Shown piece by piece: positions 1 through 64,000 of a stretch of 64,000 nt of DNA. The translations under genes and the position numbers were made by a program. How positions within the stretch are numbered: the first letter of the stretch is position 1; the number at the start of each line of letters is the position of its first letter. Under the pieces are notes generated by a model. It saw only the letters and a program-made list of their open reading frames with translations, was not told the origin of the DNA and did not search any database. The stretch covers positions 1 to 64,000 of IMG/VR virus record IMGVR_UViG_3300047548_000297; one strand, given 5' to 3'. This DNA comes from a virus.

Positions 1-1
1 A

Positions 2-613
2 TCCGGCATTGAAAAACCAGAGTGTCCTAGGCTAGCAGCAATTCAAACCAAGATTGGTAGATATGGTGGTACATTCTTGTGTGAGCAGCTTATAACGGAG
101 TACTGTGCATGGACTTCGGCTAAGTTTGCAGAACATGTATTTAAGATATTCCGTGATTTTGCGCATGGAGGTACTCAGCATCTACGTGAGGAGATGGATC
201 GTAATCAAATTCGAGCTAAGGGAACTCAAACTCGCCAGGAATCAAAGGATAACTGGCCTGACTGGAAAAAGTGGAATTCTGATCATGCTGCCTCCTATAT
301 TGTAACTACAGGCGTAATTACTAATGAAGTCCTTGGTAAGTCCAAGGCCAAGTACATGGAAGAGCAAGGCATTGGAGAACCATTTCGAGACAATATTTCA
401 GTTAGTGCTCTAGACATGATTAATTCTGCTCAGACACTTACTATTCAACTAGGAGATCAGCTAAATAGCTCAGGTCAGCATGAAGTAAACGCTGTAGCTA
501 TGCGTGCTGGTACAGTAGTTAAGGAACTAGGTCGAGTATCTAGCCTAGACAATTTGGATAAGTTGCTTTCGGTAATTCGTTCTACTAGTTTCAACGATGT
601 TGAATATGACTGA
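2..613 (+). CDS. KilA-N domain protein (5' end outside window)
   Basis: The reading frame is open from base 2, so the start lies upstream of the window; a TTG at 77 is not needed. The visible N-terminal part (GGTFLCEQLITEYCAWTS, then KFAEHVFKIFRDF) has the pattern of the C-terminal half of a KilA-N domain, a DNA-binding fold found in many phage and large-virus genes. The rest, about 150 residues, is charged and helical without a recognisable domain. The stop at 611-613 overlaps the start of the polymerase fragment, so the two genes are translationally coupled. KilA-N proteins often occur as accessory or mobile genes; here the gene sits directly before a DNA polymerase fragment, which suggests it interrupts the polymerase locus. 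Family call fairly confident; function unknown. Confidence 0.65.
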   Translation, partial: SGIEKPECPRLAAIQTKIGRYGGTFLCEQLITEYCAWTSAKFAEHVFKIFRDFAHGGTQHLREEMDRNQIRAKGTQTRQESKDNWPDWKKWNSDHAASYIVTTGVITNEVLGKSKAKYMEEQGIGEPFRDNISVSALDMINSAQTLTIQLGDQLNSSGQHEVNAVAMRAGTVVKELGRVSSLDNLDKLLSVIRSTSFNDVEYD

Positions 614-1478
614 AGCTGCTAAACCTACGCTCAAAGAACTTGAGACTAAACTAAAGCAAGTCGATAAAGAAATCAAAGAAGCTGAGGAACGAAACTGGAC
701 TGCAGATGCACAAGAAATTCTAGACAAGATGGCGCAGGAGTTTGTTCCTGGCACTGCTTATATCAATAATTCCAAAGAGTTCGTTCCAATTGATCTTCAT
801 GTAACCTCGCCTATTGGTGGTATACGTAACCTATGGCGTGCTATTACTGGACGCCCAGGTATCGTAGCAGCAGCCAAACGACGTGCAACAAATTCCCCTA
901 TTCAGGGATTTTCCTCTGAGGTTGGAGCCACTACAGCCTATTTGATTCTAGTTAATTTCGATAGGTACAGGCGCAAGTTTAAACTACCTCTTAAACTGTT
1001 CATCAAGTATCTACGTGCAGTTCATGATGCTAATTACTACAGTGTTCCATATGAAGTAGTTTTATCCACAATCCAAATCGTTCAATACACTGCTACGTAT
1101 GGGGTAGCTAATTGGTATAAAAAAGTCTTTGGTTTCACTTTCCTTGTGGAACCTGAGATTGAAATGGACATGGGAGCCAATGATGCTGAAGGTCATACTT
1201 GGGATTGGGCTCTTAGTGGATCTAAAGACTGCCTAGGTAACTGCCTATTTAATGCAGTAATAGATCAGTATACAAACGGAGTTCTTGAATCCAAGGCTGA
1301 AGTCAAGGATGCTCTTATGAAGATAATTCGTCCATGGGAAGATGAAGAGCATAGGACGTATCTGAATACCAAGTATCCATTGCTTAATGTCCCAAACCTT
1401 GAGCCTCTTCAGTTAAAGATGGTAGCTGATATCAAGAAAAAATATACAGAGTGGGCTAACTCAAATGGAAAATCCTAG
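606..1478 (+). CDS. Family A DNA polymerase, C-terminal palm fragment
   Basis: The protein has about 290 residues. Residues 92-101 (RRATNSPIQG) match the conserved stretch just after the fingers of family A polymerases, and residues 139-141 (VHD) are motif C with the catalytic Asp; the usual next Glu is Ala here. The end of the fingers (SPIGGIRNLW) and the C-terminal W-D-W segment also fit. Motifs A and B and any 3'-5' exonuclease domain are absent, so the polymerase is either split into two polypeptides or this is a fragment. The first 45 residues are a charged coiled coil not found in intact enzymes and could help the pieces associate. ATG 606 overlaps the upstream stop; an in-frame ATG at 597 is also possible. 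Confidence 0.75.
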   Translation: MTEAAKPTLKELETKLKQVDKEIKEAEERNWTADAQEILDKMAQEFVPGTAYINNSKEFVPIDLHVTSPIGGIRNLWRAITGRPGIVAAAKRRATNSPIQGFSSEVGATTAYLILVNFDRYRRKFKLPLKLFIKYLRAVHDANYYSVPYEVVLSTIQIVQYTATYGVANWYKKVFGFTFLVEPEIEMDMGANDAEGHTWDWALSGSKDCLGNCLFNAVIDQYTNGVLESKAEVKDALMKIIRPWEDEEHRTYLNTKYPLLNVPNLEPLQLKMVADIKKKYTEWANSNGKS

Positions 1479-2088
1479 TAGTTGTTTGGTAGTAAGTATA
1501 TCAATTCATGGGCCTATTATAATTCCACCTCTGGTATCTAGGTCTAAGTTCAAGCCACATATTGATGGATCTACTTACGGTCAAGTAGCAATCGAAGCTC
1601 CAATACAAGCAGAAGTCCTTCAGCCTCAACGGGGCAAAAGATTCACTGTTAGTTCAGCTCTTCCTATGATGTGTAGCCAAGAAAAGCTCATACGTGGACT
1701 TACAGAAAACTACGAAGAGGAGGATACGCTAGTTGGTAGACTAAGTTTAGCTGGTAGTGATTTGGATGTTAATCTAGTTGTTCTAGAGCAGACAATGCCT
1801 CATGGATACGTAGCTATTTTAGCCAAAAACTTAAACTGCTATCTATATGGTATTTACTCTGACGTTTCTACCTCATTAGTTATTACAAACGTAGCTAACT
1901 ACTATGAACTAATAACTGAACAGAACAATAACAATTATATGGTTCATCGTATGGGAATGCATATAAATCTATGTAATGTGATCTATACTAAACGACTATG
2001 CAGCAGGTTTTTTAGGTACAGGAATGCGGGACTAACTCCACCAAAGATGTTCTCGGCCCTAGAGAGGTCTTTAAGCACAGGTTTCTAA
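1465..2088 (+). CDS. Hypothetical protein in replication operon
   Basis: A 207-residue protein that I do not recognise. It starts inside the end of the polymerase fragment (14-base overlap) and ends one base before the primase start, so it is part of the same transcript and probably serves replication. It is mixed alpha/beta in appearance, has no signal peptide and no clear membrane segment, and ends with a basic stretch (TKRLCSRFFRYRN). Cysteines are scattered and do not form a zinc motif. No function can be assigned. Confidence 0.6.
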   Translation: MENPSSCLVVSISIHGPIIIPPLVSRSKFKPHIDGSTYGQVAIEAPIQAEVLQPQRGKRFTVSSALPMMCSQEKLIRGLTENYEEEDTLVGRLSLAGSDLDVNLVVLEQTMPHGYVAILAKNLNCYLYGIYSDVSTSLVITNVANYYELITEQNNNNYMVHRMGMHINLCNVIYTKRLCSRFFRYRNAGLTPPKMFSALERSLSTGF

Positions 2089-2089
2089 T

Positions 2090-3148
2090 ATGAGCTACGA
2101 TGACATAGCCAGTCATATCAAGCAAGAGCTTAGTAGGCTACCTTCAGACGAAGTTAGGGCACATGAACAATACTCATTTGTTCGGTGCCCATTTCACATG
2201 GAGCGTACTCCATCTTTGCGAATAAAGCATAGTTCTTACGCACTTAAGACTGGTAGTTATAAATGCTTTGGCTGTGCTAAATACGGTGGATGGAATGAGC
2301 TAGCTGATGCATTAAATCTTGAGCGCTTTGAGAGCAAGGGTGAATTTCCAGATGGAAAACTACCAGAGTTCAAATCCGAAAGATATGATCAGAACCTGTT
2401 AGCCGAGTTTAACGAGGGTGTAGAAGATACTCCCAAGAAAGAAAGACTTGAATTCTTTTCCCTCAGGGATCAAGACGCGGTAGCAAGATCTGGATTGACT
2501 GACAATGAGTGGAGGGGATATAGTCTAGACTTTCTTAGGAAGAAAATAAAAGCTAAACTGGTTCTCAAGAACGATTATAGATGGTATTTATACCTTCCAG
2601 TTAGAGTTTCTGGTAAAGAAGTAGGTCATATAAAAGCTCAAATACACAAGCCAAAGGATAAAGGAATACCTAGTTATATTAATGCTAGCGGGCCGTGGTC
2701 CTTGACTAGTGGCCTGTTTCCACTGGACTACGCTCACGAGCTTATGGAAGAAAAAGGGCTAAGCTCTATAGTTCTCGTTGAAGGTCCACGAGATGCTCTT
2801 AGACTATGCTCATTAGGAGTTCCATGCGTAGCTATTCTTGGTACTCATTCATGGTCTGATAGAAAGACAGCTATTTTATCCTATGTAGGTGTAGATAGGG
2901 TAATATCCTGCTTCGATGGTGACTTAGCTGGTAAGACTGCTAGTAGACTTATCGTTCATGGAGAACGTGTTCTTGAAGACAAATCTGTTGTAAAAGTTTC
3001 AGGATTTGAACCTATAAATACTGCGTTTGATGTGAAAGAAGTAAAACTCTGGAATATGCCAATACCTGAGGATCATATTGAAGATAAACTGGACCCAGGT
3101 AATATACCTATGTCCATAGTAAAAAAGATAAAGAAACTTCTCGTATAG
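2090..3148 (+). CDS. DNA primase (CHC2 zinc finger plus TOPRIM)
   Basis: A 352-residue primase of the DnaG/T7 gp4 N-terminal type, expected to make RNA primers for lagging-strand synthesis. The zinc finger is Cys33/His36 (RCPFHMERTPS) with Cys59/Cys62 (YKCFGCAKYGG). The TOPRIM domain follows at about residues 225-300, with the glutamate motif VEGPRDALR and the metal-binding DGDLAGK. No helicase domain is fused, unlike T7 gp4, so the replicative helicase must be a separate protein outside this window. The gene follows its neighbour by one base. The family is clear from both motifs in the right order and spacing. Confidence 0.9.
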   Translation: MSYDDIASHIKQELSRLPSDEVRAHEQYSFVRCPFHMERTPSLRIKHSSYALKTGSYKCFGCAKYGGWNELADALNLERFESKGEFPDGKLPEFKSERYDQNLLAEFNEGVEDTPKKERLEFFSLRDQDAVARSGLTDNEWRGYSLDFLRKKIKAKLVLKNDYRWYLYLPVRVSGKEVGHIKAQIHKPKDKGIPSYINASGPWSLTSGLFPLDYAHELMEEKGLSSIVLVEGPRDALRLCSLGVPCVAILGTHSWSDRKTAILSYVGVDRVISCFDGDLAGKTASRLIVHGERVLEDKSVVKVSGFEPINTAFDVKEVKLWNMPIPEDHIEDKLDPGNIPMSIVKKIKKLLV

Positions 3149-3157
3149 AAGAAAATC

Positions 3158-3170
3158 AACACTGTTAAGG
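3158..3170 (+). promoter_or_regulatory. Candidate phage promoter motif, copy 1
   Basis: AACACTGTTAAGG lies in the 106-base gap after the primase. The same 13 bases occur at 10926-10938 and a close variant at 54627-54640, each in a gap before a + strand gene and each followed by a hairpin. Here the hairpin is at 3188-3206 (GGCTCTAT/ATATAGCC) and the next ATG is 84 bases downstream. No good sigma-70 -35/-10 pair is visible. Promoter function is inferred from recurrence and position only. Confidence 0.45.
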
Positions 3171-3254
3171 ATCTATGTCTTATTAGGGGCTCTATAAGAT
3201 ATAGCCAATACCAACCCACAAAGAGCCTGATTGATAGTTACGAAAGAACGAACC

Positions 3255-3827
3255 ATGCAAACCGTAAACAGCTTTAGCGCACTAAGCACACTTCTAAGCA
3301 CCCGTGCTCCTGCACCTGTTCAAGTAGAACAGCCTTCAAATAACGCTGAACGCCAGCATCCACCTACTGATTTCCTTAAGGCTTCGGTAGTGTTTAAGCC
3401 GGAAGATGATGCAGGATTTCCAGGTAGTATTTCTCACATCGAATTCTCGTTCAAGGACGATTCCATTCGGCCACGTATCATGAATCGTATTCATCTATAC
3501 GATGCTTTTGCCGAATCTCTACGTGAGTACGGGGACAGTATTAGTTCTGCTAACTTTGCCGTGCGTTATGGTTCGCAGGTTCAACTAGAGAACATGCCAT
3601 TTCTACATAGTAATGTAAGTCTTGTTTCCGTATTTGACCCATTGCAGACCATGCGTGATCCTGTAGTAGAGCTTCTAAAGAACGGTAGCATTGTACTTAT
3701 TGCAGTACCTTCACAAAGTTATCATTTTAAGTCACGCGCTGCCGCAAACACTAGTAGCTTCCGAACGGTTCGCCATAAGGCCGGTAAGAAGGCTAGCAAG
3801 GAAGCATCCGGTGTAAAGGCTGAGTAA
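3255..3827 (+). CDS. Hypothetical protein, first gene after candidate promoter
   Basis: The 190-residue protein is read from ATG 3255, which has a purine-rich GAAAGAACGAA upstream; an in-frame TTG at 3231 would add eight residues but has no better ribosome site. I do not recognise the family. The N-terminus (Ser/Ala/Pro-rich, about 45 residues) looks disordered, the middle is beta-rich, and the end is lysine/alanine-rich (KAGKKASKEASG), typical of a nucleic-acid-binding tail. It is alone between a candidate promoter and a strong terminator, so it is transcribed as its own unit, which often means high expression. Confidence 0.6.
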   Translation: MQTVNSFSALSTLLSTRAPAPVQVEQPSNNAERQHPPTDFLKASVVFKPEDDAGFPGSISHIEFSFKDDSIRPRIMNRIHLYDAFAESLREYGDSISSANFAVRYGSQVQLENMPFLHSNVSLVSVFDPLQTMRDPVVELLKNGSIVLIAVPSQSYHFKSRAAANTSSFRTVRHKAGKKASKEASGVKAE

Positions 3828-3832
3828 ACAAT

Positions 3833-3863
3833 AAAAGCCGGGCGTAATTCGTCCCGGCTTTTT
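3833..3863 (+). terminator. Rho-independent terminator
   Basis: AAAGCCGGG, a 10-base loop, CCCGGCTTTTT: a GC-rich stem followed by five T. It lies just after the stop of the preceding gene. A run of A before the stem would also allow it to work on the other strand. Confidence 0.85.
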
Positions 3864-3867
3864 GTAC

Positions 3868-4482
3868 ATGAGAATGACAAAAATGGTAAAACTACAAGAA
3901 GTAGAGAATAAATACAAAGAGCTGGACGTATTAATGTTTTCGCTAAAAAAGTTTATAGAAAACTTTATATATAAGAATGAAGTGCTGGCGGATAAGTTTG
4001 ATAAGATTAGGTCTAATCAGCAGGCCACGCTAGAACTAATGGTTGGGCAGGCTAGCAAGAGTATTAGCGTGGACGTAGGCGATGAACGCCTTAGTGACAT
4101 TGATGTAGCAGTTACTAGATTTAGTCCACATGAACTTGTACGTCGAGCTACAGCCAAGAAGCTAGCTAGAAAGCTACTTCAAAAGTATCATCCTGATAAG
4201 TCTGAAACTGGTTCAGCTGAGATTTTTAATATAATACGGCGTGCATCCAAGGAAGGTGATGTAGAGCTTATTAATCTTTACCTGCACAAGGAAGGATTTG
4301 CTGCTGATAGTCTAGACTCTGTGTACGCTAGTATATCAAGCAGAGTAGAACGTCTAAAGGGAACTCCTCTTATGCTATGTGCTCGTATGTTCATGGCTAA
4401 CAGCGTAGACACACTACTAAGAACTAATACTACTCTTGATAACATTATTTATACTTCTAGTCCGTTTAAGGAAAATAGATGA
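3868..4482 (+). CDS. J-domain (DnaJ-like) protein
   Basis: A protein of about 200 residues; starts at 3868, 3874 and 3883 are all possible and none has a clear ribosome site. Near residue 103-108 is the sequence KLLQKYHPDKSETG, an HPD tripeptide after a basic helix, followed by a helix like J-domain helix III (AEIFNIIRRASKEGD). The HPD loop is what stimulates DnaK/Hsp70 ATPase, so the protein may recruit the host chaperone. The N-terminal 70 residues are a charged helix. It overlaps the next gene by four bases (ATGA), tying it to the metallopeptidase. No DnaJ zinc or G/F regions are present. The domain call rests on the HPD motif and its flanking helices. Confidence 0.6.
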   Translation: MRMTKMVKLQEVENKYKELDVLMFSLKKFIENFIYKNEVLADKFDKIRSNQQATLELMVGQASKSISVDVGDERLSDIDVAVTRFSPHELVRRATAKKLARKLLQKYHPDKSETGSAEIFNIIRRASKEGDVELINLYLHKEGFAADSLDSVYASISSRVERLKGTPLMLCARMFMANSVDTLLRTNTTLDNIIYTSSPFKENR

Positions 4483-5492
4483 AAGCTGCACCTAAAGACT
4501 ACGTTGTTGTAAACTGTGCCGAAGATGAAACGAAACCAAAGTACAAACTACTAAGGGTAACGTCCAGTAACAACGGAGAGATCATAGGAGTTGACCAGAA
4601 GCAGCCGCATATCGAACGTGAGATAGTTGAGGTGACTTCTCCTAAAGTAATTCTAAATCTTGGGCAGACTCCATATCCAGGTATCTATCTAGGTCTTAGT
4701 ACAAAGAGCCTATACCGTAGGTCTATGGAGTCTGCCATTGGGACAGTTCATATTATGTGCGGAATTAAAAAGTCAGAATTCGAGGTATTTAACGAATCAG
4801 CTGAACGTTTCAAGACTTGGCTTGTAAATAATAAACTGGACTTTATACTTAATGACGATATTATTCTTGAACTAGTGTCATCAACAGGCAAGTATGCGGG
4901 TATGTATCATACTAAGTCAAAAAGCTTAGCTAACCCAAAGATAACTTTTAGCTACGAGAAGTTGTTTGAAGAAGGTGCCAGCATCGATTACGTGATTGCA
5001 CATGAATTTGGGCATCATATAGACTTTACCTATATAAACGAGCATGATAAAGCTAGATCTTCTTGGGTATCTCTGTTCAAAGAATCTACAGAGGCTCCAT
5101 TAGTAGAAAAGAAGTTCATTGCTGAGTGCATGGAGCGTATTGTAGCTTCTGATGTGAACTGCCTAAAAGACGTTGTTACAGAGTTAGATGCAGAAGAAGT
5201 TCCACTGTTCAAGCACATTTGCAAATGGATCGTTAAAAATCGTAAGCTTAAGATTCAAGACATTGACTCTCTGCTAAAAGACAAAGACTACGACTCGGTA
5301 CGAGATATCTGGCCCAAGCAAGCTATTGCCTATAGTAATCTAAAGCCTTTAGTTTCGGAGTATGCTTGTGTCTCTAGCCGAGAACTATTGGCTGAGTCCT
5401 TTGCTTTTAAGGTTGGTGGTAAAAAACTGCCATCTAGGGTAGAAACACTACTAGATAAGAGCCTATCCCTAGCGCGTAGGCTAAGTAAATAA
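4479..5492 (+). CDS. Zincin-type metallopeptidase
   Basis: A 337-residue protein with the zinc-binding HEXXH motif at residues 175-179 (AHEFGHHIDF) and a downstream ELLAESFAF segment around Glu306 that fits the third zinc ligand of gluzincin-type enzymes. The first 60 residues include a small beta-rich segment. There is no signal peptide, so it should act inside the cell. It overlaps the J-domain gene by four bases. Possible roles include processing a host or phage protein, or modifying the infected cell; the substrate cannot be told from the sequence. It is not the usual prohead protease, which is a serine enzyme. Confidence 0.7.
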   Translation: MKAAPKDYVVVNCAEDETKPKYKLLRVTSSNNGEIIGVDQKQPHIEREIVEVTSPKVILNLGQTPYPGIYLGLSTKSLYRRSMESAIGTVHIMCGIKKSEFEVFNESAERFKTWLVNNKLDFILNDDIILELVSSTGKYAGMYHTKSKSLANPKITFSYEKLFEEGASIDYVIAHEFGHHIDFTYINEHDKARSSWVSLFKESTEAPLVEKKFIAECMERIVASDVNCLKDVVTELDAEEVPLFKHICKWIVKNRKLKIQDIDSLLKDKDYDSVRDIWPKQAIAYSNLKPLVSEYACVSSRELLAESFAFKVGGKKLPSRVETLLDKSLSLARRLSK

Positions 5493-5545
5493 CTCGTAAT
5501 CGAGCAATTTTATCTCCCTGTCATCTAACTTTTAGGTATATTAAA

Positions 5546-6586
5546 ATGTCAAGTGCGCAAAATGGTCTAGTTCGAGCCTATACGGATAGATCAGACTCTG
5601 TTGTTGAGGTGTTTAAAGAGTATTCTGACCTAGCCAACAGCCAGCTACACGCTCTATGGTTTCCAGACGAGATCCAAGTAGACAAAGATAAGCAGTGTAT
5701 TCTTACTGAAATGACTACTGCTGAAAGGCACGGTGTCATTACTGCACTCAAGTTGTTCACAATGTACGAGGTTAGGGCTGGAAAAGACTACTGGGCTGAT
5801 CGTTTCTTACGAATTGCCAAGGGGCCAGAGTTTGACCGAATGGGAGCCGTATTTTCTATGGTAGAACGGTCTATTCACAAGCCATTCTATCAGAAGCTAA
5901 ACGAGGTTCTAGGGCTAGATACTGATGAGTTCTATGATTCATACGTAAATACTCCAGTTCTAAAGGCTCGTATGGAATTCATTAGCGAGATTCTAGGTCA
6001 TCCAAATGATCTTGTTTCTCTAGGTGGGTTCTCCATGGTTGAGGGTGGTATCTTGTATAGTACTTTTGGCTATCTAAAACACTTCAATGCTAACGGCAAG
6101 AACAAAATCAAGACTACTGGAAGTGGAATTAATTTCTCCGTATCTGACGAGTCCTTGCATCAACAGGCAGGTGCCAAGTATTTCCGTCATTTAACATCTG
6201 ATGCTATGCAAGATGGTGTGTATGAACAGCTATTTGGAGATAAAGCCGAAGTAAAAGACACACTTGAAAAGGTAGCTAGAACTATCTACGAGCACGAGGC
6301 TCAAATTATTGATATGTTGTTCGAGAAGGGTGAACTAGATAGCCTAACTCCTGGTGAACTACGAGTATTCGTTCAATCTAGACTTAATTTGTGCTTAAAG
6401 GACTTAGGTCTTGATCCTATTTTTGAAATCGTAGAAGGATCTAATACCATTGCAGAATGGTTTTATGATAATATTAATGGTTATCAGTCTGTTGATTTCT
6501 TTTCCCAGACCGGAAATCAATATACTCGTAATTGGAACGAAGACGATTTTGAGTTTAAGGCTTTTGAAGAAAAGGAAGTTGCATAA
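5546..6586 (+). CDS. nrdB: Ribonucleotide reductase class I beta subunit
   Basis: The 346-residue radical-generating subunit of class I ribonucleotide reductase, which with NrdA makes deoxynucleotides for phage DNA. Visible family motifs are MVERSIHKPFY (Glu107, His111, and Tyr115 four residues after the His, the place of the radical tyrosine), SMVEGGILYSTF (metal-binding Glu) and SVSDESLHQQAG (Glu and His). The first Glu sits four residues before its His rather than the textbook three, so alignment is needed before naming the metal class. The acidic/aromatic C-terminus is the usual docking tail for the alpha subunit. The stop overlaps the nrdA start. Confidence 0.92.
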   Translation: MSSAQNGLVRAYTDRSDSVVEVFKEYSDLANSQLHALWFPDEIQVDKDKQCILTEMTTAERHGVITALKLFTMYEVRAGKDYWADRFLRIAKGPEFDRMGAVFSMVERSIHKPFYQKLNEVLGLDTDEFYDSYVNTPVLKARMEFISEILGHPNDLVSLGGFSMVEGGILYSTFGYLKHFNANGKNKIKTTGSGINFSVSDESLHQQAGAKYFRHLTSDAMQDGVYEQLFGDKAEVKDTLEKVARTIYEHEAQIIDMLFEKGELDSLTPGELRVFVQSRLNLCLKDLGLDPIFEIVEGSNTIAEWFYDNINGYQSVDFFSQTGNQYTRNWNEDDFEFKAFEEKEVA

Positions 6587-8739
6587 TGGCTGATCTAACA
6601 AACAACCTATACGAAAAGTTATCCGCTGAGCGCAAGCAGCTACAGAAGGAAGGACGACTTCCTAACTGGTATCTGACAGGTGGATGGTCCATGTTCAAGC
6701 AGAAGTATTTGTACGAGGCAACTGATGTACGAGCCCAGTTCCAGCGTATTGCTAAAACTGCTGCTAAACACCTAATCGATATTGGAGTAGATACAGTCAA
6801 GGAAGCAGAAAATAAGTTCTTTGAAATGCTGTGGTCAGGAGTACTTTCAGCCTCGACTCCAGTTCTTTCCAACACTGGCACTAATCGTGGTCTACCAGTA
6901 TCTTGTCAAGGTAGTTACATTCCTGACTCTATCGATGGAATCTACGAAGGAAAACGTGAACTAGCGCTTCATACCAAGCATGGTTTTGGTACGTCAGCAT
7001 ACTTAGGAGATATTCGTTCACGCGGAACTCGTATTTCCATTGGCGGTAAAGCAGAAGGAATTCTGCCTGTACTAAAGGGACTTATCAATGACTCTCAGTA
7101 CGTAAGCCAAGGTAATACTCGTAGAGGAAGCGTTGCTGCTTATCTACCTTTTGATCATGCGGACTTTGACGAGATTATTGACTTCGTAACTGCTACTCCA
7201 GAAGACGCTAATATTGGATTTAATTTCTCAGCTGCAAATATTGGTAAGCTAGAAGCTCAAGACCCAGAACTAGTTCGTAGGTTTAAGCGTCTAATGAAGA
7301 TGAAGATGGTTACAGGCAGAGGATACTTGAGTTTCATTGATAAAATGAACAAACTTGCTCCTACTGCTATCAAGAACTCAGGAGTTCCCATTGTCGCCAG
7401 TAACCTATGTGTTGCTGGAGATACGATGCTACTTACTGATACAGGTGAGTTTCCAATCTCTGAGCTAGTAGGCACCACAGTTAACGTGTGGAACGGAATT
7501 AGGTTTACACCAGCACTAGTTGCCAAGACTGGCGAGAACCAAAAGCTGCTAGAAATCAAGCTTGAATCTTATGATTTATCATATACTCTCACTGAAACCA
7601 GTATCAAGTGCACTCCATATCATAAATTCTACGATGAATGGGGTGACGTAGTAACTGCTGGTGAACTTGTTAGAGATGAATACCTACAACCTTTCTTCCT
7701 TCCAAAGGAAGAGGGTACCGTTATCGATAACGGCTATCGTCATTTCAAGGTTGTTAGTATTGATCAGATCGATAACGCTGATACATACTGCGTAAACGAG
7801 CCAACAGAACACAAGGCAGTATTTAACGGAGTGCTAACGGGTAACTGTAACGAAATCGCTCTTCCCTCAAATGATGAATATTCTTTTGTCTGCGTTCTAT
7901 CATCGATGAACCTGGTTCATTGGGATCGACTAAAGACTTCTGACGATATTTTCTGGGCTACTATTTTCCTAGACTGTATCAATTCCGAGTTTATCAGTAA
8001 GGCAAAGCACATTCCTGGCCTAGAAAAGTCAGTTAAATTTGCTCAGGACTTTGCTGCGCTTGGGCTAGGTGCATGCGGTCTGCATACTTTGTTCCAGCAA
8101 AAGATGATTCCATGGGAGTCTTTCCAGGCGCACCAGCTAAACAACGAAATCTTTGCTCGAATGGATTCCGAGTCACGTAGAGCCTCAGAATGGTTAGCAG
8201 AAAAGCGCGGCTGTGTTAAGTTTACTGAAGGTACTGGTATGCGTAATGCTACCAGAATTGCTATAGCCCCAACGAAATCTACAGCACTGTTAATGGGTGG
8301 AGTCAGTGAGGGCATCAATCCAGATCCTGCTATGACTTATACTCAGGCTTCGGCAGGTGGCGATCTTCTACGAGTAAATGCTCTTATTCTTTCCCGCATG
8401 CGTGAACGTGGTGCGTACAAAAAGAGCGAATTTGACTTTATCAATGCAGCCAGCGGAAGCGTTCAGCACGTAAGCTGGCTAACTGACGAAGAAAAAGAAG
8501 TATTTAAGACTGCGTTCGAGATCAATATGGAGTCAGTAATCCGTATGGCTTCAGCTCGTCAGCGCCATATTGATCAAGGCCAGAGCTTGAACCTATACTT
8601 CTCAGCCAACGAAGATCCTAGGTGGATTGCACACATTCATCGTATGGCTATGCTGGATGAACGAATCAAGGGCCTATACTATGTGTACAGTACACGTACC
8701 CTAAAAGGTGCTTCGCGCGAGTGCGTAGCTTGTCAGTAA
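6586..8739 (+). CDS. nrdA: Ribonucleotide reductase class I alpha subunit with mini-intein
   Basis: The 717-residue precursor holds a 146-residue intein; the mature enzyme would be about 571 residues, short for NrdA because the N-terminal ATP cone is missing. Landmarks are LPVSCQGSY (first active-site Cys), GTSAYLGDIRSRG, GNTRRGSVAAYLP, the NLC-NEIALPS radical site (Asn, radical Cys, Glu), SFVCVLSSMN (second active-site Cys), ATRIAIAPTKSTALLMGGVSEGI (nucleotide site), and the C-terminal ECVACQ redox pair. The intein lies between NL and C of the radical motif, so without splicing the enzyme cannot work. The start overlaps the nrdB stop. Lack of the ATP cone implies loss of the usual dATP feedback inhibition. 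Confidence 0.93.
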   Translation: MADLTNNLYEKLSAERKQLQKEGRLPNWYLTGGWSMFKQKYLYEATDVRAQFQRIAKTAAKHLIDIGVDTVKEAENKFFEMLWSGVLSASTPVLSNTGTNRGLPVSCQGSYIPDSIDGIYEGKRELALHTKHGFGTSAYLGDIRSRGTRISIGGKAEGILPVLKGLINDSQYVSQGNTRRGSVAAYLPFDHADFDEIIDFVTATPEDANIGFNFSAANIGKLEAQDPELVRRFKRLMKMKMVTGRGYLSFIDKMNKLAPTAIKNSGVPIVASNLCVAGDTMLLTDTGEFPISELVGTTVNVWNGIRFTPALVAKTGENQKLLEIKLESYDLSYTLTETSIKCTPYHKFYDEWGDVVTAGELVRDEYLQPFFLPKEEGTVIDNGYRHFKVVSIDQIDNADTYCVNEPTEHKAVFNGVLTGNCNEIALPSNDEYSFVCVLSSMNLVHWDRLKTSDDIFWATIFLDCINSEFISKAKHIPGLEKSVKFAQDFAALGLGACGLHTLFQQKMIPWESFQAHQLNNEIFARMDSESRRASEWLAEKRGCVKFTEGTGMRNATRIAIAPTKSTALLMGGVSEGINPDPAMTYTQASAGGDLLRVNALILSRMRERGAYKKSEFDFINAASGSVQHVSWLTDEEKEVFKTAFEINMESVIRMASARQRHIDQGQSLNLYFSANEDPRWIAHIHRMAMLDERIKGLYYVYSTRTLKGASRECVACQ
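7408..7845 (+). other. Mini-intein in NrdA
   Basis: The 146-residue intein begins with Cys (CVAGDTMLLTDTGEFPISEL, block A) and has a block B (IKCTPYHKFYDEWG), a block F (ADTYCVNEPTEHKAVFNG) and a C-terminal VLTGN followed by the extein Cys. There is no homing endonuclease domain, so it is a mini-intein. The penultimate residue is Gly instead of the usual His, a variation known in some active inteins. The first C-extein residue is the NrdA radical cysteine itself (equivalent to E. coli Cys439). Confidence 0.9.
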
Positions 8740-8747
8740 CTCTAAGT

Positions 8748-8761
8748 GGGGCTTCGGCCCC
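8748..8761 (+). other. UUCG tetraloop hairpin after nrdA
   Basis: GGGGC-TTCG-GCCCC, a very stable five-pair stem with a UUCG loop, lies between the nrdA stop and the next start. It is not followed by a T run, so it is more likely an mRNA 3'-end stabiliser or processing site than a full terminator. Confidence 0.6.
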
Positions 8762-8775
8762 TTGTAGGAAAGTCT

Positions 8776-9168
8776 ATGCTAAGTCTTCGCACTATACTTA
8801 GGGCTACGCCACCAGAAAACATGAATGGATCTGGTTCTGTAGTTCTAGAATCCGTTCGTATTGGAGTTTCAAAAACTACAGGAAACGGCAAAGGCGTGTG
8901 TCGAGCGCACACGCCTAAAGAAACAAACGTAAAATATACTACTTCCGTGGAATTCAAAGGCCGAGGACCAGAAGCAGAAGTTTTGGTAACATGCTCGTGT
9001 CCAGATCACATGTATAGGTGGGAAGTTGCCCTAACTAAAAAAGGTGGGAGCAAAGTCCTATATAGTAATGGTGAGAAGCCAGTAGTACAAAATCCAAAAG
9101 AGTTAAGTGGTTGCTGTAAACATGTATTTGCTTTTATAAAACTTCTGCAACGAAAGGGGGTTATGTAA
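8776..9168 (+). CDS. SWIM-type zinc finger protein
   Basis: A 130-residue protein read from ATG 8776, which has the ribosome site TAGGAAAG seven bases upstream; a GTG at 8746 would run through the hairpin and is unlikely. Residues 73-75 (CSC) and 114-116 (CKH) form the CxC...CxH pattern of SWIM zinc fingers, which bind DNA or proteins. The insert between the two halves is about 38 residues. No other domain is visible. It is followed without a gap by the sigma-like gene, suggesting a role in DNA or transcription, but no function can be named. Confidence 0.55.
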   Translation: MLSLRTILRATPPENMNGSGSVVLESVRIGVSKTTGNGKGVCRAHTPKETNVKYTTSVEFKGRGPEAEVLVTCSCPDHMYRWEVALTKKGGSKVLYSNGEKPVVQNPKELSGCCKHVFAFIKLLQRKGVM

Positions 9169-10194
9169 GTGGCCACACCACGATCAGCAGGAAGTAAACA
9201 GAAAGTTAATACATCGTCAAAGGTATTCTCTGACCTAAAGGATACTAGGGAGAAGATTCAAGGAAACTTGACTACGGCTCAGTATCTAAGAACTTATGAC
9301 ATACTGCTGTACACTGCGATGCGTGGAATAGTAGAACATACTAATTTCTTTGATACTTACCTAATACGTTTGCTTGGGTGGCAGGAAGTTAACCATCGAC
9401 GGAAAGTTTCGTTTCTTAAACGAACTGAACTACCTAGACTAGTTATTAATTTTCTTCTGCAAGATACGCCAGAAGCTAGATTCATAGCTATAAAGCAGCT
9501 TAAGCTAGACAGAGGTTTACGTGTAGAAATAATACGTGCATTCGTAGCTAGCCTATCCAAGTACTTAGCCTGCTGTAATTTGAATAGCGAGCTTAGTTTA
9601 GCTGAGTCAATTGAGTATAAAGCTCAGGTAGAAAAAGAGTATAACTACCCTGATCTATATAAACTATGTGTTGAGTCCTCCCTATGGCTAGACCGGGCCT
9701 TGGAGTTCAAGTCCATGATACAAGAGAAGTATATTCGCTTGTGTCTAGTAACAGCTCAACGAGATCATGCTACTTTCTTTTCTGGATCTATTGATCTAGA
9801 CGACGTAATTCATACTTATTTTATAGCATGCAGTCGAGCTATTGACAAGTGTGACGGTGATGCTGGAACACTAACTACACATATTCAGAACTGGTTCTTC
9901 ACCGCAAGAGAATCAGTTTGGGGCCAAAAGAATAAAACCAAACAAGTGTCTATGGATGCCTTTCTACAAAGACAAGAATCCACAGACTACGGAGAAGGTT
10001 TAGACGATGTAGACGAAGACGATGTGACCGTGCATTCTAGGGAACAAGAGCTAGAACATGATCATGAAGCACGTCAAATGTCAGCACTAGCGAAGATAGC
10101 TGACCCTCACGGTGCTGCTAGACTACTGCTAGGAATACCTGAGTTTTTAACCGAAGCCGAGCTTAAGAAGCTCAACAAACTAGTTAAGGAATAA
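9169..10194 (+). CDS. Sigma-70 region 2-like protein, putative phage sigma factor
   Basis: A 341-residue protein starting at GTG 9169 immediately after the previous stop, with GAAAGGGGG as ribosome site. Residues about 185-250 (YIRLCLVTAQRDHATFFSG, then IDLDDVIHTYFIACSRAIDKC, then THIQNWFFTARESVW) match the order of sigma-70 region 2: core-binding helix, the DLDDVI-type segment, then the -10-recognition helix. A region 4 helix-turn-helix is not obvious; the C-terminus is acidic followed by a helical lysine-rich end. It could direct RNA polymerase to the phage promoters proposed in this window. The family call is by pattern only. Confidence 0.55.
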   Translation: MATPRSAGSKQKVNTSSKVFSDLKDTREKIQGNLTTAQYLRTYDILLYTAMRGIVEHTNFFDTYLIRLLGWQEVNHRRKVSFLKRTELPRLVINFLLQDTPEARFIAIKQLKLDRGLRVEIIRAFVASLSKYLACCNLNSELSLAESIEYKAQVEKEYNYPDLYKLCVESSLWLDRALEFKSMIQEKYIRLCLVTAQRDHATFFSGSIDLDDVIHTYFIACSRAIDKCDGDAGTLTTHIQNWFFTARESVWGQKNKTKQVSMDAFLQRQESTDYGEGLDDVDEDDVTVHSREQELEHDHEARQMSALAKIADPHGAARLLLGIPEFLTEAELKKLNKLVKE

Positions 10195-10196
10195 AC

Positions 10197-10901
10197 ATGA
10201 ACAAGTTTCTACTAATCGCCCAGACACAGAGTGAAGTCAACAAGAAGATGATTGGGGCCGAAGACTGGATTGCAGAAGCCCTAAAACCAGAGCGCAACAT
10301 TAACTACCAACTAGCTATTCTTGACGAGGCTGTTGAGTTTATGCGCTCGGCTATCGCCTTTAAGTGGTGGGCTAAGAACGAACTTGATGCTGATAACGCT
10401 GTAGTAGAACTAGTTGATATTCTTCACTTTCTTACCTCCCTAGGTATCGTTAATACTGGAAGTGTAGAAAAATGCGCAGAAGAAATGGAAGCAACGCTAG
10501 TTGAGGTAAACAAACTGCAGGGGGAGACTATTGAATCTGATATTGTTCCAGCGCTACTAGGTTTTATTAATGTACTAGCTACTACTGGTATTGAAGTTCC
10601 AAGATACGAGGACGAAGAGTCTTCTGATACAGAATCACTATGGTATCATTTTTGGATGCTATGTCGATGTGCAGGAGCTAGTATTGAAACGGTTATTTCC
10701 ATGTACCGTAGTAAAGCAGTGCTGAATAAGTTCCGTACTACGATGGGGTATAAGCTTGGTACTTATCGTAAGACTTGGCTTGATGGTAAGGAAGATAATT
10801 GGTATCTTACCAACTTCCTAAAGTCTGTAATGAATGGAAACGGTAATGTATACCCAGGAGACGAAGTTCTAGAGAATTTCCTGTACAGTAACTACCGATA
10901 A
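10197..10901 (+). CDS. All-alpha dimeric dUTPase
   Basis: A 234-residue protein of the all-alpha NTP pyrophosphatase type that hydrolyses dUTP to dUMP, preventing uracil incorporation and feeding dTMP synthesis. The metal-binding ExxE (ILDEAVEF), the FKWW segment and ExxD (VELVDILHF) are in the usual order, and the later YRSKAVLNKFRTTMGYKLGTY plus DGKEDNWYL is the characteristic nucleotide-binding end. It starts two bases after the sigma-like gene stop. With NrdA/NrdB it forms the nucleotide-supply group. Confidence 0.85.
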   Translation: MNKFLLIAQTQSEVNKKMIGAEDWIAEALKPERNINYQLAILDEAVEFMRSAIAFKWWAKNELDADNAVVELVDILHFLTSLGIVNTGSVEKCAEEMEATLVEVNKLQGETIESDIVPALLGFINVLATTGIEVPRYEDEESSDTESLWYHFWMLCRCAGASIETVISMYRSKAVLNKFRTTMGYKLGTYRKTWLDGKEDNWYLTNFLKSVMNGNGNVYPGDEVLENFLYSNYR

Positions 10902-10925
10902 AAAGCTCAATATACGAGCGAATCT

Positions 10926-10938
10926 AACACTGTTAAGG
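10926..10938 (+). promoter_or_regulatory. Candidate phage promoter motif, copy 2
   Basis: AACACTGTTAAGG, identical to the copy at 3158-3170, in the 100-base gap after the dUTPase. It is followed directly by a hairpin with an 8-pair stem at 10940-10966 (GTATGGTA/TACCATAC). The next ATG is at 11002. Function inferred from recurrence. Confidence 0.45.
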
Positions 10939-11001
10939 GGTATGGTACGGTGGGTCCGCTACCATACTCTCAATACGTGAACCTGTAATAGAAAGAGCAA
11001 A

Positions 11002-11568
11002 ATGACAATTATCCGAAATAACGAAAACAACCTACACATTTATCATGTACGTAACTACGATTCTGAAGGCGTAGTAGAGTTCAACGGTGGTAGCACTCTA
11101 GCATTTTATGTTCAGCCTAAAGGACGTAGTACCGTAGTCATGTACGGTCTATCCCGCTGTCATGCTAATGACGGTTTTGATCGTAAGATCGGTCGAGATC
11201 TAGCTATCGTTCGTTTGAGCGAAGCGCCAACTACCTTGATTACGGATTTCCCGTCTAAGTTCCTTGTGTCCAAGAAACTAGAGTCTGATAATAGTACAGA
11301 TGCTGATGTAGCCACAGTTGCTAACTATCGACTACCTAGCAGCAAGGTAATTCTTACATTGTTTGCTAATCTTATTCTTGAACATTATGCTCAAGAACTA
11401 CAGGACAAGGCGTTTAGCATGTATACTAATGACCTGTATGATGATGTTGATAGTCTAGAAGGCGAGCAGATTATCGATGCTGAACATGCTAAGTCGGTAG
11501 TACATAGCAGCAAGAACTTCATTCCTAGTCTAGGTAATGGTGCTACTGAGCACGATCCACTAGTTTAA
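11002..11568 (+). CDS. Hypothetical protein upstream of the ssDNA-binding protein
   Basis: A 188-residue protein with a good ribosome site (AGAAAGAG) and no family that I recognise. It looks beta-rich in the first half (YDSEGVVEFNGGSTLAFYVQPKG) and helical and acidic in the second. It is the first gene behind the second candidate promoter and precedes the single-strand-binding-type gene by about 25 bases, so a role in replication or recombination is likely by context. No zinc motif, signal peptide or membrane segment is visible. Confidence 0.6.
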   Translation: MTIIRNNENNLHIYHVRNYDSEGVVEFNGGSTLAFYVQPKGRSTVVMYGLSRCHANDGFDRKIGRDLAIVRLSEAPTTLITDFPSKFLVSKKLESDNSTDADVATVANYRLPSSKVILTLFANLILEHYAQELQDKAFSMYTNDLYDDVDSLEGEQIIDAEHAKSVVHSSKNFIPSLGNGATEHDPLV

Positions 11569-11593
11569 TTAATCTAAGTAAAGGAAATAAAAC

Positions 11594-12889
11594 ATGGCTA
11601 CCAAACGCGGTTACGATATTGATGATGCTCCAGTTGCAGGTTCCGAAAAGCAACCACAAGTAAAAGATCTTGTATCTCTACTAGAATTTAGCGACAAGTT
11701 TACTTCTCTACGCTTAGTAGGTAAGCTATTCGCTTATGGAACACACTGGGTAAACGTAAAGAAGCGTGATGGTTCACGTACATCTTTCCCTACAGCCTGT
11801 CTAGCTTTTGACTCAGAAACAGGTCAACGGGATAGTACTAAGAAATGCCCGTGGTGTGATCACGAACGCGAGCATCCACAACCAAAGGATCAGGCTGATC
11901 GTAAGAACTTTTACGGAAGTAGTTTTAGCACTGACTACTACGTTAATGCTATTAGCCGTTCATTGCAAAAGCGTATTGGAACTACATTAGACACACCAAC
12001 AAAGGTAGAGGCAAAGACAGGCTTCAAGCAGAAGGACTCGGATACTCAAACTCCTTTTGTTGTTCTTCGTCTAACTGCTTCCCTTGTTCGTTCGATCAAG
12101 GGCCTTAAGGAACTTAATGTTCATGAGGACGAAAACGGTGATAGCACAGCCTATGCTATTACGCACCCCAAGTTTGGACGCGATGTTTCTATCAAGTACG
12201 ATAAGGATGCCGCAGGCGCAGCTAAGTATCCAATTCAGATTGGTGGAGAAGCCCCCCTAAAGGCCATTGAAAAGAAGTTCCTTCAGTGGGATCTTTCTGA
12301 TCTAGTTCAGTCGCGTTCCTATGAAGACGAACTAGTCGAATACAAGCGCTGGGCCGAAAAGCTAGGCTTTGGTGTAAAGAAGAAGTCGTCCAAGGATATT
12401 GACGAAGAGGACGAAGACACTGGCCTAGACGATGGCGAAGAAGACGAAAAGCCAGCCAAGAAGGCTACTAAGCCTGCTGCTAAGAAGATGGCTAAGCCTA
12501 AGTATGAAGAAGAGGACGATGAAGACATGGATGAAGAAGACGAGGAGGAAGGACAACTAAAGAAGCCTGCTAAAAAGGCTTCCAAGAAGCCTTCCCCATT
12601 TGAAGAAGATGATGAGGAAGACGAAGAAGAGGAACCTGTCCACAAGAAGTCGTCCAAGAAACCTGTAAAGAAGGTAGTGGACGACGAAGATGAGGAAGAG
12701 GAAGATGATGAGGAAGAAAAGCCTGCAAAAAAGCCAGTAAAGAAACCGGCTAAGAAGGCTATAGAAGAAGAGGAAGATCTTGACGAAGAGGATGAAGAAG
12801 ATCCTCCACCTAAAAAGGCTACTAAGAAGCCCGTTAAGAAGGCTAGTAAGCCTAAGTATGAAGAGGAAGATGAAGAAGACGATTATTAA
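11594..12889 (+). CDS. Putative ssDNA-binding protein with long charged tail
   Basis: A 431-residue protein. Residues 1-260 form a folded domain containing a CPWC motif and a nearby Cys (FPTACLAF, then KKCPWCDHER) that could bind zinc, as in phage gp32-type proteins. Residues about 265-431 are a low-complexity tail of alternating Asp/Glu blocks and Lys/Ala/Pro blocks (KKPAKKA type), ending in EEEDEEDDY. An acidic end is the rule for single-strand-binding proteins, where it recruits partners; the repeated basic blocks are unusual. Its place directly before the recombinase supports the call, but the core fold is assigned by context and by the zinc motif rather than by clear similarity. Confidence 0.5.
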   Translation: MATKRGYDIDDAPVAGSEKQPQVKDLVSLLEFSDKFTSLRLVGKLFAYGTHWVNVKKRDGSRTSFPTACLAFDSETGQRDSTKKCPWCDHEREHPQPKDQADRKNFYGSSFSTDYYVNAISRSLQKRIGTTLDTPTKVEAKTGFKQKDSDTQTPFVVLRLTASLVRSIKGLKELNVHEDENGDSTAYAITHPKFGRDVSIKYDKDAAGAAKYPIQIGGEAPLKAIEKKFLQWDLSDLVQSRSYEDELVEYKRWAEKLGFGVKKKSSKDIDEEDEDTGLDDGEEDEKPAKKATKPAAKKMAKPKYEEEDDEDMDEEDEEEGQLKKPAKKASKKPSPFEEDDEEDEEEEPVHKKSSKKPVKKVVDDEDEEEEDDEEEKPAKKPVKKPAKKAIEEEEDLDEEDEEDPPPKKATKKPVKKASKPKYEEEDEEDDY

Positions 12890-12912
12890 TAATCGTCTCT
12901 GTAAACCGACAT

Positions 12913-12950
12913 GAGGCCCGAGTCCCCGAAAGGATTTCGGGCCTCTTTCT
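12913..12950 (+). terminator. Rho-independent terminator
   Basis: GAGGCCCGA ... TCGGGCCTC followed by TTTCTT, a nine-pair GC-rich stem with an 15-base loop region, between the ssDNA-binding-type gene and the recombinase gene. It probably uncouples high expression of the binding protein from the genes downstream. Confidence 0.8.
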
Positions 12951-12971
12951 TATCTAGTTTTGGAATAATCT

Positions 12972-14393
12972 ATGGCACGCACTGCAAGCAAGAATGTATC
13001 TTCAACTGGTACTCCGTATAGTTCCCCTGTAGACACACTAGATCTATTATCTGAGGTAGAGAAAGTAGCTAAAGTACAGAGTATTACTCTTACTGCTGAG
13101 GACCGAATTCCTACTGGTATTTTAAACCTTGATCTAGTACTTGGTGGTGGTATTTCACCTGCACTAATTACATTTGCAGGAGCTGAGCAGTCGGCAAAGA
13201 CTACTACAGCCATTGCAGCTATGGCTTCTTCAGTTAATAGTGACGTAGGGCTACGTGTCCTATGGGATGCTGAAGGATCCTCAGGTTCGTCTACTGATTA
13301 TGTAGAAAATATCTTTGCTACTATGAATGTCAAAACTGACATGGAAACTCTGTTTGGAGTTAAGGATAGCAAAGGTAAATACGTAGTAGCCCCTATGGTA
13401 TATTACCGAGACGAAGGAGAAATGGAAACATTCTTCGACTGGGTTTCTGCTATGCTACGACGCTTTCCAGATAAGCGAAACGAACAAGGACGTTGGTGGT
13501 ATATTTACGAAGCTACTAACGAAAACAAGGCCAAGTATAAATCCCAGATGGACGTTAGCATGTCTCGTCAGAATGGAGCTATTTACATTCCTGCTGAGAG
13601 TGGAGCACTACAAGCATTCATCATTATTGATTCCTGGCCTAGTTTAGTTCCAAAATCAATGGACGACGAAGATAGTAAAGGCTCAGGTATGGCGGCAGTT
13701 GCTCGTGAGTATGCTAAGCATCTTCCTCGCGTAGTTGGCAAGCTAAGATCCAAGCGTGTAGCAATTCTAGGTATTAATCAGCTAGCTGAAAAGCCTGGTT
13801 TTTCCATGGGTGATAATAGATATGAAAAGGGTGGTAATGCTCTACGCTATTACTCAGCTCAACGCCTATGGTTTACCCCACGCGCTCTATCCGGTGTTCC
13901 TTTCAATCCAAAAGGAAAGGGCATGGAAGAACTAGAGCCCTCTATTGATGGAGTTGGTGAGGACACGTATAGGTATATTCATGTAAAAGCTCGTAAGAAT
14001 AAACTGGCCGTACCTAATCGCGAAACTTGGCTTCGTATTTGGGTTAGTGACGCAAAAGGAAATGCCCACGGAATTGATCCAGTGTTCGATTGTTTCTATA
14101 TTCTCAGTCAGACTGGTCAGGTGAGTGGACGACGTTCTGCTATACGTCTAAACCTAGCTGGAATGGGGGAGGCCAAGAAGACTATGGACTGGGTTACGTT
14201 TAAGAGACTAGTCCTTACCACCAACAAAAAAGAAGCCACAGAAATTCTAGCAGCTATTGGTTACAAATATATTAATATTCGTCAGGGACTAGCCAGTATG
14301 CTCAAGAAAGGCACACTAGAAAAGATGTATATGGCAACACGCGCTGCTCCTGTAAAGAAGGCCGCAGCAGACGAGGAGGACTCTGATGAGTAA
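12972..14393 (+). CDS. RecA/UvsX-like recombinase
   Basis: A 473-residue strand-exchange ATPase. Walker A is GAEQSAKTT at residues 70-78 (Ala in place of the usual second Gly), preceded by the typical RIPTGILNLDLVLGGGI segment. Walker B is FIIIDS at about residue 216, and a RecA-type GINQLAEKPG segment follows. The C-terminus is acidic (AADEEDSDE), as in many recombinases. It overlaps the gp47-like nuclease by eight bases. With the ssDNA-binding protein and the gp46/gp47-like pair it forms a complete recombination-dependent replication set. Confidence 0.88.
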   Translation: MARTASKNVSSTGTPYSSPVDTLDLLSEVEKVAKVQSITLTAEDRIPTGILNLDLVLGGGISPALITFAGAEQSAKTTTAIAAMASSVNSDVGLRVLWDAEGSSGSSTDYVENIFATMNVKTDMETLFGVKDSKGKYVVAPMVYYRDEGEMETFFDWVSAMLRRFPDKRNEQGRWWYIYEATNENKAKYKSQMDVSMSRQNGAIYIPAESGALQAFIIIDSWPSLVPKSMDDEDSKGSGMAAVAREYAKHLPRVVGKLRSKRVAILGINQLAEKPGFSMGDNRYEKGGNALRYYSAQRLWFTPRALSGVPFNPKGKGMEELEPSIDGVGEDTYRYIHVKARKNKLAVPNRETWLRIWVSDAKGNAHGIDPVFDCFYILSQTGQVSGRRSAIRLNLAGMGEAKKTMDWVTFKRLVLTTNKKEATEILAAIGYKYINIRQGLASMLKKGTLEKMYMATRAAPVKKAAADEEDSDE

Positions 14394-15417
14394 ATCTTTT
14401 GACTTTGTAGCTATTGGTGATCTACATCTGGATGGGAAACTTAAAAAGTTCATTCCAAATCTGAATGAGGTTATCCTAAATGAGGCGCGCGTAGCATTGA
14501 ATTACGCACGGCGTAATGGTATTAAAGCTGTAGTATATCTTGGTGACGTGTGCGACGTTCCTAAGATGAGCCCTGATGCGCACCTTAGACTGCTAGACCT
14601 AGTTTCTGAGTATACGGATATCAAACATATCATGATTACAGGTAATCATGACACAGAGGACGAGAACACAAATTCTCTTCAGATTCTAAAACGTATGTCA
14701 GAATTAGGTGGTATTACAAATCTAAAGGTAATTGATAAGCCAACTAATCTTTATTCAAAGGCTGGCACTCCAGTTAGATTCTTACCATGGCCACACTTTT
14801 CAGTGGGCAAGGACTATCTAAATATCATGCATATTGAGACTAATGGATCTCAATGGGATCATGGTAAGGCAGTTGAATCCGAACGAGACACTAGCTATAC
14901 ATGCCTATCGGGGCACCTTCATACAAAACAGATCGTTGGCAAGAAAAAGAACATTCATTTCGTAGGAACTCTGTATCAAACTAATTTTGGTGAGCGCCTA
15001 GACAAGTACTTTGCCCACTGTAGTTGGGACGGAACTGAGTTTGGAATTGACTATATTCCTATCAAGCCTACATACAGCCTACATAACCTTATAATTGCAG
15101 AAAAGGGTGATCTAGGTAAAATCGTTACTGATCCGTTTAATCTATACAAGTGCTTTGTCAAGTCGGGAGTGGACCTTTCTGCCTCAGACCTGGAAAAGTA
15201 TTCTAACGTAGTAAAGGTAAACTCATTCAAATCACGTCAGGAACTAGAGGCTCTTCTATCAGATGAACTTCTAATGCAAGATGTTGATGCAGAAGTAAGT
15301 TCAATGACAGTTCTAGATGCTCTGCAAAAGTGGATGTTAAGGTCTAAAGTAGACGAAGGTTTAGCTGAGAAAACGCTGAACCTGTTTAACAAACTAAGTC
15401 AAACCAAGGTAAATTAA
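14386..15417 (+). CDS. SbcD/gp47-like metallophosphoesterase nuclease
   Basis: A 343-residue calcineurin-type phosphoesterase, the nuclease half of the Mre11/SbcCD (T4 gp46/47) end-processing complex. All metal-binding motifs are present in order: GDLHLD (residues 11-16), YLGDVCD, TGNHDTED, HIETNG and SGHLHTKQ. The start overlaps the recombinase stop; the stop precedes the clamp loader ATG without a gap. It should work with the SbcC-like ATPase two genes downstream. Confidence 0.88.
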   Translation: MSKSFDFVAIGDLHLDGKLKKFIPNLNEVILNEARVALNYARRNGIKAVVYLGDVCDVPKMSPDAHLRLLDLVSEYTDIKHIMITGNHDTEDENTNSLQILKRMSELGGITNLKVIDKPTNLYSKAGTPVRFLPWPHFSVGKDYLNIMHIETNGSQWDHGKAVESERDTSYTCLSGHLHTKQIVGKKKNIHFVGTLYQTNFGERLDKYFAHCSWDGTEFGIDYIPIKPTYSLHNLIIAEKGDLGKIVTDPFNLYKCFVKSGVDLSASDLEKYSNVVKVNSFKSRQELEALLSDELLMQDVDAEVSSMTVLDALQKWMLRSKVDEGLAEKTLNLFNKLSQTKVN

Positions 15418-16533
15418 ATGTCTTTGTATAACAAGTATCGTCCGCGCAGCCTTCGCCGCGTTATTGGACATGATCAGGTAGTAACCACACTACGCGGTAA
15501 AATTTCTGAAGGTAAACTGGGTAGTGCTATTCTGTTTACTGGCCCTACTTCTGTTGGAAAAACTACTCTAGCAAAAGCACTAGCTGCGGATATACTTGGC
15601 ACTAAAACCCTACTAGTTTCAAATCCTAACTTTTCTGAATACAATCTATCCGAGAATCGAACTATTGAAGACATCAGAGCTATTATTAGCGTCTCTAGGC
15701 TTAAGCCTAGAGACGGAGCAGTTAAACGAATTATCCTACTTGAGGAGTTTCAGGGTATTCTTGGTGCGCCCGCAGCAGGAAATGCTTTTCTATCTGCTTT
15801 AGAAAACCCTCCTGATAGCACATTGTTTATTTTATGTTCTATGGAGGGTGATAAGTTTGGGTCAGGTCAACTAGGAAAAGCTTTAGCTAATCGATGCTTA
15901 CGCTTCAACCTGCAGCCTCCAGGTAAAGCTGAACTAGTAAAGCAGGCCAAGCGTATTGTAACAAACGAAGGCGCTAGCTATATTACAGACGAAGTTATTT
16001 CAGAAGTAGCTGATAACTGTTCCTCACAGATGCGTATTCTGGCGAATATCATAGAAGGACTTATCGGATACTATGATGGATTAGCAGAGAAGCCGGAGGA
16101 GCTATCTAAAGACGACGTTCTAAAGGTTCTAGAGAGTTCTAGTAATGATGAAGCTGCAGTAGTTAACTTTATTATTGCTCTACTATCTGGTAAGTTTGCT
16201 GAATCTCAGCTTGCTTTGCTAGACGTTGGTGATGCCACAGGTTTTGCAATGAAGACTTGTAGTGTAGCTAACTTTGTGCTGAATAATCTACTGCTTAAGG
16301 GTCAGCGCCATCCAAAAGTATGGGGCACTACAGCTGGATGGAATGCGTTCAAGCGACTCAAGGAAATTAAATTAGTTGCAGGGTTAAAAGACTCTGACCT
16401 ACTCGACAGATTGGCTGAGCTAAACTCTGCGCTTGTTAGCTTTAAACTACAAGCCGGAGCATTTGCAGTTGACGAACGACTTGCTTTGTCCGCTGTAGCT
16501 TGGAATTTTGTAAAACAATACAGGAATAAGTAA
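15418..16533 (+). CDS. Sliding-clamp loader ATPase
   Basis: A 371-residue AAA+ ATPase of the RFC/DnaX/T4 gp44 type that loads the sliding clamp. It opens with YNKYRPRSLRRVIGHDQV, the typical clamp loader N-terminus, then Walker A GPTSVGKTTL, a Walker B-like IILLEEF (Asp replaced by Glu), a sensor region (LFILCSMEG) and NRCLRF, the variant of the SRC arginine-finger motif. The C-terminal 150 residues would be the collar. It lies between the gp47- and gp46-like genes. No sliding clamp gene was seen here. Confidence 0.85.
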   Translation: MSLYNKYRPRSLRRVIGHDQVVTTLRGKISEGKLGSAILFTGPTSVGKTTLAKALAADILGTKTLLVSNPNFSEYNLSENRTIEDIRAIISVSRLKPRDGAVKRIILLEEFQGILGAPAAGNAFLSALENPPDSTLFILCSMEGDKFGSGQLGKALANRCLRFNLQPPGKAELVKQAKRIVTNEGASYITDEVISEVADNCSSQMRILANIIEGLIGYYDGLAEKPEELSKDDVLKVLESSSNDEAAVVNFIIALLSGKFAESQLALLDVGDATGFAMKTCSVANFVLNNLLLKGQRHPKVWGTTAGWNAFKRLKEIKLVAGLKDSDLLDRLAELNSALVSFKLQAGAFAVDERLALSAVAWNFVKQYRNK

Positions 16534-16535
16534 GA

Positions 16536-18725
16536 ATGAGCCAGGGTCTAGTTTTTCATAGCATAACACTTATTGATTTTCCTTTCTTTAAAAAACAAAC
16601 CTTCGTACTAGACTCTGGACACATCAATCTAGTACTAGGTCAAAACTTTAATGGTGGCGGTTCCAGTAATCCAAATGGTGCTGGTAAATCATTATTCTTT
16701 TCTCAGATCATAGAGTTCATTACAGATGAGCCTATTATTGGAGTAAAAAAAGATAAAATTCGACGCGGTACTAGAATACTAGAGTTTTCAAAAGCAGGCA
16801 AACGTTATAAAGTTACTAGGTCTTTTACTGAGGGTAAAGAGAAGATAACTATTGAACGTGAAGGCAAAGACCTAGGAATTCGTGAGCTTAAAGCTGCTAA
16901 GGATATGATCGATAACGTAATCGGTCTTAGTAAAGAAGAGTTATATACATTTGTCTATCTAGACTCTCAGGTTGGGCATCCACTTATTCATGGAGATACT
17001 GCTGTAAGAAAGAACTTCTTTGTTTCGTTTTTTAAGCAGTTTGGTGTGCTGAACAACTTCCGTAAACTAGTAGCAGCCCAGGTAGACATGTGTAAAGGAG
17101 ATCTCATTCGTATTGAGGAAGCTCAAGGTCGAATGAATTCTTTGAAAGCTAAACTACCTGCTACACCTATTAAAAAACTTAAAGCTGCAGTAGAAGAACT
17201 ACAGGAAGAATCTAGTTCTCTTGCTACTACGGTACCTGAACTAGTACGAGCTAATAGCATACGAGAAAAGTATTTTAGTATTAGAGATAAGCTTCGTTCC
17301 TTGTGCATGGAAATTCAGGTTACTGATATAGATGAAGTTCAAGCTAAGCGCAAAGAATTGAGATCTTTAGGAAGAGAACTCTCTCAGGAGCAGGATGCTC
17401 TTGATAGGTATAATTCCTGGCTAGAATCGAATGCTCAAATCGCGGCAAGACTAGAAGAACTTAGTAGTAAGGTTGGGGATATAGATGCTGAGTTACTGCG
17501 AACCAAACTATCTGAACTAGAGGCTAAGTATTCCACTGAGAAGTCTAAGGCACGTAGCCTGAGTTCAAGGTTAAGTGAAGCCGAAGATAAGATGGAAATA
17601 CTGCAGTCTAGTAGGAAAAAGACAAAACACCGTATTGAGCATCTGAGTTCTGACGAAGGTAAATGTCCAACATGCGGAGCTGACTACGTTAATAAGTCTG
17701 CGGCCACTGAACTAGCCTTGGCTAACTCCAGGCTAAAACAAATAGCAAAAGATATAGAGTCAACTCAGCAGGAACTAAATGAACTTAGCTCTGAACTTGA
17801 AACACAGACAGTAGTAGTTAGTAAAACAGAGGCTAAGCTTGGAAAACTAACTGCCAAACTTAACTTGGTTGACGAATACAACCAGTTAAAATCCTCTAGA
17901 TCAAATTCGCCTCCTAAGCCTAATCGTACACAGGAGCAAATTACCTACGGCCTTTCAAAAGTAGATACTGTACTAGACCAGCTATCTAGTATGATACCAA
18001 TGTTTGAGCTGAAGAATGAATGGTTTGCCGTTAGTTCGTATACTAGAGCACAACTAAAAACTCTAGACCTAGCTGAAATAAACTCCAAGATGACGGAAGT
18101 TAGCTCTAAACTAGCTTCAGCTAGAGTAAACTACGAGATGGCTAGTAGTTTACGGTCAGAGATCGCTGCGATCAGTGATAGGCTAAGTGAGTTAAATTCC
18201 AAGGTAGAAGACTTAGACGCTCTGAAAACACTTGAGGGAGCATTCTCAAAGAAAGGCATAGAGATGATTCTCATAAAGTCTTTATGTTCATCTCTAGAAC
18301 AGCAGGTAAATAAGTACTCGAAGCTTATTTTTCCAGAAGACTATACATTTACATTTGAGCTTGATACAAACTTCTCTATTCTGGTAACACGTATTCATAA
18401 TAGTAAAGCAGAAACTTCTGATGTTAGAAAACTATCTGGTGCTGAGAGAAAACTATTTTCCTTGGTACTACTGATATCACTACTTACATTCATTCCTAAG
18501 TCTAAACGGACTAATCTGCTAGTATTGGATGAGCCTACTGCTGCTATGGGTGAGGATAATAAGGCAAGTCTAATTAGGTTCCTACCAGTATTACAGTCAA
18601 TTATTCCAAATATTATTGTTATCACTCCGCTGGATAAACAAGATTATGCAGTTATTAATCCTAAAGTGTGGACTGTGCAGAAACGGGGGCTCCAGTCTAG
18701 AATAGTGGAAGGTGGGCCTCGATGA
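16536..18725 (+). CDS. SbcC/gp46-like SMC-type ATPase
   Basis: A 729-residue ATPase partner of the gp47-like nuclease. Walker A (NPNGAGKS) is at about residues 46-53, coiled coils fill about 180-600, the zinc hook CPTCG is at residues 377-381 in the middle of the coil, and the C-terminal signature LSGAERKLFSL and Walker B LLVLDEPTAAMG complete the SMC head. Length and layout match T4 gp46. The last four bases overlap the next gene (ATGA). Confidence 0.9.
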   Translation: MSQGLVFHSITLIDFPFFKKQTFVLDSGHINLVLGQNFNGGGSSNPNGAGKSLFFSQIIEFITDEPIIGVKKDKIRRGTRILEFSKAGKRYKVTRSFTEGKEKITIEREGKDLGIRELKAAKDMIDNVIGLSKEELYTFVYLDSQVGHPLIHGDTAVRKNFFVSFFKQFGVLNNFRKLVAAQVDMCKGDLIRIEEAQGRMNSLKAKLPATPIKKLKAAVEELQEESSSLATTVPELVRANSIREKYFSIRDKLRSLCMEIQVTDIDEVQAKRKELRSLGRELSQEQDALDRYNSWLESNAQIAARLEELSSKVGDIDAELLRTKLSELEAKYSTEKSKARSLSSRLSEAEDKMEILQSSRKKTKHRIEHLSSDEGKCPTCGADYVNKSAATELALANSRLKQIAKDIESTQQELNELSSELETQTVVVSKTEAKLGKLTAKLNLVDEYNQLKSSRSNSPPKPNRTQEQITYGLSKVDTVLDQLSSMIPMFELKNEWFAVSSYTRAQLKTLDLAEINSKMTEVSSKLASARVNYEMASSLRSEIAAISDRLSELNSKVEDLDALKTLEGAFSKKGIEMILIKSLCSSLEQQVNKYSKLIFPEDYTFTFELDTNFSILVTRIHNSKAETSDVRKLSGAERKLFSLVLLISLLTFIPKSKRTNLLVLDEPTAAMGEDNKASLIRFLPVLQSIIPNIIVITPLDKQDYAVINPKVWTVQKRGLQSRIVEGGPR

Positions 18726-19414
18726 TAGTAATGATACGCGCAGCAAAAGAACTAACTCCATTGGACGTAGTTCATACGTGCTCTAGATTTAGTATTACAT
18801 GTACAGTATTCAACAGTACTCTTGCTATTTCCGATAGAAAAAAGAGATATGTACAGAGTCCTAGTGCTACTAAAATACGGGTAGTATACTTTGATTCTAT
18901 AAAACTATTGCTAAGAAGGTGGGAAGCTCTATCTAGATCAAAACTACGAATGCTAATACTCGTAAATAGCTGCGACGAGTACGAAATAAAACAAATACAA
19001 AAGCAGGATATAGTTTCTATACTGAAGGTTTGTAAGAGGCTTGAGAGTACACATACAACTGTTGCTAAGCCAAGGCATATGTATGACATGGTAACAAATG
19101 CCATGAAGTGTAACATGCAGCAGTCGATAGTTCATAAACTAAGCATGAGTTTGTATTCAGTAAAGGACAAGCCTCTTAGGGATGAGATGCGTAAGAGCAT
19201 CATGCGGTATTTAGCTGGGTGTGGTGCTAAGCCTAATATGCTAGCCTACCCTAGAATTAATAAACTTATGTCAGATCCTATGATACCTGCATTAAGACAA
19301 GCCGTAATACTATCAAGATCTCTTGGTGAAGGTGGTCCAGATCTAGCAGCAGCTAAAACAAATATTGATAGATTCGATATAGCTTACGTAGAATCCTATA
19401 TTACTAAAAAATAG
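18722..19414 (+). CDS. Hypothetical protein following gp46-like gene
   Basis: A 230-residue basic protein translated through a four-base overlap with the gp46-like gene, so made in step with it. I do not recognise the family. The first half has alternating beta/alpha features (RVVYFDSIKLLLRRWEAL, then LRMLILVNSCDEYEI) and the second half is helical. Its position next to the clamp loader and gp46/47 genes makes a small clamp loader subunit a possibility, but there is no motif to support this. Confidence 0.55.
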   Translation: MIVMIRAAKELTPLDVVHTCSRFSITCTVFNSTLAISDRKKRYVQSPSATKIRVVYFDSIKLLLRRWEALSRSKLRMLILVNSCDEYEIKQIQKQDIVSILKVCKRLESTHTTVAKPRHMYDMVTNAMKCNMQQSIVHKLSMSLYSVKDKPLRDEMRKSIMRYLAGCGAKPNMLAYPRINKLMSDPMIPALRQAVILSRSLGEGGPDLAAAKTNIDRFDIAYVESYITKK

Positions 19415-19444
19415 CTCAATTTTAGTATTGTACAGGAGGGCAAT

Positions 19445-19936
19445 ATGGCGTTTGATAACATGAGTTTTGTCTTAAACTACCCTTTGAACTCTACTAATAC
19501 TGTTACGAATAATTCAGCATACCTAGCACCTTCTGGAACAGGTCTGCTGAAAATTTCTTTCTATGATGGCACTGAAGTTGGAGCAGAAGATGGCTCTTAT
19601 ATACTAACTAAGTCCGGAGTAAAGCTCGTATCTGAGCTAACAGTCTCTGACTATGTTAGTTTCTGGTATCCAGCTCAGATAACAGGACAGTTTAAAGAAA
19701 CTGTTCAGTATCAGTCTATTAGAGAGTTTTTAGTCCACGACATTGGATTAGCTAAACAAGTTAGCTCAGTATCTAGTCTAGGTCAAGGTTACGGTTTATC
19801 CAGTCCTGTCTACAGGACACCTGAAAATGGTGGTACATCTGGAGAGGACTATCCGTGTGTATGTGTATTATTTAATGATAGTTGTGGCACCAGAATGACT
19901 ACAACTACTTTTAGTATTGAACAACTGGAGAATTAA
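19445..19936 (+). CDS. Hypothetical protein
   Basis: A 163-residue protein with one of the strongest ribosome sites in the window (CAGGAGGGCAAT before ATG), so it is probably made in quantity. It is beta-rich, acidic, and low in lysine, with no family that I recognise. The following gene starts immediately after its stop, and both have the Thr/Ser/Asn-rich composition of virion or decoration proteins, unlike the enzymes upstream. Confidence 0.6.
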   Translation: MAFDNMSFVLNYPLNSTNTVTNNSAYLAPSGTGLLKISFYDGTEVGAEDGSYILTKSGVKLVSELTVSDYVSFWYPAQITGQFKETVQYQSIREFLVHDIGLAKQVSSVSSLGQGYGLSSPVYRTPENGGTSGEDYPCVCVLFNDSCGTRMTTTTFSIEQLEN

Positions 19937-20680
19937 ATGGGAAAACAGAATTTTCTGCCGGTGGTATGCAACGAAACAGTACTTGGTGTAGTTCCAATTA
20001 CTGAAACTACGTTCACACCAGGATCAACTACCGCAACAGTTAATGGAAACACGGTTAGTATAGAATGGCGCAGTAAGAATACTGAAGGTAATAACCCCGT
20101 ATCATTTGCTATCCTACCCGTAAATGCTAGTTCAAAGCGATCTGGATATTATAAACAGATGTACCCAACGCTAATTGGTGTTGATCAGCTAGTACTAAAA
20201 CCTAAGTGGTTCGCTGTTTCTGGTCTTATTACTAATAATCTGCTACCTGAACAGAATGGACTCATGCATTTTCTATCAACAGGAGTAGATAGCGGTAGTA
20301 TTGTATCAGTAGTACCTTCTGCACCAACTGCTACTGGAGCAAGCTTTATCTGGAACATTACTACCAACTTTATTGGCACATCAGCCTGCACCTTTACTGA
20401 TATAAACTGGCTAGAACTACTATCAGCTAGCCATCCTAATATTGAACCTGTATCGATAAGCTTGAGTGATCCTACTCCCAGTTCTTTACTGACTAACATT
20501 CGTGCCTACGTAGTACAAACTCCTAATGTATTTGGTGCAGGTGGTGTAGTGTATAACACCATACGTTTTGTTAAGATCCGTGCAGATGATCCAACACCAG
20601 GAACGTATACGTATAATGCTACCATAACTGCAAAAAATGGACTGTCTACTGTGGTAGTTCTTACTCTAATCGTACAATAA
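19937..20680 (+). CDS. Hypothetical protein, Ig-like composition
   Basis: A 247-residue protein starting directly after the preceding stop. It is rich in Thr, Ser, Val and Pro and looks all-beta. The last 80 residues (PVSISLSDPTPSSLL, then DDPTPGTYTYNATITAKNG) resemble an immunoglobulin-like or cadherin-like domain as found on phage surfaces. No enzyme motif. A virion decoration or secreted role is possible but unproven; it lies far from the structural cluster, on the opposite strand. Confidence 0.55.
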   Translation: MGKQNFLPVVCNETVLGVVPITETTFTPGSTTATVNGNTVSIEWRSKNTEGNNPVSFAILPVNASSKRSGYYKQMYPTLIGVDQLVLKPKWFAVSGLITNNLLPEQNGLMHFLSTGVDSGSIVSVVPSAPTATGASFIWNITTNFIGTSACTFTDINWLELLSASHPNIEPVSISLSDPTPSSLLTNIRAYVVQTPNVFGAGGVVYNTIRFVKIRADDPTPGTYTYNATITAKNGLSTVVVLTLIVQ

Positions 20681-20751
20681 AAACCCATCTTGGACCTTAG
20701 TTGCTTAAACGCATTGTATAGTTGCCTTTCACTATATAGTCCGAGTATTTG

Positions 20752-20798
20752 TGCCGCCTATTGATCAAGTTGGGGCTTGGTTTATGGCGGCATTTTTT
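20752..20798 (+). terminator. Rho-independent terminator
   Basis: TGCCGCC, a 27-base loop that contains the palindrome TTGATCAA, then GGCGGCA and six T. It closes the two beta-rich genes. The upstream 70 bases (20681-20750) contain a smaller hairpin (TATAGT/ACTATA) and nothing else recognisable. Confidence 0.7.
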
Positions 20799-20823
20799 CG
20801 TCCTCATTCTGTTAATGAACTCT

Positions 20824-21180
20824 ATGAATCCATACATACTAATTGAGCCTGAGCTTATACATCTGTTTGAAGACGATGAAGAACGAGATAACTTATGTAA
20901 GCAACTTATTGATATACTTCAAACTACAGTCCACGTAGAATGTGCTGCGCTGACTTCAAGTATATCACCTGATGCTTTTGGTCTACGTGTTATTACACCA
21001 GGAAAACTGGATAAAGCTTGTGAAGACATGTGCCCTAAGCTTAATACTATAGCAGCAGCATTTTTAGAAAAGTCTAAGTATTATAAGTCTATAGCTGTAG
21101 AAGTTCATATAACTAGAAACAGACTAGATGTTTATTTATCGGCCAAGTATTATACTGGCATATCCTCAATGGTACACTAA
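20824..21180 (+). CDS. Hypothetical small protein
   Basis: A protein of about 118 residues from ATG 20824 (or ATG 20815, three residues longer); the longer frame from GTG 20749 would run through the terminator and is rejected. The sequence (EPELIHLFEDDEERDNLCKQ) is acidic and helical at the start, with a beta-rich end. Family not recognised. It sits two bases before the Cas4/RecB-like nuclease gene and is probably co-transcribed with it. Confidence 0.5.
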   Translation: MNPYILIEPELIHLFEDDEERDNLCKQLIDILQTTVHVECAALTSSISPDAFGLRVITPGKLDKACEDMCPKLNTIAAAFLEKSKYYKSIAVEVHITRNRLDVYLSAKYYTGISSMVH

Positions 21181-21182
21181 GT

Positions 21183-22142
21183 ATGTCAGACATATTAACT
21201 AAGTTTATAGAAACAAAAACTTCTGCACTAATGAAGTCCGCCATGGATGAGGGTACAGTTCTTAACAAGAATGACCCTACTAGATTAACCAATGTTAGAT
21301 TCAGTAGCTTCCCATTCTGCGGAGTAAGGTGGTTTCTAGATCTACCTTCACTAGTAACAAAAGCATCAAATAAAGACTTTGCATTTGGATACTTTACTAG
21401 AGTAGGAACTACAGTACATGAGGTAATCCAGGAGGCATTCTCATCTCTGTCGGAGGACGGACAAAGCTTTACGTTGTTATGGGACTGGAAGTGCAAGAAC
21501 TGTAAACATAGAGAGGGTATTCTTTTAGCCGAGGCTCCTACTGAAAGCTGTTCTAGCTGTGGCGCATACACTGGCTTCTCGCGAGAAGAACATCAGATTA
21601 GGTTTCGTGGAGCGGTTGGACATGTAGACACTATCATTTCAGTTAAACTTCCTGCTAACATTGCCAGTGTATTTGGAAGTCCGATAGGTCTTATAGTTGC
21701 TGATTATAAAACTACTAGTGTCTACAATGTAACAAAGAAAGACACTCTTCCGTATAAGAGCAATGTAGCCCAAATATCCAAGTACACGGGTGTTTTACAG
21801 AAGAATCTTCCTGTTATCGGGTGGGCTCTTATATACATGCCTAGAGATTTACCCTTCAGATACAAGGTAATAGGCAAGTTTATGGACAAGGCTGAAGGTC
21901 TACGTCATAGAAAAGACATTGTAAAGTATGTGGCTACGCACAAAGCTTGGAGCACAGCAAGTAGCCTTGAAGAAATACGTCAGCTGTTCAATGCTAGACC
22001 CTGCCAGCGACCTGATTCTATTCCAGAAGAATTCTCAGACTGTGATCATTGTAAATCATGTACTGGAACTAAAGGATTTTCTAAGGTTGAGAGTACGTTT
22101 AATCGTATCAAGAAACATATACCTATAGTATCTAAGGAATAA
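21183..22142 (+). CDS. PD-(D/E)XK nuclease, Cas4/RecB-like
   Basis: A 319-residue nuclease. The core motifs are GTTVHE (His), RGAVGHVDTI (Asp), VADYKTTS (the D-x-K catalytic pair) and QISKYTG (Gln/Tyr). A Cys in SFPFCGVRW and three more near the C-terminus (SDCDHCKSC) have the arrangement of the iron-sulphur cluster of Cas4 and AddB. An extra zinc-ribbon-like insert (CKNCKHRE ... CSSCG) lies between the His and Asp motifs. It probably processes DNA ends in replication or recombination; no CRISPR genes are near. Confidence 0.75.
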   Translation: MSDILTKFIETKTSALMKSAMDEGTVLNKNDPTRLTNVRFSSFPFCGVRWFLDLPSLVTKASNKDFAFGYFTRVGTTVHEVIQEAFSSLSEDGQSFTLLWDWKCKNCKHREGILLAEAPTESCSSCGAYTGFSREEHQIRFRGAVGHVDTIISVKLPANIASVFGSPIGLIVADYKTTSVYNVTKKDTLPYKSNVAQISKYTGVLQKNLPVIGWALIYMPRDLPFRYKVIGKFMDKAEGLRHRKDIVKYVATHKAWSTASSLEEIRQLFNARPCQRPDSIPEEFSDCDHCKSCTGTKGFSKVESTFNRIKKHIPIVSKE

Positions 22143-22145
22143 TAT

Positions 22146-23042
22146 ATGAGTAGTGTTGCTATTTTCCCAGATGGCAATTGGTTACTACATAGAGCCTACC
22201 ATGCCGTAGGTAAAACTTCTAACATTCCACATGTAAAAGTTCCTTTACTTATAACAGACTGGATATTTAGTTATTTGATTAAATGGAATTCTAGCAATTG
22301 TGCTGTATGTTTTGATGGAGATAACGTATTTAGGTATGTGGTGTACTCTGAGTATAAAGCAAAACGAAACTCTAATAGATCAGAGTACGAAGCATCTGGG
22401 GATCCAGTATATGATTTACTACCTAGTGTGATAAACTGCCTAAACTTATGCGGAGTATACGTACAACAAGATAGCGAGTATGAAGCTGATGACCTAATAT
22501 CCTCGGGATCTAAGAAATGGGTGGCATTGAACCCTAGTAATAAAGCAATTATTATAGCTAAAGACAAGGATAGCCTACAGAATATAACAGATAAGATATT
22601 GTGTTTTACTCCAGGGGTTAAAGATTCTCTGTCAGACATAACCTGGACTGAAGCCAAGGTAAAAGAAGTTAAGGGAATGTATCCTAAAGAGTATTTAAGA
22701 TATCAGATACTTACAGGCGACAAAATAGATAACATACCTAGTCTTATGTCGCCACGTAGAGCCCGACAGGTTGTAACTAGTTTTAAAACGCTCAAAGACT
22801 ATTTTGATACTGATGAAGGTGCATCTTTCTATAAAGCGAATAAGGGTGCTCTAATACTTAATAAGCTACTAGTTACTATGGTAGCTGATAGTTGGAAAAC
22901 TAATTTTTCAAAAATAAAAGTTACTGATTCTAAAATTAATAATGATCAACTAATAGAAACTTTTGGTAGAATACCATCAGGTCTAAGTTCATATAGAGCT
23001 ATTGGTAACAGAAAGACATCTATATTTGGAAATCAAAGGTAA
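22146..23042 (+). CDS. 5'-3' exonuclease (FEN/T4 RNase H type)
   Basis: A 298-residue nuclease of the FEN family, expected to remove RNA primers and flaps. Acidic metal ligands appear in order: PDGNWLLHRAYHA, VCFDGD, EYEADDLI, IAKDKDSLQN and TGDKIDNIPS, the last before a helix-hairpin-helix-type DNA-binding segment. It provides the 5' nuclease that the split family A polymerase lacks. It starts four bases after the previous stop, and its own stop lies in the bidirectional terminator that ends the + strand block. Confidence 0.85.
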   Translation: MSSVAIFPDGNWLLHRAYHAVGKTSNIPHVKVPLLITDWIFSYLIKWNSSNCAVCFDGDNVFRYVVYSEYKAKRNSNRSEYEASGDPVYDLLPSVINCLNLCGVYVQQDSEYEADDLISSGSKKWVALNPSNKAIIIAKDKDSLQNITDKILCFTPGVKDSLSDITWTEAKVKEVKGMYPKEYLRYQILTGDKIDNIPSLMSPRRARQVVTSFKTLKDYFDTDEGASFYKANKGALILNKLLVTMVADSWKTNFSKIKVTDSKINNDQLIETFGRIPSGLSSYRAIGNRKTSIFGNQR

Positions 23043-23082
23043 AAGGCCCGGTTGAACTTACTAAGTTCAACCGGGCCTTTTT
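23041..23082. terminator. Bidirectional terminator between converging blocks
   Basis: AAAAGGCCCGGTTGAACTT then AAGTTCAACCGGGCC and TTTTT: a 15-16 pair stem with A and T runs on both sides, working in both directions between the + strand exonuclease and the - strand fibre. The stem sequence recurs at 60828-60865. Confidence 0.92.
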
Positions 23083-23084
23083 GT

Positions 23085-26000
23085 TTACTTGTTCAAAAGT
23101 GCGTCTAGTTCTGTTCTCATTCTGGAGTTTTGTTCTGCAAGTTCTTGCAATGCTTTTATTATTACTGGGTATAAACCGTCCTTCGTAACCATTAGATGTT
23201 CTGGATTTGACTCATTGACTACTTTTAGATAATCGTTTGCTTCCCCTAGAGCTTCTTGTAGGTCTTGGGCTATAAAACCAGAGTCTTCTACTCCATTACG
23301 AGTTCCATCTCTAGCGTGCCATTCAAAACGAACTGGCTTTAGTTTATTAATTAGATTTAGTCCATCAGTTAATGGTCTAATATTAGTTTTGTCTCTGGCA
23401 TCAGAAACATTACTCCACCCTGCAGCATACATTCTGTATGTAGTATGCAGTCCATTACCTATAGTAACTTCGTTAGAAGCAGTTTGAGACGAAGCTAGCC
23501 CATCTATAACAATAACCCTAGATAAATTTACTCCTGAGTATGAATTATACAGTCCATTACCCAGTATCACAGACTGTGATATGTTATTTACTACAGAAGA
23601 GTTGAACATCTCCGATCCAAGTATAGTGGACTGTGATACTGTGCCTACACTATTAGCAGCTAGACATCTATATCCAACTAGTACGGATGAATTATAAAAT
23701 CCAGATACTGATCCAGCATTACTTCCTATTTCCACAGAGTATGTGTGTGTTCCAGCACGAGCCGCGTTAGCGCCTAGTGCAGTGGTATGAGTACCAGTAG
23801 CAGATTCTAGTGTCCTGCTACCAACAGCTACGTTGTTATCACCTGTTCCAGATCGTGCAAAAGAAGACCTGCGCCCAATGTACACAGAATCGGTCTGTAT
23901 GCCTGAAACTGTTCCTGATGTTTGCCTACCTGCTTCGTCTCCTATGTACACATCACCTATTACACTTGCAGTCTGCTCACAAACCTGACTACCAATACAA
24001 ACAGCATTAGCAACAATAGTAGTATTCCTATTAGCAGAAGATCCTATGGATACTAGATCAGAAACTGATGTTAAACTGTATCCAGACTCGACGCCTACGG
24101 CTACAGCTCTAGTTACAGAACTTGCGCTATACAGCGATTTTTGTCCTACAGCAATAATATTAGAAGCAGAAACTGCATTCCTTAAAGCATCCGTCCCTAC
24201 ACCTATGTTACTAGATCCAGATACAGAACTGCTTAAAACAGCTCCCCCTACAGCTATGTTATCCGATCCTGTAATATTTGATAGTAACGAAGATCCGCCT
24301 ACGCCCACGTTACGTAATCCAGAAGTTGTAGCTAGTAGCGTTCTATCACCAATTGCACAGTTTCCACTACCAGTTGTGTTATTAGCCAGGGCATTGTATC
24401 CAACAGCTATGTTTACGCTACCTGAGGTGTTGCTATATAAAGCACGACTACCAACAGCAGTATTCTCTATACCAGTGCCTACTGCTGCTGGATTAGCTGT
24501 CGCGAAAGAATAACTACCTATAGCAGTATTGCTGCTACCGGATGTATTAAATGCACCAGAGGATCTTCCTATGAATGTATTATATAGACCAGTAGTGTTA
24601 TAAAATCCTGAATTAAATCCTGCGCAAGTATTATCTGATCCAATAGTATTTGATTTTAAAGTGTCTAAACCAATAGCAACATTATAGCTACCAGTAGTAT
24701 TAGACAGCAAGGTATTGTTTCCCAGGGCAGTATTACTACTGCCTGTAGTATTTACGAATAAAGCACCATGACCTATGGCAAGATTATACGCGCCACTAGT
24801 TGTACTACGTAGAGCACTATCACCTATACCAATACAGTATTCGGCCGAGGTAGCTAATTCCATAGCCGCTATACCTATGGCTATATTATTAGCGCCGGTA
24901 CCTCCCTTAGCCCTTAGCCCAATTGATATCTGGTTTAAACCTGCACTATATGCTCTATGTCCTATGGTAGTGCTATAACTAGCGCTAGAATCTGCCCCTG
25001 ATCCAATTACTACACGACCATCGGCCACTGCGTTTGACCTCATAGCACTATCGCCAATGGCAACATTGGCATTTCCACCAGTAGCTTGGTCTAATGAATT
25101 TGATCCAACAACCACATTATTAAGTCCAGTAGCTAGTAGTCTACCAGACTCTACACCTATGCATATATTGTTGTACCCAGTTGTAACAGAACCTAACGAA
25201 TTAATACCTACAGCTACATTATTTGTTCCAGAGATAGAGTTTGGATTGGATCCTAATAAAATATTAGTAGCAGTTCCATTACTACCGATAGAAACACCAC
25301 TTATATTAGACAGTTTAGAATTTACTTCTAACCTTCCAGAGGCTGTATACGTAGGAAATACAGTTACAATGTCTTGGGTTAACGTAACCTGTTTTATGCT
25401 GTTAAATCCTAAGCTAAAAGAAGTTGTTCCCTTAGAACCAACATATAATGTACTGTCCTCAAGGATACGTAACCCACCTATGGCTGTATTATTCCGGCAC
25501 AGTTCATATACACCAGTTTCATTGTTACTAGTATTTAAAGTGACCGAATACGTACTAGGCCATCTATTTCTTAGGGTTGCATTTAGTCCTATGGACTTCA
25601 TATCGAAATTTATGCCAGCTGTGTTACTAGTCTGAAATCCAGTTCCAGTCATGTTCAGTGGATTTGGATAAGCTTGTCCTACAGCTATGCTATCAGATAC
25701 AGTAACTCCGCCTACAAAATTAATTCCAGGATCTACGTATCCAACTCTATGCCAGTCACCTGATCTAAACACATAAGGTATGTATCTAGAAGAAACGGAC
25801 GTATCATAATACAAGTTTGGTATACTTGGTGTAGTACCAAGAACAGGGGCACCTGTGCCATACTGAGCGTCTGTTGGATATACTCGTGTCCACGCAGAGG
25901 TACTTGGATCGTTTATATATAGGTCGTATCTTCCAGCAACAGACTTGTCTGCATAGAATGGGGGTGTGCTAGGAGTAGTTCCAAGTGGGGCTCCAATACC

Positions 26001-27092
26001 TATTTGAACCCTCGGAGCGTTAGCTATTGGAGTTACTACGTTTGTATTAAATGCAGTTACAAAGTCTTCTAGCCATTTCTTATGAATAGCATCATTGTCG
26101 TTTACTGGATTACCAACATTAGTTAGTCTGTAACTAGCAAAGTCCAGATTATTTATGGCAGCTCTACTACCATCTGTCATGAAAATCTTATTTAGATCTA
26201 TAGTCTGAAGGCCATTAGTTTGACCGGCACCTACCCCTGGGTTAAGGCCGTTTAAGAATCCAATAGCAGTTGATGTAAGATAGTTTCTTCGTACAACACT
26301 GAATGTATCACCAACTTGAGGTGGATATAGAAAGCTATTAGATACAGAATAGGCTTTAGTTCCAGCAGAATAGCCGGATATTACACGAATCGATCCTGTG
26401 TTTAAACCTGTAACTCCTTGAATAAGGAGTTCACCTACTGTAGTAGGATTAGTTGCGGACTGGGTGAATACTATGGTTGACGCAGTAGATCCAGAATCAA
26501 CTACTAGATTAGTGTGTATTTCTGTATCATACCCAGTTACCGACCATCTTGAATTATTTGAAAAAGCTAATACAGAGGACAGCTGACCCGGACTAGAAAC
26601 TTGGTATGTATTAGGTACAGCTATATATGCTGGAGGTAGAGAGTCTATTCCAGGAAGAGCTGGAATATTTATATTTATATCGGAGTTTCCAAGTTCTGCA
26701 TATATAGCATACGTAGTACCAGACGTAGGTATGTAGCAATCAATGCTAATAGCATTACCATCGCTATTAACGCTAGACTTTACTTTAGGAATCTGAGTTG
26801 TAGACGTGCCTATAGCAAATAGAACATTACCAGGAGCATATAGAGCTACTTCACCGAAGTTAAAGTTCCCTAGGGAGAAGTCTAGGTATATTGTGTACTT
26901 AACTAAATTTGATGCCTGTACTACAGGTTTAGACGGTGTACCAGAGTGTACCTCTGTTCCAGATATATCTATTTGCCCAACGCTAGGTGTATATCCAAAT
27001 GCACTGCCAAGCTTGAATGCCTGTAGATTAGGTGCTACACCAGGATTAGATTGGATAAGTAGCTGACCTGCAGTTGTTAGAACGAATTGCAT
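23085..27092 (-). CDS. Giant tail fibre 1 with S74 chaperone domain
   Basis: A 1335-residue fibre. Residues 1 to about 280 are an attachment domain (MQFVLTTAGQLLIQ...) shared with the fibres at 27096-30464 and 58622-60820. A linker follows, then about 480 residues of repeats with a 17-residue period (NxAVGxxALxxNTTGSG), like the head repeats of trimeric adhesins. The C-terminal domain is an intramolecular chaperone (peptidase S74) with the SDxRxK motif at Ser1230 and GFIAQDLQEAL. Members of this family trimerise the fibre and then cut themselves off just before that Ser, which would release about 106 residues. Likely receptor-binding long fibre. Confidence 0.88.
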   Translation of the reverse strand: MQFVLTTAGQLLIQSNPGVAPNLQAFKLGSAFGYTPSVGQIDISGTEVHSGTPSKPVVQASNLVKYTIYLDFSLGNFNFGEVALYAPGNVLFAIGTSTTQIPKVKSSVNSDGNAISIDCYIPTSGTTYAIYAELGNSDININIPALPGIDSLPPAYIAVPNTYQVSSPGQLSSVLAFSNNSRWSVTGYDTEIHTNLVVDSGSTASTIVFTQSATNPTTVGELLIQGVTGLNTGSIRVISGYSAGTKAYSVSNSFLYPPQVGDTFSVVRRNYLTSTAIGFLNGLNPGVGAGQTNGLQTIDLNKIFMTDGSRAAINNLDFASYRLTNVGNPVNDNDAIHKKWLEDFVTAFNTNVVTPIANAPRVQIGIGAPLGTTPSTPPFYADKSVAGRYDLYINDPSTSAWTRVYPTDAQYGTGAPVLGTTPSIPNLYYDTSVSSRYIPYVFRSGDWHRVGYVDPGINFVGGVTVSDSIAVGQAYPNPLNMTGTGFQTSNTAGINFDMKSIGLNATLRNRWPSTYSVTLNTSNNETGVYELCRNNTAIGGLRILEDSTLYVGSKGTTSFSLGFNSIKQVTLTQDIVTVFPTYTASGRLEVNSKLSNISGVSIGSNGTATNILLGSNPNSISGTNNVAVGINSLGSVTTGYNNICIGVESGRLLATGLNNVVVGSNSLDQATGGNANVAIGDSAMRSNAVADGRVVIGSGADSSASYSTTIGHRAYSAGLNQISIGLRAKGGTGANNIAIGIAAMELATSAEYCIGIGDSALRSTTSGAYNLAIGHGALFVNTTGSSNTALGNNTLLSNTTGSYNVAIGLDTLKSNTIGSDNTCAGFNSGFYNTTGLYNTFIGRSSGAFNTSGSSNTAIGSYSFATANPAAVGTGIENTAVGSRALYSNTSGSVNIAVGYNALANNTTGSGNCAIGDRTLLATTSGLRNVGVGGSSLLSNITGSDNIAVGGAVLSSSVSGSSNIGVGTDALRNAVSASNIIAVGQKSLYSASSVTRAVAVGVESGYSLTSVSDLVSIGSSANRNTTIVANAVCIGSQVCEQTASVIGDVYIGDEAGRQTSGTVSGIQTDSVYIGRRSSFARSGTGDNNVAVGSRTLESATGTHTTALGANAARAGTHTYSVEIGSNAGSVSGFYNSSVLVGYRCLAANSVGTVSQSTILGSEMFNSSVVNNISQSVILGNGLYNSYSGVNLSRVIVIDGLASSQTASNEVTIGNGLHTTYRMYAAGWSNVSDARDKTNIRPLTDGLNLINKLKPVRFEWHARDGTRNGVEDSGFIAQDLQEALGEANDYLKVVNESNPEHLMVTKDGLYPVIIKALQELAEQNSRMRTELDALLNK
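23700..25250 (-). repeat. 17-residue (51-base) coding repeats in fibre 1
   Basis: Degenerate 51-base units coding N-x-A-V-G-x-x-A-L-x-x-N-T-T-G-S-x run through this part of fibre 1. The DNA units differ too much for simple slippage, so the repeat is old or under selection, but long homology between units still allows deletion or duplication. Confidence 0.75.
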
Positions 27093-27095
27093 TAG

Positions 27096-30000
27096 TTATT
27101 CCTTTCTTATTTCACGTTTTAGTATTTCTAGTTCTGCTGTTAATTCGTTAACTGCATTAACCAGAACTGGAATTAAATAAGTAGTAGATAGTCTAAGTTG
27201 CTCTGGATTGTCTGTATTTACTAGTCTCAGATAAGAATTAGTAGTTGTACCTACTGTAGCTAGTACTTCCTGTGCTATAAAACCAGAATCCTCGTCACCA
27301 ACTCTAGCCCCATCTCGTAAGTTCCATTTGAACTTAACAGGACGCAGCTTATTTATAAGGCTCAGTCCTGTATCTAGAGTATTAATCTCGATCTTATCTC
27401 TTATATCAGATATGTTAGTCCATTGTGCAGTATACATGTTATAAGAGGTATGAGAGGAACTACCAAGTGTAACGGAGTTAGCAACACCTACAGAGGTATT
27501 AGGACCTATGAGTATAGCATTTGTAGCTGTAACTCTAGATCCCATACCTATGACTATAGAATTAGTTCCTACCGAATTTGATAGAGCGCCTATAGCTATG
27601 TTTCCAGTACTAGGTACTGTATTGTTTGAGTCTACTCCAGAGCTACGTCCTATAGCTATGTTATTAGCTCCATGTATAGTTGCTACATGTCCAATGGAAA
27701 CTGAATAATCTGCTAGTAAATTTACAGCAGACCCATATCCAACGGCTATAGAGTTAGTAGCATTAGCCTGGCAGTAACCACCTACGGCTACAGTATAGGA
27801 TACACCAGTATTAGCATAGGAAGCAAAGTCCCCAATAACAACATTATTAGACGCAGTAGAATCACATTCTCCTCTGGCGTATGTTCCAATAGCAATGTTT
27901 CTAGAACCAGAGACTCCTGACTGATTTCCTATGCTTATGTTATAACCTGTAGCATTTGTATTGCTGGATATATCAGTGCCTATAACAACACTGCGTCTAG
28001 CTGTATTGGGAATTATAGTTCCAGTATACATCGATCCTACAAATACTATATCTCCAGTACCCGTATACGTAGACAAAGCTGAATTGCCTATCGCTACAGT
28101 CTTGGTAGTAGATACAGCAGAAGTTAGAGCATTATAACCGATAGCTGTGTTACTACCTCCTGTAGTAGCAGAGGCTAATGCTCCGTATCCAACTGCAGTA
28201 CAGGGACCAGAAGTATTGTTATTATTAAACAGCGTTAGAGCTGAATGCCCTATAGCTGTATTATAATTACCATCGGTAGAAGTTGCAAGAGCACCTGTTC
28301 CAACAGAAGTATTACCACTCCCTATATTTAAATACCTACCAGAATTGTATCCAACCGCTACGTTAGTGCCTGTTGTTGTGGCATTTAATGCATAGGATCC
28401 AACAGCAGTATTACCTGTGCTTGTAGCTAGTGGAAGAGAAAATGCACCAACTGAAGTATTAGACTCTCCAGAAACAGAGCCACCAGAAATGTAGCCTACA
28501 AAGGTGTTATTATTGCCAGAGACTATGGATGTACCAGATCCACTTCCTACCGATACATTATTACTAGCAGAAGTGACTAGACCTCCAGACCCCTTTCCTA
28601 TAAACACGTTATTAGTGCCTGTACTAACATTAGCTAGCGGATGACTTAGACCCAAAGCACCTTGACCTATTCCTATATTAGTAGCTGTGGATCTTGATCC
28701 TATTTTTATAGGATAGCTCGCACTACCGTTAATGGTAACATCTGTATTGAAAGTAGGTGTAGATCGTATTAGCGTTGTATTATTGTTATTAGTACCAAAT
28801 ATTGTATTGCCTAGTAAACTAGCAACTCCAGATACATCTAGTGTGTTGGAAACGAGTGTAGGCCCAGAAGCATTTATGCCTGCTAGTGTAGATAAACCAG
28901 TTACAGTTAGTTCAGATCCAGAAATAGGTAGTCCAGACGATCCGGTACTTGCGATTCTATACCAAGTGCTGTTAGGAACATTATAAGCATAAGAAACTGG
29001 AGCTGAAGGCGTAGTTATGTCAATATATAGGCTAGGATATATAGGAGTAGATATAGTTGGTTCTCCAGTACCCGTCTGAGATAATGGGCTAAGCTCTCTA
29101 ACCTTGGAACTGATTGCTAGTTGTAAACTATTGGTTGAGGGAGAACTTATAGCAGAGCTTAGTCCGCTTGGAGTAAGAGCTACTAATCCAGATATACCAT
29201 CAGCGTGTTGAGCTGTAGTAGCTAGTCGCACAATACCAGAGGTTGCAGTACTAGAACTAGGTAGCTTATCCGAGGGTATACCATTTGCTATCCAGTCTAG
29301 TAGTACCGAGTGCTCAGCGTTATTTAGGTGATAACGTTCAGCAGCCGCACCGCCCTGAAGTCCTTGACTAGTATTATGCTGAAAACTATTTAGTTCATTA
29401 GAGATGCTAGAAGTTAGCGTTTGTAAGTTAACCGCATCTTGAACAGCTACAGGATTCGCAATACCTGTTATTCTGTTATTACCTAAGCTAAGAGCACCTG
29501 TCATTGGTTTGGTGCCATCAAGTCGTACTAGTACATCAACAGGATCGCTTACTAGTGCATTTATATGTCCAGAAGTAATCTGTGTATTAATACCACTTAA
29601 TAGATTCCAGTACTTTCCGCCCTGAAGAGTTTTTACGTAAATTCTAACAGTGTCACCAAAGTTAGGTAATAGTGTCAGTGGTGTATCAAATGTATATCTT
29701 CTGATATTTGATATAACATCAAGGGCTCTAACAGCACGAACAGTACCTACAGACTGCCCATCCACTATCTGAACTAGGACTTCACCGTATACACCGTTTG
29801 GATCTGGTATAGCTAGAGGTGAAGCTGGATTAAACTGCATATCTATAGTGTATGTGCCTGATCCTGATATAGGAATAGCCTCAGAATACATAGTATAGTC
29901 AGATATGCTCCATAGAGCATTATCCGATATAGCTAGTGTAGACTGTCTATCGGAAGCAGGAGATACTACTGAGTACACATTTGGTACTGCCTCCTTGGCT

Positions 30001-30464
30001 TGAGGCAATAGGTCTATTGAACCGACGCTCTGTAACATTAGTTCACTACTAGAATTAGCTAGATTAGCGTATGGATAATAGCCAGTAGCAACGCTAGAGG
30101 GTATATAACAGTCTATGGCAAGACTAGAACCCTGGGATATGCCATTTAGTTGGGATTTAAGTATCAATGAACTGGAAGTTCCTATAGCAAATGGTATACC
30201 TCCAGGTAGATATAAAATTACTTCGCCAAACGAGAACGTAGGAGCGTTATAGTCGATGAATAACGTATACCTAATTACATTCTGGTTTATAGAAGTTGGA
30301 ATTGATGGCGTACCTGAGTAAACCTGACTTCCAGCTAAAGAAGTTTGGTTAGACGACGGTAGATAGTTGACGCCAGAGCCAAGCTTGAATTCTGTAAGAT
30401 GAGGCAGCTGACCCTGGTGCTGCTCTATGTAGGTTTGTCCGGCAGTAGTTAGTACAAAATACAT
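27096..30464 (-). CDS. Giant tail fibre 2 with S74 chaperone domain
   Basis: A 1122-residue paralogue of fibre 1, three bases upstream of it in the same transcript. It has the same N-terminal attachment domain (MYFVLTTAGQTYIEQ), a middle region with a PSLYIDITTPSAP ... NSTWYRI module, about 330 residues of shorter adhesin-type repeats (NTAVGSYAL, NVAVGYNSG), and an S74 chaperone with SDIRDK at Ser1019 and GFIAQEV. Predicted self-cleavage would release about 104 residues. Repeats in fibre 2 are less regular than in fibre 1. Two fibres with different tips on one attachment type suggest two receptors or a hetero-fibre. Confidence 0.86.
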   Translation of the reverse strand: MYFVLTTAGQTYIEQHQGQLPHLTEFKLGSGVNYLPSSNQTSLAGSQVYSGTPSIPTSINQNVIRYTLFIDYNAPTFSFGEVILYLPGGIPFAIGTSSSLILKSQLNGISQGSSLAIDCYIPSSVATGYYPYANLANSSSELMLQSVGSIDLLPQAKEAVPNVYSVVSPASDRQSTLAISDNALWSISDYTMYSEAIPISGSGTYTIDMQFNPASPLAIPDPNGVYGEVLVQIVDGQSVGTVRAVRALDVISNIRRYTFDTPLTLLPNFGDTVRIYVKTLQGGKYWNLLSGINTQITSGHINALVSDPVDVLVRLDGTKPMTGALSLGNNRITGIANPVAVQDAVNLQTLTSSISNELNSFQHNTSQGLQGGAAAERYHLNNAEHSVLLDWIANGIPSDKLPSSSTATSGIVRLATTAQHADGISGLVALTPSGLSSAISSPSTNSLQLAISSKVRELSPLSQTGTGEPTISTPIYPSLYIDITTPSAPVSYAYNVPNSTWYRIASTGSSGLPISGSELTVTGLSTLAGINASGPTLVSNTLDVSGVASLLGNTIFGTNNNNTTLIRSTPTFNTDVTINGSASYPIKIGSRSTATNIGIGQGALGLSHPLANVSTGTNNVFIGKGSGGLVTSASNNVSVGSGSGTSIVSGNNNTFVGYISGGSVSGESNTSVGAFSLPLATSTGNTAVGSYALNATTTGTNVAVGYNSGRYLNIGSGNTSVGTGALATSTDGNYNTAIGHSALTLFNNNNTSGPCTAVGYGALASATTGGSNTAIGYNALTSAVSTTKTVAIGNSALSTYTGTGDIVFVGSMYTGTIIPNTARRSVVIGTDISSNTNATGYNISIGNQSGVSGSRNIAIGTYARGECDSTASNNVVIGDFASYANTGVSYTVAVGGYCQANATNSIAVGYGSAVNLLADYSVSIGHVATIHGANNIAIGRSSGVDSNNTVPSTGNIAIGALSNSVGTNSIVIGMGSRVTATNAILIGPNTSVGVANSVTLGSSSHTSYNMYTAQWTNISDIRDKIEINTLDTGLSLINKLRPVKFKWNLRDGARVGDEDSGFIAQEVLATVGTTTNSYLRLVNTDNPEQLRLSTTYLIPVLVNAVNELTAELEILKREIRKE

Positions 30465-30476
30465 AGTTGTCCTTGG

Positions 30477-32717
30477 TTATACGTATAAGGAAGCATCTCC
30501 ATGCTTCATTAGTAATTCTTCAGTAAGAACAGACAGAGGAGTAGGTTTAGTTTTTTCCAGCATCTCTTCCTCTTCTTCTCTAGCTACCTTAGCAAGTTCT
30601 TCTTCGGGGTCTAATTCAGGTTCGTCTTTTTTAGTTTCTGACTCACTACTATCAGTATCAGTATCAGTATCAGTATCAGTATCAGTAGACGAGTCGTTCT
30701 CAGTAGTATTCTCTTCTACTGTAGGTTCTTCCTCTTTAGCATCTTCTTCAACAGGAGCCTCTTCAACTACTTCAGGTTCAGGTGTAGTAGTGTCGTCAGC
30801 AGGCTCTTCTACAGTATCCATACTTTCTGGCAGCATAGGGACTGATGTATCTTCCAGTAAATCTTCTGTAGCATCTGGGAAAGAATCTGAGTCAAGGAAA
30901 GCGGGGGCAGATTCAGTTGCAGCTTCCACCTTAGTGTCTATCCCCACACCCAGTTTCTTTGCAAGATAAGCTGGAAGTGGAACCCCATAGTGTTCATAGA
31001 ACTTAGCTTGAGCATTAGGATCAATGTAGTTAGATAAGGCTGTAGCTCCAGTAACTTCTTCACCTTCTACGCCTCTACGCACATGGTTTAGCTTCTTACC
31101 TACTAGCATTGCAAGAGATTCTATCACCTGCTTGGCACCCTTTTTATCTAGCTTAGCATATTTTTTGAATGTCTTATCAAGTTCATCTTCAAATATCTTA
31201 GTTCCATGGTAAGTACGAATATTATGGATAGTAAATCCAGAAGGCACTTGATAGAAGTTCTTTAGCTCTGTATTAACTAGGTAATCACCTACTCTACGTG
31301 ATTTACCTTGCTTAGTGATGTAAGTAAATAAATGATCACTTCTAGTCTTATCACCTGACGTGGCTAGAATACGAAGAGCATCAACTATGTATTTATTTAA
31401 AGGATCTACTGCTTTAATAACATGCTTGGTAAGAACTGCGTCTTTACCCTTATATGTAATAGAAACTGAGTTCTGATTAAACCTAGTCTGTGATACTAGT
31501 ACAGTAGATAGACCATAAGTTTTTTCACCAGCAGTTGCGTTTTCCGCATTTCCAATGCGAGCTGCAGTTTGCCACACTAGTTCAATAACTAGTGCTACTA
31601 CCTGCTCTTTATCAGCAGGAGAAAACACCTTAGTAGGATTAACTCCAGTATCTGATCCAGTTAGTTCTCGCAGCCAGCGCTTTCTTATATGTTCTGCATA
31701 AGAACCAAATTCTTTAACCGCACCGAATTTACCAACAGCACTTTCCTGGTGATGTTCTTTAGTGTAATAGGTTTTCTTAGCAACTGCATCTTCTACTCTT
31801 CCATTCCAGTCCATTACTTTAAACTGGCCTTTCTTAGAAGGATCTTTGTTCATAATTACTACTGGCGTATACGCCCTGCGTGGACGACCTTCTATCATTT
31901 TTTTATCTTTGGTATATATTCTAGCGGCAGCATCTATATAACCATCGAAACCTAGAGGAAGATCGGACTCATATCCATTTTCTTCCATTTCGTCTAGCAG
32001 AGCTGAGTATGGAGCTAGCTTCTGACCTGACTCTCTTACAAAAGCTGCTACATACTGTAGCCAAGTATGGTTAAATTCCTTGCGGGCCTTAACGTATCTA
32101 TCCCATAACTCAGGAGCCTTTTCTTTCATCTCCTTTTCTTCCTGTGGAGATTTTATAAACAACGAGGAGTCACCATTGTATTCTTCTACAATAGACCTCA
32201 TTTCGTCTTGTATATCTTCTTGATTAGGAACATACTCGATGCTAAATATTTCTCCAGTCCATACTGGATAAACTAGGTCAGCTGATGCTCTGTCTAAAGC
32301 ATTTCTATACAAGTCTTTTCTAGTAGATAGATAGCTTCTGAAATTATTTATAAGAGCTTTAACCTGGGGCACTGAGTCCATGTAACCTTCATAGGTCTTT
32401 GCGTATCTACGTAGACCTAACTGAAAACTCCTTAGGTACGCAGAATCAATAGACTCTGTTTCTTGAACATGTTCAGCTACCTCGAATAGACCAGGAAAAT
32501 ACTCGTCTATAACTTCTATTTCAGGAGACTTGAATATATCTAGGGCTTCTTGCGGAAGTTGTTTATTTTCAACTAGACCTACTATAGCGAATAGTATATT
32601 CAGTACTAGCCTTACGTTTAATGGAGAAAACGCGGGATCTCCACGAGGAACTTGTACCTCAGGTAGATTAGCCCTAGGTATTGTTTGAATAGGCACTTGA
32701 TCTTGTAGATCATCCAT
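30477..32717 (-). CDS. Type IB DNA topoisomerase with acidic tail
   Basis: A 746-residue protein. Residues about 300-590 form a type IB topoisomerase: RIGN with Arg386, YGLSTV, the SITYKGKDA lysine strand, FTIHNIRTYHGT with Arg501, KLNH, and LSNYIDP with the nucleophile Tyr564. All catalytic residues (two Arg, Lys, His, Tyr) can be placed. The first 300 residues are helical and not recognised. Residues about 600-720 are acidic and include a run of Thr-Asp pairs. The gene lies between the gpI-like baseplate gene and the fibres on the - strand, an odd place for a DNA enzyme. It may be packaged or it may simply have moved in. The enzyme would relax supercoils by a 3'-phosphotyrosine mechanism. 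Confidence 0.8.
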   Translation of the reverse strand: MDDLQDQVPIQTIPRANLPEVQVPRGDPAFSPLNVRLVLNILFAIVGLVENKQLPQEALDIFKSPEIEVIDEYFPGLFEVAEHVQETESIDSAYLRSFQLGLRRYAKTYEGYMDSVPQVKALINNFRSYLSTRKDLYRNALDRASADLVYPVWTGEIFSIEYVPNQEDIQDEMRSIVEEYNGDSSLFIKSPQEEKEMKEKAPELWDRYVKARKEFNHTWLQYVAAFVRESGQKLAPYSALLDEMEENGYESDLPLGFDGYIDAAARIYTKDKKMIEGRPRRAYTPVVIMNKDPSKKGQFKVMDWNGRVEDAVAKKTYYTKEHHQESAVGKFGAVKEFGSYAEHIRKRWLRELTGSDTGVNPTKVFSPADKEQVVALVIELVWQTAARIGNAENATAGEKTYGLSTVLVSQTRFNQNSVSITYKGKDAVLTKHVIKAVDPLNKYIVDALRILATSGDKTRSDHLFTYITKQGKSRRVGDYLVNTELKNFYQVPSGFTIHNIRTYHGTKIFEDELDKTFKKYAKLDKKGAKQVIESLAMLVGKKLNHVRRGVEGEEVTGATALSNYIDPNAQAKFYEHYGVPLPAYLAKKLGVGIDTKVEAATESAPAFLDSDSFPDATEDLLEDTSVPMLPESMDTVEEPADDTTTPEPEVVEEAPVEEDAKEEEPTVEENTTENDSSTDTDTDTDTDTDSSESETKKDEPELDPEEELAKVAREEEEEMLEKTKPTPLSVLTEELLMKHGDASLYV
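30651..30686 (-). repeat. Hexanucleotide tandem repeat in topoisomerase tail
   Basis: Six perfect copies of ATCAGT (+ strand) coding for alternating Thr-Asp. Perfect short repeats of this kind change length by slippage in steps of two residues without breaking the frame. Confidence 0.9.
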
Positions 32718-32737
32718 AGAATTCTCCAGTAGTTAAC

Positions 32738-33334
32738 TTAAAAATTGAGTATTTTCCATTTATGCACTACGAGCGTGTACGGAACTACAGAAAAGAATAT
32801 ATCAGTTAGTGATTGTAGATCAGTATGAACTAGAGTTGCTGGATCAACGTATACGTTTACATGACTAGTTGGATACCAGGATCCTCCATCATATATGCTA
32901 GTTCCTATGCCTGAGTCCCCCTCCTCTAGAAACGTAGCATAATCGCTAGTGTATAATTTAACTACCTGTATACGAACTTGCAGTGTATATGCTAGGAATG
33001 GAACGAACTGCTTGTTTCCTTTACTAAACCAGTACATAGATATATTAGCACATAACCTAGTGAGAGCCTCATTAGATATACCCTCAGTACTTCGTAGTTT
33101 CAGTCCTAGTCTATTAAGTTTTTTAATAGCAGTTTCTCTATCCATTACGTCTAGGCTAGACTGCGGGGTAAGCTCTAGTTCGTTAGTATAAGTAAACCTA
33201 AGTGCATCGTTTATTTTATACAGGTCTACTACCTTAGAATCTATGTCTTCTTTCCATACTTCGTCTACTGAATCTAGCAACGTTCTCCAAAATTCTATGT
33301 TTAGACTATCGGGTAATAGTATTGATCTTGGCAT
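32738..33334 (-). CDS. Putative baseplate protein (P2 gpI-like position)
   Basis: A protein of about 198 residues read from ATG 33334, two bases after the stop of the J-like gene; an upstream TTG at 33373 would add 13 residues. No ribosome site is clear at either. The order spike, gp25-like, J-like, this gene, fibres is that of P2 and Mu, where this place is held by gpI, a baseplate protein that joins the fibres. The sequence (SILLPDSLNIEFWRTLLDSVDEVW) has the short helical start seen in gpI-type proteins, but similarity is weak. Assignment is mainly by position. Confidence 0.5.
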   Translation of the reverse strand: MPRSILLPDSLNIEFWRTLLDSVDEVWKEDIDSKVVDLYKINDALRFTYTNELELTPQSSLDVMDRETAIKKLNRLGLKLRSTEGISNEALTRLCANISMYWFSKGNKQFVPFLAYTLQVRIQVVKLYTSDYATFLEEGDSGIGTSIYDGGSWYPTSHVNVYVDPATLVHTDLQSLTDIFFSVVPYTLVVHKWKILNF

Positions 33335-33335
33335 G

Positions 33336-35048
33336 CTATCTAGTCCGAGTTGAGTAGTTGGTTGAAATCTCAAGGTTATTAAGTTTTACGTACTGTGTAC
33401 TAGACTCGTTGTATACAGGTGCTGCTGCCCCAAGTACTAAGGATCCGTTGTCAAAAAACGTAGTCGTGTTTCCAGGAGTAACACCTAGAAGACCTTGTGA
33501 GGACTCTGTTCTACCATATACGCGATACTCCATAGCCCCCGCTACGCTAGGCCATGTAATAGTTATACTGCTATTATTAGTAGGAACAGTTATTATTACA
33601 TAGTTAGAAGGGGACGAGACACCTAATCCAACGTCCACCGACACTCCATATGCATAAGTTCCTGCTGCTAACATACCGCTGTTAGCTGTAACTACATAAC
33701 TAGGAGTATCAACTTTCTTGTTTGAAACAATTATGTCAGATAATGGAGAGGCTATTTCAAAATATTCTATGCCAGAATTAGCAGTGCGTATTGCATTTGC
33801 AATATCAGAGCGATAGAAATCGTATCCAAGTATACCTGACTTTAGTTCAAATAACTGTTGAATAGCGGATTCAACATCTAGTTTTACCTGAGATATATTA
33901 GCCCATGAATAACAGAATACAGTGGCTGTGATGTCTAGTAGTCTAGCGACGGGTGTTTCTAGTATTATCTTAGCAGTATAGTTAGACCGGTCTTCCATAT
34001 AGGATATAAATGTTGATTTCTCGGTTGCATTCCATATAGTAGAAGTAAGTAAGCTAACCCTAACTGTATTCATCCAAGTAAGAGCATAAGGATTGCTCTC
34101 TCTTTGAGACGTAGTAACTGCGTCTATGACCCCAGGATATTGTAGTGCAGTAGATACATACTGGGTCTTGGTAACAGCAGAGTTAAAAGTTCCAAAGTTA
34201 GGGGCACTAAGATTTTTATACCACAGAGCACTATCTTGATTACGTCCATTGTGTAGAGGTGTAGTTATTACACCTGTTACATTAGGATCTACTGCGCTTG
34301 TAACAACCTTGTCAACTAGATCCAGAGAATTACCATCTAGACCTAGTGTAACAACATAGGTTATATAAACAGTGTCAAGGGCACTGGGTTTAGACCCAAC
34401 GAATGAATTACCAAATAGTACAACTGCACGGCCATCAGGTAGCGTCCTATCCTGAAATCCCTGAGTATTGTACAGTGTCCATATACCATCTGTAACTCTA
34501 CGTATGCTTGTATTATTTATTGATACAAGAACATCGGCATCAGACACAGAGAAATCAGCCTCTGGAGTTACGAATGTGGCATAGTCCTCACCTAGACCAG
34601 AACTTTGGTTTACAATTACTTGGCCTTGATACAGTGTAACTGTTGTAGGTATACCGGGCGGCAAAGTAATAGATTTCCTATTAAAAAAGAATACACCTGC
34701 GTACTCAAACGTCGAATACGCAGGTATTATATTTGTAGTTGTAGAAGCTGATGTTAGTGTTACTAGGCACTCGGCTGGAGTTTTTCTAGTTAAACGCACT
34801 CCAGAAGAATCGGCTATAGCATAAATAGATCTTGTAGACTGAGCAGTTTCCTGAAATCCTTCTTGAACCGCTCGTATAATTTTTAGTTGGTCCAAGACTG
34901 ATATCGAGGCTAGAACGTCAATAAGGGAGTCAGCTACTGGAGAATCAACTGCGTTTTTCCAGGAGTCTTTTGAGGCTAGATAGGCTCTAATCTGTGATTT
35001 TACTGCATCAAAATCTGGATTAATAGTAGATAGTTGTAGATTAGACAT
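33336..35048 (-). CDS. Baseplate J-like protein (gpJ/gp6 family) with FN3-like end
   Basis: A 570-residue baseplate wedge protein. The first 440 residues have the layout of Mu gp47/P2 gpJ/T4 gp6: an N-terminal helical part (KSQIRAYLASKDSWKNAVDSPVADSLIDVLAS), a beta domain, and a helical C-terminal domain. Residues about 445-560 are an added beta-sandwich module (AAGTYAYGVSV, then ITWPSVAGAMEYRVYGR) that is also found inserted in the tail sheath protein. It forms the wedge ring with the gp25-like protein upstream. Confidence 0.78.
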   Translation of the reverse strand: MSNLQLSTINPDFDAVKSQIRAYLASKDSWKNAVDSPVADSLIDVLASISVLDQLKIIRAVQEGFQETAQSTRSIYAIADSSGVRLTRKTPAECLVTLTSASTTTNIIPAYSTFEYAGVFFFNRKSITLPPGIPTTVTLYQGQVIVNQSSGLGEDYATFVTPEADFSVSDADVLVSINNTSIRRVTDGIWTLYNTQGFQDRTLPDGRAVVLFGNSFVGSKPSALDTVYITYVVTLGLDGNSLDLVDKVVTSAVDPNVTGVITTPLHNGRNQDSALWYKNLSAPNFGTFNSAVTKTQYVSTALQYPGVIDAVTTSQRESNPYALTWMNTVRVSLLTSTIWNATEKSTFISYMEDRSNYTAKIILETPVARLLDITATVFCYSWANISQVKLDVESAIQQLFELKSGILGYDFYRSDIANAIRTANSGIEYFEIASPLSDIIVSNKKVDTPSYVVTANSGMLAAGTYAYGVSVDVGLGVSSPSNYVIITVPTNNSSITITWPSVAGAMEYRVYGRTESSQGLLGVTPGNTTTFFDNGSLVLGAAAPVYNESSTQYVKLNNLEISTNYSTRTR

Positions 35049-35471
35049 TTAGTATCCATTAGGTTGAAGTAGCATAGTCATGTTCTCTGTGCTATCAGAG
35101 CCTACTACTTTAAAAGTTATACTTACTTTATAACCATTTATACTGGTGTAGGGTGTTACTTCAATGTCACCAGCATTGACGGTCACTCTAGGTTCCCATT
35201 TATCTATTGCATTTACTATGGACGACCTTATTACAAGAGCTGTAATAGAATCCATAGGTTCATTTATAAATTTTATAAGATCCGAACCCCAACTTGTATT
35301 AAACGTTCTACTTCTAGATCCTATGTGAGATGTTATAAGCAGTCGTATAGCCGCCTTTATAGCCTGAAGTCCAGATACGCTTAGAGATGAGCTAGACTCA
35401 GGATTATAAAATGGATTTATGTCATAAAAAGGAGAACTCGACCTCAACGTAGATATAGGTAACGTCGCCAT
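35049..35471 (-). CDS. gp25-like baseplate wedge protein (GPW/gp25 family)
   Basis: A 140-residue protein of the size and pattern of T4 gp25/P2 gpW: an N-terminal strand region, the helix GLQAIKAAIRLLITSHIGSR, then RTFNTSWGSDLIKFINEP, and near the end the conserved W-E-P-R-V (DKWEPRVTVNAGDIEV). It starts sheath assembly around the baseplate in T4. It ends one base before the J-like gene begins. Confidence 0.85.
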   Translation of the reverse strand: MATLPISTLRSSSPFYDINPFYNPESSSSLSVSGLQAIKAAIRLLITSHIGSRSRTFNTSWGSDLIKFINEPMDSITALVIRSSIVNAIDKWEPRVTVNAGDIEVTPYTSINGYKVSITFKVVGSDSTENMTMLLQPNGY

Positions 35472-35480
35472 ATATAATCC

Positions 35481-36188
35481 TTAAACTGGTGGATCGGTAA
35501 CACCTGGGCCACGAGATATGCCTGAGTGGGCGTGTGTGCTACTTACGTCAGTTCCATTGTTAGTTAATGTACCAGTAGTACTAGTATTACCCTGTATATC
35601 AGTAGTTCCTACAATGCTAGTTGTAGAAGTTTCGGCTCTATACGTTGGAGTTTGTATTAATATGGACTTGGAAGCATTTAGACTAAAGTTATTACACGAA
35701 TAAGCTATGTCATCTACAGAATGAACGGTTACTTTTCCGTTGTCTGCTACAGTTAAACGTGTTCCTGACTTATGAAGAAAATGCACTATAACTTGTCCAG
35801 ATGTTATATCTATGTAAAATAGATTGTTAGCTGGATCTAACCATCCACGTCTATTAGGATAGTTATTAGCAAGCTCACCTGATACAGTGGTTTTGCTGGT
35901 ATGTAGGCAACTACTAACAACTCCGTAGTGTATATCTCCGCCTTGAAACTCTACCATAACTGTAGATCCAACTACAGGAACATTTACTGAGTATGCAGAT
36001 TCAGTCATACCAAATAAAGAGTGCTGAGCTGGAAAGCACCAGGGCAAATTAGCTGGATCACCAGTTAGCAAGTTTGGTATTTCTACTTTTACTCTCTGTA
36101 GTTTTTTAGGATCGTTATTATCAACTACTTTTCCTATAAAAGGAATTGAATAGTCAGGTGACTCAAACTGATTTAGGTTATTAAACAT
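35481..36188 (-). CDS. Baseplate spike, gpV/gp5 OB-fold type
   Basis: A 235-residue spike protein. Residues about 10-120 form the OB-fold (GKVVDNNDPKKLQRVKVEIPN, then NVPVVGSTVMVEFQGGD), followed by beta-helix repeats and a tip with STHAHSG at about residues 217-223, where two His in an HxH can bind an iron ion as in P2 gpV. No lysozyme domain is present. It pierces the outer membrane at contraction. Confidence 0.85.
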   Translation of the reverse strand: MFNNLNQFESPDYSIPFIGKVVDNNDPKKLQRVKVEIPNLLTGDPANLPWCFPAQHSLFGMTESAYSVNVPVVGSTVMVEFQGGDIHYGVVSSCLHTSKTTVSGELANNYPNRRGWLDPANNLFYIDITSGQVIVHFLHKSGTRLTVADNGKVTVHSVDDIAYSCNNFSLNASKSILIQTPTYRAETSTTSIVGTTDIQGNTSTTGTLTNNGTDVSSTHAHSGISRGPGVTDPPV

Positions 36189-36191
36189 GTA

Positions 36192-37337
36192 TCATCCAGC
36201 TATAAGTTTATCTGATGTGTATGATACCGAACGAGAAGTAAACTCAAGCTTCTCCATATAATCCATACCTTGAAAGTATACTACTTTTGCTGATAGTCTA
36301 TATACTCCACCAAATTTCTCTAAATTTCTGTTTTCATTATCCATATCTATTTTTGCACAATCCAGAAGTTTAATTCCTGAAGGTTCTTTAACAATAAGTT
36401 CCAGTTTGTTTACAAATAGATTAGTTATTCTACGATTTTGATATAGAGCTTGTTCATAGTTTGTGTGCACATTACCTGGATCTATAGGTGAGAATCTAAC
36501 TCTACCCATTCCAGCCTGAGCTTTTACTTCTGAATTAATAGATAAACTTTTGCCATCAGTTCTAGTAGATAGTTTTATCTTAGACGTAGTTTTATGAACT
36601 GGATCTAGTAGGTCTTGTTCTATTATGCTACTTGAGTACCCACTCAAGTTATTTTTAGCTCCAGGACTAGAAGACGGAGAAGCGTCTAAGGCAAATAAAT
36701 ATCCAGACTTAGGTTTACCAACACTTATATTGAATTTTGGAGACTCCATATTGGAGACATCCTTATATATAAGAGTCTTGGATAAGTCAACGCCTAGCTG
36801 CATGCATGAAGTATCTGATTTATATCCACGTTCGGATGTAGCTCTAGCCCACTCGTAATAAGGAAGATTTCTTGGAAACCAAGTCTGAGAGTCAGAGGTC
36901 TTGTCTCCCAGGTAGTTAAGCGAGCACTTAGCTGCTATATCACCCATTAACGCTGATGACGTACCAGTGAATGCCAAGAATGATGTAGATTGCCAGTACT
37001 TAGCTAGGTTTAGGTAACCGTCTAGTTCAATGGTTCTTTTATCTGATACTACGCTACTCGGATTAGTAAACGAGTTTAGTCTGAACTCATATGTAGTAGA
37101 CTGTGCCGATTGATCGCCTATAACTATAGTTATTAAACAGTTATCAAACAGTAGTTTGTTGTTAACTAGGAAATCAGTTGAGTCTATTAAACTCATATGC
37201 AACATAGGAACTGCTATACGTGATGAACAGCTCATGTGTATAAAATTAATTACTAGACCTGTACCATAACCTAGAGGAAGCTCTTTTCCACTAAAATATA
37301 CTTTTAGTGATATTCTACCTTGTATTTCTAAAGACAT
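36192..37337 (-). CDS. Baseplate hub protein (gp27/gpD-like)
   Basis: A 381-residue protein in the hub position, immediately before the spike. Its beta-rich N-terminal half and the PRNLPYYEWARATSERGY segment resemble phage late control D/gp27 hub proteins, which carry the spike and match the tube. Similarity is by layout and location; no catalytic residues are expected. It ends four bases before the spike start. Confidence 0.65.
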   Translation of the reverse strand: MSLEIQGRISLKVYFSGKELPLGYGTGLVINFIHMSCSSRIAVPMLHMSLIDSTDFLVNNKLLFDNCLITIVIGDQSAQSTTYEFRLNSFTNPSSVVSDKRTIELDGYLNLAKYWQSTSFLAFTGTSSALMGDIAAKCSLNYLGDKTSDSQTWFPRNLPYYEWARATSERGYKSDTSCMQLGVDLSKTLIYKDVSNMESPKFNISVGKPKSGYLFALDASPSSSPGAKNNLSGYSSSIIEQDLLDPVHKTTSKIKLSTRTDGKSLSINSEVKAQAGMGRVRFSPIDPGNVHTNYEQALYQNRRITNLFVNKLELIVKEPSGIKLLDCAKIDMDNENRNLEKFGGVYRLSAKVVYFQGMDYMEKLEFTSRSVSYTSDKLIAG

Positions 37338-37338
37338 T

Positions 37339-37671
37339 TTATATCTCGATAGTGTTTATATTGGATCTATTACCAGATTCTAGTATAGTAATTAGGGAGC
37401 TTCTACTTGGTATGGCAAGTTTAGTTCCTATAGTTATATCTTCTATTGGATCTAAAAGTCCATTGTGCATAAGTATGGTCCACCATAGCCTAGAGGTTCC
37501 TAAATATTTTTCTGCAATATACGGAAGATTGGCTTCTGTTGTAGAATCAACAGTTATCACTCTAGACGTGGACGAGGTTAAAGCTAGATTCCTGAACTTG
37601 GCGCTAAACAATTCTAGGTCTTGTCCATCCTCAGTCAGGGAGCAGAAGTTGGTTAAGTCGAATCTAGACAT
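37339..37671 (-). CDS. LysM-like baseplate protein (gp53/gpX type)
   Basis: A 110-residue protein whose second half (EKYLGTSRLWWTILMHNGLLD, then ITIGTKLAIPS) has the LysM pattern found in T4 gp53 and P2 gpX. In T4, gp53 clamps wedges around the hub. It ends one base before the hub gene starts. Confidence 0.7.
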   Translation of the reverse strand: MSRFDLTNFCSLTEDGQDLELFSAKFRNLALTSSTSRVITVDSTTEANLPYIAEKYLGTSRLWWTILMHNGLLDPIEDITIGTKLAIPSRSSLITILESGNRSNINTIEI

Positions 37672-37672
37672 A

Positions 37673-38590
37673 CTATTCCTTTACTGGTGAGTACATTCTA
37701 TCAATGTCTAATGATGTAGGAACATAGAATGTACTGAAAGATATGTTGGCTACTATTATTTTCATCTTACCTGATGTAGTAGGCAGTGTCTTATTTTCTA
37801 GTGCTACATTAGTTATAACTACTGAAGGAAAGTACCAATGATGTCCGATGGATAAAGATATAGTATTTATGGTAGCTCTTTCAATGGCTCTGGATACGTG
37901 TTTAAACGTTCCTTTTGTAGCGTTTACAGCACCAGTCCAAGCTCCAGATGCTGCGTCGGATACTTTAGAGGGGTCTATAGCCGATGATATAAGACTACTA
38001 CCTGCGCTAGCCAGATTATTGAATGTAGCCGTAGGATTTGAGACTACTGATTCAGCAGCATTTTTTCCTGAGGCGTACATGTTTTTTGCCTTATCCGCAA
38101 GGCCAGAATTTTTAATCTCTGATTTTGCAGCTTCAACTAGTAGCTTAAAGTCAAGATACGGTCCCGGTGATCCAAGTAGGTCGCCGTCTTCCTTTTCCTC
38201 TGGAACAGATAGTCTGAGTAGATCTGCTATAGGTTTACGAACATTATCTTCCATGTTGTTCTCATACACGAATTGCAGCTCAAGGTCAAACTGCCAAGGA
38301 TCTGAACCTTGCCACACCTGAGACGTAAGTGCCTTCGTGTTAAAGCTTCCTCCGAATACGCTATACGTACTGTTGAAAGCTCCAAGGGCTCCCGATCCTG
38401 GAATCTTATCTAGATAAGACTCCCCGTACTTAGTAGCTGATGCAAACGAGAAAGTTTTAGGTAGAGAGCCCTGAACTAAGATACCTTTCTGTGGACAGTG
38501 TATGATAGCTGTGTATTTTGGATTACTACCTGGAAGAGCATAAAATGGTGGATCAACAAACTTATGTTGTTTTACTGATAAAGTTCTCAT
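37673..38590 (-). CDS. Putative tube-initiator/baseplate hub protein
   Basis: A 305-residue protein with two beta-rich halves (DPWQFDLELQFVYENN and HHWYFPSVVITNVALENK, then MKIIVANISFSTFYVP) separated by a low-complexity Ala/Ser/Gly linker of about 90 residues. The last part is like the tail-tube fold of T4 gp48/gp54 initiator proteins. It lies between the transglycosylase and the LysM-like protein. Call by fold pattern and place, so only moderate. Confidence 0.5.
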   Translation of the reverse strand: MRTLSVKQHKFVDPPFYALPGSNPKYTAIIHCPQKGILVQGSLPKTFSFASATKYGESYLDKIPGSGALGAFNSTYSVFGGSFNTKALTSQVWQGSDPWQFDLELQFVYENNMEDNVRKPIADLLRLSVPEEKEDGDLLGSPGPYLDFKLLVEAAKSEIKNSGLADKAKNMYASGKNAAESVVSNPTATFNNLASAGSSLISSAIDPSKVSDAASGAWTGAVNATKGTFKHVSRAIERATINTISLSIGHHWYFPSVVITNVALENKTLPTTSGKMKIIVANISFSTFYVPTSLDIDRMYSPVKE

Positions 38591-38593
38591 AAT

Positions 38594-39811
38594 TTATGAC
38601 ACGCTAAAATATAAACCAGATTTATGTCTTACTACACCATCAAGCGTAGTTCTAGGTTTTATATAGTTATTCTCCATACTAGAAATTACACTAGGAGTAC
38701 TAGTAACAGTCTCAGTTGGTTCTGGACTAATGTACGAAACATCTTTAGTAGGCTGTTCCTGTACTGTGCGTGTAGTAGGTGGCTTAAGATTGGCAGAAAT
38801 GGTGGCAGGTGTCTGAGTTGTCACTACGTTAGTAGCATGTTCGTATACAGGCTTTTTCTTCTGCTCTTGTACTTTAGTATCAAGCGCTATAGAGTTAGCG
38901 TCTATATAGTCACCAACAGTAGAGCTAGAACCTCCTATATTACTGCGTATGGCATTTTGTATTTTGGTAGGAAGATCCGATATTTTTGTACTACGAGCTG
39001 AAGTTAATATATACTTGGCATTCGGTCCACCTATCTGTAGTGCTAGATATGTCGCTATACTAGAATCAAACTTACCAACAAATTTCTTATCTGCGACTAA
39101 TAATCGTATTCCAGCATCTATGTTGTCAAGTATATTAAATCTATTACCAAGACCCATCAGGTTAGCCGTAGCACCTGTAAACTGAAATATACCAATTGCT
39201 CCAGTTGAGGACACTGCATTTGGATTACCACCAGATTCCACTATAGCTATTTTTACTGCTATATCTTGATTTACTCCGTATTCAGCAGCTTTCGCTCGTA
39301 TCAAGCCTTCAATCTTTGGGTTTATACGTGTCTTATATGCAGTAGTGTCTGCTCCACTGGCTCTAAGTTGAATGATACGTTCAGCTTCTTCTTTTGTATA
39401 CGTTCCATTACTAGGAAGTTTGCCCAAAAGCCCAAGCTCTTTAGGTGACTTCCTAGTAATTGAACTTTGTATACCATCCCCTTTTGGTATATCCCAGGTG
39501 GTTGATGTACTACTAACCTGAACAGGAGACGAAGATGGAAGATTTGGATTGGTAGAAGTAGAACTGCTACTTGTTAGTTTATCTATAAGTTCAGATAATT
39601 TTTCTAAGCCAGATTTAATTTTATCCTGTGATACAAAACTCTTTATGTAGGAGTATACAGGTACGCTAGCAACGGCTATGTTAGGTAGTGTATTAAGTAT
39701 AGAAGAAAGTAGAACACCAGAGGTTGAGGTTGATCTTAGTAGACCCTGTTCTTCTAAATCAACCTCAACTAGGGTATTCTTTACTAGATTAGCTAAAGAA
39801 AAGAAGCTCAT
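38594..39811 (-). CDS. Tail-associated lytic transglycosylase (SLT)
   Basis: A 405-residue protein with an SLT domain at about residues 170-300: catalytic Glu192 in IAIVESGGNP, STGAIGIFQFT, and a conserved RLLVADKKF ... YLALQIGGP segment. The N-terminal 130 residues contain a helical/hydrophobic part and Ser/Thr-rich linkers, and the last 100 residues are disordered. It should open a local hole in peptidoglycan when the tube enters. It starts one base after the tape measure stop. Confidence 0.85.
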   Translation of the reverse strand: MSFFSLANLVKNTLVEVDLEEQGLLRSTSTSGVLLSSILNTLPNIAVASVPVYSYIKSFVSQDKIKSGLEKLSELIDKLTSSSSTSTNPNLPSSSPVQVSSTSTTWDIPKGDGIQSSITRKSPKELGLLGKLPSNGTYTKEEAERIIQLRASGADTTAYKTRINPKIEGLIRAKAAEYGVNQDIAVKIAIVESGGNPNAVSSTGAIGIFQFTGATANLMGLGNRFNILDNIDAGIRLLVADKKFVGKFDSSIATYLALQIGGPNAKYILTSARSTKISDLPTKIQNAIRSNIGGSSSTVGDYIDANSIALDTKVQEQKKKPVYEHATNVVTTQTPATISANLKPPTTRTVQEQPTKDVSYISPEPTETVTSTPSVISSMENNYIKPRTTLDGVVRHKSGLYFSVS

Positions 39812-39812
39812 A

Positions 39813-42800
39813 TTAGGATGCCATCATTCCTGCGTTCATTATAAAGAATGAACTATCTAGAAAAGAGAATGTATCTATCTTGGAGCTTTGCTGACTAGGG
39901 GCACTTGGCACTATACTGGGAACTATAGGTGTAGAAGAACTAGCAGGTTTCGCGGCAGAAGTTTCATACGTTGGTTTTACTGAAGTAGGAGAAGTTTGAA
40001 CTTGAGTTCTGGTTGTATTACTAGTAGCTACAGGAGGAACCGATTGCTGTCCAACATAGCTAAGGTGCCAAGGTTCTCCCTTGACGTTTCTAGCAAATCC
40101 ATACTTTGACAGTAGGCCCATGGATTCAAGTTCACCAGCAGTGGCTCTGTCTATATCCAATGCTTTACCTTGCTCGTGTAAGGAGTGTCCTGGCTTAGCT
40201 GCTATAGTTGGATTAGCCGCGTAGAGTTTAGCCTGCTGTTCTGTACTTCTACGTGCGGATTCTATACTAAGAGGTTTTGTTCCTCCGTTAGCTCTATACT
40301 CCTGAGCCATACTCTCAAAACTAGACTTTACTGTTGGGTCTAGATTATCGAAATCCACAGAAGACTTATTAGTAGAGAATAGTTTGCCGACACTACTAGA
40401 TATATAGGTTTTAGCACCAGACGCTGATGTACTTATACTATCAACGGTACTACCTACGGCAGATTTTACTGAAGTTCCTACTTGTCCTACCTTGTCAGAA
40501 ACTATAGTTGCAGCTCTAGACGCACCCTTTGATATGTATTCTGCTCCTCTACTTATTGGATTCGTATCCCACCAGTTAGAAAGCTTCGTACCAGTTGCTT
40601 TTAGTTTATCAGCGGGTTTCTGTAACAGACCTACTACGTAGTCATATCCGTCCTTTAGACCTTGTACTATGTTAGTAGCTGTGTTTATTACGCTATCTAT
40701 TGCATCTAGTATCTCAGTAGAGTACTTGTCATACAGCTTTGTTCCCAGTTCCCAACCGGCGTAAGCGCTTCCAGCTAATGCTACTGCAGGGAGCGCAAAA
40801 CTAGCTAGTCTAGGAGCATACTTAGCTATATTGGGAAGAACTGATTTTATTAGCTTTCCAGTACCACCCCCAATAACGGCCTCTATTGATGATATGGCTT
40901 TTGTTATTAGTGGGCTACCTATTAATCCACTAAGCATACCAGACAAATTTATACCACCTGTCTGACCAGACCTAGACTTGGATCTACTTATCCTCTGTAC
41001 GGCTGATACAAGTTTGGCTCGGTCGTTACGCTCTTCAGCACGGTAAGAGTCTTCTGCCAACAACTCGTCTTTACTCTTGCTAGGAGACAGAGCTATTTTT
41101 TTGTATGCATTGTCTACAGTATATGATATTACTGTTTTTAATCCAGTAGTAGGTTTAGTTAAAATCTTATCTATGACTGCATTAGCTTTTATAAAGTTCC
41201 AAACCTTAGATTCTGCATATGGATTAGAGGTTTTAGCCGTATCTGCAAGTATCTTATCCAAGTGTTTGTCTAGTACTTCTAGCTGTTCTTGTATATGTTC
41301 GCTAGCTAGTAGAAGTTCGGTTAGCTTAGACTCATGAACCGTATCTATTTTTTTATCTTCTACCTGTTCTGACCTAAGCTCATTTAGTACGCTAGTCTGT
41401 TTACTGTCTACTGTAACTGAAGTATGTATAGAAGATAATGGATTAGTAGTCTCATCTTGTACAGTAGTAGAGAGTTTAGACTTATCTTTACTAGTAGTTA
41501 CTCCAGACAGGAATTCTTCTAGTGCGTCACTAACTACTTCCTTTAAGTCTTCCAGAGAAAAGTCTTGCTCGGTTAAATCTGCTGGTATATAAGGTACGTG
41601 TTCGTCTATTCTGTCTAATACATCGTCTATGAATAGCTCGGCTCTCGGGGCGCTAAGCCCAGAGTTCATCTTAGGAAGCTGTGTTGGTCTAGACAGAATA
41701 GATAGGGGAAATCCAGCACTAACCTTTCCTGAGTTAAGCACAGGTAGTTCTGTAGGCTGCTTTAGTAGGTCTAAAGGAAATCCAGGTTTTTTACTGGGCG
41801 TACTGTTTGGTGTTCCGGTAGTAGTTTCAGAATCAGGAGGTATAGTTGGTTTAGCATAAGTTGGTTCTAAACCAGACATATCTGGTTCTGACTTACTCGG
41901 AACACTACTAGCTAAACTGATAGGAGAGAACGAGTTCTTTACAAAGTTTGATATTAAACCTACACTGCTTTTTGCTTTACGTACAGCAGATCCTACCCCA
42001 TAGCCAGTACCGTACATGGTACGGCTAATCAGACTAGAAGCGCCTTTAGGTCTGGATCGTAGGTCACTAACTTTAGTTGCAACTCTATTTCCTAGAGAAC
42101 CTAAGTATTTTCCAGAAGCTTTGATACCCCGTACCGATCCTGAACCTGCAGAGCGTATGACCCTACCTGATAAACTAAACGCACCTGTAGCCAAATCACT
42201 CAGAGAGCTTGCTAGCAGTCTTCCTGTAGAGCTAGCCAGTACACCAGCCCCCTCAAGAGCTTTGTATCCTAGGTACTTAATCGGCTTTGCTACTAGGTAC
42301 TTTAAGGGTTTACCTATGAGAGTTCTTGTTATTGGGTTGTTTACAACCTTATATCCAGCATATAGCGCTAATCCGGCTGGCCCAAGATGTTTTAAAACTC
42401 CATGCACGTAGGAGTCTAATCTAGCTGCCCCAGACAGTTTTTTCTTTTTACTACCAAATATACTTGGATAGGATGTTGATGAACTAGGGCGGGTGGTTCT
42501 ACGGTCTTTAGGTTTATTTTTTAGTCTAAAGGCTTCGTCTATATCTCTAGACTTTCTAGCAAGCGTTCTAAACTCTAGTCGCTTGGAGTACTCAATCAAG
42601 GAATCTTCAATAGCAACTTTGGCTGAAACGAATCCTTCAAAGTTGCTGTTATTTATAGACTGAATGCCCTGCTCTAGACTATATATAAAGTTATCAATAC
42701 GTGCTCTACGTTCATTTAGTATGTCTCTAGTTTTACTAGAATTTGAGGATATACTAGCTTCTATTTCCAGATTAGATAAAGTAGCTGAAGCCTCGTTACG

Positions 42801-43508
42801 TAGCGAAGACCATTTAGCTTTATAGAAGTTCTTGTTGCGTCTAAAGTCTTCTTTGAGCGCGGCTTTATCCGCTTTTTGTTCGCGTTTAAACTCACGCTTG
42901 TCTATGTCTGGACGACTACCTGAAGAAGACAACTCACCTAGTAACAAAGATACAAATCGTGTCAACGGATGCATGACACTAGATTTAATGTAGTATAGAG
43001 CGTCGTTGAATGCTTTTAGAGATTCAGCCGCATCAGAGCTTTCTATTAGTGTAACAAGACTAGGAAGGCGTTTCATTAAATGAAAGTATACGTCTTTTCC
43101 TAGCTTGTTAGCTATGATATCAGTCTTTGGTACGTCCTTCAGTATTAGGTTGTACTTTCCCATAAAAATCATTATTAAATGGGAAAGTCTATTTATGTAT
43201 TCTACCCTAAGCTGAGGCGAACTAAGCTTTTCTAGTTTATCAGACTTAATGGCTAGTATAAGCAAACTGGATTCTAATTTAGATGCACGTACTAGATGAC
43301 TATAGTAAGTCTGCCTTAGAGCTAGGTTTTTTGAGTATAGTTTCTTTAAATCTACAGACTCGCCCGCTATTTTAGACGTAAGGCTGACTATAAAACTAGG
43401 AAGTTCTTTTGGTGGTAAACGCCTAAAACTACTAGAAGCCTTAAGAGCATCTTGTTCCGCAAGAACTTCTGCAGTAGTAGAAGGTAGTATGCTAGATGGT
43501 AATGCCAC
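39813..43508 (-). CDS. Tape measure protein with C-terminal M15 peptidase
   Basis: A 1231-residue protein, GTG start at 43508 with AAAGGAG ten bases upstream. It has long N-terminal helices, hydrophobic stretches around residues 360-440 and 880-930 fit for membrane passage, and low-complexity linkers. The C-terminal part is a VanY/M15 peptidase: GHSLHEQGKALDID with His1111 and Asp1118, and PWHLSY with His1148. These enzymes cut cross-linked peptide stems. At about 0.15 nm per residue the protein would set a tail of about 185 nm, a rough estimate only. Confidence 0.8.
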   Translation of the reverse strand: MALPSSILPSTTAEVLAEQDALKASSSFRRLPPKELPSFIVSLTSKIAGESVDLKKLYSKNLALRQTYYSHLVRASKLESSLLILAIKSDKLEKLSSPQLRVEYINRLSHLIMIFMGKYNLILKDVPKTDIIANKLGKDVYFHLMKRLPSLVTLIESSDAAESLKAFNDALYYIKSSVMHPLTRFVSLLLGELSSSGSRPDIDKREFKREQKADKAALKEDFRRNKNFYKAKWSSLRNEASATLSNLEIEASISSNSSKTRDILNERRARIDNFIYSLEQGIQSINNSNFEGFVSAKVAIEDSLIEYSKRLEFRTLARKSRDIDEAFRLKNKPKDRRTTRPSSSTSYPSIFGSKKKKLSGAARLDSYVHGVLKHLGPAGLALYAGYKVVNNPITRTLIGKPLKYLVAKPIKYLGYKALEGAGVLASSTGRLLASSLSDLATGAFSLSGRVIRSAGSGSVRGIKASGKYLGSLGNRVATKVSDLRSRPKGASSLISRTMYGTGYGVGSAVRKAKSSVGLISNFVKNSFSPISLASSVPSKSEPDMSGLEPTYAKPTIPPDSETTTGTPNSTPSKKPGFPLDLLKQPTELPVLNSGKVSAGFPLSILSRPTQLPKMNSGLSAPRAELFIDDVLDRIDEHVPYIPADLTEQDFSLEDLKEVVSDALEEFLSGVTTSKDKSKLSTTVQDETTNPLSSIHTSVTVDSKQTSVLNELRSEQVEDKKIDTVHESKLTELLLASEHIQEQLEVLDKHLDKILADTAKTSNPYAESKVWNFIKANAVIDKILTKPTTGLKTVISYTVDNAYKKIALSPSKSKDELLAEDSYRAEERNDRAKLVSAVQRISRSKSRSGQTGGINLSGMLSGLIGSPLITKAISSIEAVIGGGTGKLIKSVLPNIAKYAPRLASFALPAVALAGSAYAGWELGTKLYDKYSTEILDAIDSVINTATNIVQGLKDGYDYVVGLLQKPADKLKATGTKLSNWWDTNPISRGAEYISKGASRAATIVSDKVGQVGTSVKSAVGSTVDSISTSASGAKTYISSSVGKLFSTNKSSVDFDNLDPTVKSSFESMAQEYRANGGTKPLSIESARRSTEQQAKLYAANPTIAAKPGHSLHEQGKALDIDRATAGELESMGLLSKYGFARNVKGEPWHLSYVGQQSVPPVATSNTTRTQVQTSPTSVKPTYETSAAKPASSSTPIVPSIVPSAPSQQSSKIDTFSFLDSSFFIMNAGMMAS

Positions 43509-43523
43509 AAAAGGCTCCTTTAA

Positions 43524-43673
43524 TTACTTATTGTTACGGGCTTCTCGTTTGTTTTTGGCCTTAGCCGTCAAGAAGAGAAAGTTCTTGATAGGCATACTGA
43601 AGTCTATAAGTATAGAAAACTCCTCAGCCACAAGGGACTGAGATTCTAGCATATATTCTTCAGTATAAAGGTC
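43524..43673 (-). CDS. +1-frame extension of the tail assembly chaperone
   Basis: This 49-codon open frame follows directly from the chaperone gene if ribosomes skip one base at its stop. It reads DLYTEEYMLESQSLVAEEFS, then ILIDFSMPIKNFLFLTAKAK and KNKREARNNK, a C-terminus typical of gp26/51-like tail chaperones (LY.E.Y near a Met-Pro-I/F segment). The site is TCG-TTT-CTT-TGA-C, the same CTT-TGA-C as bacterial prfB. An internal ATG (43652) would give only 42 residues and has a weak ribosome site. The frame ends 15 bases before the tape measure start. Strongly suggested but not proven. Confidence 0.65.
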   Translation of the reverse strand, partial: DLYTEEYMLESQSLVAEEFSILIDFSMPIKNFLFLTAKAKNKREARNNK

Positions 43674-44631
43674 AAAGAAACGAGTGCGCTGAGATAGAGA
43701 TTTTAGTCTCCGACTCAGCGCGACACTCCGGGCAGGTAAAACGAATAGACTCCTCTACGCCGTAGGCTGATACTAGAGTACGGAACTGTTCAATGACGTG
43801 TAGATTTTCTGCAGTTAGGCTCTCAACGAATTCACATCTAGCCTGCATACTAAGTCTGGGTGTACTAGTATCTTTATTTTGTAGATATCCAGCATAGTCA
43901 ACTAGATACTCAATCTCTGGATAATTCTCATGCTCTAGCAGATTTTCCTCAATATCCACTATGTCTACTATGCAGGACGGAGCCAAAGCAAACGGGGTGC
44001 CTTCAAGAAAGGATAGATCTGCAGTTTCTAAGAAATCTTCCAGTGGCTTGGGATCGAACACGGTTTCATTTAGAATAGACTTACTAAGCGTGTGAACTGA
44101 TACCAGAGATTCTTTTGGTAGATCTCCAGTTTTTACTTTGTGTACATGCTTAGGACTTGTACAAACTGCTGTATGAATTAGCTGTACCTTTGTATAGTAA
44201 GTCATTCTAATCCAGTATAGCAGCCAGTAAAAGTCTGGAATAGTTAGATCCCAAGCTGAAATACCTTCTGGTAGTAGCGTAGAAATAGCATCAACCATGT
44301 ACCTAGTGCGTTTCTCTTTAGCCGCACGGGCAAACTTTGCTTGATGGAATCCTAGTACTGGACCTACACCAAGAGTATCAAAGTCATAGAAATAGAAGTT
44401 AGACGGAAGATCTGCATTTAGATACTTAGGATCTAACTGCTCAATAGGCTTTTTGAATTCCTGTAGAACTAGGTTATCAACTTCATCTAGCTGTGTAGCT
44501 ATAACTGCCGGTCTACGGGCTTGAGGTTGATTGTTCGTACTGGGTGCGCCAGAAACCTTCTTTGGAGGGAGCTTGAAGGAGGCACTAGATTCTTGGGTCG
44601 ATCCAAGATCAGAGATGTTTACACTAGTCAT
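43672..44631 (-). CDS. Tail assembly chaperone / gp26-like protein, 0-frame product
   Basis: A 319-residue protein just before the tape measure gene, where tail assembly chaperones lie. The first 60 residues are Pro/Gln-rich and disordered. The C-terminus FTCPECRAESETKISISAHSFL resembles the zinc-ribbon-type end of T4 gp26-family baseplate proteins, in which the sequence continues for about 50 more residues. Here a TGA stops the 0-frame there, and the missing part lies in the +1 frame. Two products, short and long, are therefore expected, as with lambda gpG/gpGT and other chaperones. Confidence 0.65.
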   Translation of the reverse strand: MTSVNISDLGSTQESSASFKLPPKKVSGAPSTNNQPQARRPAVIATQLDEVDNLVLQEFKKPIEQLDPKYLNADLPSNFYFYDFDTLGVGPVLGFHQAKFARAAKEKRTRYMVDAISTLLPEGISAWDLTIPDFYWLLYWIRMTYYTKVQLIHTAVCTSPKHVHKVKTGDLPKESLVSVHTLSKSILNETVFDPKPLEDFLETADLSFLEGTPFALAPSCIVDIVDIEENLLEHENYPEIEYLVDYAGYLQNKDTSTPRLSMQARCEFVESLTAENLHVIEQFRTLVSAYGVEESIRFTCPECRAESETKISISAHSFL

Positions 44632-44651
44632 AAAACATTCCTTTTAGGAGA

Positions 44652-45650
44652 TTAGAAAAAGCTCTTTATCTTTCCAAGAGCAGAGGATGCGGCACTTTCG
44701 GCTCTACCTCTAACGGAGTCTAGCACGCTTTCGGCTTTACTAAAAGTGTCATTTCTTAGCTTATTTACTTCTTGTCCAAATCTATCTTCTAGATAAGACT
44801 TAGGAGTTGTATTACGTATATCACTGGACATGGCTGCAAGAGCAGATGATCTACTTCTAATAAGGTCGTCATTTACGCTTATGCATTCTATAGTATCAAC
44901 AGACAGTGTAGCACTAGCAGATATTGGAGTAGCAGCTCCAGAGGTGAAGTCATACCCGTCTAGAATGGAAGTTGGAAAACATCCCCCTAGAACGAAACGG
45001 GCACTTACTGTTCCGTATGGGTCTAGAAGAGATATCATTATCTGCTTTTTATATTCAAACGCTCCTGTAAATGTTCCTAGTTTATTGCTATATCCAGCGT
45101 TTGCCCAAGATAGCATAAACTTGGAAGCAGTTCCAGTAACATCTTCATATAGTTTTATATTGCAGGAATTTATAGTTAAGCCTGCTATATAGTTACGTTC
45201 TACACCTTCTCTAAATACAGCGTGCTGTTCTAGAGTTATACTAGGTACAGATATCTCTTCTATATATATAGGAGCTATTAGTTCGTCAACCTCATTGATG
45301 CTTATTATCTGAGCTTCCCAACAAAAATTCATCTGTGGATCGGGTCTGGACGTTGCTTGATTCAATGTGGAGTTCGGATCAGTGCTCCAAACTTTGGTTG
45401 GAGCTTTTGGCTCACTACCAAATAGATCTTGAATGCCTCCAACTTTAGTAAGTATATCTTTGAACTTTGAATCTATAGTTAGCAGTTTTCGAGCTGTCTT
45501 AGACCTACCAGACAAAGCAGTTAATACACCGCTTATACCTTGAGCTGTATTTGGATTCTTTAGTCCACGTACAACTTGAGATCCAGTACCAGAGATCGAA
45601 CTAACTTTTGATATAGTGTTTAGGGCAGTATTAAATACAGATAATCCCAT
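44652..45650 (-). CDS. Tail tube-like baseplate protein
   Basis: A 332-residue protein. Residues 105-260 look like the tail-tube beta-barrel fold (NFCWEAQII ... SVPSITLEQHAVFREG ... YIAGLTINSCNIKLYED). Helical ends of about 90 and 60 residues surround it. It may cap or start the tube (gp48/54-like) or be a second tube protein. It follows a strong terminator and so probably depends on read-through or its own promoter. Confidence 0.55.
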   Translation of the reverse strand: MGLSVFNTALNTISKVSSISGTGSQVVRGLKNPNTAQGISGVLTALSGRSKTARKLLTIDSKFKDILTKVGGIQDLFGSEPKAPTKVWSTDPNSTLNQATSRPDPQMNFCWEAQIISINEVDELIAPIYIEEISVPSITLEQHAVFREGVERNYIAGLTINSCNIKLYEDVTGTASKFMLSWANAGYSNKLGTFTGAFEYKKQIMISLLDPYGTVSARFVLGGCFPTSILDGYDFTSGAATPISASATLSVDTIECISVNDDLIRSRSSALAAMSSDIRNTTPKSYLEDRFGQEVNKLRNDTFSKAESVLDSVRGRAESAASSALGKIKSFF

Positions 45651-45688
45651 ATAATTTTCTCCAGTTTGACTAAAATTGTGACCCTGGC

Positions 45689-45728
45689 AAAAAGGCTCGC
45701 TGTGTATCGATACACAGCGAGCCTTTTT
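45689..45728 (-). terminator. Strong terminator with perfect palindromic stem
   Basis: AAAAAGGCTCGCTGTG ... CACAGCGAGCCTTTTT: a perfect inverted repeat of 30 bases with A and T runs on both sides, so symmetric on both strands. Genes on both sides read on the - strand, so it divides tube/sheath genes from tail assembly genes. Confidence 0.9.
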
Positions 45729-45732
45729 ATGC

Positions 45733-46536
45733 TTACGATATAGTCAGTGCTGGACGAATTGTAATTTCACCTGTGCCGTTTCTAGTGACCGCAGGTTGAG
45801 TTACAGTCTTGGTGGTTCCATCTACGTATGTAACAGTGTACGCATCAACGCACTTGAAAGTAGCGTTAACCGTAGTAGCTGTAAATACGCCACTAGCTCC
45901 GTTAGGCCAAGTAACCGGGGATGAAGTAACAACACCATTAGCATCTAGTGTTCTAGTGCCAGTGAAGATTTCCGACGGATCAGTAGCAAATGACTTAAGC
46001 CAAGCATCAGAACCCAAAGCTGCATACCTAGCATCACCCCTAGTAGTATTTAGATACTGAGTATGGTCATCGCCAGTAGTAAGACCAGTTAGATCGCTGT
46101 GAGCAGAAACACCAGTACCTCCACCAGTAATATTACCTGCGTCTGCATCGTCTTTTGACCGTCCTATTACAGTACGAATACCAAGATTAGGATTTAGGAT
46201 ACCAGAAGGATCCGAAATGGAGTAGTATACTGGAGTTCCAGGGGGCGCAACAGCATTAACTAGAATAGTTCTAAACGTAGTTGAACCAGATCCAGTATCT
46301 AGCCAGAAAGTACCAACTGCAATAGGAGCTGTGGGCTTAGTGCTACTAACGGTAACCGAGATATTTGTAGCAGGAGTATATGCGCCGTAATGCGCTCTGT
46401 TATCTACGTCTAGGACTACAGTAACAGGATTAGAAATAGTGTATCCAGCGTTGAGTGCTATGGACAAAATGCGCTCAATGATCTGAGCGTAGGTCATGTC
46501 CGACGTAATGTTATTAAATGCTTTGTTGGAGGCCAT
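45733..46536 (-). CDS. Adhesin-like structural protein sharing a module with the 57.8-kb fibre protein
   Basis: A 267-residue protein. The middle (HSDLTGLTTGDDHTQYLNTT, then RGDARYA) is a common phage tail fibre motif. The C-terminal 90 residues (WPNGASGVFTATTVNATFKC, then VDAYTVTYVDGTTKTVTQPA) are shared with the gene at 57813-58604. The N-terminus has MTYAQIIERILSIALNAG. It probably decorates the tail. It lies directly after the tail tube gene in transcription order and is the last gene before a terminator, which fits a late structural role. Confidence 0.6.
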   Translation of the reverse strand: MASNKAFNNITSDMTYAQIIERILSIALNAGYTISNPVTVVLDVDNRAHYGAYTPATNISVTVSSTKPTAPIAVGTFWLDTGSGSTTFRTILVNAVAPPGTPVYYSISDPSGILNPNLGIRTVIGRSKDDADAGNITGGGTGVSAHSDLTGLTTGDDHTQYLNTTRGDARYAALGSDAWLKSFATDPSEIFTGTRTLDANGVVTSSPVTWPNGASGVFTATTVNATFKCVDAYTVTYVDGTTKTVTQPAVTRNGTGEITIRPALTIS

Positions 46537-46553
46537 TACTATTCATCCTTAGT

Positions 46554-47063
46554 TTAAGGGGCTAGGTCTTCAGTATAGTCGAAACTAAACTGGACTGCAT
46601 AGGTAACTACTGTGGAAGTAGAGTCAAAAGACGGCGCACTGGTATCAGTTGGGAACACACCAATCATTTTTACTCTACGTATGATCTGCGGTAGATCATC
46701 ATATAGAATGATTTCTACTGGAATAGAATATACAGACTTATACGTACCAGAATTACCTACCCAAGAACGAGCTAGTTCTTGCCATGCTATAATAGCATCA
46801 CGGGTACTATTGGTACGAGTTTCAAAGAATGTAGCTGACCAAGTTCCAGTCCAGGTGCGACGACCTGCAAAGTTAAGCTTGATGCCATGAGCTTCAATTG
46901 AAGTTTGCTCAAGCTGTGACTCTGGAATAGTGGTTGACTGACAGCGAATAATTAGTTCTCTGTTAGATCCACCACCCGGAAGAGGTGGAAGAACTAGGTC
47001 AAAGTTATACGCTAGCTGCGGATCTGCCGTGCTTTGCACGTCTTGAAGTGAAGTACGAGCCAT
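46554..47063 (-). CDS. Tail tube protein
   Basis: A 169-residue protein in the place after the sheath, with the tube pattern: QLAYNFDLVLPPLPGG, ELIIRCQSTTIPES, GIKLNFAGRRTWTGTWSATFFE, and a final beta-hairpin. It is close in size to T4 gp19 (163 residues). It forms the rigid inner tube for DNA passage. Confidence 0.85.
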   Translation of the reverse strand: MARTSLQDVQSTADPQLAYNFDLVLPPLPGGGSNRELIIRCQSTTIPESQLEQTSIEAHGIKLNFAGRRTWTGTWSATFFETRTNSTRDAIIAWQELARSWVGNSGTYKSVYSIPVEIILYDDLPQIIRRVKMIGVFPTDTSAPSFDSTSTVVTYAVQFSFDYTEDLAP

Positions 47064-47087
47064 TTCATTTTTCCTTATAGCTGTTTG

Positions 47088-47109
47088 GTGGGGAGTAAAT
47101 TCCCCACCT
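47088..47109. other. Hairpin between sheath and tube genes
   Basis: GGTGGGGA-gtaaat-TCCCCACC, an eight-pair stem in the 54-base gap between sheath and tube genes, without a T run on the - strand. It is better suited as an mRNA stability or processing element that could set sheath and tube amounts than as a terminator. Confidence 0.55.
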
Positions 47110-47117
47110 AGATTAAT

Positions 47118-49055
47118 TTATAGGCTAGCTAGAGTCTTCTCGTCTACTTCTAAACCTTCCTTGGAGATGACCAAGCTTAGCTGGATTTCTCGCACTGGAA
47201 TGATAGGAGTGATGATTATAGCTACGGCTAGAGTTCCGCTATTTACAAGAGCAGGTGGATTGTTAGACGAGTCAATAACTACACGGTATTTAGAGATACC
47301 GCGACCTGCCTTTACCACGTCTAGGTACTGTTCAAGCGCAAACTGAATCTGTTTGCGCAGAATATCATCATTAGGCTCCTGAAGCGAATAAATCAGGTAG
47401 TTATACGCAGCGCGCTTTATGATATTACATAGTACACGAATGCTTATGAGCTGAAGAGCAGAACTTCTATTCAACAGAGTGTTCTGTTCCCAGAATGCAA
47501 TACCCCTACCAATAAATTTACGAACATACGAGATGTTGGCAAGAGTTACTAGCGTCGCTTCTCCATCATCATAGGCTTCACGAATGCCAAGCGTAATGCC
47601 GTTTAGTTGGCCTCTATTTAGGCCAGCAGTCGAGAACCATGGCTGAGTAGAGCGGAAGGTTCTAGCCAGAAGTCCAGCTATAGCGCCCGAAGGAGGAACA
47701 TACAGCAGCTTTCCATTGATGGGATCAGACTGTAGCAAGTCTTGAGCAAGTAGAGCAGAGTATGAAGAATTTAGATTTAGATCTAAGTTTCTGAAGTCTA
47801 CTACTGACTGGGCGCTTTGCTTGGTAGATGGAGCATCTAGGTACGCAACACAGTCATTTCTGGTTTGTGCTACATAGTCCATGTATCGCTGTACGATAAC
47901 TGAAGTCTTTCCACTGTTGATAAGAACATCAAGCGTATATAGTTCTTTGTTGAGGAAAACAGACCACTTGTTATTTATATCAGCTGTAGTTGGTGCTGTA
48001 CCAGAACTACCACCAGCAAGATTAGCTTTCGGAGCTGAGTACAGAACTGGAGTTGATACAAGCATACCAACGTTAGACTGTACTCTAATATAACGAGAGA
48101 AAGGATTGATTCTCTGTGTAACCTCCATCTGTGCGCCAGTATCATCCGTCTGTTCAGTTAGCGAGCAGTTAAAACTCTCTACTGGAACACTGGTAGATAC
48201 AGAAGTATCGTATACACGAAGAGTAAACAGTGGTGAAGGAGCAGCTAGACCAGCAGTGCTAGTAATAGGTGGCTTCGTAATATCAGGCGTTATAATACCT
48301 AGGTCTTGGAAGCTAAGTGTAGCAGCGCCAACTTGAGCTATAAGATACATGTTACCAGATACTCTACCGTATACCTTGTAACCAATAGCTCCGGTTAGAG
48401 CAGGCCAGTTTACGGTAATGGTATTAGTAGTTGTAGCAGAACCAACTACGACGGTTAGAGGTGCTGAAGCCAAAGTTTCAGTACCACCAGCAGCAATAGC
48501 TGAAACCACGTATTCATACGTAGCTGCAACTAGTTGACCGCCAACAGAAGTTGTAGTTCCGGTTAGACCTGTAACGGTTTCGAGGTTTGCAGCTTCCATA
48601 GAAACCGCGAGATTATTACCTAGTGAACCTTGTCCCCTAGCCGGAGTTATTAGGTAGAGTGGAGTTTCAGTAACTGGTGTGTAAGAACCCCAGTCAGGAT
48701 TGTCTGGATCAACAACACCAGCAGGTAGACCAGCAACTACAGTCTTTAGCGAGGCGTTTAGTTTGATAACTGCCGCCGCGTATTTTGCACCTGCACCTGT
48801 AGCTCTAATAGCCCACAGGGAATTACCTTCACGCAGATAGTCTAGGGCTGCATAATGATCATACGAAACTGCAGCATTTGGATTACCATAATCGAATAGG
48901 AAGTCATCAGGACTAGAATAGAACGTAGCCTTGTCTCTGCCTTGAGCTGATACAACTACAATAGCAGCAGTAGCAGCACTAACTCCACTTAGAGAAGTAC
49001 TTAGATCAACCTCATTTATGCGCACATCACTGGCGCGTCTAGCAAGAACTGCCAT
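47118..49055 (-). CDS. Tail sheath protein
   Basis: A 645-residue contractile sheath protein. It has the N-terminal RRASDVRINEVDLSTSLSGVSA strand, an FYSSPDDFLFDYGNPN segment, and the C-terminal core (GIAFWEQNTLLNRSSALQLISIRVL, then QEPNDDILRKQIQFALEQYL and GRGISKYRVVID) of myovirus sheaths. Residues about 165-262 hold an inserted FN3-like module (AATYEYVVSAIAAGG, then ITVNWPALTGAIGYKVYGR) that also occurs at the end of the J-like protein; it should project to the outside of the tail. Confidence 0.9.
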   Translation of the reverse strand: MAVLARRASDVRINEVDLSTSLSGVSAATAAIVVVSAQGRDKATFYSSPDDFLFDYGNPNAAVSYDHYAALDYLREGNSLWAIRATGAGAKYAAAVIKLNASLKTVVAGLPAGVVDPDNPDWGSYTPVTETPLYLITPARGQGSLGNNLAVSMEAANLETVTGLTGTTTSVGGQLVAATYEYVVSAIAAGGTETLASAPLTVVVGSATTTNTITVNWPALTGAIGYKVYGRVSGNMYLIAQVGAATLSFQDLGIITPDITKPPITSTAGLAAPSPLFTLRVYDTSVSTSVPVESFNCSLTEQTDDTGAQMEVTQRINPFSRYIRVQSNVGMLVSTPVLYSAPKANLAGGSSGTAPTTADINNKWSVFLNKELYTLDVLINSGKTSVIVQRYMDYVAQTRNDCVAYLDAPSTKQSAQSVVDFRNLDLNLNSSYSALLAQDLLQSDPINGKLLYVPPSGAIAGLLARTFRSTQPWFSTAGLNRGQLNGITLGIREAYDDGEATLVTLANISYVRKFIGRGIAFWEQNTLLNRSSALQLISIRVLCNIIKRAAYNYLIYSLQEPNDDILRKQIQFALEQYLDVVKAGRGISKYRVVIDSSNNPPALVNSGTLAVAIIITPIIPVREIQLSLVISKEGLEVDEKTLASL

Positions 49056-49066
49056 AGTTATTCTCC

Positions 49067-49249
49067 TTAGTCAACAGTCTTTGCAAGAACTAGAGTATTT
49101 AGCTTAAGATACTCTGATGGTACAGCATATCCAGGCTCAATCTTAGCGCGCGACTTAGGTTGAATGAAAACCTCAGTAGTATTGCCACTTAGGTCTTTGA
49201 TCGGAACTACTTTAAGTTCCTCAGTTCTATTAAAAACATAGTATGCCAT
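49067..49249 (-). CDS. Small protein upstream of sheath
   Basis: A 60-residue protein in the late operon, 11 bases before the sheath start, with a ribosome site AGGACAAACT. It looks like one beta-rich domain (LKVVPIKDLSGNTTEVFIQP). It might be a head-tail adaptor or minor virion protein. Not recognised. Confidence 0.5.
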   Translation of the reverse strand: MAYYVFNRTEELKVVPIKDLSGNTTEVFIQPKSRAKIEPGYAVPSEYLKLNTLVLAKTVD

Positions 49250-49259
49250 AGTTTGTCCT

Positions 49260-49625
49260 CTATGCTTGAATTATTACGAGTTTAGACGCCGAAGTTCCAG
49301 TATTGGTTATTACCATCTGACGTACATCGGAGTCCACTAAATGAACTTTTGAAACATTCATCTGATACGGGGCTGTGGCTGAAGCAACAGAGAACGTAAA
49401 ATCAGACTGCACAGGCTCAGAGCAACTAAGAAAAGTCATAGCTGATTGTGCCATCGGGGTATTCCAAGTTACAGTTTCACTTGGATTAAGTGTAAAGTTA
49501 TTTACCACAACCCCTGCTGTAGGTGAGGTAAAATTGTATGTAAATGCCCCTATACTGCGTCTAACGTTATTATCAGCCAAGAATGCCCCTATGTTTAGAA
49601 GCACTGCCTTGGTTACAGCGGTCAT
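49260..49625 (-). CDS. Hypothetical structural protein
   Basis: A 121-residue, Thr/Ser/Val-rich beta-type protein without known motifs. It lies between the tail completion candidate and the small pre-sheath protein with gaps of about ten bases. By position it is a virion or neck protein. Confidence 0.55.
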   Translation of the reverse strand: MTAVTKAVLLNIGAFLADNNVRRSIGAFTYNFTSPTAGVVVNNFTLNPSETVTWNTPMAQSAMTFLSCSEPVQSDFTFSVASATAPYQMNVSKVHLVDSDVRQMVITNTGTSASKLVIIQA

Positions 49626-49632
49626 ATAATTC

Positions 49633-50376
49633 CTATCTTAAATTTGGAGGATACGGTTTTATTGAATTAGAAGTGACAGGTTGTTTTGAACTAGTTGTAT
49701 AGATAACTCTGTTGTCTCCAGTGGCAGGGTCGGTTTCGTTTAGCTGCCCAGTTATTACTAGATTATCTACTATCTGCTGTTCTAGAAGTTCAGGCATAGA
49801 AATAAATCCAAGAACTTTTGCTGTGGTATTTATTATGTACTCCTGTACCGTACCGGGTTCAGCGTCACGTTTTGGTATAGTTACAGAATCCGTAGGCTCT
49901 ACTGATATACCGAAGTGATGAGTTCCATATTGAATATCAAACTTCAACCACCCTAGAACCCTAGAAAACATCCATCTATTAGCAAAGGTAGAAACTTGAC
50001 TAAAGCTGTTAGCTCGTAGTTCAACAGATACATCAAAGTCTACTGGAATGTAGTGTACATTGTAGGTACGTTTTTCATCAGTAACAACTACTGATTGAGA
50101 TCCACGTAGGGCTTGATTCTTTATATTACCTCTAGTACTAGATATAGTATATGCATCCATGCTAAGTATTATATACGGATACGAAACTTGGTTTCTACCG
50201 CCCTGGACTTTGGCTACCTGCTGTATAGCATCAGTGGATGTAGACCAAACAACTGGGCAACCGAACTTCTGCGCGAACTTCTGCTGAACTCCAGAGAACA
50301 CGAAGTTTTCCAATGGATCTAGTGTTAGAGTTAGACCTGATCGTTCTGAACTTGAATTTATTGTAGTGACTTGCAT
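49633..50376 (-). CDS. Putative neck/tail completion protein
   Basis: A 247-residue protein between head and sheath genes, where tail terminator or neck proteins are coded. It looks alpha/beta, with a helix-rich start (LENFVFSGVQQKFAQKFGCP) and a strand-rich middle (TYNVHYIPVDFDVSVELRANSFSQ). It matches the size of T4 gp15/gp3-type tail completion proteins. The assignment is by context only. Confidence 0.4.
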   Translation of the reverse strand: MQVTTINSSSERSGLTLTLDPLENFVFSGVQQKFAQKFGCPVVWSTSTDAIQQVAKVQGGRNQVSYPYIILSMDAYTISSTRGNIKNQALRGSQSVVVTDEKRTYNVHYIPVDFDVSVELRANSFSQVSTFANRWMFSRVLGWLKFDIQYGTHHFGISVEPTDSVTIPKRDAEPGTVQEYIINTTAKVLGFISMPELLEQQIVDNLVITGQLNETDPATGDNRVIYTTSSKQPVTSNSIKPYPPNLR

Positions 50377-50404
50377 ATACTTATCACGAACCCAGAAATG
50401 AGAA

Positions 50405-50438
50405 AGGCCCGGTGCAGTTATTACACTGTACCGGGCCT
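50405..50438 (-). terminator. Probable terminator after acidic protein gene
   Basis: AGGCCCGGTGCAGT ... ACTGTACCGGGCCT, a 14-pair stem with one G-T pair; on the - strand it is followed by TTTCTC, a weak T run. It ends the head gene group. Confidence 0.65.
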
Positions 50439-50464
50439 GTTTAGATACCCCGGTATCGGGAGAA

Positions 50465-51022
50465 TTAAATATCTCTCGGGGTAAGCTTTATCTTTTTACC
50501 AGTTTTTACTGACATAGAAGACTTACGTTTAGCCTTTTTCTTCTTTGCAGCAGCCGTTATGTTCATAAGAGCAGCGGCAAACCTAGCTTGGATAACTTCG
50601 ATGCTAGCATCTTCGTCGTCCTCGTCGTCAGCTTCTTCTGCAGCTTCCTCTTCCTCAGTTTCAGCCTCTTCAAGAATTTCTTCAGGCTCTTCCTCCTTGG
50701 CACTGTTGAGCATTTCCTGTTCAACGTCGTATCTAGAAACAAAACCATCTATAGGAGAGCCTTCATCTACAGGTTCTTCAACTTCAGTAACTGAAGCAGA
50801 GGCAACTTTTACTGTAGGTGAAGCGCTGTTATGACATCCTGCATCAAGAGCTTTTGCATCAGATACAGAGTCAGATGCACGAAGAATAATTTTTACTGCT
50901 CGAAGAATATCAGTAGCTTCTGCAGCTTCACCTAAAAACTTAGCTGCGGAGATAGATTTTCCCTGACTAAGTTGTAGTGCAGCAAGTGCGATCTTTTCAA
51001 TAGTACTAGAAGCGTTGTTCAC
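50465..51022 (-). CDS. Acidic/basic head-cluster protein
   Basis: A 185-residue protein with a GTG start and GAAAGG ribosome site. It has a helical start, a very acidic middle (about residues 105-145, Glu/Asp repeats) and a very basic end (AAAKKKKAKRKSS). It follows the major capsid gene. Composition fits an internal head or scaffold-associated protein that may bind DNA by its tail. No family recognised. Confidence 0.5.
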   Translation of the reverse strand: MNNASSTIEKIALAALQLSQGKSISAAKFLGEAAEATDILRAVKIILRASDSVSDAKALDAGCHNSASPTVKVASASVTEVEEPVDEGSPIDGFVSRYDVEQEMLNSAKEEEPEEILEEAETEEEEAAEEADDEDDEDASIEVIQARFAAALMNITAAAKKKKAKRKSSMSVKTGKKIKLTPRDI

Positions 51023-51047
51023 GGTTTAACCTTTCAAAGGTATACAT

Positions 51048-51077
51048 AGGAGGGTTATTTAGCTAAATAACCCTCCT
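51048..51077 (-). other. Perfect hairpin after the major capsid gene
   Basis: AGGAGGGTTATTT-AGCT-AAATAACCCTCCT: a perfect 13-pair stem. Neither strand has a T run next to it. It may protect or process the abundant capsid mRNA, or act as a weak terminator. It lies 10 bases after the capsid gene stop. Confidence 0.7.
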
Positions 51078-51087
51078 AACCTACAGA

Positions 51088-52161
51088 TTAGACGCGAATA
51101 GCTGCAGCAACAGAACGCGAGTTGGCAATAGCCATTGACATTGATTCAGAGATCAGCCAGCCCTTACCGATAATACGTTCGATCGTACCATCGATAGGTT
51201 GCGAGTCAACACCGCCACGATCCGAATAAGCACCATGCTGCGAAGGATCTGCAGTAATGAAGAACTCGCCTTCATTTAGAACCTTGTGCTCAGGGTGACG
51301 ATAAGCTTCTGAAACTAGAGTTAGACCGTATAGAACAGCTAGTTGACCAGTCATGACTAGTTCATGGCGAGCAACAGGTTCGATAGCCTGAATGAAGCTC
51401 GAATCACCAACGATGTCGTTGAATAGATCCGAAGCCATTAGACAATACATCGGCTTTAGACCCCAACGTGCAACTTGCTGGCGAACCGACATTAGTGATA
51501 GCGGGCTTAGAGTACCACTGAATACTTGACGGTCATTGTCAACGCCAACAGTAGCTTGAACGGCGTTATACCACATGCGGTCTTCTGAAACCATTACGGC
51601 TTCCAGACCTTCAACGAACTTTTCTTCTAGGATATCGGTGTTCGACTGATTTAGTTCGTTTTGTGGAACCAGTAGACGAGCAGCGATCTGTAGTTCGGGA
51701 GGGGTTAGCCAACGATCAGTGGTGATCTGGGTTTCAACCTTAGTAGGACCAGTAACAAGCATCGCCGAAACATTCTTACGACGAACAGGGAAACGTGGGA
51801 TGTCACCTTGCTTGAGGTCGATCTTATTTAGGAAACGACGCATGAAACCCTTGCGATTGCTGGTAACATAAATGCTATCAGCCATCTTTTCGCCGACGAT
51901 ACGTAGAGCCGACGAGTCCTTCATTGCAGCTTGAAGTAGTACGCGATTAGTTGCACGGTCTTCTTCACGCTTAGTAGCTTCAGCCTCTGAAATAACGTCG
52001 CCGTTCGAGGCAGCGGCCATTAGCTTCATCGATTGACTAAGAAGATCCTTCTTGCTAGAAGCGTTGATTTCGCCGTTATTGCCGACAGCGCGCTCAGAAG
52101 AACCAGCGAATCGGAAATCGGTAGCTACAGTTGCCTCACGGCTAGATAGAATGGTAGTCAT
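51088..52161 (-). CDS. Major capsid protein
   Basis: A 357-residue protein with HK97-type features: an N-terminal arm (about 100 residues) with Lys/Ala-rich helices, an FPVRRKNVSAMLVTGPTKVETQ E-loop-like strand, a long middle helix (ELNQSNTDILEEKFVEGLEAVM), a P-domain and a beta-rich A-domain ending. It lacks rare codons and is flanked by the scaffold and decoration candidates. No cleavage site can be fixed from sequence. Confidence 0.8.
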   Translation of the reverse strand: MTTILSSREATVATDFRFAGSSERAVGNNGEINASSKKDLLSQSMKLMAAASNGDVISEAEATKREEDRATNRVLLQAAMKDSSALRIVGEKMADSIYVTSNRKGFMRRFLNKIDLKQGDIPRFPVRRKNVSAMLVTGPTKVETQITTDRWLTPPELQIAARLLVPQNELNQSNTDILEEKFVEGLEAVMVSEDRMWYNAVQATVGVDNDRQVFSGTLSPLSLMSVRQQVARWGLKPMYCLMASDLFNDIVGDSSFIQAIEPVARHELVMTGQLAVLYGLTLVSEAYRHPEHKVLNEGEFFITADPSQHGAYSDRGGVDSQPIDGTIERIIGKGWLISESMSMAIANSRSVAAAIRV

Positions 52162-52211
52162 TATTAGAGTTCCTAGATTTGATTAAATACTTTGTGTTGC
52201 TAGTCTATAGT

Positions 52212-52895
52212 TCAGAATGCACTTGAGAACTGTAGACCAAGGAAAGGATAGTCCTTGGAAGGAACACGAGTAACGATAGCGTTGATGGCAACACCAGTAC
52301 CAGTTTGGTCAGTAACCTTACCGCCAGCGGCTAGCTTAACGGCAGTAGCTAGATTCCAGTTAACGGCCGAGTTAAACATACTGGTATAAATAACGCCTTC
52401 TTGACCAATACCAACTTGACCGTAGGTATGACCAGAATAGCCGCCGGGCTGAATGTCACCAACTAGCGCGCGAGCTTCAGTAACGGTCAGGGCATGCGTG
52501 TAAACTAGAGTTACAGCAAGACCAGCACTACCTACGCCAACGTCAACGCTGTTACCAGTTACTGAAACTACAGCGATAGTGGCCTTGGTAACAGCGTTCT
52601 GAACTGCAACAGTTCCAGTAACCGGAGTCTTCGATGCAACAATAATGCCGTTAGCTGGAACAGCATCAATGTCTTCAACCTTTACTGCGGTAGCAGGAAC
52701 GGTAGGAGTAGCGCTAGTTTGAAGATTAGAGAAGCCTAGGAATACTTCACCAGCAGTACCAGCCGAAGGAGCGGTAACTTGAGCACCGTTTTGGATGCTG
52801 TGTACCATAGCCTGACCAGAATCAGCAACTACTGCACCAGAAGCTAGGGCCTTTTCAGCCGAACGAGTGAAGAAAGAAAGAGGACCGTAGATCAT
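52212..52895 (-). CDS. Putative capsid decoration protein
   Basis: A 227-residue protein between scaffold and capsid genes. It is Gly/Ala/Val/Thr-rich and seems all-beta (AGTAGEVFLGFSNLQTSATP, then GTVAVQNAVTKATIAVVSVT), a composition common to head decoration and head fibre proteins. The start MIYGPLSFFTRSAEKALASGAV resembles the N-terminal arm of such proteins. Assigned by position and composition. Confidence 0.5.
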   Translation of the reverse strand: MIYGPLSFFTRSAEKALASGAVVADSGQAMVHSIQNGAQVTAPSAGTAGEVFLGFSNLQTSATPTVPATAVKVEDIDAVPANGIIVASKTPVTGTVAVQNAVTKATIAVVSVTGNSVDVGVGSAGLAVTLVYTHALTVTEARALVGDIQPGGYSGHTYGQVGIGQEGVIYTSMFNSAVNWNLATAVKLAAGGKVTDQTGTGVAINAIVTRVPSKDYPFLGLQFSSAF

Positions 52896-52910
52896 ATTAT
52901 TTACCTCGAA

Positions 52911-54536
52911 TTAAAAGAAGTTTAGCGGCTGATTGCCAGAGAGAATAGAATTGGCTTTGTCTAGAACAGAACTGGCAGTTACTGCTTGGTTTTTACCAGT
53001 ACGTAGCAGCGATGCAGTCATGGCTAGACGAGCTTCGATTGGTGCGGATTTTACAGTATTTACAGTATTTTCTTCCTCAGTTTCAGCAACTTCGGCAGTA
53101 ACTACTTCTCGTGTCATATCTAGCATATCTGCAGTGTCTTTTCTAGCCTCAGCTGTCATCTTAGAAAGCTTAGCTGATAGTTCAACTAGGTTCTTAGAAA
53201 ATTGAACACCGTACTTGTCAAATAGCGAGGCCGCAATCTTCTTAGGATTACGCACACCTTGCATAGAAAGTTCAGCTTCAAACGCTGCACGCAGAGGATT
53301 TTCGTAACCCTTGAAAGCACCACGGCTTAGACCAACTGCTGCAATAGCGAAGCAATCTTCCATTGAAGCCTTTACTTGCTTCTCCTTTTCCAGGAAGTCC
53401 TTGCGAACTGAGGCAATAGAAGCAGTAATCTCCTGCTTAGTTACTACTGGAACTCGAACTGGTTTAAATCCAAGATCAGCTAGACCAGCACGTAGGCCCT
53501 TGGCAGAAACATGATGCATAGCTGCCTTACTGAAAGTAGGCGTAGCCATAATATCAGCATTAGAACCAGCGTCAGCAGCACGTAGCGAGAATACTGAAAC
53601 ATGGCCTTTGGAAGCTACCAGACGATTACTAACTAGACTAAACGTAAGATCCTTGGAAGTATCGTCTACGCCAAGAGCGTCTGCTAGAATACTGCCACGA
53701 TCGTCCTTTACGCCCTCTAGATCATCATGCTTAGTAATAGGCGCAAGACCCTTTTTACCAGCTTCTAGTTCCATACCAGTATCAGGAGCAGCTACTAGTT
53801 CTTCAGCAACACCGCCATCAGAAACCATTTCGTCAGCTTCGGCTGAAATTGGCTCAGGTAGAGGTTCCGCAGAAACATCATCTTCTTCTGATAGCGTTGC
53901 ATCTAGAGGAATTTCGTCTTCTGACATTTCAGCTTGTACTTGAGTATCAACTAGCTCAAGAGGCATTTCGTCAGTAGCAGCCTCCACAGGAGGAGCTTCA
54001 ACTGCTGGTAGTTCTTCTTCGGCCGTAGGAAGCATTTGGTCCATTGAGTCTTCCGTAGCGGTAATTTCGGCTTCAGGCATTTCTTCCTGAGCAGTGATTT
54101 CAGCCTCAGGAGTCTCGCCCCCAAATTCATCAGTACTAGCATGAATTTGCAGATGTTCACCACATGAACTGCAGTGAATGCTATTGTTGCACGCAGTAAT
54201 TACGTTAGCAGTAATAGCATGAGTGGTTCCACAGTTATGACAGGCAACTCCAGCCAGGAGGGTGGAAGCATTGATCGTAACTGGCTCTTCAGTAGAAGCT
54301 ACCAAAGAATGTGATCCACAGTTGATACAAAAAGGACTGCCCTGAGTGGATGCAGTAATGTGAGTATCACATGACGCACACACGTAGGCAGTCATTGCAC
54401 CAGTAGTTTCAGCAACGATTTCTTCGGTAGCATTCTCTGAGTCTAGTATTGCAGGATCGGCTGTAGCATAGATAAAAACTCCTTTTGGGGAGGTCTTCTT
54501 AATAGCAGCAGCCGAGAGTTTTACATTTTTCGACAT
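52911..54536 (-). CDS. Putative prohead scaffold/core protein with zinc ribbons
   Basis: A 541-residue protein, first gene of the virion operon. Two zinc ribbons stand near the start (Cys53/56 with Cys70/73; Cys99/102 with Cys122/125). A very acidic region (residues about 140-250) and a helical C-terminus (about 340-541) follow, the latter a common scaffold feature. Short motifs of the type (I/V)-x-A-S/T recur (HITAST, TINAST, QIHAST, EITATE), which could be cleavage sites of a prohead protease not seen in this window. The scaffold role is inferred from composition and its place before the capsid gene. Confidence 0.5.
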   Translation of the reverse strand: MSKNVKLSAAAIKKTSPKGVFIYATADPAILDSENATEEIVAETTGAMTAYVCASCDTHITASTQGSPFCINCGSHSLVASTEEPVTINASTLLAGVACHNCGTTHAITANVITACNNSIHCSSCGEHLQIHASTDEFGGETPEAEITAQEEMPEAEITATEDSMDQMLPTAEEELPAVEAPPVEAATDEMPLELVDTQVQAEMSEDEIPLDATLSEEDDVSAEPLPEPISAEADEMVSDGGVAEELVAAPDTGMELEAGKKGLAPITKHDDLEGVKDDRGSILADALGVDDTSKDLTFSLVSNRLVASKGHVSVFSLRAADAGSNADIMATPTFSKAAMHHVSAKGLRAGLADLGFKPVRVPVVTKQEITASIASVRKDFLEKEKQVKASMEDCFAIAAVGLSRGAFKGYENPLRAAFEAELSMQGVRNPKKIAASLFDKYGVQFSKNLVELSAKLSKMTAEARKDTADMLDMTREVVTAEVAETEEENTVNTVKSAPIEARLAMTASLLRTGKNQAVTASSVLDKANSILSGNQPLNFF

Positions 54537-54571
54537 GTCTTATAAACTCCGGGTTAAAGAAGAGGATGCGG

Positions 54572-54590
54572 GACGGGCGCATTCCCCGTC
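54572..54590 (-). other. 5'-UTR hairpin before scaffold gene
   Basis: GACGGG-cgcattc-CCCGTC, a six-pair GC-rich stem in the leader of the - strand virion operon, 36 bases upstream of its first ATG. Similar leader hairpins follow the three candidate promoters, suggesting a general mRNA 5'-end feature. Confidence 0.45.
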
Positions 54591-54626
54591 TTGCCTAACG
54601 AAATTGTGTAAAACGGAGCACTTACT

Positions 54627-54640
54627 AGCACTGTTAATGG
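54627..54640 (+). promoter_or_regulatory. Candidate phage promoter motif, copy 3
   Basis: AGCACTGTTAATGG differs by a few bases from the copies at 3158 and 10926. A hairpin follows at 54649-54667 (CCGGTCAG/CTGATCGG), then a T run, a GGAAAA ribosome site and ATG 54696. It lies in the 159-base divergent gap that must also hold the promoter of the - strand virion operon. Confidence 0.4.
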
Positions 54641-54695
54641 TATGTAAGCCGGTCAGCAACTGATCGGTAATTAATGGTTTTTTACAGGAAAAACG

Positions 54696-56198
54696 ATGAC
54701 AAACACACTAGATCGCAGTTGGTATGTATTCGCGTACTATGACATGTCTAATACAGCCGTATTTGTTGGAATGGAACAAGAAGTTTCCGGTGAAGATGCT
54801 GTAACGAAGTTCTCTAGTTGCACCAAACTAGATAGCTCCAAGGGGTACCGCTTTTCTGATACAGAACTATCTCGTGTAGTTGGTGCTAAAGTTCTAGGCT
54901 ATGGAATGAGTCGAGACGAAGCGGATATGGCAGTAAAGGTAGCACGTAATATGCTATCTGATTGCATGCCAAAGAACATTAGCGAAAATCTTCTGAAGGT
55001 ACGTTTCGTAAAAGAGATTGGTGTAGAAGTTTCTACGGGTGCTCTAGAAGATAATTCTTCGCTAGCAGACTCAGAACTAACTGAGGATAGCGTAGATGAA
55101 GACTCTGTAGAAGAAACGGTAGCGCCGAAACTGTCTCCAGAACAAGAAGATATTAGGCTTCGACTAGAACATACAAAGAGTTTGTTGCTATATACTATTG
55201 CCAAAAAACAAGGCAATAATAAACTAGCAGAATACTACCTAAATGCAGCCAAGGAACTGAAACAGCATGTACTGGATATCGGTCGAACGCCTGAAGATGC
55301 GCTTTCTGGTCCTACGGTTCTTGAAAAGCGTAGCGTAGAAGAACTTAGTAAGTCTCTAGCTAAAGTTAACGAGTTTCAAAAACAGAATAAATTCGAGAGC
55401 AGTCTAGATACTATTCCTAACGAAAATATAATTGATACTAGTGAGCTTAGTATTGAAGAAGATGATGAATACGAGCCCGCAGTAAAGAAGTCTGCTCCTA
55501 AACCGAAGCCTAGTACTATGCCAAATGAGGTAAAGGGCGTTAAGCTATCGGATGAAGAGTTTAATGAAGTAGTAGAAGACTTTACTCGGCATCTAGCCAA
55601 AAAGAATCAAGACGAAATCGATCGTCTTAATGGAGTAAAAAAGCCACATCCACTAGATAATATTGAATTTGATGAGGCACCACCCAAGACTAGCAAGAAA
55701 GCAGTGCCTAAGTCTTTTGAAGTTGTTAGCGAAGAATCAGTTCAAGATTCAGATCTAACTGAGCTAGACGAGCAGCTACGCCTTACACATTTCAAAATGA
55801 TTCTGCTTCAGGTCAAGGCCCGTAGAATGGGTAGGGACGATCTAGTAGATAAGTATGCGAATAAGTCTGAAGCTTTGCGAAAGCAGATTCTGGCACTAGG
55901 CGTATCAGAAGTTCAAGATATGGCAGATATTGCAGTAGTTGGACGAATGAAGAATTCTGAACTAAAGGTGGCAATTGAAGAGGTTAAAAAGGCTGAAGAG
56001 GAACGTTCTGCTAAAAGCTCCAAGTCAGAGGAAGAAACCGTACAGGAACAGATTGAAGACTTAAAGATTGCAAATAATATTGACCAAGAAATTATCAATC
56101 ACCAAAAACGTACAGGTACTGGAACAGCCAAGGAACGTAACCTACTGCGCAAGAAAATCGCGGAACGTAAAGAACGTATCGAAGCTCTTAGTAATTAA
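54696..56198 (+). CDS. Coiled-coil protein with internal duplication
   Basis: A 500-residue, acidic, helix-rich protein that I do not recognise. Two segments of about 45 residues resemble each other: RLRLEHTKSLLLYTIAKKQG near residue 155 and QLRLTHFKMILLQVKARRMG near 365, each followed by an (A)EYY/DKY...LRKQIL helix. Between them are linkers rich in Pro, Lys and Asp/Glu, and the end is a lysine-rich coil. The N-terminal 100 residues form a separate domain. It stands alone between a candidate promoter and a terminator. It could be structural or a scaffold for phage-host contacts. Confidence 0.5.
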   Translation: MTNTLDRSWYVFAYYDMSNTAVFVGMEQEVSGEDAVTKFSSCTKLDSSKGYRFSDTELSRVVGAKVLGYGMSRDEADMAVKVARNMLSDCMPKNISENLLKVRFVKEIGVEVSTGALEDNSSLADSELTEDSVDEDSVEETVAPKLSPEQEDIRLRLEHTKSLLLYTIAKKQGNNKLAEYYLNAAKELKQHVLDIGRTPEDALSGPTVLEKRSVEELSKSLAKVNEFQKQNKFESSLDTIPNENIIDTSELSIEEDDEYEPAVKKSAPKPKPSTMPNEVKGVKLSDEEFNEVVEDFTRHLAKKNQDEIDRLNGVKKPHPLDNIEFDEAPPKTSKKAVPKSFEVVSEESVQDSDLTELDEQLRLTHFKMILLQVKARRMGRDDLVDKYANKSEALRKQILALGVSEVQDMADIAVVGRMKNSELKVAIEEVKKAEEERSAKSSKSEEETVQEQIEDLKIANNIDQEIINHQKRTGTGTAKERNLLRKKIAERKERIEALSN

Positions 56199-56356
56199 TT
56201 GAGCTTGATAAGAGTTTAATGCAGAAAAATCTTTAATACTAATTCAATATACTACTGCTCTAAGCCCATAGGCACACCATGAGCAACGCTAGTTGAGAGT
56301 GAAGTACTGAGTAAATAAAGTGTAAGACTCTTTTTGATCTTTATTAGTACAACAAT

Positions 56357-56390
56357 AAAACCCCGAAGCTATTAGGCTATCGGGGTTTTA
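56357..56390. terminator. Bidirectional terminator
   Basis: AAAACCCCGAAGC ... GCTATCGGGGTTTT: stem CCCCGA/TCGGGG extended by AGC/GCT, with A and T runs on either side, between converging genes. The 158 bases before it (56199-56356) contain no open frame and nothing else recognisable. Confidence 0.85.
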
Positions 56391-56394
56391 GTGT

Positions 56395-57012
56395 TTATTT
56401 TTGCTCTTTTTCTTCGTACAAGTTTGACCATTTAAGGTTATTTAAGTCAGAGTCTTTATGCTTAATTCTACCTTTAGGCCAGGAGCCCGTCTGCAGTAAC
56501 CATATTACGCGGTTTAACCTATAAACTTCTCCATCTATTTTTATTATATGTTGCCCTGAGCTGTGCTTAAAACCACCAGGGCTACCCTTTGGTACCATGG
56601 GATTTATATCGAGTTTCCAAGATATAGCACCTGTCTCTGGAGAGTAGTTCAGATATTTATACGCTGTTTTAAAGTCTAGCTTTTCTTGCTTAGAGTCGTC
56701 TATTAAACCTTCTGCGTATACTAGGAAACTAGAAGTAAGCCTTTCTATTTTTTTGCTAGAGCTGTCTAATTCCCTTGACGTAGTTGGATTAACTAAGTCG
56801 TGTTCAGTAGGAAATAATTTTACCTTGGTGCTATTAGCTAGAAGTCTTAGGTTAGTGAAAAAGGCTAAGTTTAGCTCAGAGTAGTTTTTTAATACAACGT
56901 TTACAGTTTTGTCCCTGGCTACTGTAGCACACTCTATAGTGGTGTCCTCCATGTTAGGTTTTAGACCAAGCGCTACGCAAACGTCTACTAACGAGTGTAG
57001 TTTAGTATTCAT
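56395..57012 (-). CDS. HNH/AP2-like protein with degenerate catalytic residues
   Basis: A 205-residue protein. Residues about 115-200 follow the pattern of phage HNH homing endonucleases: LNYSPETGAISWKLD, IIKIDGEVYRLNRVIWLLQT, GSWPKGRIKHKDSDLNN and LKWSNLYE. The His of the usual HR pair is Asn (RLNRVIW) and the DH pair is KH, so DNA cutting is doubtful. The first 110 residues are not recognised. It overlaps the endolysin stop by four bases (ATGA). It may be a decayed homing gene or a DNA-binding protein recruited to the lysis unit. Confidence 0.6.
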   Translation of the reverse strand: MNTKLHSLVDVCVALGLKPNMEDTTIECATVARDKTVNVVLKNYSELNLAFFTNLRLLANSTKVKLFPTEHDLVNPTTSRELDSSSKKIERLTSSFLVYAEGLIDDSKQEKLDFKTAYKYLNYSPETGAISWKLDINPMVPKGSPGGFKHSSGQHIIKIDGEVYRLNRVIWLLQTGSWPKGRIKHKDSDLNNLKWSNLYEEKEQK

Positions 57013-57722
57013 GTTAATATAATGTCTAGGATACTGGATTCTGGCTGTAACTCAAATGAGTTAAACGACAACTCATGTGTGGTGCTCGATAATTCTACGG
57101 GCTGCCAATAAGAAGTGGATTCAGCCTCCTGTTTAGACAATGCCTCCTCCTCTGCTATGAATTTGCTATAGGCTTTAGACATTTTTATATCATAGTTATT
57201 TAGTCTGTAGGACGCACCGTTATAGATACGAGCAAAATCTGCCCACCTAAGATCGCGCAGTTCGTCAGATAGACCACGATCTAAGACAAATTCAGTAAAG
57301 CACTGTAGATGTGTATTAGCATCGGAGTACTGAGCCTGAACAAACTCTTCTAAGCTAGCAAATCCGCATATGGCGTAGTTGCTACCCATTATTTGAAATG
57401 TGCCCCAGGACGCTGACATTAATGCAGCGTTTCTGTCTAAACTTATAGCTAGCTGTAGCCTTGCCCATTCTGCGTCACGAGTTTTACCATAAAACTGCCT
57501 TGTCCATTTAGGGTAGCAAATGCTAGGATGGGAAGCAGCGAATTTACCTTTAGTTAATTTATAAAATATATGACCTTCAAACAGGGTCTTTGGTCGGCCT
57601 AGAAGATCAAAGCCAGATCCAGAGCTTTCTACTTCTGCAACCGCTCTAATAGCAGCAACGTTACATCCAATTTTACTAGCATCGTCAAGGAAGTCGTCTC
57701 TTGTTAAAACACGAGTATTCAT
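57009..57722 (-). CDS. Endolysin, N-acetylmuramidase family
   Basis: The protein has 237 residues from ATG 57722, with AGAAAGGTG ahead; the frame stays open upstream but only into the divergent promoter region. It matches the DUF3380-type muramidases: VAEVESSGSGFD with probable catalytic Glu32, LGRPKTLFEGHIFYKLT, MSASWGTFQIMGSNYAICGF, and FARIYNGASYRLNNYDIKM. There is no peptidoglycan-binding domain, transmembrane segment or signal peptide, so it needs a holin, which was not found here. The last 45 residues have no known role. Confidence 0.88.
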   Translation of the reverse strand: MNTRVLTRDDFLDDASKIGCNVAAIRAVAEVESSGSGFDLLGRPKTLFEGHIFYKLTKGKFAASHPSICYPKWTRQFYGKTRDAEWARLQLAISLDRNAALMSASWGTFQIMGSNYAICGFASLEEFVQAQYSDANTHLQCFTEFVLDRGLSDELRDLRWADFARIYNGASYRLNNYDIKMSKAYSKFIAEEEALSKQEAESTSYWQPVELSSTTHELSFNSFELQPESSILDIILT

Positions 57723-57812
57723 AGTACACCTTTCTAGGTAAAGTACAGTGAATAAAATTGCGTACTCTGTCGATGAAACGTTTTTATTAAACCAACTCTC
57801 AAGGAAATAAAC
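57723..57812. promoter_or_regulatory. Divergent promoter region
   Basis: These 90 bases separate the - strand endolysin from the + strand fibre genes and must carry start signals for both. It is AT-rich (GTTTTTATTAAACC), but no clear -35/-10 pair and no copy of the ACTGTTAA motif was found, so these late genes may use another promoter class. Confidence 0.4.
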
Positions 57813-58604
57813 ATGTCTGACGTTCTTCAACCAAAAGTTATCGTTGATCTAAGCGCTACAGTAAATGGCACTCAAGTAGTCGTTACTAATACCAAGGGCA
57901 CTGGTTTTGTAGTTCCTGCTGCTACGGATACGACGGCAGGTGCTATGACTAGCGCTCAGTCAACAAAACTAACCGGCATTGCTACGGGCGCTACCGCAAA
58001 CTCTACTGATGCTCAACTACGTGATCGTACTACACATACTGGAGCCCAAGCTATCAGTACTGTAACTGGTCTACAGACTGCTCTTGATGCTAAGTCAGAT
58101 ACAACTCACGTTCATGGTGTAGTAACCACAACAGTAAATGGTTTTGCTTCGGCAGTAGATAAAGTAAAACTAGATGGTATTGCTTCTGGTGCCACTGCAA
58201 ACTCTACTGATGCTCAGTTGAGGGATCGTACTACTCATACTGGGGCTCAAGCTATCAGTACTGTAACTGGTTTACAGACTGCTCTTGATGCTAAAGCAGC
58301 GCTAACTCAAACACTAGTTATTGGTTCAGATAACTGGCTAAAGATTTTTGCAAAGGATTATGAACTTCTACTTAGTGGCACTATTACTCGTGATGCTAAT
58401 AACGTGGTTACTACGTCTGGCGTAGTATGGCCGGATGGAGTTACTGGAACGTTTACCGCTACTACGATTAATGCTACGTTCAAGTGTGTTGATGCGTATA
58501 CTATTACTTATGTAGGCGGTACTACAAAGACTGTCACTCAACCTGCGGTTACTAGAAATGCTAGCGGATACGTAGTTACATATCCAGTAGCTACAGTAGC
58601 CTAA
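57813..58604 (+). CDS. Short fibre-like protein with tandem repeats
   Basis: A 263-residue protein with an AAGGAAATAAAC ribosome site. After a short N-terminus, two near-identical 44-residue units (GATANSTDAQLRDRTTHTGA, then QAISTVTGLQTALDAK) follow, a repeat type common in phage tail fibre shafts. The C-terminal 85 residues (WPDGVTGTFTATTINATFKC onward) are shared with the - strand gene at 45733-46536. It probably forms a short tail fibre or collar for the fibre gene that starts 18 bases later. Confidence 0.7.
   Translation: MSDVLQPKVIVDLSATVNGTQVVVTNTKGTGFVVPAATDTTAGAMTSAQSTKLTGIATGATANSTDAQLRDRTTHTGAQAISTVTGLQTALDAKSDTTHVHGVVTTTVNGFASAVDKVKLDGIASGATANSTDAQLRDRTTHTGAQAISTVTGLQTALDAKAALTQTLVIGSDNWLKIFAKDYELLLSGTITRDANNVVTTSGVVWPDGVTGTFTATTINATFKCVDAYTITYVGGTTKTVTQPAVTRNASGYVVTYPVATVA
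57964..58295 (+). repeat. Two tandem coding repeats in the short fibre
   Basis: Units at about 57964-58094 and 58162-58295 share most bases in stretches such as GCAAACTCTACTGATGCTCA and GGTCTACAGACTGCTCTTGA (second copy GGTTTACAGACTGCTCTTGA). They are recent enough to recombine. Confidence 0.85.
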
Positions 58605-58621
58605 TTTAGGAGTTTTATTAT

Positions 58622-60820
58622 ATGTTTTTCATACTTACTGCTGCGGGGCAGGTGCTAGTAGATGCCTCCCCTGGAGTTCCTATAGTTTGCACTTCATATA
58701 AACTAGCTAGTTCTACGCCGTATACGCCAGTACCTTCGCAAGGTAGCATGGTAGGAGCTAGTCTATTCACTGGAATTCCCGCTGCACCTAGCATGCAGTC
58801 TAACGGTTCGGTCAGGTACACTATAACTCTAGATCCGAATGTAGGGGATTTTGTATTTAATGAAATAGGCCTATACGTTGGAACTACGTTGTTTGCTGTA
58901 GCTTCTAACAGCAGCGCTATAACTAAACTACGCACTACAGGTCTTGTAGTCGGTAACAGCATGGTTCTGGAATGCTATGTAAGTCCAGTGAGCGGAGGGA
59001 ACTCCTTCCTGGACGTAGCTAATTCTAGTACTGAGTACAACATTGCTCAGCTTGGACTAGTAGATAATCTTCCTGCTGCTATAGCTAATGATATAAATAT
59101 TTATCAGGTTGGTATTGCTGGAGCTTCCGGTAAGTCTACCCTAGCTTTCAGCATATTAGATAAATGGGACTTTGCTGACTACAGTGAAGTTGGCACCTAT
59201 ACAGTTGATTCTGGAGGTGCCAACTACGTTCAGTTTACAACTAAGAAACAGCGTCCTGAATTCGATGGGCATCTAATACTTCAGGTTCTTACTGGTGCTA
59301 ATACAGGACAAGTTAGAACTATTGCTAGTTATGTAGATGCTCAGAATAGGTATGTTCTTTTAAATGCTTTCTCTGCTATAGTTGAAGCCGGTGCTACCGT
59401 ACAAGTTCTTGCGTATAACAAGATAAGCGGAATTGCTATATTTGGTAGCGGTGAACCGAATAGTTTAACAGATACGCGCTTTGGTAGGTATATCGATAAC
59501 AGTATCACACCTAACGTAGAATACGTATACAGTGTGTCATCTGGAACCTGGAGTAGGATAGGTATCAAGGCTGTAGCTTCAGGAATAAAGCGTCCCAAAA
59601 TAGCGCTTGTTGGTGATGTTGGAGCTACAGGATATAAGTCCAGACCAACTGCTAATACAAGTAATGTAAACCAAGATAACGTATTCACTTGGTTTAATGG
59701 ACTAGCCAGTAACGTGTTTGATGTTACTGGGGTGTTTGGGAGCAACACAGCTACGGCCGCAGAGGTTGATTCTACGTATCTAACGCTCGCACTATCTAGT
59801 GATTGTGATTATGTCGATATCAGTGTAGGTGCTGAGGATATATACACAGTAGGATCTACGGCTAGTGCAGTTAGAGGACACATAGAAAGCATAGTTAATA
59901 AAGTTATAGATGCTGGCAAGATTCCTATTTGGAGTACGGTACCAGCAAGAGCTTTTGTTACTGAGTCTAAACTAGCAGAGCACCTGAAGCTAAACTATGC
60001 GCTACGTGAATTAGCTAAGGATAAAACCCCTAGCCTGTTCTGGGATGCATTCGCAGCTAGCGTTGATTACAGAGATGCACAGTGCGCAGCTTTTACTGAT
60101 TTTACTACAGACGGTACAAAGCTAAACAACATAGGTGCATACTACCTAGCTAAGTCAAAGTACAAGTCTGTGGTAAAGGGCATTCCGTATGCTGCTCCCT
60201 ACGCTAGTTCAATGGAAACTACGGCACGAGTTGGTAATAATAATGTGCTTGTAAATCCGGGATTTACAGGAACAGCCGGAACTCTTGGAGCAAACGTTGT
60301 TGGTTCCGTTCCTACCGGATGGAAAGTTCAGTGGGCAACACGAACTGGAACTGCTATTGCTAGGTCTACTATAGTAGACGTTCTTAACCCTGATACTGGT
60401 TTATATAACGCTATTGGAGTTCAGCTTTCTGTAGAAAGTGGAGCTACGGCTCTTGATGACACACTAGAACTAGTTCAAGACACGGGTATAAACTCAAATC
60501 TGTCTGGTGGATTATTTGTACACGCTGAAGCTAATATAGATATAAATTCTACTATAGGTATAAAACAAGTATCAGTAGTTTCATCGATAAACGGTAATGC
60601 TTCTTCATGGGGCTCTTATCTTAACGGTGTAACTCAGTATACTGGTGCGATTAGTGTACGAGCTGGAACACTACCTACTCAGAGCAGTGGTAGTGGAGCA
60701 GCTACATCCGCCAGCTTATCAGTAAGGGTAGCAAGCAGTGGAGTTAGCGAGTTTTCTATTGTAGTTAGCGCACCTGTACTAAGTCAAGATTCAACTTACC
60801 CATACTCGTCAAATGCGTAA
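58622..60820 (+). CDS. Tail fibre 3 with inactive SGNH-hydrolase-like domain
   Basis: A 732-residue fibre. Residues 1-270 are the attachment domain shared with the two giant fibres (MFFILTAAGQVLVDASPG). A YSVSSGTWSRIG linker follows. Residues about 322-520 have the SGNH/GDSL hydrolase layout: KIALVGDVGATGY (block I, usual Ser replaced), DISVGAEDIYT (block III, usual Asn replaced by Glu), and TDGTKLNNIGAYY (block V, Asp kept, His replaced by Lys). The catalytic residues are thus lost and it should bind rather than cut. The C-terminal 200 residues form a jelly-roll-like carbohydrate-binding part (VLVNPGFTGTAG ... TGWKVQWATRTG). No S74 domain. Confidence 0.72.
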   Translation: MFFILTAAGQVLVDASPGVPIVCTSYKLASSTPYTPVPSQGSMVGASLFTGIPAAPSMQSNGSVRYTITLDPNVGDFVFNEIGLYVGTTLFAVASNSSAITKLRTTGLVVGNSMVLECYVSPVSGGNSFLDVANSSTEYNIAQLGLVDNLPAAIANDINIYQVGIAGASGKSTLAFSILDKWDFADYSEVGTYTVDSGGANYVQFTTKKQRPEFDGHLILQVLTGANTGQVRTIASYVDAQNRYVLLNAFSAIVEAGATVQVLAYNKISGIAIFGSGEPNSLTDTRFGRYIDNSITPNVEYVYSVSSGTWSRIGIKAVASGIKRPKIALVGDVGATGYKSRPTANTSNVNQDNVFTWFNGLASNVFDVTGVFGSNTATAAEVDSTYLTLALSSDCDYVDISVGAEDIYTVGSTASAVRGHIESIVNKVIDAGKIPIWSTVPARAFVTESKLAEHLKLNYALRELAKDKTPSLFWDAFAASVDYRDAQCAAFTDFTTDGTKLNNIGAYYLAKSKYKSVVKGIPYAAPYASSMETTARVGNNNVLVNPGFTGTAGTLGANVVGSVPTGWKVQWATRTGTAIARSTIVDVLNPDTGLYNAIGVQLSVESGATALDDTLELVQDTGINSNLSGGLFVHAEANIDINSTIGIKQVSVVSSINGNASSWGSYLNGVTQYTGAISVRAGTLPTQSSGSGAATSASLSVRVASSGVSEFSIVVSAPVLSQDSTYPYSSNA

Positions 60821-60827
60821 ATAAAAG

Positions 60828-60865
60828 AGCCCGGTTGAACTTAAAGTTCAACCGGGCTTCTTTTT
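60828..60865. terminator. Terminator with the same stem as at 23.04 kb
   Basis: AGCCCGGTTGAACTT ... AAGTTCAACCGGGCT then TCTTTTT: the same 14-base arms as the terminator at 23041-23082. It follows the + strand fibre and faces the - strand helicase. The following 107 bases hold nothing recognisable. Confidence 0.88.
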
Positions 60866-60972
60866 ACTTCGTTCTTGGCACTACGCTGATATCATATAGG
60901 ACGTTTACCACCTGCATGTTTCTATACTAGTTAGTCCACATAATTACAGTCCGCTAACTATAGATTTTCCTC

Positions 60973-62406
60973 TTAGAAGGAATAAAGCCTGCGACGTGGA
61001 CGAGTACAGGCCACATATAAACATTTGAACGCGGTAACCTTGTCTTTGTTTACAAGTATGTCTCGTTGGTCAACAAAAACAGAATCATAGGAAGATCCTT
61101 GACTACGATGCGCAGTCATAGCATACCCATAGCGCACTGATACAAAAGAGTGTTTGAACTTCCAAAACTTTTTCCAGGCTTCTGACTTACCAAAACCCGA
61201 GCTATTTTTAGCTAGGTTTGCAAGGTAGTTTGAGTACCTACTAAATCCTGTTTTGTCTCTAGCTACGTACACAGCACCTTTGTATCCACCAGATACAGTT
61301 AGTTTGTACGATTCTATAGAAGTTTCGGCTAGTCCAGGCATAGAAATGATTCGTTGAACTACCTCTATATTTTCTACGAATAAGTCTGTGTCTACTGAAC
61401 CAATAAGATTATCTGCATCATCATAAATAGGGGAGGCGGAGAACAGGCTTTCACCTAGTTCAAACTCTCTAGAAAAACCTAGTTCGTTTCGGACTAGATA
61501 GTTATATTCATCCACTGTCTTGTTACGCCAAGCAATGATCTTAGTCTGCTTAAATTTGTTTACCGAAAGATCCGAGAGAAGTTCTGCATAGAAGTCGTCT
61601 TTGCTGTCAAATAATGTAACCTGTTCTCCCATAGTCCTAATAGGAGAAATATAGTTCTTTGATGTGATACAGTTACGTAAGTCTACTGAGAGGTTTATTA
61701 GATCACTATCGAAGCGTAGAACTTGACGCATCATCACATACGAGTCATTGTCCCTGCATAGCTTGAATAATGGTGATTTAAGTTCTCCTACTGGAGGAAG
61801 CTGATAATTATCTCCTATAATGAGAACTTTAGCTCGTGTAGCCATAATATACTTAGTAAGCTCTGTATTTGCCATAGAGCCTTCGTCTACAACAATCAGT
61901 TCTCTGGAGGAGAAAATAACCTCTTTATCAGGAGCCTTTAGCTTTACTTCTTCCCCATCTTCATCCATAGTTAGACCAAGTAAACTATGAATAGTTTTTA
62001 CCTGACTACCTGTGATTTCAGATAGGGTAGCTGCTGCTTTATTTGTAGTAGCAGTCAGGTGGACTTCATACTTAGAAAGTTCTTTAGACTTAATAAGATT
62101 CTTAACTAGGGTTGACTTACCAGAACCCGCTACACCCATGAAAGCAAATAACTGATATGCTTTTGGATCAGCCAGCCAAGCTAGAATTCGATCCTTGGAT
62201 TTTGGCTGATCCCCTTTTAGGACGAGTAATTCAGGATCCTGTTCTTCTGGTGTTTCATCAGCACGTTTCTTTGCAGTAGAAATAGCCAACTGAGTGTCTA
62301 AAAGCTGAGTGGTAAGAAGCAGAAGCTCTTTTTCTAGTGATTCCTTTCTAACTAAAAGTTTACGTTCTTTATTTTCCAGTTCTGCTAGGCTAAGAGCTTC
62401 TAACAT
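60973..62406 (-). CDS. SF1B helicase, Dda/RecD-like
   Basis: A 477-residue helicase: motif I GVAGSGKSTL at about residues 91-100, Ia TATTNKAAATL, II VVDEGSM, III IGDNYQLPPVG, IV TKIIAWRN, V YAMTAHRSQGSSYDSVF and VI YVACTRPRRRLYSF. The first 55 residues form a coiled coil (NKERKLLVRKESLEKELLLL) not found in T4 Dda. It is likely a 5'-3' helicase used in early replication or recombination. It lies at the end of the - strand early-type cluster. Confidence 0.88.
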   Translation of the reverse strand: MLEALSLAELENKERKLLVRKESLEKELLLLTTQLLDTQLAISTAKKRADETPEEQDPELLVLKGDQPKSKDRILAWLADPKAYQLFAFMGVAGSGKSTLVKNLIKSKELSKYEVHLTATTNKAAATLSEITGSQVKTIHSLLGLTMDEDGEEVKLKAPDKEVIFSSRELIVVDEGSMANTELTKYIMATRAKVLIIGDNYQLPPVGELKSPLFKLCRDNDSYVMMRQVLRFDSDLINLSVDLRNCITSKNYISPIRTMGEQVTLFDSKDDFYAELLSDLSVNKFKQTKIIAWRNKTVDEYNYLVRNELGFSREFELGESLFSASPIYDDADNLIGSVDTDLFVENIEVVQRIISMPGLAETSIESYKLTVSGGYKGAVYVARDKTGFSRYSNYLANLAKNSSGFGKSEAWKKFWKFKHSFVSVRYGYAMTAHRSQGSSYDSVFVDQRDILVNKDKVTAFKCLYVACTRPRRRLYSF

Positions 62407-62408
62407 AA

Positions 62409-62615
62409 TTACTTCCAGGGCCAGTATTTTAGATTATGTTGTTGTAGTGTGCAAGAACGTAGCATCATGTATTGATACTGTTTATACATAAATGTATGAA
62501 TGCTAGCTGTAAATGCGTGGTTGAAGTCCGGTACTAAACCATTAAGACGATTGATAAGGTGTCCTAGTGTGTACAAGAACCAGCAGGAGATAAAACGGAT
62601 GGCTGTATTAGTCAT
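62409..62615 (-). CDS. Small conserved-type phage protein
   Basis: A 68-residue protein with a hydrophobic first third (FISCWFLYTLGHLINRL) and an end of the type YxxYxxMM.S ... PWK, a pattern I have seen in small proteins of many large myoviruses, whose function is unknown. It ends two bases before the helicase gene. Possibly membrane-associated. Confidence 0.5.
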   Translation of the reverse strand: MTNTAIRFISCWFLYTLGHLINRLNGLVPDFNHAFTASIHTFMYKQYQYMMLRSCTLQQHNLKYWPWK

Positions 62616-62617
62616 AT

Positions 62618-62800
62618 TTATTTCTTTAGAAAGGATAGGGTAAAACTAACATATCTATTACGCCAGTACTTTAGTATAAACCATGAGTTCCATGTAATTA
62701 ACTTTGGAATATTTAGTCCAAAATGCTTGGCTTTATCATGGCTATTTCCACACCAAGAACAGTTGCACTCTTTACTATGAACTACGTGTCTGACAGTCAT
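62618..62800 (-). CDS. Small Cys-rich protein
   Basis: A 60-residue protein from ATG 62800 with GGGGA ahead; a GTG at 62863 would add 21 residues but then runs through the zinc-ribbon gene in another frame. It has ECNCSWCGNSHDKAKHFG, a possible zinc site, and an aromatic-rich end (WNSWFILKYWRNRY). Family unknown. Confidence 0.5.
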   Translation of the reverse strand: MTVRHVVHSKECNCSWCGNSHDKAKHFGLNIPKLITWNSWFILKYWRNRYVSFTLSFLKK

Positions 62801-62954
62801 TATAGTATCCCCAGGTTGCAACAGGTAGAATTTCTTGACAGTTTGCACATTCGATCCTTCCACTTTTCAGCAAACAGAACTTAGTAGAACCACAGGTACA
62901 TGAATACGCCTTGTGGTCGTCCAAGTTAATTACTTTGTTATCAGGACTTGGCAT
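62775..62954 (-). CDS. Zinc ribbon protein (59 residues)
   Basis: This short gene lies under and between its neighbours: ATG 62954 overlaps the end of the N4-gp49-like gene by 14 bases, and its end overlaps the next gene by 26. The protein has a clear zinc ribbon, YSCTCGSTKFCLLKSGRIEC followed by ANC (Cys19, Cys21, Cys37, Cys40 as likely ligands), a type common in phage early regions. It could bind nucleic acid or a host protein. Confidence 0.65.
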   Translation of the reverse strand: MPSPDNKVINLDDHKAYSCTCGSTKFCLLKSGRIECANCQEILPVATWGYYNDCQTRSS

Positions 62955-63321
62955 TTTGTTCAGCTAGTTTAGTGCGTAGCTCATACCCTAGCATGGGCCA
63001 AATTTGGTCTGTAGCATTACTACGTGCTAGCTTTCGTCCAAGTTCAGCGTCAAAGTTACCTGGACTTACAGGACCAGTATTAACTCCGATAACCTTGGTT
63101 CCATTCTTTAGTACTAGGCAACAGATAGTGACTTGGTTTAAAGCAGCCGGATAGTCTGCTTCCCTAGGCCCTAGGTTAGACATAAGCCAGTGTCCGTAAC
63201 AACCATTACCAGCAGTAAAGTACGTTTCGTGAGCAATTGCGTTTTCCAAATCCGCTGGCGTAATACGCTGTGCAGTTAGATTCTTTGCAAGAATTTCTTG
63301 TTCAACTTGCTGATCATTCAT
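62941..63321 (-). CDS. N4 gp49 / Sf6 gene 66 family protein
   Basis: A 126-residue protein that fits this widespread phage family of unknown function: RITPADLENAIAHETYFTAG near the start, ICCLVLKNGTKVIG in the middle and NFDAELGRKLARSNATDQIW near the end. These proteins are typically made early. The reading frame begins two bases after its upstream neighbour. Confidence 0.78.
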   Translation of the reverse strand: MNDQQVEQEILAKNLTAQRITPADLENAIAHETYFTAGNGCYGHWLMSNLGPREADYPAALNQVTICCLVLKNGTKVIGVNTGPVSPGNFDAELGRKLARSNATDQIWPMLGYELRTKLAEQNAKS

Positions 63322-63322
63322 T

Positions 63323-63610
63323 TTAGTTTCCTTCGGTTTCAGTTTGGTTACGAGATGGAATGGAACGATGGATTCGGTCGTGATTAGCGTAGGCTTCTAA
63401 CTCAAGAAGCCTGCTTTTAGCTTTCTGAAAAGCACTAGCTTTTGCTGAGTCTTCTCCGTATACAGTGGACACTAGAGCAATTCCATGCACTACAAATCCA
63501 TTATGTAGAACAACCTCGCATACTACAGATTTTCCTGTAGGAAAAACCATGTAGTTAGTATGTTTCATTAGCTTACCTAGTCCTACTTCTACAGTCATTG
63601 AATCAGTCAT
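63323..63610 (-). CDS. Small gp49-like protein
   Basis: A 95-residue protein whose core (CEVVLHNGFVVHGIALVSTV, then AKASAFQKAKSRLLEL) resembles the central part of the N4 gp49 family gene right after it (LVLKNGTKVIG ... FDAELGRKLA). The pair are probably diverged duplicates. It overlaps the preceding gene by eight bases. Function unknown. Confidence 0.55.
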   Translation of the reverse strand: MTDSMTVEVGLGKLMKHTNYMVFPTGKSVVCEVVLHNGFVVHGIALVSTVYGEDSAKASAFQKAKSRLLELEAYANHDRIHRSIPSRNQTETEGN

Positions 63611-63929
63611 TTTGTTGCCTCAGCTTACTAGCATAAAAGTTTAATAGCATAGCGCGATGCCTAACAGCAGCTAGCGCTCTGTTTTTAGTAAAATATACGG
63701 CACTAGTATCCGTGCGTATATAATTTCTGGGTATATACCCCTCTAGAAGAGGAATCGAGCAAAATAATTCATTAGACTTGTACCTAGCATATTCTATTCC
63801 GTCAATAGTTTTAATACTAGCTACGAAGCACGTATTAACCTTTCCATAAAAGAATTTTAGTTCTGCGTCCCAGTACACATGTGCTATGTATATTGTATGG
63901 CCTTGTCGTAATTTAGATGTGCGCCTCAT
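63603..63929 (-). CDS. Hypothetical early-region protein
   Basis: A 108-residue basic protein (many Arg/Lys/Tyr) of unknown family, beginning in a four-base overlap with the gene upstream. The first half looks beta-rich (HTIYIAHVYWDAELKFFYGK), the end is a basic helix (KNRALAAVRHRAMLLNFYAS). Size and place suit an early host-takeover protein. Confidence 0.5.
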   Translation of the reverse strand: MRRTSKLRQGHTIYIAHVYWDAELKFFYGKVNTCFVASIKTIDGIEYARYKSNELFCSIPLLEGYIPRNYIRTDTSAVYFTKNRALAAVRHRAMLLNFYASKLRQQND

Positions 63930-64000
63930 TTAGTTTCATTAGTATAAACTGCATTGAGAACAAATTCATGCTTATTACTAGACCATGGTGAGCACATAGT
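63926..64000 (-). CDS. C-terminal end of a gene that begins beyond the window
   Basis: The last 24 codons of an open - strand frame (ending NKHEFVLNAVYTNETK, then TGA) overlap the next start by ATGA, as other gene pairs here do. Too short for any assignment. Confidence 0.45.
   Translation of the reverse strand, partial: TMCSPWSSNKHEFVLNAVYTNETK

Follow-up and report, generated by a model that had tools for sequence, protein, structure and literature searches.

The window analysed here, a 64,000-nucleotide stretch of a 66.8-kb IMG/VR virus fragment from a jumbo-type phage, carries among its baseplate and tail fibre genes an ORF that very probably encodes an active type IB topoisomerase of PHROG_23460, a family specific to jumbo phages, to judge from profile matches and a predicted structure. 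On balance, we lean towards a role for this enzyme as a late-expressed swivelase inside the infected cell, additional to the type II topoisomerase of the phage. An earlier note on this DNA had described the gene order as spike, gp25-like, J-like, I-like and fibres, with a 746-residue topoisomerase between the I-like and fibre genes. The window ORF list gives the topoisomerase exactly there, and domain and family matches recovered the order:

35481-36188, minus strand: baseplate spike (OB fold, base_V; PF04717)
35049-35471, minus strand: gp25-like baseplate wedge protein (PF04965; PHROG_261)
33336-35048, minus strand: J-like baseplate wedge protein (PF04865; PHROG_219)
32738-33373, minus strand: I-like baseplate protein, directly upstream of the topoisomerase with a 20-bp gap (PHROG_14098, tail)
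30477-32717, minus strand: topoisomerase IB gene for a 746-aa protein (ATG start, closely preceded by a GGAG-like ribosome site; PF01028; PHROG_23460, 1.3e-78)
27096-30464, minus strand: tail fibre with an S74 chaperone domain (S74 peptidase), directly downstream of the topoisomerase with a 12-bp gap (PF13884; PHROG_4636)
23085-27092, minus strand: second fibre with an S74 chaperone domain (PF13884)

These genes lie at the end of a late-gene strand running from 54.5 to 23.1 kb, which begins with a structural protein, the major capsid protein (PHROG_2522), sheath and tubes and continues through a tape-measure-like protein and a transglycosylase to the spike. The left arm of the window, on the plus strand, holds replication and nucleotide genes and a sigma factor (9169-10194). 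The nearest capsid proteins are those of the jumbo phages BcepSauron, BcepSaruman and Motura and of the IMG/VR records G002 and G003, and homologues of the I-like protein are present in G002, G003, Motura and BcepSauron. The I-like ORF is listed from a TTG that falls within the J gene, giving a 38-bp overlap, and translation probably begins at an internal ATG instead. Towards its C-terminus, at about residues 440-550, the J-like protein matches part of an ORF of about 650 aa at 47118-49055, a sheath homologue in Motura; the match is seen in many relatives, as if the two proteins had one added domain in common. An HNH endonuclease gene (PHROG_99; 56395-57012, minus strand) lies between the capsid region and the fibre genes of the right arm.

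Several lines of evidence bear on the identity of the enzyme. PF01028 matches residues 322-547 (E=1.7e-14), and the match to PHROG_23460, which is filed under unknown function, spans positions 157-557 of a 565-position profile and thus reaches beyond the catalytic core. When a family profile built from ten relatives was compared with PDB structures, it matched archaeal topoisomerase IB (6z01, 2.7e-21) and that of Deinococcus (2f4q, 1.3e-18), as well as human, Leishmania and variola topoisomerase IB structures. AlphaFold models the core with confidence, and the 22 top-ranked PDB matches to the predicted fold are without exception type IB topoisomerases. The parts of the protein, all on the minus strand, are as follows:

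31980-32660: family-specific, all-helical N-terminal domain, residues about 20-246 (AlphaFold pLDDT 87)
31758-31958: beta-rich segment ahead of the catalytic domain, residues about 254-320 (secondary structure of the model)
31077-31754: catalytic core, residues 322-547 (PF01028, PDB profile and fold matches)
31557-31559: Arg387, the first catalytic arginine (aligns with the topoisomerase IB arginine; kept in 42 of 42 members)
31443-31445: Lys425, the catalytic lysine of the beta hairpin, GKD (PDB profile and family alignments)
31215-31226: His498-x-x-Arg501 motif (family and PDB profile alignments)
31083-31085: His545 (family alignments)
31026-31028: Tyr564, the nucleophile, NYIDP (aligns with ATSLRNYIDP of 6z01; kept in 41 of 42 members, with one gap)
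30480-30941: acidic, low-complexity C-terminal tail, residues about 593-746 (composition; mostly disordered in the model)

The catalytic set R387, K425, R501, H545 and Y564 thus occurs in order with the PF01028 fold. The claims of topoisomerase IB identity and of a fully placed set of catalytic residues are both borne out, by PF01028, the PDB profile, the predicted fold and an alignment that holds around Tyr564 and the two arginines, with K425 and H545 in place and the set kept in the family. At the position of His498, the aligned solved type IB enzymes (archaeal, Deinococcus) have the lysine of a KxxR motif. This histidine was also invariant in two family alignments made earlier; its constancy and that of R501 in the 42-member set arise partly from selection, because 27 of the 42 sequences were retrieved by a DNA pattern that contains the HK-R motif, while the other residues are unaffected. 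The family-wide histidine in place of the KxxR lysine represents a natural hybrid of the active sites of topoisomerase IB and tyrosine recombinases. An HxxR motif is found in integrases, and the window protein, with H498xxR501, could be read as a tyrosine recombinase instead, all the more as weak Phage_integrase matches occur in four of the ten relatives (best 5e-4). However, PF01028 matches all ten relatives, at best with 3.6e-23, and the predicted fold matches topoisomerase IB at about 1e-8 and tyrosine recombinases only at E-values of at least 0.07. As integrase models match worse than topoisomerase IB by both profile and fold, we consider a recombinase very improbable.

Outside the core, the protein is more distinctive. 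The N-terminal domain gave no PDB fold match with an E-value below 3 and aligns with nine relatives at 16-27% identity; the window version is acidic (pI 4.6), those of the relatives mostly basic. The earlier description of 300 N-terminal residues of unknown nature therefore stands for residues about 20-246, but residues about 254-320 are beta in the model and probably belong to the usual cap region of topoisomerase IB. The long acidic tail noted previously is clear: the final 148 residues include 52 D/E and 8 K/R (pI 4.05), and the model places two helices in the tail, at 704-722 and 728-738. Within the clade of six records described below, tails differ in length and sequence, and all but one are long and acidic or low-complexity. 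Most finish with a short acidic-hydrophobic stretch, which looks like a tethered docking peptide. A strict link between acidic tail and baseplate position held for the first 13 members compared and was broken by L054 (from G012), with a short tail only, and L056 (from G013), whose tail is proline-rich. Because L054 belongs to the same clade, tail function stays a matter of conjecture.

Members of this family have been noted before, as a “phage-specific topoisomerase I” was already named in Motura, NCTB, RSL1, Lu11 and PaBG (Iyer et al. 2021, PMC7824862). The window protein shares with these PHROG_23460 enzymes the fold, the active-site residues and the helical N-terminal domain at 22-34% identity, but differs from the isolates in its location in a baseplate/fibre operon, its acidic N-terminal domain and its long acidic tail, which they lack. 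With archaeal (6z01) and Deinococcus (2f4q) topoisomerase IB it has the catalytic core and the R/K/R/H/Y residues in common, whereas the phage family has the histidine for the KxxR lysine and a helical N-terminal domain that matched nothing in the PDB. The poxvirus enzymes (variola 2h7f, vaccinia H6R) have the same fold and a late gene, but sequence similarity is restricted to part of the core, and a place in the virion is hypothetical for the phage protein. As far as we found in the literature searched, phage type IB topoisomerases are rare and apparently uncharacterised. Neither the clade at the baseplate locus, with its tails, nor the replacement of lysine by histidine appeared in that literature, which covered few subscription papers, and we regard both as new.

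The gene arrangement bears on when the enzyme is made. Between 43508 and 23085, no intergenic gap exceeds 20 bp, which leaves little room for a promoter of the topoisomerase gene itself, and no sigma-70-like promoter was found on the minus strand from 34467 to 28288. Because of this, the gene is likely co-transcribed with the late baseplate and fibre genes; it lies on their strand, its place by J and I is kept in relatives, and its codon usage is nearer to that of late than of early genes. Matches to a T4-type late promoter (TATAAATA) numbered 12 against 6.9 expected, none of them in an intergenic gap ahead of the topoisomerase gene, and the pattern with a downstream ATG occurred at chance level. 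As the phage has its own sigma factor, a promoter of unknown type may lie inside the I or J gene. Late expression with the tail genes, as proposed in the earlier note, thus agrees with the position in the late operon and with probable co-transcription in the window, but late timing cannot be generalised to the family, because Motura, RSL1 and others keep the topoisomerase gene away from J. Upstream of the topoisomerase, the J-like gene contains a terminator-like hairpin of 16 pairs with a T run behind it (34693-34727, minus strand).

As a single-protein query against IMG/VR, the window topoisomerase returned no matches, and relatives were found through an MCP query, the relatives' own topoisomerases and the DNA pattern. 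The gene order, which the earlier note suggested checking in related phages, recurs in part. In six environmental records, the window among them, the topoisomerase gene follows shortly after J and I on the same strand and has fibre genes as neighbours. J and I are followed by three small ORFs (one a fibre protein) and then the topoisomerase in G002, by an 857-aa fibre protein in G003, by a fibre and a fibre-assembly chaperone in L030, and by a single long ORF in both L054 and L056; in the window alone, the topoisomerase follows I immediately and precedes the fibres. In a 42-member tree, the six form one clade (support 99/97, present in all 200 bootstrap trees); identities to the window protein are 25-33% where measured. 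Elsewhere the order is not kept: the gene is far from J in Motura, RSL1 and the Motura-like G006, and near capsid genes in PaBG and NCTB, while in Lu11, HRDY3 and PhiXhv roughly 20 kb separate it from J. BcepSauron gave no match, nor did jumbo phages of Erwinia and Dickeya, among others.

These varied contexts raise the question of whether the enzyme mainly serves genome replication, its place in a late operon being a chance result of neutral rearrangement. In Motura, it lies among small genes near those for an ssDNA-binding protein and dCMP deaminase, in PaBG it adjoins thymidylate kinase, MmcB and SprT, and beyond the topoisomerase gene of G002 and G013 the same strand encodes an SF2 helicase, a DnaB-like helicase and TerL, the large subunit of the terminase, so that this block is not purely structural. 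Yet the position is kept in six divergent records despite changes in the fibre genes, and phages of the group without topoisomerase IB have the type II enzyme only, which makes a chiefly replicative role improbable in our view. A type II topoisomerase (PF00521) was present in 27 of the 28 group records tested, with or without topoisomerase IB, which argues that the type IB enzyme is accessory and not the sole replicative topoisomerase. As the record is a fragment, we assume from these relatives that the window phage carries a type II enzyme of its own.

Another alternative is a virion enzyme, synthesised late alongside the tail proteins, carried in the particle and ejected together with the genome, whose incoming DNA it would relax for early transcription. 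A role of this kind in the virion has been proposed for the poxvirus type IB enzyme. The gene's setting in the baseplate/fibre operon, beside fibre genes in the window, is consistent with this, as is the late expression of vaccinia H6R (PMC11980589). A DNA topoisomerase of unspecified type is reported from RSL1 virions and a topoisomerase II subunit from those of phAPEC6 (PMC7247149). RSL1 encodes a member of the same type IB family, a protein of about 559 aa at 56.6-58.2 kb of IMG/VR record 642918914, but also a type II enzyme, and its virion topoisomerase is therefore ambiguous. In PaBG, the topoisomerase gp84 is absent from the 14 virion bands of Table 1, while its neighbour gp83 is present, although minor proteins would escape such a list (PMC7412058). 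A late position does not single out a virion role either, as the strand runs on to helicases and TerL in G002 and G013, and the topoisomerase is the last gene ahead of convergent genes in L054. The earlier preference for packaging, ejection or a virion function over replication is therefore unsupported, also given the distance from J in Motura, RSL1 and G006, and we judge packaging into the particle to be unlikely. The more specific proposal, that the enzyme of the baseplate-locus clade is incorporated during tail or capsid assembly and enters the cell together with the genome, its acidic tail acting as a loading or restraint signal, likewise seems doubtful to us; if true, it would be the phage counterpart of the enzyme in poxvirus particles.

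We therefore favour, by a modest degree of confidence, the late intracellular swivelase. Transcribed late within the baseplate/fibre transcript, the enzyme would nick one strand through a covalent 3'-phosphotyrosine and let the nicked duplex swivel without ATP. Inside the infected cell, it would relax supercoils from late transcription, as well as those from late recombination-dependent replication and from DNA entry into the packaging motor, working beside the phage's own type II topoisomerase. The acidic disordered tail may temper DNA binding or dock a partner, like the acidic C-terminal tails of SSB-type proteins. A clade whose enzyme is encoded beside baseplate and fibre genes and mostly bears a variable acidic tail offers a testable case for a second topoisomerase late in jumbo-phage infection, whether in late transcription, packaging or ejection.

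Some further observations concern the relatives. In L003 (10648-16230), L006 (8068-13113) and L035 (6127-11686), the topoisomerase IB gene is close to genes for a SprT/Spartan-like protease, an MmcB-like nuclease and thymidylate kinase, a grouping of PaBG-like and HRDY3-like phages in which SprT is annotated in PaBG and matches PF10263 in L035. Spartan proteases elsewhere clear DNA-protein crosslinks, such as trapped topoisomerases. In G002 (IMGVR_UViG_3300048672_000512), the match to the type II topoisomerase A subunit (174584-177112) falls into two parts about 1.2 kb apart in a single 936-aa open frame, which is probably due to an intein. The TerL ORF of the same record (L021, 6383-10090, minus strand) has 1235 aa against 737 aa in G013, the extra length being a probable intein or fused domain, and its I-like protein (L022, 4611-5957, minus strand) is extended to 448 aa by near-identical C-terminal repeats (EDFHVNLPTIQSGALDVTINYVNYNNGLV).
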